Assembly: GCF_011250635.1 (NCBI RefSeq)
Contig: NZ_JAANNP010000016.1
Location: 1-39,828 of the forward strand
Reading direction: 5' to 3'
DNA: 39,828 nt
DNA from: Motilibacter deserti
GTDB taxonomy: Bacteria > Actinomycetota > Actinomycetes > Motilibacterales > Motilibacteraceae
Numbering within the stretch: position 1 is the first letter of the stretch; the number at the start of each line of letters is the position of its first letter. This document shows, piece after piece, positions 1 through 39,828 of this stretch. The notes under the pieces were generated by a model. That model saw only the letters and a program-made list of their open reading frames with translations, was not told the origin of the DNA and did not search any database. The translations under genes were made by a program, and so were the position numbers.

Positions 1-1041
1 CCGTGGGGAGCGGACCGAGCTCGCGCGCACGACCAGCTCGGCCGGCACGACGACGTGCTCGTCGGAGGGCCGCCCTAGCGTGAGCTGCTCGAGCAGGAGG
101 TCGATGCTTCGGCGGCCCACCTGCGCGAAGTCCTGCCGGACCGTTGTCAGCGGCGGGGAGTAGTAGGGCGCCTCGGGCACGTCGTCGAAGCCCACCACGA
201 GAACGTCCTGCGGCACCCGCACGCCCTCCTCCCGGAAGGCGCGCAGCAGCCCCAGCGCCATCTGGTCGTTGGCCACGAAGACCGCCTCGGTGTCGCCGCT
301 GCCGGCCAGCTGCCGCCCCGCTGCGTAACCGGCGGACGGGCTCCACGAGCCCTGCACCATCGCGGGCTCGGGTACGCCGGCCGACGCGAGCTCCGCGCGC
401 CACCCGTCGGCCCGCCCGTCGGACTCGAGCCACCCCGTCGGCCCGGCGACGTGGAGCACCGTCTCCACGCCCTGCGCAAGGAGATGCCGCGTCGCGAGCC
501 GGGCGCCCTCGACCTGGTCCACGCTCACCGAGGCGAAGCCGGCGACGCTTCCCCCGCCGACCATGACGAGGGGCACCTTTCCCTGCAGCTCGGCCACCGA
601 CGAGGCGGTCTCCGCGAAGGGCGCCACGACGACCAGCCCCTCGACCGACCGCTCGGCCAGCCGGCGCAGGCCGTCCTGCAGGCTCCTGGCCTCGAACGAC
701 TCGAGGTAGGCCACGCTGACGAAGAAGCCGGCGGCCCGCGCCGCCTGCTCGATGCCGTAGAGAGTGCTGGCCGGCCCGTGCAGGGTCGAGTCGAAGCTGA
801 CGACGCCGAGGGTCCGCGACCGGCGGGTCACCAGCGCGCGTGCGGCGGGGTTGGGCCGGTAGCCGAGCGCCTGGATCGCGGCATCGACCCGTTCGCGGGT
901 CGTCGGGCGTACGGCAGGCGAGTCGTTCAGCACCCGGGAGACGGTCTGGTGGGACACCCCCGCCAGCTTCGCCACGTCGGAGATCGTGGCCGCCCGATGC
1001 GAGCGTGCAGGAGGCGGAACCCTCGCGTCGTACGCGACCAA
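1..1041 (-). CDS. LacI-family transcriptional regulator, C-terminus cut by window edge
   Basis: Sugar-responsive DNA-binding repressor. The N-terminus (about residues 20-65) has the LacI helix-turn-helix and hinge: ISDVAKLAGVSHQTVSRVLN, then a YRPNPAARAL hinge segment. The rest is a periplasmic-binding-protein-like effector domain with the usual GFDD and PPLTTVRQ motifs near the end. I place the start at TTG 1041 because GAAGGGAAG lies about 9 bases upstream; no ATG or GTG is in frame there. The frame is still open at base 1 after LVVRASS, which is typical of the last residues of the family, so only a few residues are missing. It is the last gene of the GH43 cluster and is separated from it by a strong hairpin. 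Its sugar ligand is not visible from sequence; arabino-oligosaccharides are an inference from context. Confidence 0.93.
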   Translation of the reverse strand, partial: MVAYDARVPPPARSHRAATISDVAKLAGVSHQTVSRVLNDSPAVRPTTRERVDAAIQALGYRPNPAARALVTRRSRTLGVVSFDSTLHGPASTLYGIEQAARAAGFFVSVAYLESFEARSLQDGLRRLAERSVEGLVVVAPFAETASSVAELQGKVPLVMVGGGSVAGFASVSVDQVEGARLATRHLLAQGVETVLHVAGPTGWLESDGRADGWRAELASAGVPEPAMVQGSWSPSAGYAAGRQLAGSGDTEAVFVANDQMALGLLRAFREEGVRVPQDVLVVGFDDVPEAPYYSPPLTTVRQDFAQVGRRSIDLLLEQLTLGRPSDEHVVVPAELVVRASSVRSPR

Positions 1042-1076
1042 CGCTGAACTTCCCTTCTGGTCCTGCCGGTCATGAC

Positions 1077-1119
1077 GCGGGAGCCCGGCCCGGTCCTCGC
1101 GATCGGGCCGAGCTCCCGC
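1077..1119 (-). terminator. Hairpin terminator after the distal GH43 gene
   Basis: A 15-bp stem (1077-1091 with 1105-1119, one G-T wobble) encloses a 13-base loop, starting about 14 bases past the GH43 stop at 1133. There is no clear U tract, which is common in high-GC actinobacteria. It separates the glycosidase gene from the LacI regulator. Confidence 0.8.
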
Positions 1120-1132
1120 GGGTGTTGCGCGT

Positions 1133-3325
1133 TCAGCGCCCAGCGAGCAGCTCGTCGATCGCGGCGACCAACGCCGCTCGCTCGTCCGGGCTCACGGTGG
1201 ACGGCTTGAGCGAGCTCACCACTCTGCGCAGCGCCTCCAGCTTCGTCTTCACAGCTCGGTCGTCCCCGCGCGTGTCGGCTGCCCAGAGCGAGGAGAGCGT
1301 GCCCTCGAGGTCGCGGACGGCGCTCGCGGCCAGGGCGCCGGACCGGCGCAGCGAGCCGATCCGGGTCACCAGCCCCAGCGTGGCCGGCTCGGTGACGCGG
1401 GACGCGAGCTCGTCGCCGAGCTGTCGGCGAGCCTCGTCGCCGACCTTGCTGCTCGGCGCCAGCGCGATGTGCAGCTGCACGTCGCGCAGTGCGCGAAGCG
1501 CGGCGTCAGCATCCTGGGCCAGGACGGCGGCCTGCGACCGCTGCAGCGCGCTGCTGATGTCGCGGGCGTAGCTCGACGCGACGGTGGGCGCCGAGAGGAC
1601 GGGCGCCACCGACGCCTGCAGCGCCGCCAGTGCGTTCGCGGTCAGCTGCACCGCAACGGTGAAGGTACCCAGAGCCCTGTCGCCGAGCACGGCCCGGACG
1701 GTCTGGGTGCCAGCTCGCGTCGGGTCGTAGCCGGTCGTGCGGACCGAGCCCGTCACGTCGACGACGGTGCCGTCGTCCAGGGTCGCGTGCACCGACAGCC
1801 CCGTCAGGTCGAGCGGGTCGCCGACGGCGTAGGAGGTCCTGGCCGGTGCCGTCACGTCCACCGAGCGGATGGCCGTCAGGGGCCTGACGTCGACGGTCGC
1901 CGTGGCTGTCGGCGGGTCCGAGACGTACAGGCTGCGCCCGCCGGGCGGCGGAGTGAGGGTGCCGCCGTTCGCGACGGCGTTCTTCTCGTCGGCGAACGAG
2001 TCGCCCTGCACCGTGCCTGTCACTTGCACTACCCCGGTGGTGGAGGTGTCGACGGCGCCCCAGGCCACCGGCCGCTGCTGGGTCGTGCCGTCGGAGATGT
2101 TCACCGTGACGGTGCTCGGCAGCTGCGGCTGAGCCCCCGCGAGCGTCACGGCGGAGACGGGCTGGGCGGAGACGACGTCCGCGGCGCGCACCCGGTCGTA
2201 CTCCGCCTTCGTCAGCGGGATGACGCCGCCGTGCTTGGTGTTCGACACCATCCCCTGCATGGCATTGCGGCCCATGCTCGTCCACTGGCCCTGCGAGATG
2301 TCGGTGGTGGTGTAGGGGCGGTATCCCTGGTCGCGGCCGCCGTACTGGTCGACGAAGAGGTACCAACGGTTCTCGGTGTTCGCCTTGAAGAACAGCGGCG
2401 CCTCGACCTGGCCGTATTCAGCAGCGCCGATGCGCGTCGACAGGATCGTCCACGCCGTCTCCTGCTTCCACCATTGCGGGTCGGTCGTCTTCGCGAAGAT
2501 GATGCCGCGGTTCAGGCCGCCGTTCTCCTTGAAGGCGCGGTAGGTGACGCCGTCGTACTGATGGACCGAGGTGTCGATGGTGTCCGCGGTGCCCTCGGCC
2601 TCGTACATGACGCCGGGGCCGTCGGGGTTGCGGGCGTCGAGGTCGGCCTGCGTGAAGTCCGACGTGAACGAGTAGAGCGTCCGGCTCTTCGCGGGGCCGG
2701 TGTGCTGCGGGTCGGTCGCGGCGAAGACCGTGGACGACCAGTAGACGACGAACGCCTGGGACGCCTCGTCCCAGGTCGCCTCGGGAGCCCAGGCCCGGCC
2801 CACCGTCGCATCGGCGACACGGACCAGCCGCGGCTCGCCCCAGTTGACGAGGTCGGTGGACTCCCACACGACGAGGCTCTGGCTCGCGTGCCGGTAGAGG
2901 TACCACGGCCGGTATCCCGGAGGAGCGTCCGGCGGGTAGTCCCGCCCGTTGCCCCAGAACACCCGAAGGTCCGTGCCGATGATGTAGTACTTGCCGGTCT
3001 TGGGGTTGCGCACGATGTAGGGGTCACGGACACCTGACGTCCCGAGGTGGTTCGCGAGGATCGGCCGCCCCTGGTTGAGCCGGGTCCACGACGTCGCGTC
3101 GTCACCGTTGCTCACGTCGAGGTAGATCTTCTCGGCGTAGCCGTTCGGCTCCTCGAGGAAGTGCACCATCAGGTAGCCGTACGGGTCGTCCGGTGCCACG
3201 TCGGCGGCTGCCGAGGCGGTGGGGGCGGTCCCGGCGTGCGCGGGCGCCGCGGTGTGGCCGAGGGTGACCACGAGGGCGGCGGTGGTGACGGCTCCCCACA
3301 AGCGGTGCAGGCGTGCTCTTCTCAC
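1133..3325 (-). CDS. Secreted GH43-family glycosidase with Ig-like domains and helical tail
   Basis: Predicted extracellular alpha-L-arabinofuranosidase/beta-xylosidase-type enzyme (730 aa). I start at GTG 3325 because AAAGGAG lies 6 bases upstream and a signal peptide follows directly (basic RRARLHR, hydrophobic stretch, AHA cleavage region). The GH43 five-blade propeller spans about residues 48-380. It carries GVRDPYIVR (probable catalytic base Asp101), APEATWDE (probable pKa-modulating Asp186) and VEAPLFFK (probable acid Glu308). Next come an Ig-like stretch, a Big_3-like domain (about 485-560) and a C-terminal 166-residue all-helical tandem module also present on both upstream GH43 proteins. 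The exact linkage cleaved is unknown; the arabinan/xylan role rests on the family and neighbours. It is third in a same-strand cluster, after a 105-base gap holding a terminator-like hairpin. Confidence 0.88.
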   Translation of the reverse strand: MRRARLHRLWGAVTTAALVVTLGHTAAPAHAGTAPTASAAADVAPDDPYGYLMVHFLEEPNGYAEKIYLDVSNGDDATSWTRLNQGRPILANHLGTSGVRDPYIVRNPKTGKYYIIGTDLRVFWGNGRDYPPDAPPGYRPWYLYRHASQSLVVWESTDLVNWGEPRLVRVADATVGRAWAPEATWDEASQAFVVYWSSTVFAATDPQHTGPAKSRTLYSFTSDFTQADLDARNPDGPGVMYEAEGTADTIDTSVHQYDGVTYRAFKENGGLNRGIIFAKTTDPQWWKQETAWTILSTRIGAAEYGQVEAPLFFKANTENRWYLFVDQYGGRDQGYRPYTTTDISQGQWTSMGRNAMQGMVSNTKHGGVIPLTKAEYDRVRAADVVSAQPVSAVTLAGAQPQLPSTVTVNISDGTTQQRPVAWGAVDTSTTGVVQVTGTVQGDSFADEKNAVANGGTLTPPPGGRSLYVSDPPTATATVDVRPLTAIRSVDVTAPARTSYAVGDPLDLTGLSVHATLDDGTVVDVTGSVRTTGYDPTRAGTQTVRAVLGDRALGTFTVAVQLTANALAALQASVAPVLSAPTVASSYARDISSALQRSQAAVLAQDADAALRALRDVQLHIALAPSSKVGDEARRQLGDELASRVTEPATLGLVTRIGSLRRSGALAASAVRDLEGTLSSLWAADTRGDDRAVKTKLEALRRVVSSLKPSTVSPDERAALVAAIDELLAGR

Positions 3326-3371
3326 GGGCAACTCCTTTGCGAATCGGGCAGATCGCGGGGTGCTGGAAGCA

Positions 3372-3405
3372 CGATGGGGCGGGCCGTCGCCGGCCCGCCC
3401 CATCG
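3372..3405 (-). terminator. Perfect intercistronic hairpin inside the GH43 cluster
   Basis: A 14-bp perfect stem (3372-3385 with 3392-3405) has a 6-base loop. It lies between the stop of the LamG-GH43 gene (3431) and the start of the next GH43 gene (3325). It can act as a terminator or as an attenuator that lowers expression of the distal enzyme. Confidence 0.8.
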
Positions 3406-3430
3406 CTTGTCACAGCGGATGTGCCACGGA

Positions 3431-6400
3431 CTACGAGATCAGGTCGTCCAGCAGCGGGAGCAGCACGGCGCGCGCGTGCGCGCTCGCCTTCCCGCTCGAC
3501 GCCGAGGTCAGCGCGTTCCGCGCCGACCGGAGGTGCTGCTGCTGGACGCTGCCCTGCGCCGCCGCGGCCGCCGCCAGCGACTCGTGCAGGTCATCGGCCA
3601 GGCTGGACGACAGGTCGCCGCTCGCCATGAGCGCCCCGACCTGCATGCGGGCCTCGTCGATCCCGGACGGAGCCCCCAGCCACAGCTCGAGCAGCTCGCT
3701 GAGGCCGGCCCGGGCCTGCGCCGAGAGCTTGCTCGGCTTGGCCGTGTTGAGCAGGTCCTGCAGGGCGCGGGCCTGGGCCAGTGCCGCCGCGGTGTCGTTC
3801 GCCTGCTCGGCCTGCGCGATCGCGTCGACGACGCGCTGCAGGTCACGGCCGAAGCTCGCGACCACGTTGCCGCTGGACACGGCCGACGCGACCGCCGAGC
3901 GCACCTGCGACGTGGCCGGCAGGACCTGGACGGACGCGGTGTCCTGCGAGGCGTTGAGGTACTCGAAGCCGAGGTACTCGGCCTTGACGGTCTGGGCCCC
4001 GCCGGGAAGGTTGCCCGGCAGGGTCACCGAGGCGACCCCGTTCTCGAGGTACGCGGTGGCGGACCACGAGCCCGAGGAGAAGCGCACCTGGCCGCCGGTC
4101 TCGAACGTGTCCGCAGCGGTGACCCGCGCCGTCGCGGTGGCCGGCGTGCTCTGGAACATCGCCGAGGAGACGGTCAGGTCCGTCGTCGTCGCCACGTTGC
4201 TGTTGGCGATGCCGCGGATCGAGTTCCACTCGCGCAGGGTGATCGGCAGGACCGTCCCGTGACGCGGCCGGGGGACACCGGCGTTCGTCATCGTGATGGT
4301 CTTGGCGTTCCAGGTCTTCGCCTCGATGTCCTCGTGGCACGCCGCCTGGTAGCCGCCGCCGTTGGTGTAGCGGTCACCCCAGAGGTAGAACTGGCCCGGG
4401 CAGGCCGTGTCGCCAGGGTTGGCCTTGAAGACCACCGGGCCCTCGTAGCCCGCGTTCGGCTGCCACGTCGTACGACCCAGCGCCGGAGCGACGGGGATCC
4501 AGTTGTTGATGTTGCTGTCGAGGAAGTCCGTGTTCTTCTCCGAGAAGATGTCGGACCCGGCGTTGCCGGCCTCGTTCTTCGTGACGCGGTAGTAGTAGTC
4601 GCCGACCTTGATCGCGGTCGTGTCGATCCGCGACTGGGGGAACGGGTTCTGCCACACCTTGGGCTCGGAGAACGTCTGGAAGTCGCGCGTGGTGGCGAGC
4701 CACATCTGGGCGTTGCCAGGGTTGGTGCGGTTGACCGGGTCGTTCCAGAGCGACTGGGCCCAGAAGACCGCGTAGGCGCCGATCTCGTCGACCCACAGCG
4801 ACTCCGGGGCGAAGGCGTTGCCGGCGTTGTCGGGGGCGACCTTGACGTGCCGCTGCGGCGTCCAGTTCACGAGGTCGTGGGACTCGAAGACCTCGATGTA
4901 CTGGGTGTCGTTGATGTTGTAGCCACCCTGGTCGTACCAGTTCAGGTCGGTGGCGATCATGTAGAAGGTGTCGCCGTCGGGGGACCGCGTGATGTGCGGG
5001 TCGCGCAGGCCCTGGTCACCGAGCTGGGAGATGAGCGACGGCCGGCCACCGGTCAGGCCGGTCCAGTCGAGGGCGTTGTTGCCGTTGGAGGTGGCGAACA
5101 TGATCTGCTCGCCGTCGGCCATGTTCTCGCCCTTGAAGTAGCCGAGGAAGTAGCGCTCCTTCTCCTCCTTGCGCGGCAGCGGCTTGACGGTCACGGGGAA
5201 CGTCTTCGTCTGCGTCGCCGAGCCCTTGGTGATCGTGGCCGTCAGCGTCGCGTTCACGGCCGGGCGGCCGTACGCCGGGCGGGTGACGATGCCGGTGGGC
5301 GAGATGAGGTTGCTGGTGGACGACCAGGTGATGGTCGAGCCGAACTCGCCGCGACTCGGCAGGTCGATGTCGCCGCGCACGTCGTCGGTCTTGTAGAGGC
5401 TGAGGTCGAGCCGGTCACGGTCGACCGACTGGGCGTCGTTGAACTGCGCCTTCACCGTCACGGTGATCTGGCGGGTGACGACGGTGTCGGCCCCCTTGCG
5501 CACCGTGGCGGTGAGGACGGCGGTCGCGTCGGGCTGGCCGAGGGCCGGCCGCGTGATGCGCCCCGTCACCGGCACCTTGGCGGCGCTCGCCGTGGCGGGC
5601 GGGGTGTAGATCGAGACGACGGACGGGTCGGAGCTCGTCCACGTGATGGCCGACCCGGCCACCGAGCCGAACTTCGGCAGGACGATGTCGTCCACGATCG
5701 CGCTCGTGAGGCCGAGGTCGATGGCGGCGGCGTCGGCCGTGGCCCCGGACGTCACGGTGGGGGCCGCGAGCTCGCGGACCTCGTCCGTGGTCACGGCCCG
5801 GTCGTAGACCCGGAAGTCCTTGAGCGTGCCGCGGAAGGAGTAGTGGGTGGAGGTCTGCGACCGCGCGAGGAAGTTGCAGTTGGTGCCCGCGGCCGCGTTG
5901 ACCGAGGGCGGGGTCGTGATGTTGGTCGCCTGGGCGTGCTGGACGCCGTCGACGAAGACGGTGCCGGTCCAGCTCGTGCCGTTGGCGTTCGGCGCCTGCG
6001 TGTAGGTCACATGCTTCCAGGTGCCCTCGCGCAGGTTGCTCGGCGCGGCTGCCATGACGCTCTGGTTGCCGGCCGTGACGCGGAAGCGGAGGCCCGGGCG
6101 GGGGGCGGTGTTCGACGCGAAGATCGAGCCCTGGCCGCCGGTGTCCACGTCGCAGCTACCGGACTTGCTGCCGAAGCTCCACATCTGGTGGTCGCCGACG
6201 TTGGCCGGGTCGACCCAGACGTCGTAGTCGACGGTCATGCTCGACATGCCCGCCGTGAGGTTGTTCGGCAGCTTGACGTACGCCCCGGTGAGCGCGCTCT
6301 CGTAGGAGCTGGGGTTGAAGCGCACCCCGTCCCCGGTCAGCGCGGCCTTGTCCGCGTTGACGAGCATCGCGTCAGCTGCCGCGCCGGCGCTTCCGGTGTT

Positions 6401-6610
6401 GCGCAGCGTGGTGCCGCTGGTCTCGTCGAGCTTGAAGCGGTGCACCAGGCCCGCGGTCACGTCCTGCGCGGTGAGGACGTCCCCTTCCCCGCTCGGCGTG
6501 TCAGCCTCCGCGGTTGCCGCCGTCAGCGAGCCGAAGCCCAGTGACAGTGCGGCGACGGCGCCGAGGAGGCGGAAGCCGCCCGCTCTCGGCCAGGTGGTCG
6601 TGTGGCTCAT
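3431..6610 (-). CDS. Secreted LamG / Ig-like / GH43 glycosidase with helical tail
   Basis: Large extracellular enzyme (1059 aa), probably an arabinofuranosidase or related GH43 activity. ATG 6610 is preceded by GAAGGAG at 12 bases, a long spacing, and starts a signal peptide (PRAGGFRLLGAV followed by a hydrophobic core, cut near AEA). Domain order: LamG/concanavalin-like sugar-binding domain (about 45-285); two atrophied-Ig-type domains (about 290-475) with ITWTSSDPSV and ITWSSTSNLI cores; GH43 catalytic domain (about 480-800) with GLRDPHITR (base) and YEGPVVFK (acid Glu); another Ig-like segment; and a 157-residue helical tandem module at the C-terminus. Only 61 bases separate it from the upstream GH43 gene and no terminator is seen, so the two are probably co-transcribed. 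The substrate is inferred. Confidence 0.9.
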   Translation of the reverse strand: MSHTTTWPRAGGFRLLGAVAALSLGFGSLTAATAEADTPSGEGDVLTAQDVTAGLVHRFKLDETSGTTLRNTGSAGAAADAMLVNADKAALTGDGVRFNPSSYESALTGAYVKLPNNLTAGMSSMTVDYDVWVDPANVGDHQMWSFGSKSGSCDVDTGGQGSIFASNTAPRPGLRFRVTAGNQSVMAAAPSNLREGTWKHVTYTQAPNANGTSWTGTVFVDGVQHAQATNITTPPSVNAAAGTNCNFLARSQTSTHYSFRGTLKDFRVYDRAVTTDEVRELAAPTVTSGATADAAAIDLGLTSAIVDDIVLPKFGSVAGSAITWTSSDPSVVSIYTPPATASAAKVPVTGRITRPALGQPDATAVLTATVRKGADTVVTRQITVTVKAQFNDAQSVDRDRLDLSLYKTDDVRGDIDLPSRGEFGSTITWSSTSNLISPTGIVTRPAYGRPAVNATLTATITKGSATQTKTFPVTVKPLPRKEEKERYFLGYFKGENMADGEQIMFATSNGNNALDWTGLTGGRPSLISQLGDQGLRDPHITRSPDGDTFYMIATDLNWYDQGGYNINDTQYIEVFESHDLVNWTPQRHVKVAPDNAGNAFAPESLWVDEIGAYAVFWAQSLWNDPVNRTNPGNAQMWLATTRDFQTFSEPKVWQNPFPQSRIDTTAIKVGDYYYRVTKNEAGNAGSDIFSEKNTDFLDSNINNWIPVAPALGRTTWQPNAGYEGPVVFKANPGDTACPGQFYLWGDRYTNGGGYQAACHEDIEAKTWNAKTITMTNAGVPRPRHGTVLPITLREWNSIRGIANSNVATTTDLTVSSAMFQSTPATATARVTAADTFETGGQVRFSSGSWSATAYLENGVASVTLPGNLPGGAQTVKAEYLGFEYLNASQDTASVQVLPATSQVRSAVASAVSSGNVVASFGRDLQRVVDAIAQAEQANDTAAALAQARALQDLLNTAKPSKLSAQARAGLSELLELWLGAPSGIDEARMQVGALMASGDLSSSLADDLHESLAAAAAAQGSVQQQHLRSARNALTSASSGKASAHARAVLLPLLDDLIS

Positions 6611-6671
6611 AGGGATCGCATACTCCTTCGTAGGTGGTCCCGTTCACTGATTCCGCGTGCAGGAATGCTGC

Positions 6672-9308
6672 CTAGCGGAGGGCTTGTCCGATCAGGTCGA
6701 GCAGGGCGGCCTTGGCCTCGTCGCCGATCTTGCTGGGCTTGGCCGAGGTGACGGCGGCCTGCAGAGCCTCGAGCCGGGTGCGCTGCTCGGCCGCGGTCGG
6801 AGCCGAGGCCGCCGCGGCCAGGCTCTCCTGCAGCTGCTTCGCCGTGCTCGTGGCGATGTCGCCGCTGCGGGTCAGCGAGCCGATCTCCGTCCGCAGCTCG
6901 TCCAGCGGCGAGAGGTCCAGCCACAGCTCGGTCAGCTGCAGCAGGGACTCGCGGGCCTGGTCACCCATCTTGCTCTGCGCGGCGAGGTCCAGCTCGGAGC
7001 GCAGGGCGCGCAGCTGCGCCAGCAGGGCCATACGGTCCGCATCGTCCTCGGCGCCCTGTGCGGCGTCGAGCGCGGCGAGCAGGTCCCGGCCGAGGCTCGC
7101 GGTGACGGACCCGTCGGCCGTCAGCTGGTCGACGGCCTCCTCGAGCTGGGCGACGGGCGCGGTGAACCGCCAGTGGTCGACGTCGAACAGCTCTGCGGTG
7201 CCGGTGCCCTTGTAGGTGAAGAAGACGTCGTGGACGCCGGTGACGGTCCGGGTGAGGAGCGTGCTGACCGAGGACCACGCCGCGGAGGACGACGCCGGGA
7301 CGGACAGGGTGCCGACGAGGTTGGCGTCGCTGGAGGTGTCGGGGCTGTCCAGCCGAATCTGGACCTGACCGCCGGCCTTGGCCAGCACGTCGGCGCTGAA
7401 GCCGCGGGCGCCGGTGGCCCCGCCGCTGCCGAAGTCGACCTTGGACAGCGACGTCCACTCGCCGTTGTTGATGTTGGTGAGCTTCTGCTCCGTCGCGGTG
7501 CCGGCGACCGGCTGCACCCGGACCCCGGACGACGGGACGTAGGCGTCCTGGATGCCCGAGTCCCACGCGATCGTCTCGGCCTCGGTGCGGTGGTACGGGT
7601 TCACCGTGCCCTGCTGCGGCACCCCCTGGTAGGTCATCGTGATGGGCGCGATGCTGCCGTCGGGGTTGATCGTCACCTTGTCGATGTGCGTCGAGCGGTA
7701 GCCGCGCGCCGCGGACAGGGACCCGCCGGCCACGATCGCGCGCTGCACGGTCTGGGCGTGGTAGGTGATGTACATCTGCCCGTTGAACTCGAACATCGCG
7801 TGGTGGTTGTTGCCGCCGACCCCGAAGAACGCCGCGGGGTTCTGCATGATCTCGCCGCGGTACGTGTCGGCCGTCCACGGGCCCATGGGGCTGTCCGCGA
7901 CCATGTAGGCGATGTTGCCGTTGCCGATGCGCTTGCCGTCGATGACCGGGCTGTGGCTGAAGTTGGTGCAGTAGCTGTAGTAGTACTTGCCGTTGATCTT
8001 GTTCATGCCCGAGTCCTCGAACAGCGCCGGCGCGTCGATCGGCGCGGCGCTGCCGACGGTGCTGATGAGGTCGTCGCCGAGCTTGATGACCCGGGCGGTC
8101 TTCGGGTGGTCGGTGTTGCCCGTCGGGACGCCGCCGCCGAAGTAGAGGTAGGCCTGCCCGTCGTCGTCGATGAACACCGCAGGGTCGAACAGCCACACGA
8201 CGCCCGCGACGCCCGGCGTCTGCTGGGTGACCAGCGCCTTGCCGATGGGGTCGACGAAGGGCCCGGTGGGGGAGTCCGAGGTCAGCACCCCGATACCGCC
8301 GGCGCTGTTGGCGAAGTAGAGGAAGAACTTCTCCTTGCCGTTGATCGTCTTGTGCGTCGCCGACGGGGCCCAGGAGTTCGCGGCCCACTTCGCCGCGCCG
8401 AACGTGCCGCCGACCTTGACCTGGCCCTCGTTCGTCCAGTTGACCATGTCGGCCGACGACAGGATCGTCAGCGTGCGGATGAGGCCATAGGAGTTGTCCT
8501 TGATCCCCTGCGCGTCGTACTCGTAGTCCTGCACGACGTTGCCCGCGGCGTCGTATTGCATCCCGTCGGACGTCATGTAGACGTAGACCCGGCCGTCGTA
8601 GGTCATCGCGAACGGGTCGGCGCCGTACTGGTAGTCCATCAACGGGTTCGAGTTGCCCACCGTCTTGGCCGGCAGCGCGTTGCCCGGGGGATGGACGACC
8701 GGGGCCGTGCCGTCCTGCAACGTCACGTCGTCGACCGTGAAGTCCATGAGGTGGGTGTTCGGGTCCGCCCCGGGGGTCGCCGTCCACGGGGTCTCGACGA
8801 AGATCCGGGCTGTCGTGACGCTCTGGGTGGCCGGGATCGTGAACGTCCCCTGCACCAGCCCCCACTGGCCGCGCGGCACCGTCACCGTGCCGAGGTTGGT
8901 GTAGGTCGCGCCGCCGTAGTGCATGGTGACGAAGAACTGCTTCGTGGCAGGGCTGGCAGGGTTCGTGTACTTCACCCGCGCGGTGACGGTGTAGGTCCGC
9001 CCGGCGACGACCCTTCCCGAGACGTCCTGCATCGGGCCGGACCCGGTCGTCTTCCGCTGGGTCACGAGCACCGCGCTCGAGCCGGAGAACGCGTCGCCCG
9101 TCGGCGAGAGGGCCGCCCCGTCGGTCGCGTTGCCGTTGTTGGGGAACCAGCCGGTCAAGCCGCTCTCGAAGCCCGGGTTCACCAGGATGTTCGGCCCGAG
9201 GTCGGCGGTCGCCGGCGGCGCGGCGAGCAGCCCGCCCGCGAACAGCGCCGCGACGGCGGCGCACACGGCCGCTCTGCGTCGGCTCCGGGGCGCCCTGAGT
9301 CGCTTCAC
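6672..9308 (-). CDS. Secreted arabinoxylan arabinofuranohydrolase-like GH43 (CBM-GH43-CBM6) with helical tail
   Basis: Exported debranching enzyme (878 aa) that probably removes arabinofuranosyl groups from arabinoxylan. GTG 9308 is chosen because AAGGAGGA lies 6 bases upstream and a signal peptide (KRLRAPRSRRRAAV, hydrophobic stretch, ATA) follows. A CBM4/9/22-like sandwich (NPGFESGLTGW, ending DFTVDDVTL) covers about residues 35-200. The GH43 domain (about 220-555) has GADPFAMTYDGRVY (base Asp), FDPAVFIDDDG (pKa Asp) and APALFEDSG (acid Glu), as in the BsAXH-m2,3 type. A CBM6-like domain (about 580-715) ends in FDVDHWRF. The last 160 residues are the two-repeat helical module. It is first in the cluster, behind a promoter and palindromes, so it is the best candidate for direct LacI control. 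The family is clear; the exact specificity is inferred. Confidence 0.92.
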   Translation of the reverse strand: MKRLRAPRSRRRAAVCAAVAALFAGGLLAAPPATADLGPNILVNPGFESGLTGWFPNNGNATDGAALSPTGDAFSGSSAVLVTQRKTTGSGPMQDVSGRVVAGRTYTVTARVKYTNPASPATKQFFVTMHYGGATYTNLGTVTVPRGQWGLVQGTFTIPATQSVTTARIFVETPWTATPGADPNTHLMDFTVDDVTLQDGTAPVVHPPGNALPAKTVGNSNPLMDYQYGADPFAMTYDGRVYVYMTSDGMQYDAAGNVVQDYEYDAQGIKDNSYGLIRTLTILSSADMVNWTNEGQVKVGGTFGAAKWAANSWAPSATHKTINGKEKFFLYFANSAGGIGVLTSDSPTGPFVDPIGKALVTQQTPGVAGVVWLFDPAVFIDDDGQAYLYFGGGVPTGNTDHPKTARVIKLGDDLISTVGSAAPIDAPALFEDSGMNKINGKYYYSYCTNFSHSPVIDGKRIGNGNIAYMVADSPMGPWTADTYRGEIMQNPAAFFGVGGNNHHAMFEFNGQMYITYHAQTVQRAIVAGGSLSAARGYRSTHIDKVTINPDGSIAPITMTYQGVPQQGTVNPYHRTEAETIAWDSGIQDAYVPSSGVRVQPVAGTATEQKLTNINNGEWTSLSKVDFGSGGATGARGFSADVLAKAGGQVQIRLDSPDTSSDANLVGTLSVPASSSAAWSSVSTLLTRTVTGVHDVFFTYKGTGTAELFDVDHWRFTAPVAQLEEAVDQLTADGSVTASLGRDLLAALDAAQGAEDDADRMALLAQLRALRSELDLAAQSKMGDQARESLLQLTELWLDLSPLDELRTEIGSLTRSGDIATSTAKQLQESLAAAASAPTAAEQRTRLEALQAAVTSAKPSKIGDEAKAALLDLIGQALR

Positions 9309-9363
9309 GTGCAGTCCTCCTTGAACGTCATCGGTCAAGTGCCGGCGGTCCCGCCCCTGCTGG

Positions 9364-9377
9364 TGTGAGCGCTAACA
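9364..9377. promoter_or_regulatory. LacI-family operator candidate
   Basis: TGTGAGCGCTAACA matches the general LacI-family operator pattern TGNNANCGNTNNCA at every fixed position. It lies 56 bases upstream of the GH43 start at 9308 and about 50 bases downstream of the predicted transcription start, so binding would block elongation or initiation. Either of the two LacI regulators in the window could bind it. Confidence 0.7.
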
Positions 9378-9392
9378 GTTCGCAGTGCGAAC
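9378..9392. promoter_or_regulatory. Perfect inverted repeat adjoining the LacI-type operator
   Basis: GTTCGCA-G-TGCGAAC is a perfect 7-bp inverted repeat with a 1-base centre, directly abutting the LacI-type site. It is probably a second regulator site, or an extension of a composite operator. Confidence 0.5.
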
Positions 9393-9434
9393 AACTAAGA
9401 GCAGGAGGCGGGGCGAGCTGGGCAGGCGCGCGCC

Positions 9435-9463
9435 ACGCTAGGTGGGGCGCCGAGCGCGGGCAA
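9435..9463 (-). promoter_or_regulatory. Predicted promoter of the GH43 cluster
   Basis: On the minus strand TTGCCC (9463-9458) and TAGCGT (9440-9435) are separated by exactly 17 bases, a good fit to an actinobacterial housekeeping promoter. Transcription would start near 9428 and give a leader of about 120 bases containing the two palindromes at 9364-9392. Confidence 0.5.
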
Positions 9464-9470
9464 CGGATCG

Positions 9471-9482
9471 CGAAAGTTTTCG
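9471..9482. promoter_or_regulatory. CGAAA-GT-TTTCG palindrome upstream of the -35 box
   Basis: A perfect 12-base palindrome sits 7 bases upstream of the predicted -35 box of the GH43 promoter. It resembles the CGAA-N-TTCG type of LacI-family site described before xylan-utilisation genes in Streptomyces, with a 2-base rather than 1-base centre. It is a second operator class in the same 184-base gap. Confidence 0.5.
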
Positions 9483-9492
9483 TTGACCGTTC

Positions 9493-10530
9493 CTACGAAC
9501 TCGGCGGAGGCGCCGCGCTCGCCCGTTCGACGAGGCGGACGGGCAGCTCCACCCGCATCCGCTCGACCGGCTTCCCGGCCGCGAGCCGCACCGCGATCCC
9601 GGCTGCGGTCGCGGCCATCTGGCGCACCGGCTGGTGCACCGTCGTCAACGGGGGCACGTGCGACTCGGCCAGCGCCAGGTCGTCGAAGCCGACGACGCTG
9701 ACGTCCTGCGGGACGCGCAGGCCCGCCTCGTGCACGGCTTGGCAGACGCCGAGGGCCTGACCGTCGTTGCCGGCGACGAAGGCGGTCGGAGGGTCGGGCA
9801 GCCGCAGCAGGCGACGGGCCTGGGCGAGTCCCCCGCGCGGCAGGAAGTCGTCCTCGCCGACGAGCCGGGCGTCGAACGGCACCCCGGCCCGCTCGAGCGC
9901 CGCGCAGTAGCCGTCGAAGCGCGCCCGTGCCGGAAGCGCCCACATCGGCCCGGTCACCGCGGCCACGCGCCGGTGCCCGAGCTCGAGCAGGTGGCGTGCC
10001 GCGGCGAGGCCGCCCATCCAGTTGTGCGCCGCGACGGTCGGGAACTCCGGGCCCGGGTCCTCGGTGGGGTCGACGACGACGTACGCGATCCCCCGGTCGC
10101 GCAGCTGCATCCGCTGCTCACGGTCGAGCCCGGAGAAGGCCGAGATGACCCCCGCCGGCCGTCGGGACAGGACGCGCTCCATCCACAGCGCGTCCGGGGT
10201 GAACTGGTGCCCGAGCTGGGACACGACGAGAGCGAGCCCGTGCTCGCTGGCCACGCTCTCGACGCCGTTGATGACCTCCGTGTCGTAGACGCCCTCGAGG
10301 GCGTGGAACACGAGCTCCACGTGCGCTCCCGGGGCGCCCAGCTTGCGCAGCGGGCGGTAGCCGTGCTCGCGCAGGATCCGCTCGACGTGCTCCCGGGTCT
10401 CCGGCCCGACGTCGGCCCGGCCGTTGACGACCTTGGAAACGGTCGGCACGGAGACGCCGGCGAGCTGGGCGATGCGCGCCAACGTCGGACGGCCCCGGCT
10501 CGCCGCGTTCGGCTTCTCTGCGGGAGGCAC
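9493..10530 (-). CDS. LacI-family transcriptional regulator of the GH43 cluster
   Basis: Sugar-sensing repressor (345 aa), probably controlling the adjacent GH43 genes. The helix-turn-helix (LARIAQLAGVSVPTVSKVVN) is at about residues 16-36, followed by the hinge and a two-lobe ligand domain with VVGFDDLALAE and PPLTTVHQ near the C-terminus. SVPTVSKVVNGRADV with the following ETREHVERIL resembles the XylR-type subgroup of actinobacterial LacI proteins. The start is GTG 10530. No Shine-Dalgarno site is seen; instead TAGAGT ends 6 bases before the GTG, so the mRNA may be leaderless. It lies on the same strand as the GH43 genes, 184 bases upstream of the first. The inducer is not visible; an arabino- or xylo-oligosaccharide is inferred. 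Confidence 0.93.
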   Translation of the reverse strand: MPPAEKPNAASRGRPTLARIAQLAGVSVPTVSKVVNGRADVGPETREHVERILREHGYRPLRKLGAPGAHVELVFHALEGVYDTEVINGVESVASEHGLALVVSQLGHQFTPDALWMERVLSRRPAGVISAFSGLDREQRMQLRDRGIAYVVVDPTEDPGPEFPTVAAHNWMGGLAAARHLLELGHRRVAAVTGPMWALPARARFDGYCAALERAGVPFDARLVGEDDFLPRGGLAQARRLLRLPDPPTAFVAGNDGQALGVCQAVHEAGLRVPQDVSVVGFDDLALAESHVPPLTTVHQPVRQMAATAAGIAVRLAAGKPVERMRVELPVRLVERASAAPPPSS

Positions 10531-10868
10531 GCCGCGACTCTAGGGGCACGGCGCGGCGGTCCGGGCCTACGCCGGGGAGCCAGGAGCCGGTCAGCGCCTC
10601 CTCGAGGAGCATGCGACGACGCTCCGGCCACGTCACACCTGAGCGCAGCCATCGTCGAGCGTGTCGCCGGAAGCGTGCCCTGGTGTCCCGGGAAGGGACA
10701 GATGCCTCCAGCCCGGACGAAGCTGGGGTGGCGCCGGCTGCGGTCCGGCGCCGGGTCGCGCCTCGGCCACCATCTTGCGAGAATCCTGACGCACGGTCTG
10801 GCTTGACTGACTCTCCGTGTCTGCCGATGAAGCCGGTGATCTGAACGGGGCACGACGGAGGAGGGGAC
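10531..10868. other. Intergenic region without a supported gene
   Basis: These 338 bases separate the LacI gene (minus) from the ATPase gene (plus) and should hold two divergent promoters. A TAGAGT element (minus strand, 10542-10537) may serve a leaderless LacI transcript. GGAGGAGGGG at 10857-10866 is the ribosome-binding site of the plus-strand gene. I see no coding frame with the third-position bias of the neighbours and no structured RNA I can name. Confidence 0.6.
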
Positions 10869-11246
10869 GTGGGGTCGAGCAGCGTCGCTGTCGTGGCGCG
10901 CGCGCCGGAGGCATCGGCCCGGCTGCGCTCGCTGCTGTGGACCACGTTCGCCTGCTGGAGCTGCGACGCCGACCGGCTGGACGATGCGGCGCTCGTCCTG
11001 AGCGAGCTCGTCGGCAACGCGGTGCGCCACGGCGAGGGCGACACGATGCGGGTGCGCCTGCACCGGAACGGTGACGTCATGCGCATCGGCGTGGAGGACG
11101 CCTCCGACAAGCGCCCCGAGCCCCGCGAGCCGTCCTTCGAGGCGGAGAGCGGGCGGGGCATGCTGATCATCGACGCTCTCAGCTCCCGGTGGGGCTGCGA
11201 CCCCGTCGACGTCGGCAAGGTCGTCTGGGCCGAGGTGCCCTGCTGA
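10869..11246 (+). CDS. RsbW-like ATP-binding protein (HATPase_c_2)
   Basis: Small GHKL-type ATPase (125 aa), the fold of anti-sigma-factor kinases such as RsbW/SpoIIAB. The N-box is LSELVGNAVRHG (about residues 43-54), the G1-like box is GVEDAS and the G2-like box is GRGMLIID. There is no histidine-kinase dimerisation domain, so this is not a two-component kinase. GTG 10869 follows GGAGGAGGGG by 2 bases (5 from the first GGAGG). A GAF-domain gene begins 28 bases downstream on the same strand, suggesting an operon in which a GAF sensor and an RsbW-like switch work together. No anti-anti-sigma partner or sigma factor lies in the window, so the target is unknown. Confidence 0.85.
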   Translation: MGSSSVAVVARAPEASARLRSLLWTTFACWSCDADRLDDAALVLSELVGNAVRHGEGDTMRVRLHRNGDVMRIGVEDASDKRPEPREPSFEAESGRGMLIIDALSSRWGCDPVDVGKVVWAEVPC

Positions 11247-11274
11247 TGCCCGACGCGCCCCGGGAGGCCGCCTC

Positions 11275-11763
11275 ATGATCAGCCCGGCCGAGGCCCGGCG
11301 CGTCGCCGAGCTCCACCGGCTGACCGACCCGGCCGGCGAGCAGGGGGCCGCCGTCGAGTCCATCGTGGAGGCCGCCGCCCTGGCAGCCGGCTCGGCGATG
11401 GCGACGCTCAACCTTCTCGACGCCGAGCAGCAGTGGCAGGCCGCCACGACCGGGTTCGAAGGGGCGCCGACGCCGCGCGCCGAGGCGATGTGCGACGTCA
11501 CCGTGCGGCTGGGCCGCTTCGTCTACGTGCCCGACGCCAGCGCCGACCCGCGCTTCGCCGACAGCCCCTGGGTGGACGGCCGGCTGGGCTCGGTCCGGTT
11601 CTACGCCTCCGCCCCGCTGCGGACGTCCCGCGGGTTGATCGTCGGGACGCTCTGCGCCTTCGACGTCGAGCCCCGGGAGCTCGCACCGGCGCAGATCGCC
11701 GAGCTCGAGCAGCTGGCCGCGCGGCTCGTCCGCACCCTCGAGGAGCAAACCGTCTCGGCGTGA
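11275..11763 (+). CDS. Stand-alone GAF-domain protein
   Basis: Soluble 162-residue protein consisting almost only of one GAF domain, with the motifs ASADPRFADSPWV, VRFYASAPL and VGTLCAFD. These are shared with the GAF domain of the histidine kinase at 23326-24561. ATG 11275 is preceded by GGGAGG at 7 bases. It lies 28 bases after the RsbW-like gene and probably shares its mRNA. GAF domains of this group bind small ligands or serve as interaction modules; no chromophore cysteine or output domain is visible. It may supply a sensory input to the neighbouring ATPase (inference). Confidence 0.85.
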   Translation: MISPAEARRVAELHRLTDPAGEQGAAVESIVEAAALAAGSAMATLNLLDAEQQWQAATTGFEGAPTPRAEAMCDVTVRLGRFVYVPDASADPRFADSPWVDGRLGSVRFYASAPLRTSRGLIVGTLCAFDVEPRELAPAQIAELEQLAARLVRTLEEQTVSA

Positions 11764-11820
11764 CGCGCGCCGGGCGCCGTTCACGAGCGCGGTCTCACCC
11801 GGGCGCGGTGGGCAAGCCGC

Positions 11821-13125
11821 TCAGAGCAGCCCACGCCCCAGCGACTGGCCGGGCTGCAGCCCCGGCGGGACCGCGTAGATCCCGCTGGCGGTCGGGGTCA
11901 TGAACTTCCCGAGCAGGTCGTTGCTCGCGATCCGCTGCTGCGCCGGGATGAACTGCGTCCGCGGATCGGCGTTGAACGTGGCGAACAGCAGCCCCGCGTC
12001 GTACGCCTCGTGGCCGCCGTGGCCGGGCTCGTCGCCGTGCTCGTCCCCGCCGGCGTGCAGCCGCGTGGAGTCGAAGCCGTAGTCGTAGTTGTAGGCGCGG
12101 CGGAACATCGGGAACGCGTGCATCTGGCGTACGTGTGCCGCCGGGTCGATGAGCGGCCTCCCGTCCGCCCCCACGGCGGCCAGGTCGAGCTTCGTCCGGG
12201 TGGGGGCGCCCGCGGCGGCGGACAGCGGGCTCCCGTCGGCCAGCCGCCGCCCGACCGAGCGGTCCTGCTCCGCTCCCGACGTGAGGCTCCACGACGCGAG
12301 GGCGAGCCGGATCTTGCGGAAGACGAGGTAGGTGCCGCCGCGCAGCCAGCTCGGCGTGGCCGCGTCGTCCGCCCACACCAGGTCGCCGAACTCCGCCTTC
12401 GCGGGGCGGGGGTTCGACGTCCCGTCGTGCAGGCCGAGCAGGTTGCGCGGCGCCTTGCCGTCGGTGGGCGGGCTGATGAAGCCCTGCTGAGACCAGCGGA
12501 GTGCCGCGACGCCCACGGTGAGGGCGCGCATCTGGAGGAAGGCGTGGGACAGGATCTGCTGGTCGTCGGCGCAGATCTGGACGAGGAGGTCGCCGCCGCT
12601 GTGGGCGGCCACGAGCTGGTCCCCGGGGAAGCCCGGCAGCGTGTCGAGTGCGGCTGGCTTGTGCTCGGCCAGCCCGAACCGCGCGTCGAACAGCCGCGGC
12701 CCGAAGCCGAAGGTGAAGGTCAGGCGGGCGGGAAACAGCTCAAGTGCGATTCCTGAATCGCCTCGCGCACCAGGGACTCGGGTGGGGCGCGCCGGCGCCG
12801 GCTCCCCGCGGGTGAGCGCCTCCGCCGTCGACGTCCATTGGCGCAGCAGGTTGGCCAGCGCGTCCCGGCTCGTCGTGGTGACGTCGAAGGCCACGAACAG
12901 GCCGTAGCTCTGCTGGCGCGTGGTGATGCCTGCCTGGCGCGGGCCGTAGAACGGCTCGATCTCGCTGCGCGGCACGCCGCCCGCCGCCGCGGCCGCGCCG
13001 CCCGGAAGGCCCGTCGCGCCGGCGACCCCGAGCCCGGCAGCTGCGGCCCCGCGGAGCAGGCTCCTCCGGCTGAGGCCGCCCGCGGTCTCCACGGCCTGTG
13101 TCGTGTCGTGCGTCGAGCTGCTCAT
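11821..13125 (-). CDS. Tat-exported DyP-type heme peroxidase (EfeB-like)
   Basis: Dye-decolourising peroxidase (434 aa) that uses H2O2 to oxidise dyes, phenolics or porphyrins outside the membrane. ATG 13125 begins MSSSTHDTTQ and leads to a twin-arginine signal SRRSLLRG (residues 19-26) with a hydrophobic, alanine-rich h-region. The DyP signature GLHDG is at 231-235 (catalytic Asp234). The proximal heme ligand is probably His331 in AAHVRQMHAF, and Arg343 in MFRRAYNYDYG fits the distal arginine. A His/Asp/Gly-rich insert (about residues 355-370) follows. Iron-uptake partners efeU and efeO are absent nearby, so a stand-alone oxidative role, for example on lignin phenolics or peroxide, is possible. 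It is convergent with the GAF gene, 57 bases apart. Confidence 0.93.
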   Translation of the reverse strand: MSSSTHDTTQAVETAGGLSRRSLLRGAAAAGLGVAGATGLPGGAAAAAGGVPRSEIEPFYGPRQAGITTRQQSYGLFVAFDVTTTSRDALANLLRQWTSTAEALTRGEPAPARPTRVPGARGDSGIALELFPARLTFTFGFGPRLFDARFGLAEHKPAALDTLPGFPGDQLVAAHSGGDLLVQICADDQQILSHAFLQMRALTVGVAALRWSQQGFISPPTDGKAPRNLLGLHDGTSNPRPAKAEFGDLVWADDAATPSWLRGGTYLVFRKIRLALASWSLTSGAEQDRSVGRRLADGSPLSAAAGAPTRTKLDLAAVGADGRPLIDPAAHVRQMHAFPMFRRAYNYDYGFDSTRLHAGGDEHGDEPGHGGHEAYDAGLLFATFNADPRTQFIPAQQRIASNDLLGKFMTPTASGIYAVPPGLQPGQSLGRGLL

Positions 13126-13694
13126 GTCGTCCGTCCTCGGTCTGGGAAGGTGTGCGTCGGTGCAGCTACCTCCACGGCGCGGCAGACGTGTGCCCGGCCG
13201 TCGACGAGCCATGGGCTGCCCCGACCCGGCCGCTGGAACTGCACGGGACGTTCAGCCCTTCGTTCGTTGGTCGGTGCCAGGACGAGGAAGGTTCCCGTGG
13301 TCTCAACGCTGAAGGCGTCGTCAACCGGTGGCGGGGCGACCGGCCGCGCGGTCAGCTCCGGCTCGCTGCTGCGGACCGTTCGGAGCGGGACACCCCCGTG
13401 TGTCAAGCGGCGAACAGCGGCACCCGCCGCATCGGCGGCAGGCTCTTCCCATCGGCCCGACCGACACCGGCAGCAAGGCTCGCGGATCGGAGAACGCATC
13501 GACCACGTCACGCCACGAGACAAAGGGGAAGCGAAATGCGCGGAACTCGGGTTCGGGTCATCTCCATCGCCGCTCGGGGCGGGCCTTCCGCACGGCTACC
13601 GCACCGCAGCACGATGCCTCACGAGATCGGCGGCGAGCTCGTCACGGGTCCTGCCGGTGCTGTTCCGGCGGCGCGAGCGGCTGGTGTTCGGGGC
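13126..13694. other. Long intergenic region without a supported gene
   Basis: These 569 bases lie between the 5' end of the peroxidase gene and the 3' end of the TetR gene. Open frames exist on both strands but lack the strong G/C third-position bias of the neighbours. A Shine-Dalgarno-like AAAGGGGAA followed by ATG at 13536 on the plus strand leads only into the antisense of tetR. The peroxidase promoter must lie in the first part; I see no clear -10/-35 pair. Confidence 0.5.
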
Positions 13695-14303
13695 TTACGG
13701 CTGGGTGAGGGGCCCGGGCCCGCGCCCCAGCAGCGCGGACACCACGTCGGACAGCGCGTCCGCGAGCTGGTCCTCGGTCGCAGAGGTGATGGGGCCGAGG
13801 CCGGGCGTCGCGCGGAGCACGGCGACGCCGAGCGCAGTGGCGAGCAGGACCTGGCCGCGCAGGTGCAGGTCGTCGGGGAGCGGGGCGCCCTCGGGCAGGG
13901 CGAGCGCGGCCATGCGCTCGGCGTACGAGCTCAGGGTGCGGATCCGGGCGCGCTCGGCCTGCTCGTCCCCGGAGGGGCGCAGCGACAGCAGCAGCACCTC
14001 GGGCAGCCCGTGCGCGCTGGAGACGCCGGCCATCCCGCGCGCGATCGAGCGCCCCAGCCCCTCGAGCGCGACGTCACCGTCCTGGGTGCCGCGGACCGAG
14101 TCGGCCGCGGCGGCCAGGCACGCCTCGAACAGCCCTTCCTTGGAGCCGAAGTAGCGGCTGATGAGCGCGACGTTGGCCCCCGCCTCGTCGGCGATGTCGC
14201 GCACGGTCGTGGCCGCGTAGCCGTCTCGGGCGAAGCGGCGCCGAGCGGTCTCGAGCAGCAGCTTCCGCGTACGGGCGGAGTCCCGCCGCCGCGGCTCGCC
14301 CAT
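13695..14303 (-). CDS. TetR-family repressor, divergent from MFS exporter
   Basis: Drug- or metabolite-responsive repressor (202 aa). The N-terminal helix-turn-helix spans about residues 10-56 (ETARRRFARDGYAATTVRDI, then GANVALISRYFGSKEGLF). The C-terminal ligand domain resembles the TetR_C_17 type. ATG 14303 is chosen because GGAGG lies 5 bases upstream; earlier in-frame starts would run through the shared promoter. The 134-base divergent gap contains an operator-like palindrome over the exporter start site, the usual arrangement in which the TetR protein represses the exporter and often itself until ligand binds. Confidence 0.92.
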   Translation of the reverse strand: MGEPRRRDSARTRKLLLETARRRFARDGYAATTVRDIADEAGANVALISRYFGSKEGLFEACLAAAADSVRGTQDGDVALEGLGRSIARGMAGVSSAHGLPEVLLLSLRPSGDEQAERARIRTLSSYAERMAALALPEGAPLPDDLHLRGQVLLATALGVAVLRATPGLGPITSATEDQLADALSDVVSALLGRGPGPLTQP

Positions 14304-14343
14304 GTCGCCTCCCGGACCCACGGCCACCCAATGTACGCATCGG

Positions 14344-14372
14344 TTGACTCGGGCCACCGTTTTCCCTAGTGT
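14344..14372 (+). promoter_or_regulatory. Promoter of the MFS exporter gene
   Basis: TTGACT (14344-14349) and TAGTGT (14367-14372) are separated by 17 bases, a near-consensus SigA-type promoter. The predicted start is near 14379, inside the palindrome at 14373-14390. Confidence 0.7.
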
Positions 14373-14390
14373 TGTAAGCACACGTTTACA
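14373..14390. promoter_or_regulatory. TetR-type operator overlapping the transcription start
   Basis: TGTAA and TTACA arms flank an 8-base centre (18 bases in all), immediately after the -10 box. Binding of the divergent TetR protein here would block RNA polymerase. Confidence 0.65.
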
Positions 14391-14437
14391 TACACCCGCT
14401 AGTGCGGGCCACGGCGCTGCCGCGAAAGGGAACAACT

Positions 14438-15880
14438 GTGTCGACAACGCCGAGGGGCGGCAGCCCTGTCGCGGCCACGGTCGCCCTCTGCTTCGGCGGC
14501 CTCACGGTCGCCCTCACCCAGACCCTGGTCATCCCTATCCAGAGCGAGCTGCCCCGGCTGCTCGGCACATCGGCGGCGAACGCCGCGTGGGTCGTCACGA
14601 TCACTCTGCTCGCGGCGGCCGTGACCATGCCGGTCGCCGGCCGGCTGGCCGACCTGTTCGGCAAGCAGCGCGTCCTCGTCGTCAGCGCCGCGATCCTGGT
14701 GGCCGGCCTGCTGGTGTCCGCGCTCTCGGACACCCTGGCGCCGATGCTCGTCGGGCGTGCGCTGCAGGGCCTGGCCATGGGGTTCATCCCGGTGGGCATC
14801 TCGCTGCTGCGCGAGATCACGCCGCCGCACATGGCCGGCAGCGCGGTCGCGGCCATGAGCGCGACCCTCGGCGTCGGCGGGGCGATCGGGCTCCCGCTGT
14901 CGGCCTGGATCGTCGACGTCGCCGACTGGCACGCGCTCTTCTGGGTGGCGACGGCCGCCGCCGCGGTCATCCTCGCGCTGACGTGGCTCGTCGTCCCGCA
15001 CGTGCACGACGGCCGGCCGGGGCGGGTCGACGCGGTCGGCGCGATCGGCCTCGCCATCGGGCTCGTGTCCCTGCTCGTCGGCATCTCGAAGGCGACCACG
15101 TGGGGCTGGGGCGACGCTCGCACGCTCGGCGCCATTGCCGCGGGCCTGGTCGTCCTGGTCGTCTGGGGGGTCTTCGAGCTGCGCCAGGCCGAGCCCCTGG
15201 TCGACCTGCGGGCCACCGCCCAGCGCCCGGTGCTCATGACGAACCTCGCGGGCATCGCGATCGGCTTCGGGATGATGGCGCAGTCGATCGTCGTCCCGCA
15301 GCTGCTGCAGCTGCCGTCGGCCACGGGCTACGGCCTCGGCCAGTCCCTGCTCGCCGCCGGCCTCTGGATGGCGCCGGCCGGGCTGATGATGATGCTGTTC
15401 GCCCCGGCGTCCAGCAAGCTCATCGCGGACATCGGGCCGAAGGCCACGCTGATGATCGGCGCGGCCGTCCTCGGGTCCGGCTACCTCGTCGCGTTCTTCC
15501 TCATGGGCGCCCCCTGGCAGCTGCTCATCGCGTCCTGCGTCTCCTCGGCCGGCGTCGGCATCGGGTATGCCGCCATGCCCACGCTGATCATGGACGCCGT
15601 CCCGCCGAGCGAGGCCGCGTCCGCGGTCGGGCTCAACGCGCTCACGCGCTCGCTGGGCACCACGCTCGCCGCAGCGGTGATGGGCACGCTGCTGACCAGC
15701 AACACCAACAGCTTCGGCGCCTTCGAGCTCCCGTCCGAAGGGGCGTTCCAGCTCTGCTTCGTGGCCGGGGCCGTCGCCGCCTTCGTCGGCGTGGCCATCG
15801 CGTCGACCATCCCGCACCAGCGGCGGGCGCGGCAGACCGCGGCCGGCGAGCCGCAGCAGGCGCCGGCCGCGGCCCGCTGA
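14438..15880 (+). CDS. MFS transporter, DHA2 (14-TM) drug-exporter type
   Basis: Proton-driven exporter of the major facilitator superfamily (480 aa) in the inner membrane. GTG 14438 is chosen because AAAGGGA lies 6 bases upstream; starting earlier would add a basic peptide (ATALPRKG). About 14 hydrophobic segments are visible. The motif A region is GRLADLFGKQRVLV and the antiporter motif C-like region is ATLGVGGAIGLPLSAWIV after helix 4. The last 25 residues are hydrophilic. It is divergent from a tetR gene and carries a TetR-type operator, so induction by its own substrate is likely. The substrate, an antibiotic or toxic metabolite, cannot be read from sequence. Confidence 0.93.
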   Translation: MSTTPRGGSPVAATVALCFGGLTVALTQTLVIPIQSELPRLLGTSAANAAWVVTITLLAAAVTMPVAGRLADLFGKQRVLVVSAAILVAGLLVSALSDTLAPMLVGRALQGLAMGFIPVGISLLREITPPHMAGSAVAAMSATLGVGGAIGLPLSAWIVDVADWHALFWVATAAAAVILALTWLVVPHVHDGRPGRVDAVGAIGLAIGLVSLLVGISKATTWGWGDARTLGAIAAGLVVLVVWGVFELRQAEPLVDLRATAQRPVLMTNLAGIAIGFGMMAQSIVVPQLLQLPSATGYGLGQSLLAAGLWMAPAGLMMMLFAPASSKLIADIGPKATLMIGAAVLGSGYLVAFFLMGAPWQLLIASCVSSAGVGIGYAAMPTLIMDAVPPSEAASAVGLNALTRSLGTTLAAAVMGTLLTSNTNSFGAFELPSEGAFQLCFVAGAVAAFVGVAIASTIPHQRRARQTAAGEPQQAPAAAR

Positions 15881-15893
15881 CGGCGTACGACGG

Positions 15894-15925
15894 GCGCGGG
15901 GCCGGCGACTAGGCTGGTCCCGCGC
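15894..15925 (+). terminator. Hairpin after the MFS gene
   Basis: A 10-bp stem with one G-T wobble (15894-15903 with 15916-15925) and a 12-base loop starts 13 bases after the MFS stop. It separates this gene from rnj. Confidence 0.6.
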
Positions 15926-16033
15926 GGACTCCCGTCGGCGGAACCGTCCGTCGACGCGATTGCGCGCCCGACGAGCCGGACATCCTCCGTCCCGAGTTCT
16001 CCGCATCAGTCCGATCGGAAGAATGGAGAGCCG

Positions 16034-17719
16034 GTGAGATCAGCTCCGCGCGAGCTGCAGCGCCCCCCGCGCCTGCCCAAGGGCGGTCTGCGCGTCGTCG
16101 CCCTCGGCGGCCTGGGCGAGATCGGTCGCAACATGACCGTGCTCGAGCACGACGGCAAGCTGCTCATCGTCGACTGCGGCGTCCTGTTCCCCGAGGAGCA
16201 CCAGCCCGGGGTCGACCTGATCCTGCCCGACTTCGGCTGGATCAAGGACCGGCTGCGCGACGTCGTCGCGGTCGTGCTGACGCACGGGCACGAGGACCAC
16301 ATCGGGGCGGTGCCGTACCTCCTCAAGGAGCGCGCCGACATCCCGCTCGTCGGCTCGCGGCTGACCCTCGCGCTGGTCGCGGCCAAGCTCGAGGAGCACA
16401 GGATCTCCCCACGGCTGGTGGAGGTCAAGGAGGGCGACCGGCGCGGCTTCGGCCCCTTCGACTGTGAGTTCGTCGCGGTCAACCACTCCATCCCCGACGC
16501 GCTCGCGGTCGCCGTCCGCACCGCCGCCGGGCTCGTGGTGGCGACCGGCGACTTCAAGATGGACCAGTTCCCGCTCGACCGGCGGCTCACGGACCTGCGC
16601 GCGCTGGCCCGGCTGGGGGAGGAGGGGGTCGACCTCTTCCTCACCGACTCCACCAACGCCGAGGTGCCCGGCTTCACGACGTCGGAGAGCGAGCTCGTCC
16701 CGGCCATCGAGACGGTGTTCCGCGCCGCGCCGCGCCGCGTCATCGTCTCCAGCTTCGCCAGCCACGTGCACCGCATCCAGCAGGTGCTGGACGCCGCGCA
16801 CGCCCACGGGCGCAAGGTGGCGTTCGTCGGCCGGTCCATGGTCCGCAACATGGGCATCGCGCGCGAGCTCGGCTACCTGACCGTCCCGGACGGCCTCGTC
16901 ATGGATCTCAAGCAGCTGGAGAAGCTGCCGCCGCAGAAGGCCGCGCTCATCTGCACCGGTTCGCAGGGCGAGCCGATGGCGGCGCTGTCGCGGATGGCCA
17001 ACCGGGACCACGTCATCCGCATCGGCGAGGGCGACACGGTGCTGCTCGCCAGCTCGCTGATCCCCGGCAACGAGAACTCCGTCTACCGCGTCATCAACGG
17101 CCTCGCCCGCTACGGCGCGCACGTCGTGCACAAGGGCAACGCCAAGGTGCACGTCTCCGGCCACGCGAGCGCCGGCGAGCTCGCCTACGTCTACAACGTC
17201 GTCCGCCCGCGGCACGTGATGCCGGTCCACGGCGAGTGGCGTCACCTGAAGGCGAATGCCGACATCGCGGTTCGCACCGGCGTGGCCGAGGACCGCGTGA
17301 TCGTGGCCGACGACGGCGTCGTGGTCGACCTCGTCGACGGCCGCGCCAAGGTGACGGGCAAGGTCTCCGCCGGCTACGTCTACGTCTCCGGCACGACGGT
17401 CGGCAACATCACCGAGGCCTCGCTGAAGGACCGCCGCACTCTCGCGGCCGAGGGCGTCATCACGGTCGTCGGGATCCTCGACACCGACACCGGCACCCTC
17501 GCCGAGCCCCCGGACTTCCTCGCCCGCGGCTTCGCGCCCGGGCAGGAGGCGCTGGAGCAGTCGATCCCCTCGATCGAGAAGGCGCTGGCGAAGGCCGCGG
17601 AGGAGGGCGTCCGCGAGCGCGAGCAGCTCGAGGACCTCATCACGCGGGCGGTCGCCCAGTGGGCGTGGCGCGCGCACCGGCTCAACCCCATCGTGCTGCC
17701 CGTCATCATCGAGGAGTAG
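16034..17719 (+). CDS. rnj: Ribonuclease J
   Basis: Metallo-beta-lactamase/beta-CASP ribonuclease (561 aa) with 5'-to-3' exonuclease and endonuclease activity in mRNA turnover and rRNA maturation, acting in the cytoplasm. The zinc-binding motif HGHEDHIG is at residues 84-91. Further metal and beta-CASP motifs follow: ATGDFKMD, DSTNAEVPG, SSFASHVHR, CTGSQGEP, SGHAS and PVHGEWRH. The C-terminal domain ends VLPVIIEE. The full length matches actinobacterial RNase J. GTG 16034 follows GGAGAG by 3 bases. In many actinobacteria this gene follows dapA; here it follows an MFS exporter, so the upstream context is rearranged. A bidirectional hairpin lies downstream. Confidence 0.97.
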   Translation: MRSAPRELQRPPRLPKGGLRVVALGGLGEIGRNMTVLEHDGKLLIVDCGVLFPEEHQPGVDLILPDFGWIKDRLRDVVAVVLTHGHEDHIGAVPYLLKERADIPLVGSRLTLALVAAKLEEHRISPRLVEVKEGDRRGFGPFDCEFVAVNHSIPDALAVAVRTAAGLVVATGDFKMDQFPLDRRLTDLRALARLGEEGVDLFLTDSTNAEVPGFTTSESELVPAIETVFRAAPRRVIVSSFASHVHRIQQVLDAAHAHGRKVAFVGRSMVRNMGIARELGYLTVPDGLVMDLKQLEKLPPQKAALICTGSQGEPMAALSRMANRDHVIRIGEGDTVLLASSLIPGNENSVYRVINGLARYGAHVVHKGNAKVHVSGHASAGELAYVYNVVRPRHVMPVHGEWRHLKANADIAVRTGVAEDRVIVADDGVVVDLVDGRAKVTGKVSAGYVYVSGTTVGNITEASLKDRRTLAAEGVITVVGILDTDTGTLAEPPDFLARGFAPGQEALEQSIPSIEKALAKAAEEGVREREQLEDLITRAVAQWAWRAHRLNPIVLPVIIEE

Positions 17720-17802
17720 CCCGGGAAGCCCGGACGGGAGCGACTCCCAGGCGGGCGTGCCCCTCGTGTGCCCCGCCCGCGGTGCCCGTCTGACGCCGGC
17801 CC

Positions 17803-17821
17803 GCGGGCGGCGTCCGCCCGC
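17803..17821. terminator. Bidirectional hairpin between rnj and the diguanylate cyclase gene
   Basis: A perfect 8-bp stem (GCGGGCGG with CCGCCCGC) with a 3-base loop lies between convergent stops at 17719 and 17827. Confidence 0.6.
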
Positions 17822-17826
17822 TCCCG

Positions 17827-19020
17827 TCAGCGGTGCGGCTCGTCGAGCACGGGCAGCGGGCCGGCAGTGACCTGGCGCCCCTTGGCGGCGTACATCGCCT
17901 CGTCCGCCTCACCGAGCAGCGCGTCGGACGTGGTCGTCGGGCCGTGCGTGAGGGCCGCGCCGACGCTCGCGGACACGCTCACCACCGTGCCGTCGAGGTT
18001 GAAGGGCTCGGAGAGGGCAGCGGCCGCGCGCGCGGCGACGGCGCGCACGTCGGCGCGCGTCGCGACGTCGACGAGCACGACCACGAACTCGTCGCCGCCG
18101 ACGCGCGCCAGGGCGTCCTGCGGGCGCAGGACGCGGGCGAGCCGTTGGGCCGCGACCTCGAGGAGCCGGTCGCCGGTCGCGTGGCCGTACCTGTCGTTGA
18201 CGGGCTTGAAGCCATCGAGGTCGAGATAGACGGCGGCGACCCCGGAGCCCGGGGAGGCGGTCGCGAGCGCCGCGTCCAGCCGCTCGTAGAGCCCGGCCCG
18301 GTTGAGCGCCGCCGTCAGCGCGTCGTGCGTCGCCGCATGGCGCAGCTCCTCCTGGCGGGCCAGCCGCTCGGCGTCGAGCAGGCTCTGGTCCGCCTCCTGC
18401 CGGGCGGCCACCATCCCCATGTTCGCGATGGTCGCGAGCACGAGGATCAGCGCGACGCCGGCAGCGATGTCGCTGCGCTCGGTCGGGGCGTCCGCAGGGC
18501 CTGCGCCGAGGTGCAGGGCGAGCTGCCCGATCCCCGTCGTGACGGCGGCCGAGACCGCGCTGGCGCGCCAGGCGCGGGCGCCGGACCACCCGATGGAGAC
18601 GCTGGCGATCATCGCGCCGCCCATGGGCAGCACGAAGGTGAGCCCGGTCGGAAGGATCACGAGCAGCAGGACGGCGTTGGCGATCCCCGCCCGCAGCCAC
18701 ACGCGGTTGTCGAGCCGGCCGCCGCCGATGAGCCGTTGGGCCGGCTCGGACCGCAGGGCGTAGAGCAGCGGCCACCCGAGCAGCTGGGTCCAGAGCGGGG
18801 CGAGCGCTCGGTCCGTGGCGATGAGCACCGCGCCCAGCACGGCCGTGACCGCCGCGATGGCGAGCGTGCCGGTGACGGCGAGCGCAGCAGCGCGTCGGCG
18901 GGCCAGCCCCCCGAGCCAGGCCATCCGCTCCAGCCGGGCGAGGGTGGCCAACGGGTCGTACGCCGCCGGCCGCTCGTTGCGGTGCGGGGCGTCCGACCTC
19001 GTCACCCGGTCCCGTCCCAT
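17827..19020 (-). CDS. Membrane diguanylate cyclase (GGDEF) with I-site
   Basis: Makes cyclic di-GMP from two GTP (397 aa). The N-terminal 205 residues are a hydrophobic sensor region with about six membrane segments (around 44-68, 73-89, 110-133, 135-147, 155-171 and 185-205). A short helical linker leads to the GGDEF domain (about 228-390). The metal-site DLD (267-269), the FKPVNDRYGHATGD segment and an intact GGDEF (308-312) support catalysis. RPQD at 299-302 lies exactly five residues before GGDEF and fits the inhibitory I-site RxxD, so product feedback is expected. ATG 19020 has only a weak Shine-Dalgarno site; GTG six codons in is an alternative. It is convergent with rnj. Confidence 0.92.
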   Translation of the reverse strand: MGRDRVTRSDAPHRNERPAAYDPLATLARLERMAWLGGLARRRAAALAVTGTLAIAAVTAVLGAVLIATDRALAPLWTQLLGWPLLYALRSEPAQRLIGGGRLDNRVWLRAGIANAVLLLVILPTGLTFVLPMGGAMIASVSIGWSGARAWRASAVSAAVTTGIGQLALHLGAGPADAPTERSDIAAGVALILVLATIANMGMVAARQEADQSLLDAERLARQEELRHAATHDALTAALNRAGLYERLDAALATASPGSGVAAVYLDLDGFKPVNDRYGHATGDRLLEVAAQRLARVLRPQDALARVGGDEFVVVLVDVATRADVRAVAARAAAALSEPFNLDGTVVSVSASVGAALTHGPTTTSDALLGEADEAMYAAKGRQVTAGPLPVLDEPHR

Positions 19021-19323
19021 CGTCGTCGCGTCCCAGGGGCGGGACCTGCGCAGCGCCGTGGTCGCGGGGTGCCTCCTCGACGTGCAGGGGAGCAGGCGTC
19101 GGGCACGTGGCCTACGCGGACGACGTGCTTCGAGCCTAGCGGCCGCGGCCCGTTCCGTCCTGCCGAGCTCGCCCGGTCGGCCGGTCGCCTGGTCGGCCGG
19201 TCGCCTGGTCGGTCACTGCGCCGGGACCGGTACCGCGGAGCCGCTCGCGGTCCCGGGCGTAGGCGACGGCGGCAGATGCACGGGAGGCGTGGTGGACTCG
19301 GCTCGGCGCCGGTGCATGGCGCG
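19021..19323. other. Intergenic region with a 16-bp tandem repeat
   Basis: The gap lies between the diguanylate cyclase start and the stop of the PAS-GGDEF-EAL gene. It contains 2.4 copies of a 16-bp unit, GGTCGGCCGGTCGCCT, at 19175-19212. No gene is supported; the cyclase promoter should lie in the part nearest 19020. Confidence 0.5.
19175..19212. repeat. 16-bp tandem repeat, 2.4 copies
   Basis: Two perfect copies of GGTCGGCCGGTCGCCT (19175-19190 and 19191-19206) are followed by a 6-base partial copy. The unit is itself rich in GGTCGG. It is noncoding and upstream of the diguanylate cyclase gene. Confidence 0.85.
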
Positions 19324-21378
19324 TCAGGCCAGGGCCTCTGCCGGCTGCGGCTCGGCGTAGTGGAACCCCTGCGCCTGCGGGCAGTCCAGCTCGCTCAACG
19401 TCGCGTGCTGCGCGCCGGTCTCGACGCCTTCGGCCAGGCAGGTGATTCCCAGGTCCGCAGCGAGCTGCAGCACCGAGCGCACGATCGCCCGCGTCGCCGG
19501 GGCGTGCAGGTCGCTGGTGAAGGCGCGGTCCAGCTTGAGCACGTCGATGTCCAGCTGGCGCAGCCAGGCGAGGGCCGTGTTGCCCGCGCCGAAGTCGTCG
19601 AGCGCGATGCCGAAGCCCTGGGCGCGCAGGGCGGCCACCGTCTCCCGGACGCGCGGGACGTCGGGGCCGAGGACCTGCTCGCTGACCTCGAGGTGGACGC
19701 CGGACGGGTCCGTTCCGTGCGTGGCCGCCTGTGTGCTGATGCGGTCGACGAGAGCGTGCGACCCCAGGTCCACTGCAGACAGATTCACGAACACGTGATC
19801 AGGGCCGTGGCCGAGGGACCACGCGGCCGCCTGGGCGAGGGCGTGGTCGGACGCCCACACGCAGACCTCGTGGCTCAGACCGTGGCTGGTGATGTGCGGC
19901 AGGAACTCGCCCGCGCTCAGCAGCCCGCGGGTGGGGTGGCGCCACCGGAGCAGCGCCTCGGCTGCCACGACCTTGCGGTCGGTGAGGCGCACGATCGGCT
20001 GCCAGTGCAGCACGAGCTCGTCGCGCTCCAGGGCCAGCAGCAGGTCGCGCTCTATCCGCAGCCGCCGCATCAGGCCCTCGCGCAACGAGGACTCGTAGAC
20101 CGTCACGCGGCCCCGGCCCTGCTGCTTGGCGGCGTAGAGAGCCGTGTCCGCATGGGCGAGCACCGTGTCCGCGTCCTGGTCGCTCGACGCCAGCGCGACC
20201 CCCACGGACACCGAGACCCGGGTCCCCGCGCCGGCCAGCTGGTACTCCCCGGACGCGCTCGCCGCCAGGCGCTCGGCGACCGTCACCGCGTCGTACGCCT
20301 CGTGCAGGTCCTCGGCGAGGACGGCGAGCTCGTCACCGCTGAGCCGGGCGACGGTGTCACCGGGCCGCAGCTCGGCCGCCAGCCGTCGGGTCAGCTCGAT
20401 CAGCAGCTCGTCGCCGGCCGGGTGTCCCAGGGTGTCGTTGACGAGCTTGAAGTGGTCGACGTCGAACAGCACGACGGCGAGCTGCGCGCCCGTCCGCTCC
20501 GACCGGGCCATCGCGTTCGCCAGCGCCGCGTGGAACCAGCGCCGGTTCGGAACGCCGGTCAGCGGGTCGCGCAGGGCCTGGTCGCGCAGCCGGGCCAGCG
20601 CCTCGTGCCGGTCGGTGACGTCCCGTCCGTTGATCACCACACCGCCCACCGCGCGGTCCGCGCACCGGTTCGTCGCCAGCACCTGGATCCACCGCGTGCG
20701 GCCCTGGTGGTCCACCACGCGCAGGTCGGCCGAGACCGTCGCACCCTGGGGCAGCGCGAGGGCGCGGCGGAACAGGCTGTCCGCCGACTCGGCGTCGTCG
20801 GGATGGGCGCGCTCCCCCCACCGGCCGTGGGCCAGCTCCTCCGCGCTGTAGCCGAGGACCCGCGACGCCGAAGGGCTGACGTACGTCCGGGAGCCGTCCG
20901 GAGCGAGCACCAGGATGAGGTCCGTGCCGTTCTCGACGAGCGCGCGGAACCGGTGCTCGCGCTCCTGCAGGGCAGCCTGGGCGGCGCGTACGGCCGTGAC
21001 GTCGCGCCACAGCACCACCACCAGGCCGTCGACCGGGACCCGGTGCACCTCGGCTGTGCGGCCGGCGAGCGGCCCGGCGTGCTCGGCCGGGATGGTGACC
21101 TCATCGGCCGTCGGCTCCCCGGCCAGCAGCGCCGCGCGGTTGCGCTCGACGAGCGTCGCGCCGAGCCCGTCGGGCAGCAGGCTCAACCGCCGCTCGCCGT
21201 GGGCCGGCAGCTCGGACTGCAGCACGCCGGAGAGCCCGCTCGCCACGAGGACCTCGAAGTCGACGACGTCGCCGCGCTCGTCGCGGACAGGGCTGAGCAC
21301 GGCGAGCGCTTCGAACGCGGTGGCGTCGATCGCCCGCACGACGGCCGAGAGCAGCCGCGCGTCCCCCGGCTCGACCAC
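19324..21378 (-). CDS. PAS-GGDEF-EAL cyclic-di-GMP phosphodiesterase, degenerate GGDEF
   Basis: Soluble sensory protein (684 aa) that probably degrades c-di-GMP. GTG 21378 is chosen because GCAGGAG lies 6 bases upstream; the open frame extends 71 codons further, but through a non-coding-looking leader. Two PAS-like domains (about 1-140 and 145-265; the second has FRALVENGTDLILVL and GYSAEEL) precede GGDEF (about 270-425) and EAL (about 435-684). GGDEF reads SGDEL, so cyclase activity is doubtful. The EAL domain keeps EALLRWRHP, VFVNLS, EVSE, ALDDFGAGN, LKLDR and AEGVET, as expected for an active phosphodiesterase. It is divergent from the esterase gene. Confidence 0.9.
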   Translation of the reverse strand: MVEPGDARLLSAVVRAIDATAFEALAVLSPVRDERGDVVDFEVLVASGLSGVLQSELPAHGERRLSLLPDGLGATLVERNRAALLAGEPTADEVTIPAEHAGPLAGRTAEVHRVPVDGLVVVLWRDVTAVRAAQAALQEREHRFRALVENGTDLILVLAPDGSRTYVSPSASRVLGYSAEELAHGRWGERAHPDDAESADSLFRRALALPQGATVSADLRVVDHQGRTRWIQVLATNRCADRAVGGVVINGRDVTDRHEALARLRDQALRDPLTGVPNRRWFHAALANAMARSERTGAQLAVVLFDVDHFKLVNDTLGHPAGDELLIELTRRLAAELRPGDTVARLSGDELAVLAEDLHEAYDAVTVAERLAASASGEYQLAGAGTRVSVSVGVALASSDQDADTVLAHADTALYAAKQQGRGRVTVYESSLREGLMRRLRIERDLLLALERDELVLHWQPIVRLTDRKVVAAEALLRWRHPTRGLLSAGEFLPHITSHGLSHEVCVWASDHALAQAAAWSLGHGPDHVFVNLSAVDLGSHALVDRISTQAATHGTDPSGVHLEVSEQVLGPDVPRVRETVAALRAQGFGIALDDFGAGNTALAWLRQLDIDVLKLDRAFTSDLHAPATRAIVRSVLQLAADLGITCLAEGVETGAQHATLSELDCPQAQGFHYAEPQPAEALA

Positions 21379-21488
21379 GGCGCGCTCCTGCCCGCACGGG
21401 GCGACGGCTAACCCCGCCGGTGGAGCGGCCGGACCGCGTGCCGAGGAGGTTCGAAAGCTCAGGTTGAGCGCTCGCGAACGCAGCATTA

Positions 21489-21502
21489 GTCCAGATCTGG
21501 AC
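21489..21502. promoter_or_regulatory. Perfect 14-bp palindrome just upstream of the esterase promoter
   Basis: GTCCAGATCTGGAC is a perfect palindrome that ends 2 bases before the -35 box of the esterase promoter. Its position suits an activator or repressor site. It lies in the divergent gap and could also affect the PAS-GGDEF-EAL gene. Confidence 0.5.
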
Positions 21503-21504
21503 GG

Positions 21505-21534
21505 TTGACACCGGTTTCCGGGGCTCTCTAGGTT
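21505..21534 (+). promoter_or_regulatory. Promoter of the secreted esterase gene
   Basis: A consensus TTGACA (21505-21510) and TAGGTT (21529-21534) are separated by 18 bases. The transcript would carry a leader of about 100 bases. A GAGCGCTC core at 21466-21473, shared with the LacI-type site before the GH43 cluster, lies 31 bases upstream. Confidence 0.65.
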
Positions 21535-21643
21535 CAGCGCGACGCAGACCGGCCGCCCGGTGCGCCGGTCCCGTGGAGGGGTCCCGGGCACCGCGAGCCG
21601 GGTCCGTCACCGTCCGCATTCACCCCAACGTCGAGGTGACCTG

Positions 21644-23257
21644 TTGAACAAGCTGCGAGCCCTCGGGGCTCTCACCGCTGGCGCCCTGCTGTCCGCCGTG
21701 CCCCTGGCCGGCACGGCCGAGGCCGCGGGGCCGGGCCCTGTCCGCGCCGACATCATCACCGAATCGCTGCCGCTCGGGCACTTCATCACTGCGGTGGCGA
21801 TCCAGTTCTCCTCGAAGGTCGACCTCGAGGGCGCCTCCATCGACCCCGCGGCCTTCCGCGTGGTCGGCACCCGGACGTCCTCGGTCAACGGCGCCGTCAC
21901 CAGCGCGACCCGCCCGGTGCTCCGGGCGTACGTCAACGACGAGCCGGCGCTGCAGGCGCAGGGAGAGAAGGGCAAGTACCTCATCCTCGAGCTCGGCTCC
22001 GCGGGTGCCGCGGCCGGCGCGCTGCAGTACTCCGGCGGGATCAACAACCCCTACGGCCTGTCGTACTCGGTGACCCAGGTCGCCGACGTGCTCGACGGGA
22101 AGGGCCGGGTCGAGCTCGAGAGCTCGGAGACGCCGGTCACCACGACCAGCGTTCTCACCCCGGTCGTCGACGAGTTCGCCGCGCTGTCGAACACCAGCAG
22201 CTCGGGCCAGGTGCTGAACTACCGCTTCTACACGCCGGAGGCGTACGACGAGCGGCCGGGCAGGAAGGCGCTCTACCCGCTGGTCGTCACCCTGCACGGC
22301 GCGGGTGAGCGCGGCCCGAACAACCTGACCCAGATCACGGGCAACCAGCTGGCCACGGCGTTCGCCGCCCCGGCCCGCCAGGCCAAGGACCCGAGCTTCG
22401 TGCTCTCGCCGCAGGTCCCGTCCGGCCTGGCCTGGACGACGCCCTCGGTCCAGCAGGCGCTGATGGAGACCATCGACAAGGTCATGGCGGAGTACCCGGT
22501 CGACCCGGACCGGCTCTACCTCACCGGCCTGTCGCTCGGCGGCATCGGCTCCTTCGACATCCTGCCGAAGTACCCGACGAAGTTCGCCGCGGCGATCACG
22601 GTGGCCGCGACGGGCAACACGGCGGTCGCGCCGAGCCTGGTCGACCTGCCGATCTGGGCCACCCACTCCGTCGACGACCCGACCGTCAACTACACGACCG
22701 GGTCGCTCGCGCTCATCAACGCGATCGGGGCGGCCGGCGCCAGGACGACCTTCGCCGAGTGGGCCGGCAACCTCCCGGTGGCGCAGGCCGACGCCCTGGC
22801 GCAGGCGCAGTGGGACGCCGCGGAGGCCAACGGCAGCCACACGCTGCTGACGGCCTACAGCCGGGGCACGACGCCGCAGAACGCGCACTGGTCCTGGGTG
22901 CCGACCTACCTCAACAACACGATGCTCGACTGGCTCTACAGCCACGAGCGCACCGGCGGCGGGTCGTGCACGGTGTCCTACCGCACCTCGGCGTGGAACG
23001 GCGGCTTCACCGGGCAGGCCGTCGTGACCAACACCAGCAAGAAGCCGGTGTCGGGCGCGGAGCTCGCCTTCGACCTCGGCTCGGGCGTCCGGGTCACCAA
23101 GGCGTGGCCGGGGTCGTTCACCCAGACCGCGGGCAACGTGACGGTGTCGTCGGCCGCCACGATCCAGCCGGGCAAGTCCGCGACGATCAGCTTCAACGCG
23201 ACGGGTACGCCGGGTGCCGCCCCGGCGTTCGCCCTCAACGGGGCGGTGTGCAGCTGA
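21644..23257 (+). CDS. Secreted alpha/beta-hydrolase esterase with C-terminal CBM2
   Basis: Exported carbohydrate-esterase-like enzyme (537 aa), plausibly acting on acetyl or feruloyl esters of plant polysaccharide. TTG 21644 follows GAGGTGA by 4 bases and starts a signal peptide (NKLRALGALTAGALL, cut near AEA). The N-terminal 170 residues form a beta-rich domain seen in front of some bacterial esterases. The hydrolase has LHGAGERGPNN (oxyanion region), nucleophile Ser in GLSLGG, THSVDDPTV (acid region) and probably the histidine of PQNAHWSW. A CBM2-type cellulose-binding domain of about 95 residues lies between two cysteines at the C-terminus. It keeps WNGGFTG and KAWPG but lacks the third aromatic. 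It complements the GH43 cluster functionally. Confidence 0.88.
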   Translation: MNKLRALGALTAGALLSAVPLAGTAEAAGPGPVRADIITESLPLGHFITAVAIQFSSKVDLEGASIDPAAFRVVGTRTSSVNGAVTSATRPVLRAYVNDEPALQAQGEKGKYLILELGSAGAAAGALQYSGGINNPYGLSYSVTQVADVLDGKGRVELESSETPVTTTSVLTPVVDEFAALSNTSSSGQVLNYRFYTPEAYDERPGRKALYPLVVTLHGAGERGPNNLTQITGNQLATAFAAPARQAKDPSFVLSPQVPSGLAWTTPSVQQALMETIDKVMAEYPVDPDRLYLTGLSLGGIGSFDILPKYPTKFAAAITVAATGNTAVAPSLVDLPIWATHSVDDPTVNYTTGSLALINAIGAAGARTTFAEWAGNLPVAQADALAQAQWDAAEANGSHTLLTAYSRGTTPQNAHWSWVPTYLNNTMLDWLYSHERTGGGSCTVSYRTSAWNGGFTGQAVVTNTSKKPVSGAELAFDLGSGVRVTKAWPGSFTQTAGNVTVSSAATIQPGKSATISFNATGTPGAAPAFALNGAVCS

Positions 23258-23285
23258 CGGGCTGACCGCAGGCTCGTCCACCTCC

Positions 23286-23320
23286 GAGGCCCCGCCGGCG
23301 CGTCCCGCCGGCGGGGCCTC
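23286..23320. terminator. Perfect bidirectional terminator hairpin
   Basis: A 15-bp perfect stem (23286-23300 with 23306-23320) and a 5-base loop lie between the convergent stops of the esterase (23257) and the GAF histidine kinase (23326). Confidence 0.9.
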
Positions 23321-23325
23321 GACCG

Positions 23326-24561
23326 TCAGGGGCAGGCCGGCGCGTACGCCGGCAGCGCGATCGTGACGATGGTCCCGCCGCCGGTGGCGCCGTCGATCGT
23401 CAGCGACCCGTCGTGGGCCTGCACCGCGGCGGCGGCGAGCGGGAGGCCGAGCCCGGCACCGGGGATCTGGTGCTCCTCGGCGTAGCGCCCGCGGCAGAAC
23501 GGCTTGAGGACCTGGGCGACCTCGTCGGCCGGGACCCCGACGCCGGCGTCGGTGACCCTCACCGCGCTGCGGTCGCCGTCGGCGACGACCTCCACGTCCA
23601 CCCGGCCGCCGGAGGGCTGGTAGAGCACCGCGTTGTGCACGATGCGCGAGATCGCGCAGGTGATCCGCGAGCGGTCGGCGAAGACGTACGCCTCCGGCCC
23701 TTCGCCGTCGGGCAGCCGGAGCACGACGCCGCGGCCGTCGGCGAGGGCCGCGTGCTTGGCGGCCGCCCCACGGGCCAGCTCACGCAGGCCCCACACCGAG
23801 CGCTCCAGCTCGGGCGCGGCGCCGCCCAGCTGGGACGCGGCGATGACGTCGTCGACCAGGCTCGTGAGCCGGGCCGAGTTGCGCTGCACGACGTGCAGGG
23901 ACTCGGCCAGCTCGTCGGCGTCGAGCTCACCGGACACGAGCATCTCGAGATACCCGTTGATCGACGTGAGCGGCGTGCGCAGCTCGTGGGTGATACGGGA
24001 GATGAACTCGGTCTTGAGCGAGTCGACCTCGCGCAGCCGCTCGGCCGCTGCGGCCTGCTCGCAGGCCTGCCGACGCACCTCCAGCTGGGTCATCACCTGG
24101 TGGGCCAGCGTGGTCAGGCCTTTGCGCTGGGCGTCGGTGAGCCGTCGGGGGACCGTGTCGAGGACGCAGAGGCTTCCGACCGCGTCGCCGCTGGAGGTGA
24201 GCAGGGGGGCACCGGCGTAGAACCGCACCTGCGGGAGCCCCGCCGCGGGCGGGTGGCTCGCCAGCCTCCCGGTCGGCGGCACGTCGGGGACCTCCAGGAC
24301 CTCGGTGCCCTGGACGGTGCGCGAGCAGAGCATCAGGTCGCGGGGCAGCTCGGCGAGCGGCACGCCGACCCTCGCCTTGAACCACACCCGGTCCGTGTCG
24401 ACGAAGCTGATCCCGGCGATGGCGGTGCCGCACAGGTCGGCGGCCAGCGAGGCGATGTCGTCGAACGCCGGCTCGGGCGCGGTGTCGAGCACCCCGTACG
24501 CGCGCAGCGCGCCGAGGCGGCGCGCCTCCCGCGCGTCGTCCGTCTCGATCAGCGTGAGCAT
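23326..24561 (-). CDS. GAF-domain sensor histidine kinase
   Basis: Soluble two-component kinase (411 aa). ATG 24561 follows GGGGGAAG by 2 bases. The N-terminal GAF domain (about 25-165) has the motifs VWFKARVG, LMLCSRTV, RFYAGAPL and VGSLCVLD. It belongs to the same subgroup as the free GAF protein at 11275. A HisKA domain has phospho-acceptor His192 in THELRTPL. The HATPase domain has an N-box with Asn310 (IVHNAVLY), a G1 box TDAGVG and a G2 box GAGLGLPL, all intact. No response regulator is adjacent, so its partner is elsewhere. It follows the large PAS kinase on the same strand after 162 bases and may be co-expressed. Confidence 0.93.
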   Translation of the reverse strand: MLTLIETDDAREARRLGALRAYGVLDTAPEPAFDDIASLAADLCGTAIAGISFVDTDRVWFKARVGVPLAELPRDLMLCSRTVQGTEVLEVPDVPPTGRLASHPPAAGLPQVRFYAGAPLLTSSGDAVGSLCVLDTVPRRLTDAQRKGLTTLAHQVMTQLEVRRQACEQAAAAERLREVDSLKTEFISRITHELRTPLTSINGYLEMLVSGELDADELAESLHVVQRNSARLTSLVDDVIAASQLGGAAPELERSVWGLRELARGAAAKHAALADGRGVVLRLPDGEGPEAYVFADRSRITCAISRIVHNAVLYQPSGGRVDVEVVADGDRSAVRVTDAGVGVPADEVAQVLKPFCRGRYAEEHQIPGAGLGLPLAAAAVQAHDGSLTIDGATGGGTIVTIALPAYAPACP

Positions 24562-24723
24562 GTCTTCCCCCGGTGGTGTTGCGTGTCCCGCCAGTCCATC
24601 GGCTGCGCCTACACGGTTCTGCTGGGCCGCCCGGGTGTGGTCCGCGCGCACTATGCCCACGCGCGCCTGCCGGTCTGCCGTCTGGCGTCGGCTGCCGCCA
24701 GCCGTCGCGCCGCTGCGGCCCCG

Positions 24724-27700
24724 TCAGCCGGGCGCCGGCAGCGAGACCACGAACGCGGACCCACCCGCGTCCCGCGCCTCGTAGTGCACGTCCCCGCCGT
24801 TCGCCCGGGCGAGCTCGCGGACGATGTAGAGCCCCAGCCCGGTCCCCTTGACCCTTCCTGCGGTGCTGGCGTCCCGGGCGAAGCGCTCGAAGAGCCGGCT
24901 GCGGAACGGCGCGGGCACGCCTGGCCCGTCGTCCTCCACCCGGATCTCGGTGCGGCCGGCGCGCGTGCTCACCGTCAGCGCGGTGGCGCCGTCGGCGTAC
25001 TTGACCGCGTTGGAGAGCAGGTTGGCCAGAATCTGGTCGAGGTGGCCCGGCTGCACGAGGACGACGGAGTCGGGCGGGCAGGAGAGCGTGGCGCCCCCGC
25101 GCGACTCGGCCAGGGCGGCCTCGAGGTGCGGGCGGACCGCGGTCGGCTCGGGAGTGGCCGAGAGCTTGCCGGCGTCGACCGCGACGAGGGCGAGCACCTC
25201 GCGGACGATCCCGTCGAGCCGGTGGGCGTTGCGTTCGATCGTCTCCAGCACCCGGCGCGCGTCGTCGGAGAGCTCGGCGCCGCCGTCGAGCGCGAGCTCG
25301 CTGTAGCCGAGGATCGACGCGAGCGGGTTGCCGATCTCGTGTCCCAGCATGCCGATCAGGTCCAGCTTCAGCTGGTTGGCGTCGGCGAGCTGCGCGTTCT
25401 GCTCGGACAGGGCCGCCATGGCCCGGTCCCGCCCGGCCTCCGCGGCCTTCCGGTCGCTGATGTCCTGGAAGATGGCGACGAAGCGCTCCGGGGCGCCGTC
25501 CGCCCCGCGGATCGCCGACACGTTGACGTGCACGTCGACCCGGGAGCCGTCGCGCCGCACGAGCCGTCCCTCGCCGCTGGAGGAGTCCGCGTCCCCGGCG
25601 ACGATCCCGGCCAGCGCCGCTTGGCGGATGGCCTGCGTGGAGGGGTCGTAGAGCTCGGACGCGCGGCGTCCGACGAGCTCGCCCGGTGTCCACCCGACCA
25701 TCTGCGCGAACGCCGGGTTCACCTCCTCGATGACGTCGTCCACGGTGCGGATCAGCTGGCCGACGCTGGTGTGGACGAACTGCGAGCGGAAGCGCTGCTC
25801 GCTGGCGGCCAGCGCGCGCTCGGCTGCGCGGCGCGCCGTGACGTCGGAGTTGATGGACAGCACCGCCACGGGGCAGCCCTGCTCGTCGCGCTGCAGAGCC
25901 TTGCGGCTGAGCACGGTGACGCGGTGCCCGTCGGCACGCCGGTGCTCGAGCTCGCCCTGCCAGGCCCCGTCGCGCAGGAGGGCCTTCGTCGCGGCGTCCC
26001 GGCAGGCGCCGTCCGGCCAGGCAGTCGCGAGGAGCCGGTCGACGTCGTGCCCCATCGCGACCGACGCGGGCCAGCCGTAGATCTGCTCGGCGGCGGGGTT
26101 CCAGTAGCGGATGCGACCCTCGAGGTCGCGCACGATCACCGCGTCCTGCGTGAGGTCGAGCAGCTGGGCGCGCTCGGCGAGCTGCGCGGCGGCCACGCGC
26201 TGCGCGGTGATGTCCTCCACCTGGGTCACGAGGTAGCTCGGGGCGTCGGTCTCGTCGCGGACGACGGCGACGTTGAGCCGCACCCACACGTCGTGCCCGT
26301 CGGCGTGGCGGTACCTCTTCTCGCCGGTGAGCTGCTCCGCGCGTCCCGCAGCCAGCACGTCCAGGGCGGCCAGCGAGTGCGCGAGGTCCTCGGGGTGGTG
26401 CAGGTCGTGGACGCGCATGCCGACCAGCGTGCTCGCGGGGTAGCCGGTGATCCGCGCCATCGCCGCATTCACCTGAAGGAAGGTTCCTGCATCGTCCGTC
26501 TGCAGACTGGTGAGCACCATCCCCAGTGGGCTGCTGTCGAACGCCAGCCGGAACCTCGTCTCGCTCGCCTCGAGCGCAGAGAGGGCGTCGTTGGCCTGCT
26601 GCAGCAGCCGCACGTTGCGCGCGGCGTCGGTCGCGTGGCGCAGCGCCCCGCTGAGCGCGTCGGCGAGCAGCGTCAGCTGCTGGGCATCGGCGTCGTCGAA
26701 CGCCTCCCGCCGGTCGCTGACGACCATCAGGCCGCCGATGACGCTGTCGCCGGCGAACAACGGTTCGACGAGCAGCGACTCGGCCCCTGCGACCCGGCAG
26801 GCCGCTGCGTCGACGCGCGGGCCTGGGCTGGTGTCGGCACTGGAGAGCGCGGCGCCCGTCCGGATCGAGACGCCCGACAGCGAGCCCGAGGCCGGCATCT
26901 CCCGGCCGACGTGGGCCGCCATCGACGCTGTCGCCGCCACCACGCGGAACGACGTGCCGGAGAGCAGCCCGACGACCGCGCCCGTGCACGTGGGCAGCGC
27001 CTCGGCCGCCCGGTCCGCCACGAGCTGCAGGACGCGGGAACGATCCCCTGCCGCTGCGGTCACCTCCCGCTGGACGGCGATGGCCGTACGCAGCCGGCCC
27101 GTCTCACGGGCGGCGCGGGCCGCGGCCTCCCGGCGTGCCGTCACGTCCTGCACCTGCGCGAAGCGGTGGCGCTCGCCCGAGGCCCCGGTCAGCAGCGTGA
27201 CGCTGATCTCGACGGGGACGGCCGCGCCGTCGAGGCGGACGAACCGCTTCTCGAACGTACGCACGGCGTGCGGCGCCGCGACGACGGACGCGCTCTGCCG
27301 CTCGCCCTCCGCGAGGTCGTCGGGGTGGGTGAGCTCCTGCCACGTCCGAGCGATCAGCTCCTCGGGCCTCCCGCCGAGGAGCCGGGCGAAGGCGTCGTTG
27401 ACGCGCAGGAGCACGCCCTGCTCGTCGGCGATGACCAGTCCGATCGGGCTCGCCTCGAACGCCGCGCGGAACTGCTCCTGGGTGGTGCGCAGCGGGGTGA
27501 CGTCGCGACCCGTGAGCATGAGGCCGCCCTCGGACGGCAGGAGGGCTCCGCTCCACTCCATCCAGCGGTAGTCCCCGGCCTTGGTGCGCATCCGGTTGGC
27601 CAGCGGGTGCCCGACGCCTCCGGGGTGTTCGGCGGCCGCCCGGGCGGCCGCGAGCGTCGCCTCCCGGTCCTCCGGGTGGATCAGCTCGCGTACGTCGTTC

Positions 27701-28266
27701 GCCTGCAGCTCGCCCAGCGGCCAGCCGAGGACCCGCTCCCAGGCCGAGTTCGCGCGCAGCAGCCGCCCGTCGTCCCCGAGCAGCATCGTCGGGTCCGGTG
27801 AGCGCTCGAACATGACGTCCGACAGCTCGCGCGACCGCCGTTCGGCGTCGACGTCGACGATCTGGCAGAGGAAGTGCAGCGGGACGCCGTCCTCGTCGCG
27901 CAGGAGCGTCACCGAGAGCAGGCAGTGGACGACGCGCCCGTCCTTGCGGACGTACCGCGTCTGCTGCTGGTAGCTCGGGATCCGCCCGTCGCGCAGCAGC
28001 CGGGCCTGGTTCAGGTCCGCGCCGAGGTCGTCCGGGTGCATGATCGCCCGGAAGTCCAGGGCGAGCAGCTCGTCGACGGGGTAGCCGGTGATCGCGGCGA
28101 CGGCGGGGTTGACCCGCAGCCACGACCCGTCGAGCCCCACGAGCGCCATCCCGATGGGGGAGGAGTCGAAGAGCGACCGGAAGCGGGCCTCGCTCTCGAC
28201 GAGGGCCCGTTCACGGACGCCTCCGTCCGCCGGGCCCTGCAGGGCCGCGGCCGTGTCTGCCCCCAT
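24724..28266 (-). CDS. Large multi-PAS/GAF hybrid-input sensor histidine kinase
   Basis: Soluble kinase of 1180 aa with an unusually long sensory part. It has three PAS domains (about 25-145, 150-265 and 268-380), one GAF domain (about 395-545) and three more PAS domains (about 560-685, 690-805 and 808-925). A coiled linker leads to HisKA with His976 in GHEIGNPLASIL. HATPase has Asn1086 in LLSNAVKY, EDDGPG and GTGLGLYIV. All kinase boxes are intact. No membrane segments or receiver domain are present. ATG 28266 is used; ATG 28317, 17 codons upstream in frame, is equally plausible because a 51-bp duplication copied the start region. Signals are unknown; PAS pockets without obvious heme or flavin motifs could bind small molecules. 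Confidence 0.92.
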   Translation of the reverse strand: MGADTAAALQGPADGGVRERALVESEARFRSLFDSSPIGMALVGLDGSWLRVNPAVAAITGYPVDELLALDFRAIMHPDDLGADLNQARLLRDGRIPSYQQQTRYVRKDGRVVHCLLSVTLLRDEDGVPLHFLCQIVDVDAERRSRELSDVMFERSPDPTMLLGDDGRLLRANSAWERVLGWPLGELQANDVRELIHPEDREATLAAARAAAEHPGGVGHPLANRMRTKAGDYRWMEWSGALLPSEGGLMLTGRDVTPLRTTQEQFRAAFEASPIGLVIADEQGVLLRVNDAFARLLGGRPEELIARTWQELTHPDDLAEGERQSASVVAAPHAVRTFEKRFVRLDGAAVPVEISVTLLTGASGERHRFAQVQDVTARREAAARAARETGRLRTAIAVQREVTAAAGDRSRVLQLVADRAAEALPTCTGAVVGLLSGTSFRVVAATASMAAHVGREMPASGSLSGVSIRTGAALSSADTSPGPRVDAAACRVAGAESLLVEPLFAGDSVIGGLMVVSDRREAFDDADAQQLTLLADALSGALRHATDAARNVRLLQQANDALSALEASETRFRLAFDSSPLGMVLTSLQTDDAGTFLQVNAAMARITGYPASTLVGMRVHDLHHPEDLAHSLAALDVLAAGRAEQLTGEKRYRHADGHDVWVRLNVAVVRDETDAPSYLVTQVEDITAQRVAAAQLAERAQLLDLTQDAVIVRDLEGRIRYWNPAAEQIYGWPASVAMGHDVDRLLATAWPDGACRDAATKALLRDGAWQGELEHRRADGHRVTVLSRKALQRDEQGCPVAVLSINSDVTARRAAERALAASEQRFRSQFVHTSVGQLIRTVDDVIEEVNPAFAQMVGWTPGELVGRRASELYDPSTQAIRQAALAGIVAGDADSSSGEGRLVRRDGSRVDVHVNVSAIRGADGAPERFVAIFQDISDRKAAEAGRDRAMAALSEQNAQLADANQLKLDLIGMLGHEIGNPLASILGYSELALDGGAELSDDARRVLETIERNAHRLDGIVREVLALVAVDAGKLSATPEPTAVRPHLEAALAESRGGATLSCPPDSVVLVQPGHLDQILANLLSNAVKYADGATALTVSTRAGRTEIRVEDDGPGVPAPFRSRLFERFARDASTAGRVKGTGLGLYIVRELARANGGDVHYEARDAGGSAFVVSLPAPG

Positions 28267-28363
28267 GCCGCTCTGTCGGCCGCGCGAGCGACGACCTGAG
28301 CCCAACCGCGGGCCCATGCCGCTCTGTCGGCGGCACGAACGTCGACCTGAGCCCAGTCGCGGG
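28262..28363. repeat. 51-bp tandem duplication covering the kinase start codon
   Basis: Units at 28262-28312 and 28313-28363 match at 45 of 51 positions. Each contains the same ATG (minus strand) with the same upstream CGACAGAGCGGC. The unit is 17 codons long, so both starts are in the same frame. Confidence 0.9.
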
Positions 28364-28371
28364 CCCTGCGC

Positions 28372-28392
28372 GCCGCCCGGCGAGGCCGGGCG
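28372..28392 (-). terminator. Hairpin after the ScyD/ScyE-like pseudogene
   Basis: An 8-bp stem with a 5-base loop begins 4 bases past the pseudogene stop at 28396. Confidence 0.55.
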
Positions 28393-28395
28393 CGG

Positions 28396-29285
28396 TCAGC
28401 TCGCGGGCACGAACGCGCTGTCCGCCACGCGGACGACCTGCCCTGCGTCCGGCATGCCCAGGAACCCGGCGACCGCCCAGGCGGACGCGTGCAGCGCCCC
28501 GCCGTGGAAGGCCAGCCCGGACGGCATCGTCACCGAGGCGTACGTCCGGGTGCCGCCCGAGACCTTGACGATCCGCCCGACGGAGCTCGGGTCGAACCCC
28601 GGTCCCGGCTCGCCGACTGGTGGCGTGTGCAGCATCTCCGAGACGTAGACCGACCCGTCGTCGCCCACCGCGACGCCGGTCGGCGCGGAGAAGCCGGACA
28701 GGTAGGAGATGACCGCACCGGTGGCACCTTCACCGCGCCGGACCTCCGGTCCACCCGGTAGACCATGTTGCCGCCCGCGTCGGCGACGAGCACCTTCGAG
28801 GTGTCGGCGAGGACGTAGTAGGGGTTGGACACCGAGTCCACCGGCTCCCCGCCGACGAACTGCGTCTGCCCGTCGGGGTTGTTGCCGAGCTCGTAGTCGA
28901 GCAGGTCGGCCAGCACCGTGGGCGGCGCGCCTCCTCCGGAGAGCAGCACCCCTGGCGGCGCGGTCGCGGCCGGCTCCTCGGACTCGCCCTGGGCGATGAA
29001 GAGCTTGGAGCCGCGGGCGTCCTCTCCCTGCGGGTTCGCCACGCCGTCCACGAGGACCTCGCGCGTCCCCTTGCGGGTGTCGATCTCCGAGACCACGCCG
29101 ATGTCGGACTCGGCGACCACCACGTCACGACCATTCGCGAATTGGAGTTCGCGTAGCCCGTTCAGGCCGGAGGCGAGCACGGTGACGCCGGGCTAACCCG
29201 CGGCGTCGGCAGGCATCGTGAGGGCGCCGGACAGGGCGAGTGCAGCCGTGCGGAGCAGAGCGATCACTGGTCGAAGACGTGCCAC
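28396..29285 (-). pseudogene. ScyD/ScyE-family secreted protein, disrupted by an in-frame stop and a frameshift
   Basis: Remnant of an exported beta-propeller-like protein of the ScyD/ScyE family. GTG 29285 follows GGGGGAG by 6 bases and starts a clear signal peptide (ARLRPVIALLRTAALALSGA, then ADAAG). An in-frame TAG at 29195-29193 stops translation after 30 codons; the mature protein then continues in the same frame with PGVTVLASGLNGLRELQFA. Later family motifs are NNPDGQTQFVGGEPVDS and SNPYYVLADTSKVLVADAGG. Near 28712-28741 the frame shifts. Removing 20 bases between two imperfect copies of CCGG[CT]GCGGT restores RRSGAVISYLSGFSAPTGV and joins the intact C-terminal part ending ADSAFVPAS. 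Two independent lesions make function unlikely. Confidence 0.85.
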
Positions 29286-29664
29286 CCCTGACTCCCCCAG
29301 AGCGGTGTTGGCCTGACGACGATCCCGAGAAGCTGGCGCCGACACGTGGTCGTGACCAGCCCCGATTTCGCCGGTGGCATGAGCAGGAGCCGGCGCGCGC
29401 GCTCGCGCCCCGTCGACCCGGACTTCGTGCTGGACACAGACGACGGAAGCTGGGATCAGCTGTTGTAGAGCTCTGCTCCCCGGCCCCTGCGGCTGCCTGA
29501 CCACTGCACCCGAGCATCTGCGCGGCCATCGCGGGCTGCGGTGCCACGACGGAGCCGGGCAGCGGGCTCTCGGCGGCTCCTCATCGGGCGCGGCGCCGGC
29601 GTGGAGGTCCGGGGAGCTCCGGCGTGGCCGGGGGGAGCTCCGGCGTGGCCAGGGGAGCTCCGGT
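29286..29664. other. Intergenic region with phased GGAGCTCC repeats
   Basis: The gap lies between the ScyD/ScyE pseudogene (minus) and the phosphatase gene (plus). I see no supported gene. The last 55 bases hold three copies of a GGAGCTCC palindrome at about 20-base spacing. Confidence 0.5.
29611..29663. repeat. Three phased copies of GGGGAGCTCCGG
   Basis: Copies start at 29611, 29632 and 29652 (spacing 21 and 20 bases, two helical turns). The first two are followed by CGTGGCC. Each contains the perfect palindrome GGAGCTCC. The third supplies a Shine-Dalgarno-like GGGGAG before ATG 29665. Confidence 0.8.
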
Positions 29665-30219
29665 ATGCGGCAATGGCATCGACGGACGGCGACCGTCAGG
29701 ATGGGCACCGTGACCGCTCCGTACCGCGTCTGCGTCGTCTGCACCGGCAACATCTGCCGCTCCCCGATGGGGGAGATCGTGCTCCGCCGCGCGTTCGGCG
29801 ACGCGGGACTGGGCGACGTCGTCGAGGTCGACAGCGCGGGCACCGGCGGGTGGCACGTGGGCGGCCCGGCGGACCCCCGCACGGCCGCTGCCTTGCGCGC
29901 CCGCGGCTACGACGACGCCCACGTGGCCCGCCAGTTCGCGGCCGAGTGGTTCGCCGACAAGGACCTCGTCCTCGCCCTCGACGCCGGGCACGTGCGCGCC
30001 CTGCGCGCCCTCGCGCCGACACCGGAGGCTGCGGACACGGTGCGGCTGCTGCGCTCCTTCGACCCCGCCGCGGGGGACGACCTCGACGTGGCCGACCCGT
30101 ACTACGGCGACGACGCGGGCTTCGAGCTCGCGCTGGACCAGGTCGAGGCCGCCGTGCCCGGGGTCGTCGGCGCCGTGCGGGCCGAGCTGGCCGCGCGCAG
30201 GAACCGGGCCGCCGGGTGA
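29665..30219 (+). CDS. Low-molecular-weight protein-tyrosine-phosphatase family protein
   Basis: Phosphatase of 184 aa with the signature loop VCTGNICRS (CX5R; nucleophilic Cys and Arg) near the N-terminus and the general-acid motif DVADPYYG near the C-terminus. ATG 29665 has GGGGAG at 9 bases. ATG 29701 or GTG 29710 would give the more usual N-terminus (TAPYRVCVVC) but have weaker ribosome sites. The stop overlaps the GTG of the next gene, a fructosamine-kinase homologue. Established work on LMW-PTP-A enzymes encoded next to such kinases shows activity on ribulosamine 5-phosphates and erythrulosamine 4-phosphates. I therefore infer a role in protein deglycation rather than, or besides, phosphotyrosine signalling. 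Confidence 0.92.
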   Translation: MRQWHRRTATVRMGTVTAPYRVCVVCTGNICRSPMGEIVLRRAFGDAGLGDVVEVDSAGTGGWHVGGPADPRTAAALRARGYDDAHVARQFAAEWFADKDLVLALDAGHVRALRALAPTPEAADTVRLLRSFDPAAGDDLDVADPYYGDDAGFELALDQVEAAVPGVVGAVRAELAARRNRAAG

Positions 30220-31073
30220 CCTCGCCCGCCGCGGCGGTGGAGCGCCTCCTCGGCATGGCGGTGGAGGGCCTGCGGCCGGTGCCCGGCGGGGACGTCTGCC
30301 GGGCCTACCAGGTGCGCCTCGCGGACGGGCGCACCGTCTTCGGGAAGACCCGTCCTGCGGCTCCTGCGGAGTTCTTCGCGGTGGAGGCAGCGGGGCTGCG
30401 CCGGCTCGCGGCCGCGGGCGGCGTACCCGTGCCGGAGGTGCTGGGGGCCGACGACGACGTGCTGGTCCTCGAATGGGTGGAGCCGGGGCCGCCGACGGCG
30501 CCGGCGGCCGAGCGGCTCGGGCGCGAGCTCGCGGCGACGCACGCGGCGCAGGCGGCGTCGTACGGCGCGGACCGTGACGGCTGGATCGGCCCGCTGCCGC
30601 TGGACAACTCGCCCACGGTCGGCTGGGCGGAGTTCTACGCGGCCCGGCGGGTGGAGCCCTTCCTGCGCCGGGCCGTGCAGGACGGGGCGGTCGGAGCCGA
30701 GGACGCACGCGACGTCGAGCGGGCCCTCGACCGCATCGCCGTGCTCGCCGGCCCGCCCGAGCCGCCGGCCACCGTGCACGGAGACCTCTGGAGCGGCAAC
30801 GTCCTCTGGGGCGCCGACGGCCGGGCCCGGCTCGTCGACCCCGCCGCGCACGGTGGGCACCGCGAGACCGACCTGGCGATGCTCGCGCTGTTCGGGGCGC
30901 CCCTGCTCGACCGCGTCCTCGCGGCGTACGCCGAAGCCGCCCCGCTCGCCCCCGGCTGGCGCGGGCGCGTCCCGCTGCACCAGCTCCACCCGCTCCTCGT
31001 GCACGCCGTGCTGTTCGGCCCCGCCTACGGCGCGCGGGCCGGGGCCGCCGCCCGTGCGGCGCTGCGGGGCTGA
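30216..31073 (+). CDS. Fructosamine/ketosamine 3-kinase family protein
   Basis: Kinase-fold protein (285 aa) predicted to phosphorylate the 3-hydroxyl of ketosamines on glycated proteins, making them unstable so the amine is released. GTG 30216 overlaps the phosphatase stop (GTGA), so translation is coupled. Seen in the sequence: N-lobe VFGKTRPAAPAEFFAVEAAG, hinge LVLEWVEPG, catalytic HGDLWSGNVLW and VDPAAHGGHRETDLAML, the family hallmark. Bacterial homologues paired with an LMW-PTP prefer ribulosamines and erythrulosamines, which fits this operon. No nearby regulator is seen. It is convergent with the GGDEF-EAL gene, only 7 bases apart. Confidence 0.93.
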   Translation: MTSPAAAVERLLGMAVEGLRPVPGGDVCRAYQVRLADGRTVFGKTRPAAPAEFFAVEAAGLRRLAAAGGVPVPEVLGADDDVLVLEWVEPGPPTAPAAERLGRELAATHAAQAASYGADRDGWIGPLPLDNSPTVGWAEFYAARRVEPFLRRAVQDGAVGAEDARDVERALDRIAVLAGPPEPPATVHGDLWSGNVLWGADGRARLVDPAAHGGHRETDLAMLALFGAPLLDRVLAAYAEAAPLAPGWRGRVPLHQLHPLLVHAVLFGPAYGARAGAAARAALRG

Positions 31074-31080
31074 CCGTCGT

Positions 31081-33321
31081 TCAGCCCGGCAGCTGGGACT
31101 GGACCGGTGCGGGCAGCGGCCTCGGGAGCCAGGGGTGCAGCTCGGCCGCCGGGACCGGGCGCGACCACCAGTAGCCCTGCCCGACGTCACACCCGAGCGC
31201 GGCCAGTGCGTCGGCGGTCTCCGCGTCCTCGACGCCCTCGGCGACGACGAACAGGCCGAGGCTGTGCCCGAGCTGCACCATCGCCGAGACGAGGATGTCG
31301 TCGCGGCCGCCGTCGCGCCCGAGGCCGGTGACGAACGAGCGGTCGATCTTCAGCTCGTCCGCGGGCAGCCGGCGCAGGTAGCTCATGGACGAGTAGCCGG
31401 TCCCGAAGTCGTCGAGGGAGAGCCGGATCCCCAGGGCGGTGAGCGTGTGCAGGACCGCGATCGCGCGCTCGGGGTCGGTGACGAGCGCGGTCTCGGTGAT
31501 CTCCAGCCGGAGCAGCTCGCAGGGCAGGCCGTGCCGGTCGAGCCGGTCGCGCAGGCGCTCGACGAACCCGTCGGTCAGCAGGCAGGCGGGGGAGATGTTG
31601 ACCGCGACGGGCACGCGGCTGCCCTGCGCCAGCCAGAGCCTGGCCTGCTGGACCGCGCCGTCGAGCACCTGCTCGGTCAGCGGGACGACCAGCCCGGTGG
31701 CCTCGGCGATCGGGATGAACTCGTCGGGCCGCACCAGCCCGCGCTGCGGATGGCGCCAGCGGACCAGGGCCTCGACGCCGAAGAGCGTGCCACTGTAGAG
31801 GTCGATCTTCGGCTGGTAGTGCAGCTCGAGCTCGAGGCGGGTCAGGCCGTCGCGCAGCTCCTTCGCCAGCGCGAAGCGGTCGCGCGCGGCGGCGTCGAGG
31901 CGCTCGTCGTGCACGACGGGCATGCCGCCGGAGTGCTCGGCCGCATGGACCGCGACCCCGGCGCGACGCAGCACGTCCTCGGCGCCCATGACGGGGGTGC
32001 CGGCTCCGGCGGCGTGGACCCGGATCGTGTCGACGATGCCCACCCGTGCCGCGACGTGCAACGTCATGCCCTGCAGCGCGAAGGGCTCGTTGAAGGCCTG
32101 CACGAGGCCGGCCGCGCGCGTCTGCGTCGCCTGCTCCGACTCGTCGACGAGCACCAGCGCGAACTCGTCCCCCGCGGTGCGGCCGAGCAGGTCCGCGGCG
32201 CCGAGGTGGGCGGCGACCCGGTCGGCAACCTGGCAGAGCAGCTCGTCCCCGGCCTCGTGGCCGAGCGCCTCGTTGATCTCGCTGAAGCGGCGCAGGTTGA
32301 GCAGGACGAGCCGCCGGGGCTGCCCGCGCTCGAGGGCCTGCCCCAGGGCGTCGACGACCCCGGCCCGGTTGAGGAAGCCGGTGAGCGGGTCCCGGGTCGA
32401 GCGGTGCTCCGCCTCGCGGAGTGCTTGCACCGCACGGGCCACCATCGCCAGGACCGAGACCACGGCCGCCGCGCCGAGCAGCCATTCCGGAAGCAGCAGC
32501 GGCAGGCCGAGCCCGTGCGCGACGAGCGCGAGGGCGGGGGCCGAGGCGAGCGGCAGCAGCAGCAGCACCTGGACGTACGGGCGGCGGCCGGCGACGGCGC
32601 CGGAACGGCTGCCGAGCAGCCGGGCCGACGGGTGCACCGCAGCGAGCCCGAAGAGCAGCATGTTGACGACGCCGAGCGCCTGCACAGCCTGCCCGGGGAG
32701 CGCGACCCGCTGGCCGGCGAGGGTCACGGCCAGGTCGTAGACCGTGCAGCCGATGCCACCGGCCAGGCCGAGGGCGATCGCGGTGACCAGGCGGGCCCGG
32801 GTGAGCGCGAGCCAGACGAGGACCGTGAGCAGCCCGATGTCCGCGGCCGGGGCGAGGGCCAGCTCCCAGTGCAGCCCCGTCTCCCGGTGCTCGTGGACCC
32901 CACGGGCGGCGAGCTCCCCGGCGATGAGCGCCATGGGCACGACGAGGACGACGCCGTCGAGCAGCAGTCCGAGGCCGCGGTGGGGCCGTGGGCTCGAGCG
33001 GTAGAGGGCGGGGAGGACGAGCGCGGCCGCAGGCTGCGCCAGCGCGGTGGCGAGCCGTGACAGCGCCGTCTCCGCCCCGGCGAGGTTGAGGGCGGTGTTG
33101 CCGACGGCGACCGACGTCATGAAGAGGATCAACGGCACGCGGACCCGCAGCGGCGCGCCGGGCGAGTTGCGCGGGCCGACGAGCACGCAGGCCACGGCCG
33201 CCCAGTTGGTCAGCATGAGCAGGGGCGAGCGGAGCGGGGGGACGAGGAGGGCGAGGCCGCCGAGCGCGCTGAGGCCGATCAGCTGGGCGCGCAGCGTGCG
33301 TGCTCCTGCCAAGCCCGTCAT
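31081..33321 (-). CDS. Membrane GGDEF-EAL protein, probable c-di-GMP phosphodiesterase
   Basis: Integral membrane protein (746 aa). The first 300 residues form about eight hydrophobic segments with no recognised sensor family. GGDEF (about 310-465) is degenerate: the signature is AGDEF and the first metal-binding Asp is replaced in LNLRRFSEINEALGHEAGD. The domain is therefore more likely regulatory, for example GTP-binding. EAL (about 485-735) keeps EALVRWRHP, VNISP, EITE, LDDFGTGYSSM, LKIDRSFV, AEGVED and QGYWWSRP, so c-di-GMP hydrolysis is likely. ATG 33321 is used; the upstream ribosome site is weak. It lies on the same strand after the phytochrome-phosphatase gene. Confidence 0.92.
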   Translation of the reverse strand: MTGLAGARTLRAQLIGLSALGGLALLVPPLRSPLLMLTNWAAVACVLVGPRNSPGAPLRVRVPLILFMTSVAVGNTALNLAGAETALSRLATALAQPAAALVLPALYRSSPRPHRGLGLLLDGVVLVVPMALIAGELAARGVHEHRETGLHWELALAPAADIGLLTVLVWLALTRARLVTAIALGLAGGIGCTVYDLAVTLAGQRVALPGQAVQALGVVNMLLFGLAAVHPSARLLGSRSGAVAGRRPYVQVLLLLPLASAPALALVAHGLGLPLLLPEWLLGAAAVVSVLAMVARAVQALREAEHRSTRDPLTGFLNRAGVVDALGQALERGQPRRLVLLNLRRFSEINEALGHEAGDELLCQVADRVAAHLGAADLLGRTAGDEFALVLVDESEQATQTRAAGLVQAFNEPFALQGMTLHVAARVGIVDTIRVHAAGAGTPVMGAEDVLRRAGVAVHAAEHSGGMPVVHDERLDAAARDRFALAKELRDGLTRLELELHYQPKIDLYSGTLFGVEALVRWRHPQRGLVRPDEFIPIAEATGLVVPLTEQVLDGAVQQARLWLAQGSRVPVAVNISPACLLTDGFVERLRDRLDRHGLPCELLRLEITETALVTDPERAIAVLHTLTALGIRLSLDDFGTGYSSMSYLRRLPADELKIDRSFVTGLGRDGGRDDILVSAMVQLGHSLGLFVVAEGVEDAETADALAALGCDVGQGYWWSRPVPAAELHPWLPRPLPAPVQSQLPG

Positions 33322-33376
33322 GGTGGCCCCATCGGCAGGACGGCGGCGGATCTGAGCGTCGGCCGTCAGCGGTCAG

Positions 33377-33417
33377 GCAGCCCCGCGGGGCGCGGCCCGA
33401 TGGCCCGCCGCGGCTGC
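33377..33417 (-). terminator. Interrupted GC-rich hairpin after the phytochrome gene
   Basis: Arms GCAGCC/GGCTGC and GCGG/CCGC are separated by a 2-base bulge, and the structure ends 8 bases past the stop at 33425. There is no U tract. Confidence 0.4.
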
Positions 33418-33424
33418 TCCCGGC

Positions 33425-35734
33425 TCAACCCGGAAGGTGGGGCTCCCGCTTCAGGATCAGCAGGGTGGCGTCGTCCTCGGACTCGGGGTCGCGAGTGCGC
33501 AGGAACACCTCGTCGATGTCGGACGAGGCGAGGTTGCGCTGCAGCCGGGCCAGGCCGACGTCGAGCGACTCGGAGCGCCGCTCGACCATGCCGTCGGAGT
33601 AGAGGCAGAGGCAGGCGCCGGGCGGGAGCTCCAGGGCCACGGCCGCCGGGGCGCCGAGGCCCACGCCGAGCGGCGGGCCGGCGGCCAGCTCGAGCTGCGC
33701 GGGCGCGCAGTCCGGTGCGAGCACGATGGGGGCCGGGTGGCCCGCGGCGGCGGCGGAGCCGCGCCCGTCGCGCGGGTCGACCACCACGACGGCCGCGGTC
33801 GCCAGCGCATCGGGCAACAGCCACTCCACGAGCGTGTCGAGCCGTCCCAGTGCGGCCGCCGGGTCCCCGCTCTCGACGAGGACCGCACGGAGCGCGTTGC
33901 GCAGCTGCGCCATCGTTCCGGCGGCCGCCAGGCCATGGCCCGCCACGTCGCCGAGGACCAGGGCGAGCCGCCCGTCGCGCAGCTCGAACGCGTCGTACCA
34001 GTCACCGCCGACGCGACCACCGGCAGAGGGCGAGTAGCGGGCGCCGATGGACCAGCCGGCCGGATCGGGCAGCGTGCCGGGCAACAGCGCGCGCTGCAGC
34101 GTCTCGGCCGCCCGGACAGCGCGCCGCGAACGCGCCCAGAGGGCCTCCACCACGGTCGTACGCACCTGCGCCGCCAGCTGCAGCTGCTCCGCGCTCCACG
34201 GCTCGCACCGCCCGCGCACCACCTCGCGCCAGCGCGCGAAGGACTTGCGCGGGCTGAGGCGGATGACCTCCTCCTCCACCTGCGCGGTGACCTTGTCGTG
34301 CGGGTTGCCGCCCCAGTCCACCGAGCGCGTGACCTCGTCGCGGAACCACAGCACCGTCTGGCCCTCGGGCAACGGGACGGCGAGCACGCCGCTCGCGACG
34401 TCCTCCGGAACCTCGAGCCCCGCGACGGCCGACAGCTGCTCGGACGCGACGACGTCCTGGCCGGTGTCGCACGCCCATGCCACGACGCGCTCGACCACGT
34501 CGGGCGCCGGCACCTTGCCGACCCGCGTGACCTCGCCCTCGAGGGCGACGACCAGCCCGTCGGCCGGCACGAGGTCGAGCAGCGTCGGCCCGGCCAGGAG
34601 TGCCTGCGTGAGGGAGACGTCCTCGTCCAGCGTCGCGCGGGTCAGCGCGGCCATCGTCGAGCGGGCGGCGAGCGCGCGGTGCAGCTCCTCGTCCTCGGCG
34701 CGGTCGCCCAGCCGCAGCGACAGCGTCGAGCCGAGGAACTCGGCCGCGGCCCGGACGCCGTACGGAGGGGCGTGCGGCCCGGCGTAGTGGTGGCAGGCGA
34801 TGAGGCCCCAGAGCTTGTCCCCGCGCAGCAGCGAGATCGACATCGAGGCCTGCACGCCCATGTTGCGCAGGTACTCGACGTGGATCGGGGAGACGCTGCG
34901 CAGCGTGGAGTAGGTGAGGTCGAGGGGCCGCCCGGTGAGCGGGTTGAGGGTCGGGGAGATGGGCGATGGGACGTAGCCCACGTCGTCGATCAGCCGGATC
35001 CAGTTCTTCTCGTAGAGCTCACGCGCCTGCCGCGGGATGTCCGACGCGGGGTAGTGCAGCCCGAGGAACGGCTCGAGCTCCGGCTCGCGCGCCTCGGCCA
35101 CGACCTCGCCGTTGTAGTCGGCGTCGTAGCGGTAGATCATCACCCGGTCGAACCCGGTGAGCGCCTTCACCGAGTGCGCGGTCAGGTCGTAGAGCTCCTG
35201 CAGGGCCGTCGCCCGGTTGAGCTCCGCGACCGCGCCGCGCACGGCCTGGTAGGTGTTCGGGAACGAGAACGGGCGGGGGCCGAAGGCCGCCTCGAGCTCG
35301 ACCACGAGCATCGACCCCGCGCGCGGGCCGTCCGGGTCCAGCCGCACCCGGTGCAGGATCGCGTCCACGCCGACGGAGCGGCCTCCCACCTGCAGCGACA
35401 GCTCGAGCGGGTTGCGGTCGCGCACGTCGCCGAAGGTGCTCGCGAACCGCGCGACCTCGGCCGCAGGCCCGGCACCGAGCGCGTCGGCCAGGGGGGCGTC
35501 GAGCAGGTCATCGAGCAAGCGGCCCAGCAGGGCGGCCGCGCTCGCGGACGCCTGCAGGACGTGGAGCTCGGGCTCGCGCAGGACGAGCAGTGCGCCGCGG
35601 GGCTGCACGCTGCCGGGGATGTGGATGGGCTCGCGGTCGCAGTTGCTGAGGTCGATCGGGGTGCCCGGAGGCAGCAGCTCGCGTCCGACCTGGACCGGCA
35701 GCCCCCCGAAGCCGTCGCCCGTGCCGTGCGTCAG
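33425..35734 (-). CDS. Bacteriophytochrome (PAS-GAF-PHY) fused to PP2C/SpoIIE-type phosphatase
   Basis: Red/far-red photoreceptor with a serine-phosphatase output (about 769 aa from CTG 35734). The PAS domain has the biliverdin-linking Cys32 in LSNCDREPIHIPGS, matching the conserved cysteine of bacteriophytochromes. GAF has PASDIP (Asp232), SVSPIHVEYLRNMG (His285) and ACHH (His315). The PHY tongue has SPRKSFARW (494-502). The PP2C domain (about 560-769) keeps GGDWYDAF, GDVAGHG, YSDGMVE and DDATLLIL, so it should be active. Such fusions usually act in partner-switch control of sigma factors. No ATG, GTG or TTG lies in frame upstream of Cys32 for over 300 bases. CTG 35734 with AGGA 10 bases upstream is my best guess; a sequence error is possible. 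Confidence 0.88.
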   Translation of the reverse strand: MTHGTGDGFGGLPVQVGRELLPPGTPIDLSNCDREPIHIPGSVQPRGALLVLREPELHVLQASASAAALLGRLLDDLLDAPLADALGAGPAAEVARFASTFGDVRDRNPLELSLQVGGRSVGVDAILHRVRLDPDGPRAGSMLVVELEAAFGPRPFSFPNTYQAVRGAVAELNRATALQELYDLTAHSVKALTGFDRVMIYRYDADYNGEVVAEAREPELEPFLGLHYPASDIPRQARELYEKNWIRLIDDVGYVPSPISPTLNPLTGRPLDLTYSTLRSVSPIHVEYLRNMGVQASMSISLLRGDKLWGLIACHHYAGPHAPPYGVRAAAEFLGSTLSLRLGDRAEDEELHRALAARSTMAALTRATLDEDVSLTQALLAGPTLLDLVPADGLVVALEGEVTRVGKVPAPDVVERVVAWACDTGQDVVASEQLSAVAGLEVPEDVASGVLAVPLPEGQTVLWFRDEVTRSVDWGGNPHDKVTAQVEEEVIRLSPRKSFARWREVVRGRCEPWSAEQLQLAAQVRTTVVEALWARSRRAVRAAETLQRALLPGTLPDPAGWSIGARYSPSAGGRVGGDWYDAFELRDGRLALVLGDVAGHGLAAAGTMAQLRNALRAVLVESGDPAAALGRLDTLVEWLLPDALATAAVVVVDPRDGRGSAAAAGHPAPIVLAPDCAPAQLELAAGPPLGVGLGAPAAVALELPPGACLCLYSDGMVERRSESLDVGLARLQRNLASSDIDEVFLRTRDPESEDDATLLILKREPHLPG

Positions 35735-36031
35735 TGCGCCACCGTCCTCGTGCCTGCGACCGCCGGGTGCGTCCGCTTCGTCCGAGGCTAGTCGAAGCGC
35801 GCCAACGGCGTCGGAGCCGGCGCCCGCCGCCGTCCCTCTCGCGAACAGCGCGGCGGCGCTCCCGCCGGAGGCGTGAGCCCCGGCCTTCTCGGCCAGGGCC
35901 TCGTCCTCGTCCCAGCATGCGGGACGCAGTCTCGAATCACTTGCCGGCTCACGACACGCGCGGACACGCAGGCGACACGTGCGGGTCGTAGCTTCGCGGC
36001 GCCATCCAGCCGCGAACGTGAGGAACCGCCG
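35735..36031. other. Divergent intergenic region between phytochrome and asparaginase genes
   Basis: About 297 bases that should hold both promoters. Three GACACG hexamers at 35953, 35963 and 35974 are 10-11 bases apart. The phytochrome reading frame stays open through the whole region with no usual start codon. AGGAA at 36021-36025 is the asparaginase ribosome site. Confidence 0.45.
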
Positions 36032-38569
36032 GTGATTCTTGCCCGCAGACCGATCTCGACACTCGCCGTCGTCGCCGTCGCCACCGCTCTCGTCGGCAGC
36101 GGCGTCGCCGTCGCTGCCGGCACGGACCAGTCCAGCCGGTCCGCGGAAGTGGTGGCCTCGGCCGCCGACACCGACCTGCCCAACGTCACGGTCCTCGACG
36201 CCGGGGGGACGATCGTCTCCTCGGCGGTGGGACGCAACCGTTGGCAGTCGTACGGCGGCCCGCGCGTGACGATCAGGGACATCAAGGACCGCATCAGCCC
36301 GGAGATCGACGGCGTCGCCGACGTGACGATCAAGGACACCGGGATCCTGGGCAGCTCGGCAGCGACGACAGCGGCCGAGCTGCTCAAGCTGACGAAGATG
36401 ACCGACGCCGAGCTGGCCAGGCCGGACGTCGACGCCGTGGTCATCAACACCGGCACGAACATCATGGAGGAGCTGGCGTACTGGTCGGACCTGACCGTCC
36501 GCAGCCCCAAGCCCGTGGTCTTCACGGGCGCGATGCGTCAGCAGAACACGTTCTCCTTCGACGGCCTGGCGAACCTCTTCAACGCGATCACGCTGGCCGC
36601 CAGCGAGAAGACCACCTGCTTCGGCACCGTCCTGCTGATGAACGACGTGTTCTTCGCCGCGCGGGAGGTGACCAAGACCGACGCGGTCCGGACCGACACC
36701 TTCGAGGGGGGCCGGCTCGGCGCGCTCGGCATGGTCGACGAGCTCAAGGTGCGTACGCTGCACGCCCCCGCGCGCGTGCAGAAGTGCGGCACCGCCGGCT
36801 GGGCGACCCCCTTCGACCTCACCGACGTCGAGGCCGGGGACCTGGCGAAGGCCGAGATCGTCTACTCCTATCTCGAGGCCGACGGCGAGCCCGTCGCGGC
36901 GCTGGCCGAGGACGCCGACGTCGACGGCATCGTCACGGCCGGCCACGGCGCCGGCGGCATCTCCACCGAGCAGTCGGCGCTCCGGGCCGCTGCGATCGCC
37001 AACGAGGACGTCGTCTTCGTGTCGACGACCCGGACCGGCGACGGCTCCGTCTACGTCGCCGACGGCACGCGCAACATCATCGGCGGGCAGGACCTCACGC
37101 CGCAGAAGGCCCGCGTGCTGCTCCAGCTGGCGCTGACCTTCACCAAGGACCCCGAGCAGATCCGGGCCTGGTTCAAGACCGTCGGGTCGCCGGAGTTCGA
37201 CCTGTCGGGCAAGGCGTCCACCCCCGAGCCGCCGACCGCCACAGTCGACTCGCTGCTCGCGGCCGCGCAGGCGGACGTACGCGCGGCCCGCGCCGCAGGC
37301 ACGCTGAGCACGGGCACGGCGACCCTGCTGCTGGACCGGCTCGACCGGGCCGTCGCGGCGTACGCGAAGAATGACAGGGCGAAGACGGCTTCCTATGTCG
37401 AGGCGTTCGTCGACCGCGCCGAGCAGCGGGTGGACGACGTCGCGCTCCGGACGGCCCTCGTGAAGGCGGGAGAGGACGTGCTCGCGGCGCTGACGACGCC
37501 CGGAGCCCCGGCGGTCGTCACGGCGGCGGACACGCCCCTGCCGAACGTCACGATCCTCGACGCCGGCGGGACGATCACGTCGTCGGCGGTCGCCCGGCAC
37601 AAGTGGCAGACCTACGGCGGGCCTGGGATCACGATCAAGGACGTCTACGACCGCATCAGCCCCGAGATCACGACCGTCGCCGACGTCACCATCGTCCCGA
37701 CCGGCATCGCGGGCAGCTCGGCGCGCACGACCGCCGCGGAGCTGGTGAAGCTGACGAAGATGACCGACGCCGAGCTGGCCAAGCCGGACGTCGACGCGGT
37801 CGTCATCAACACCGGCACGAACATCATGGAGGAGCTGGCGTACTGGTCGGACCTGACCGTCCGCAGCCAGAAGCCGGTCGTTTTCACCGGTGCGATGCGT
37901 CAGCAGAACACGTTCTCCTTCGACGGCCTGGCGAACCTCTTCAACGCGGTCACGCTGGCCGCCAGTCAGAAGACCACCTGCTTCGGCACCGTCCTGCTGC
38001 TCAACGACGTGTTCTTCGCCGCGCGGGAGGTGACCAAGACCGACGCGGTCCGGACCGACACCTTCGAGGGCGGCCGGCTCGGCGCGCTCGGCATGGTCGA
38101 CGAGGACCGCGTGCGCACGCTGCACGGCCCGGCGCGGGTCACGAAGTGCGGGACCGACGAGTGGGCGACGCCGTTCGACCTGTCCGCCGTCGAGGGCGAC
38201 GACCTGGCGAAGGCCGAGATCGTCTACTCCTACCTGGAGGCGGACTCCACGCCGATCGAGGTGCTCGCGCGCAGCGGCGTCGACGGCATCGTCACCGCGG
38301 GCCACGGCGCGGGTGGCATCTCGACCTCGCAGTCGATCGAGCGTGCGGCCGCGGTCCGCGACGAGGGCACGGTGTTCGTCTCGACCACCCGCACCGGCGA
38401 CGGCTCGGTGTACGTCGAGGGCACGCCCAACGTCATCGGCGGGCTCGACCTGACCCCGCAGAAGGCGCGGGTCCTGCTCCAGCTCGGCCTGACGTTCTCG
38501 AAGGACCCCGAGCAGGTCCGCACCTGGTTCAGCACGATCGGCTCTCCGGAGTTCGACCTCTCCGACTGA
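36032..38569 (+). CDS. Exported protein with two tandem asparaginase-like domains
   Basis: Secreted type II asparaginase-like protein of 845 aa, twice the normal length. GTG 36032 follows GAGGAA by 6 bases and starts a signal peptide (ARRPISTLAVVAV, cut near AVAAG). Domain 1 (about 45-395) and domain 2 (about 500-845) each have DAGGTI (Thr60, Thr514), NTGTNIMEELAYW (Thr142, Thr596), MRQQNTFSFDGLANL and EVTKTDAV (Lys215, Lys669). In both, the substrate-binding Asp of the usual GTDT motif is Asn (Asn143, Asn597), so activity or specificity may differ from L-asparaginase. The two copies are offset by exactly 1362 bases and are nearly identical over long stretches. A helical linker of about 85 residues resembles the GH43 tails. 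A strong terminator follows. Confidence 0.88.
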   Translation: MILARRPISTLAVVAVATALVGSGVAVAAGTDQSSRSAEVVASAADTDLPNVTVLDAGGTIVSSAVGRNRWQSYGGPRVTIRDIKDRISPEIDGVADVTIKDTGILGSSAATTAAELLKLTKMTDAELARPDVDAVVINTGTNIMEELAYWSDLTVRSPKPVVFTGAMRQQNTFSFDGLANLFNAITLAASEKTTCFGTVLLMNDVFFAAREVTKTDAVRTDTFEGGRLGALGMVDELKVRTLHAPARVQKCGTAGWATPFDLTDVEAGDLAKAEIVYSYLEADGEPVAALAEDADVDGIVTAGHGAGGISTEQSALRAAAIANEDVVFVSTTRTGDGSVYVADGTRNIIGGQDLTPQKARVLLQLALTFTKDPEQIRAWFKTVGSPEFDLSGKASTPEPPTATVDSLLAAAQADVRAARAAGTLSTGTATLLLDRLDRAVAAYAKNDRAKTASYVEAFVDRAEQRVDDVALRTALVKAGEDVLAALTTPGAPAVVTAADTPLPNVTILDAGGTITSSAVARHKWQTYGGPGITIKDVYDRISPEITTVADVTIVPTGIAGSSARTTAAELVKLTKMTDAELAKPDVDAVVINTGTNIMEELAYWSDLTVRSQKPVVFTGAMRQQNTFSFDGLANLFNAVTLAASQKTTCFGTVLLLNDVFFAAREVTKTDAVRTDTFEGGRLGALGMVDEDRVRTLHGPARVTKCGTDEWATPFDLSAVEGDDLAKAEIVYSYLEADSTPIEVLARSGVDGIVTAGHGAGGISTSQSIERAAAVRDEGTVFVSTTRTGDGSVYVEGTPNVIGGLDLTPQKARVLLQLGLTFSKDPEQVRTWFSTIGSPEFDLSD
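36161..38566 (+). repeat. Internal gene duplication, 1362-bp period
   Basis: Copies begin near 36161 and 37523 and cover about 1040 bases each. The stretches 36389-36600 and 37751-37962 are almost identical at the nucleotide level, including synonymous positions. This suggests recent duplication or continuing gene conversion. Confidence 0.9.
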
Positions 38570-38580
38570 GCCGGAGGCCC

Positions 38581-38611
38581 GGGGGCTGCCGCGCACGCCG
38601 CGGCAGCCCCC
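38581..38611. terminator. Perfect terminator hairpin after the asparaginase gene
   Basis: A 13-bp perfect stem (38581-38593 with 38599-38611) and a 5-base loop are followed on the plus strand by a short CCTTTCT. It lies between convergent stops at 38569 and 38621 and can serve both. Confidence 0.9.
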
Positions 38612-38620
38612 CGCGCCTTT

Positions 38621-39554
38621 CTACGCTGCGGAGGCGCTGGCCAGGCCGGCGACCTCGCCGCGCAGGCAGGAGGCCAGCAGGCCGCGGGCGCGCGCTGCCC
38701 GCTCCTCGTCCTCGCCGTCCACCGCGTCCTTCAGCTCCGCGAGCAGCGTCTCGGCGCACACAGGCAGGAACGCGCTGATGAGCCGGTCGTCCGGCAGGCA
38801 CGACTCGCGCTGGTACGCCTCGAGCAGCGTCGCGGCCAGCCCGGGCTCGCCGTGGACGACGGCCAGCGTGGCGTACATCTTCGCCACGTCGTAGTGCCGG
38901 CGGCCGAACAGGTGCGCGAACTCGAGGTCGAACATCGCGACCTTGTCGCCGGGCAGGCCGAGGAAGTCGTCGAGCTTGACGTCCCACACCTCGAAGCCGG
39001 GGTGGACCGCGGCCCGGCCCGAGCGCAGGGCCTCGAGCAGCTCCGGGCCGGACAGTTCCCCGAGGCCGGACGCGTCGGAGATCTCCGCCACCCAGCGCTC
39101 CATCTCGTCAAGGCGGTGCTGCTCGTCCTCGACGGGCTCGCCGGCCCCGTTGCGGTAGTCCGGCCGTCGAGCGGCGACGTCGGGGGACAGCCGGTCCAGG
39201 TCCGCCAGCGCCCGGCCCACCGCAGCGGCCGCGTCCGCCGTCAGCCGGTCGGGGTCGAGCAGGGGCGAGGCGTCCAGCGCCTCCCGCACCATCCAGCTCT
39301 CACCCGTCGCGACCGGGGCGCTCGCCCGCAGCGTCCACGACTCGTCCGCGGCGGCCAGCGTGGCGAGCACGAACGAGTAGGCGATGTCGCGGCGCAGGTT
39401 GCGCTCGAGCCCCTCGTCGTTGATCGTCTTCAGGATCAGCTGCCGGCCGTCGCGCTCGACGAGGTAGACGTTGTGGTCGTAGTCCTCCTTCAATACCTTG
39501 GTGACCGTGAGCCCCTGGGACGTCGTGATCTCGTCGACGCTGGGAAGCTGAGGC

Positions 39555-39556
<2 letters not shown>
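38621..39556 (-). CDS. Aminoglycoside-phosphotransferase/kinase-fold-like protein of unknown function
   Basis: Soluble protein of 311 aa that looks like a distant member of the APH/choline-kinase fold. There is a VYLVERDGRQLILKT segment (candidate N-lobe Lys), WMVREALDAS (hinge-like), and EVWDVKLDDFLGLPGDKVAMFDLEFAHLFGRRHYDVAKM in the place of the catalytic and DFG-like loops, quoted here only by position (about residues 208-247) as its key feature. The usual HGD is replaced by a WDVK-type sequence, so catalysis is uncertain. ATG 39556 is preferred because CGGAG lies 8 bases upstream; ATG 39589 lacks a ribosome site. Its start overlaps that of the divergent gene. Function is not recognised. 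Confidence 0.65.

Positions 39557-39828
<272 letters not shown>

Follow-up and report, generated by a model that had tools for sequence, protein, structure and literature searches.

In class 1 L-asparaginases, the active sites sit between the subunits of intimate dimers, and Asp90 (numbering of E. coli AnsB, used throughout) is one of five crucial residues, acting as proton sink during the first attack (PMC8256714, in its accessible part). In EcAII, bound L-Asp is contacted by Ser58, Gln59, Gly88, Thr89, Asp90 and Glu283′ (accessible part of PMC8460627), and one structural study holds that Asp90 occurs without exception in L-asparaginases and that neither binding of the substrate nor catalysis can do without it (accessible part of PMC6667453). 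Position 59 is naturally variable, with Gln in just 14% of orthologues (PMC9500103), and type 1 enzymes also lack a counterpart of Glu283 (accessible part of PMC8256714), so that loss of these two residues alone does not exclude asparagine as a substrate. A described relative, FraE of Salmonella and Klebsiella, has been proposed in a model to deamidate fructose-asparagine, which is alpha-N-substituted (accessible part of PMC4072780). The Asparaginase Database distinguishes 40 families, many of them without studied members (accessible part of PMC13425635).

The window analysed here (the whole 39,828-nucleotide stretch of Motilibacter deserti DNA, from a source assembly of 269 contigs) carries a gene for an exported protein with two asparaginase domains (Table 1). 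Read by eye, the GTG follows a GAGG ribosome-binding site, and the sister-species orthologue (L130) shares this site and start at its 5′ end. Pfam matched PF00710 and PF17763 twice each in the protein, over their curated cut-offs, domain 2 being 82% identical to domain 1. Against the TIGR00520 type II asparaginase model the protein scored 480.3 bits (cut-off 314.3; two stretches summed), while against the NF008304 equivalog 'L-asparaginase 2' it remained at 385.8 bits, below the 506 required, despite the summing of two domains. An AlphaFold2 model of domain 1, built with 10 other sequences, reached a pTM of 0.80 and a mean pLDDT of 72.8, with values below 50 in the loop that follows the first motif and in the stretch beyond Lys162. 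The 50 Foldseek matches shown for this model were all L-asparaginases (TM to target 0.84–0.89).

Table 1. Features of the tandem asparaginase gene and its 3′ flank, in window coordinates.
Feature	Position	Strand	Basis or remark
Whole gene	36032-38569	+	GTG 36032 to TGA 38569, frame open throughout
GTG start and Sec-type signal peptide	36032..36118	+	Translation; cleavage site by eye
Asparaginase domain 1 (PF00710 + PF17763)	36164..37213	+	Pfam, AlphaFold2 model, Foldseek
Asn codon AAC at Asp90 position, domain 1	36458..36460	+	Alignment to AnsB
Lys162 equivalent (36674-36676) and Asp164 (36680-36682), domain 1	36674..36682	+	
His at position 244, domain 1	36944..36946	+	Diagnostic of the window's Asn90 clade
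FIMAH-like four-helix linker between domains	37244..37495	+	Sub-cut-off Pfam, paralogue-tail match, full-length model
Asparaginase domain 2 (PF00710 + PF17763)	37526..38566	+	Pfam
Asn codon AAC at Asp90 position, domain 2	37820..37822	+	Alignment to AnsB
Lys162 equivalent (38036-38038) and Asp164 (38042-38044), domain 2	38036..38044	+	
His at position 244, domain 2	38303..38305	+	
Strong hairpin between asparaginase gene and convergent APH-family gene	38573..38620	.	-40.4 kcal/mol, z -4.75, 0/200 shuffles as stable

Both domains read VINTGTNIMEELAYW, placing T-G-T-N against T89-D90 of E. coli AnsB (numbering of the AnsB key residues checked). This agrees with the initial annotation, which had reported an Asp-to-Asn change in both active sites with the two catalytic Thr and the Lys retained; the equivalents of Thr12, Tyr25, Ser58, Thr89 and Lys162 are intact in both domains. 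The flexible-loop pair Thr12 and Tyr25 is thus present, while the Thr89-Lys162-Asp90 triad is broken by Asn90 in both domains. Moreover, Ala takes the place of Gln59, and the loop bearing Glu283 is absent. The role given to the lost Asp in the initial annotation, binding of the substrate amino group, is sound in that the residue is needed for binding (accessible part of PMC6667453), but understates its function, the residue being also described as general base or proton sink (accessible part of PMC8256714).

A scan of genome contigs yielded nine related loci, five with Asn90 in Paenibacillus (61–65% identity) and four with Gln90 in Streptosporangium, Catellatospora, Plantactinospora and Nonomuraea (43–47% identity). 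Searches with the window domains covered 396 genomes of the window's own phylum, 393 of its class and the same 5 for its family and order, as well as 104 genomes of the P. agricola family, 398 of the P. agricola phylum, 250 of the Plantactinospora mayteni family, 341 of the Streptosporangium sp. family and six named-locus genomes, the residue counts referring to the fetched loci. A plasmid collection returned 221 matching records, of which 20 were listed and residues were taken from the Rhodococcus and FraE (L068) proteins; the best plasmid match, from a Rhodococcus opacus plasmid, was an Asn90 protein. The 13 matching records of a phage collection stood at 29–36% identity. Among 150 distinct aligned rows (AnsB included, stretches shorter than 250 residues dropped), position 90 was Asp in 130, Asn in 14, Gln in 5 and Gly in 1, counts that are biased by the queries and are not frequencies in nature. 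Asp90 is also absent from two lone proteins outside the secreted clade described below, with Asn in L117 and Gly in L149.

In a quick tree of 106 rows, from which type I-like rows without Tyr25 had been excluded, the window domains fell within a 66-row secreted clade (SH-aLRT 100) made up of 10 Asn, 5 Gln and 51 Asp rows, one of the latter being the window genome's own paralogue (contig C232). All 66 rows have Thr12, Tyr25, Ser58, Thr89 and Lys162, carry Ala, Ser or Gly instead of Gln59, and show a gap at Glu283. The 10 Asn rows formed a single clade (SH-aLRT 100), as did the 5 Gln rows (100). A more careful tree was built from 43 rows (10 Asn, 5 Gln, 4 new and 7 outgroup rows, plus the 17 Asp rows left from the 51 after thinning at 85% identity); it recovered the window's Asn clade with 100/100 support and grouped the Gln rows with three further Asn rows, L181–L183 (99/99). 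The labels on this tree need three changes at position 90; a history in which all 18 non-Asp rows go back to one loss of Asp was not rejected (AU p 0.427), and neither was a single Asn clade (AU p 0.109).

The window's Asn90 clade comprises the window pair, the five Paenibacillus loci, two further genomes of the Paenibacillus family and the Rhodococcus plasmid, which amounts to nine proteins from Actinomycetota and Bacillota. Asn90 itself is present in 10/10 of its domains, which settles the question of conservation raised along with the initial annotation, and so are Thr12, Tyr25, Ser58, Thr89 and Lys162. With Asn90 throughout this well-supported clade and Asp in 130 of the 150 aligned rows, the change goes beyond chance, and it does not look like decay. 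An assembly artefact or a decaying pseudogene, to which the unusual residue itself and the 269 contigs might point, is extremely improbable given an open frame with a conserved start, a dN/dS of about 0.33 between the two copies and orthologue ends in a sister species; since nine proteins from two phyla carry Asn at this position, decay and assembly error were ruled out. Self-deamidation of Asn back to Asp was also considered and seems improbable on general grounds: Asn-Ile is a slow deamidation site, and Gln occupies the same position in a sister branch. The Asn90 group therefore probably represents a genuine subfamily in which either the substrate has changed or the active site has been rewired. 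The initial annotation had proposed a distinct exported subfamily with tandem domains; its existence as a clade and its secretion hold up, but the tandem does not appear to be a subfamily trait, the other members whose loci were read being single-domain proteins.

Could such proteins have given up catalysis altogether? As pseudoenzymes, they would be secreted or surface binding proteins whose pocket holds a ligand without turnover. This would suit proteins that have given up a supposedly indispensable residue, the finding that two secreted-clade branches carry Asn and Gln (a single loss was not rejected, AU p 0.427), and the absence of the GAGG loop from the Gln90 rows and from the second group with Asn90, which is also without Ser58. 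However, Thr12, Thr89 and Lys162 are found in 20/20 non-Asp90 rows and Tyr25 in 19/20, although none of these would be needed for mere binding, and the dN/dS of about 0.33 between the window copies also speaks against a pseudoenzyme. We therefore regard loss of turnover as an unlikely outcome.

A second option is that these proteins are still L-asparaginases or glutaminases, possibly working at lower rates or with a shifted pH optimum, the change being tolerated by the subfamily. In such an enzyme, Asn90 would hydrogen-bond the substrate, and the substrate carboxylate or Asp164 would take the proton. Retention of the whole fold and of five among the usual key positions speaks for this, as do the TIGR00520 score and the variability of Gln59 and Glu283 among real asparaginases, which also weakened the loss of these two residues as proof of a new substrate. 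Against it stand the published invariance of Asp90 and its need for binding and catalysis (PMC6667453 and PMC8256714, in their accessible parts), and the clade-wide fixation of Asn90 along with Ile91, Gln117, Thr120 and His244 as changes in the pocket region. We give an ordinary asparaginase activity only a modest chance.

These additional changes are specific. Ile91, Gln117, Thr120 and His244 occur in 10/10 rows of the window's Asn clade and in 0/56 Asp and Gln rows of the secreted clade, and His244 was found in 0/39 of the other rows with Tyr25. Across the 70 secreted-clade rows, Asp164, two residues past the catalytic Lys162, is present in 13/13 Asn90 rows and in 0/57 Asp90 or Gln90 rows; the only columns uniform in the 13 Asn rows and absent from the 57 others were 90 (Asn), 164 (Asp) and 293 (Gly). 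The Gln90 clade has Glu60 in 5/5 rows. Asp164, Ile91, Gln117, Thr120, His244 and Glu60 are candidates either for replacing the lost acid or for reshaping the pocket, and the pattern at position 164 suggests, without proving it, that the carboxylate has moved there from position 90. The branch with Gln90 and Glu60 might in turn be a different solution to the same loss.

An acid supplied from another position had been named in the initial annotation as an observation that would count against its reading. Asp164 is a candidate for such an acid in all 13 Asn90 rows of the secreted clade, but the link is not strict: outside that clade, 11 rows have Asp164 beside Asp90, and L117 combines Asn90 with Ala164. 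Moreover, the pairing of Asn90 with Asp164 arose no more than twice (sign test p 0.5), and with two independent pairs only, this covariation cannot reach significance.

Our leading interpretation, held tentatively and at somewhat less than even confidence, is that the window gene specifies an exported amidohydrolase with the class 1 type II fold and a rebuilt site for alpha-amino binding and proton relay, for which free L-Asn or L-Gln is probably not the main substrate. The subfamily keeps the nucleophile side (Thr12 and Tyr25), the Thr89-Lys162 pair and the carboxylate-binding Ser58, with Asn in place of Asp90. As Asp90 is gone and the enclosing secreted clade is without Gln59 and the Glu283 loop, no recognisable acidic ligand for the substrate alpha-ammonium would be left, making free L-Asn or L-Gln a poor candidate for the main substrate. 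An amide in which the alpha-amino group is blocked or absent (peptidyl-, acyl- or glycosyl-asparagine, or a non-amino-acid amide) would fit better, and the proton-acceptor role of Asp90 would pass to the substrate carboxylate or to Asp164. Duplication of an asparaginase-FIMAH unit would then have placed two such sites on each exported chain.

The neighbourhood of the gene gave no hint as to this substrate. Upstream, on the other strand, lies a phytochrome-SpoIIE gene, and the hairpin on the downstream side, towards the convergent APH-family gene, probably serves as a terminator, judging from its predicted stability; an Rfam scan of the window returned no match. No neighbour pointing to a substrate was found in the flanks of nine relatives (five Paenibacillus and four Gln90 loci; frames read by eye, and the L055 flank taken from the record annotation). 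Three loci (L043, L045 and L050) have two nearby genes in common, with L043 and L045 sharing more, as expected of close species, and none of these shared genes was found at L042, L044, the Gln90 loci or the window, so that no recognisable gene recurred throughout the clade.

The two domain stretches are separated by 104 residues, which are mostly helical in the full-length model, with four helices at residues 409–492; this model was poor (pTM 0.41), and in both MAFFT alignments the homologues fell on one half of the protein. The linker scored 18.1 bits against Pfam FIMAH (PF22888), under the gathering cut-off of 24.8. It nevertheless qualifies as FIMAH-like by homology, since it matches the tail of the own-genome paralogue (phmmer domain E 2.3e-14), and that tail lies above the same cut-off with 26.8 bits. 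By sequence match, the linker also resembles 12 further places of the same genome (31–43% identity). The paralogue consists of a single asparaginase domain followed by its FIMAH tail, and the tandem would fit a duplication of such an asparaginase-FIMAH unit with loss of the final tail.

Between window domains 1 and 2, dN was 0.13 and dS 0.39. Synonymous differences were unevenly spread, affecting 10/113 same-residue codons at domain positions 81–200 and 57/173 elsewhere (Fisher p 1.6e-6), from which it appears that the active-site segment was probably gene-converted between the copies. That both copies share the Asn had been presented as support in the initial annotation; the observation is correct, but as the domains are sisters and the segment looks converted, the copies are not independent witnesses, and selection of Asn90 on two occasions was dismissed for the same reason. 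In the sister species (G398), the orthologue is split over two contigs: C9 ends with its 5′ part, and C23 begins with its 3′ part. The 3′ piece (120 codons) has a dS of 0.39 to domain 2 and 0.51 to domain 1, compared with 0.57 between the matching parts of window domains 1 and 2. This places the sister piece nearer to domain 2, indicating that the duplication is probably older than the split between the two species. No second frame with two asparaginase domains was found among the fetched loci, leaving the tandem to this gene and, putatively, its sister-species orthologue.

Asp90 relatives do lie side by side as separate genes in 7 Paenibacillus-family genomes (26 matching, 104 searched), and the second gene of each of the 4 pairs scanned encodes three SLH domains plus a match to fn3, which in one pair is weak. 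Such adjacent pairs show that pairing recurs in the clade and, together with the interface position of class 1 active sites (accessible part of PMC8256714) and the long, mostly helical stretch between the domains in the model, would favour a tandem that folds as an intramolecular intimate dimer, in which the domains complete each other's sites and two chains build a four-site particle. The poor full-length model, which carries no docking information, lends this arrangement nothing, and we consider it quite conceivable while stopping a little short of even odds.

In the open-access literature, a fixed, clade-wide loss of Asp90 accompanied by Asp164 was not found, which is no proof of its absence in print, and nothing useful was found there on D90N, tandem or pseudoenzyme asparaginases, the FIMAH domain or an S-layer asparaginase of Paenibacillus. 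The Asparaginase Database may already include the window's subfamily as an uncharacterised family. The natural Asn90 and Gln90 clades offer a direct test of the Asp90-based mechanism and show how class 1 enzymes behave without Asp90; they may also give amidohydrolases of new specificity on a scaffold already in use as a leukaemia drug. Where automatic annotation labels such proteins 'type II asparaginase', the implied substrate may be wrong.

With the type II enzymes of E. coli (AnsB/EcAII), Erwinia/Dickeya and Wolinella, the window protein shares the fold, Thr12, Tyr25, Ser58, Thr89, Lys162 and a signal peptide, and it differs from them in Asn90, Ala59, the missing Glu283 loop, Asp164, His244 and two domains per chain. 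The secreted Asp90 clade (Paenibacillus, Micromonosporaceae and the own paralogue, C232/L001), which belongs to the same enclosing clade at 45–52% identity to domain 1, has likewise lost Gln59 and the Glu283 loop, and the own paralogue is also FIMAH-tailed, but these proteins keep Asp90, with Asn or Ser at 164 and Thr at 244. The short-chain RrA of Rhodospirillum rubrum is a class 1 variant with alpha-amino contacts unlike those of EcAII (accessible part of PMC10949315); unlike the window protein, it keeps the T-K-D triad and is without the C-terminal domain (accessible part of PMC12951835). FraE is a relative at 37–38% identity, reported to be periplasmic, in which positions 59 and 283 are also changed (Glu at 59; at 283 either Gly or a gap, according to the alignment used). 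In contrast to the window protein, FraE keeps Asp90, is encoded in an operon and has a single domain, whereas the window gene lies between phytochrome-SpoIIE and APH-family genes instead of fra operon neighbours and specifies Asn90. FraE may serve as a partial precedent for an alpha-N-substituted substrate. The fold and the family as such are already known; the open-access papers searched gave no earlier description of entire clades that have lost Asp90 and carry Asp164.

A second group of proteins with Asn at the position of E. coli AnsB Asp90 was found in the Streptosporangium family (L181, L182 and L183), in which position 91 is Glu and Ser58 is replaced by either Ala or Gly. In the tree, these three proteins clustered with the Gln90 clade. 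Outside the secreted clade of exported relatives, Asn90 and Gly90 were each carried by an isolated class 1 protein (L117 and L149, respectively).

Comparison of the region preceding the window asparaginase gene with the 5′ end of its orthologue in the sister species (L130) revealed, as read by eye, an extra sigma-factor-like gene in the sister species, located between the phytochrome-SpoIIE and asparaginase genes. Stretches resembling the asparaginase linker occurred repeatedly across the genomes of both species. Among the tabulated FIMAH proteins, one was clearly a GH43 glycosidase, also carrying CBM4/9 and CBM6; another yielded a GH43 match below the cut-off.

Window features and the stretch compared with L130
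Feature	Window position	Strand	Basis
Three consecutive exported proteins, each with C-terminal FIMAH above cut-off	1133-9338	-	Domain matches
Dyp-type peroxidase with twin-arginine-like signal	11821-13212	-	Signal read by eye
Stretch compared with L130	35900-36032		

In seven genomes of the Paenibacillus family (L077-L083, L094-L097), two asparaginase genes adjoin each other. Because Pfam placed an fn3 match alongside three S-layer homology domains in each of the four second genes scanned, these adjoining asparaginases probably constitute a pair of one soluble and one surface-bound protein.
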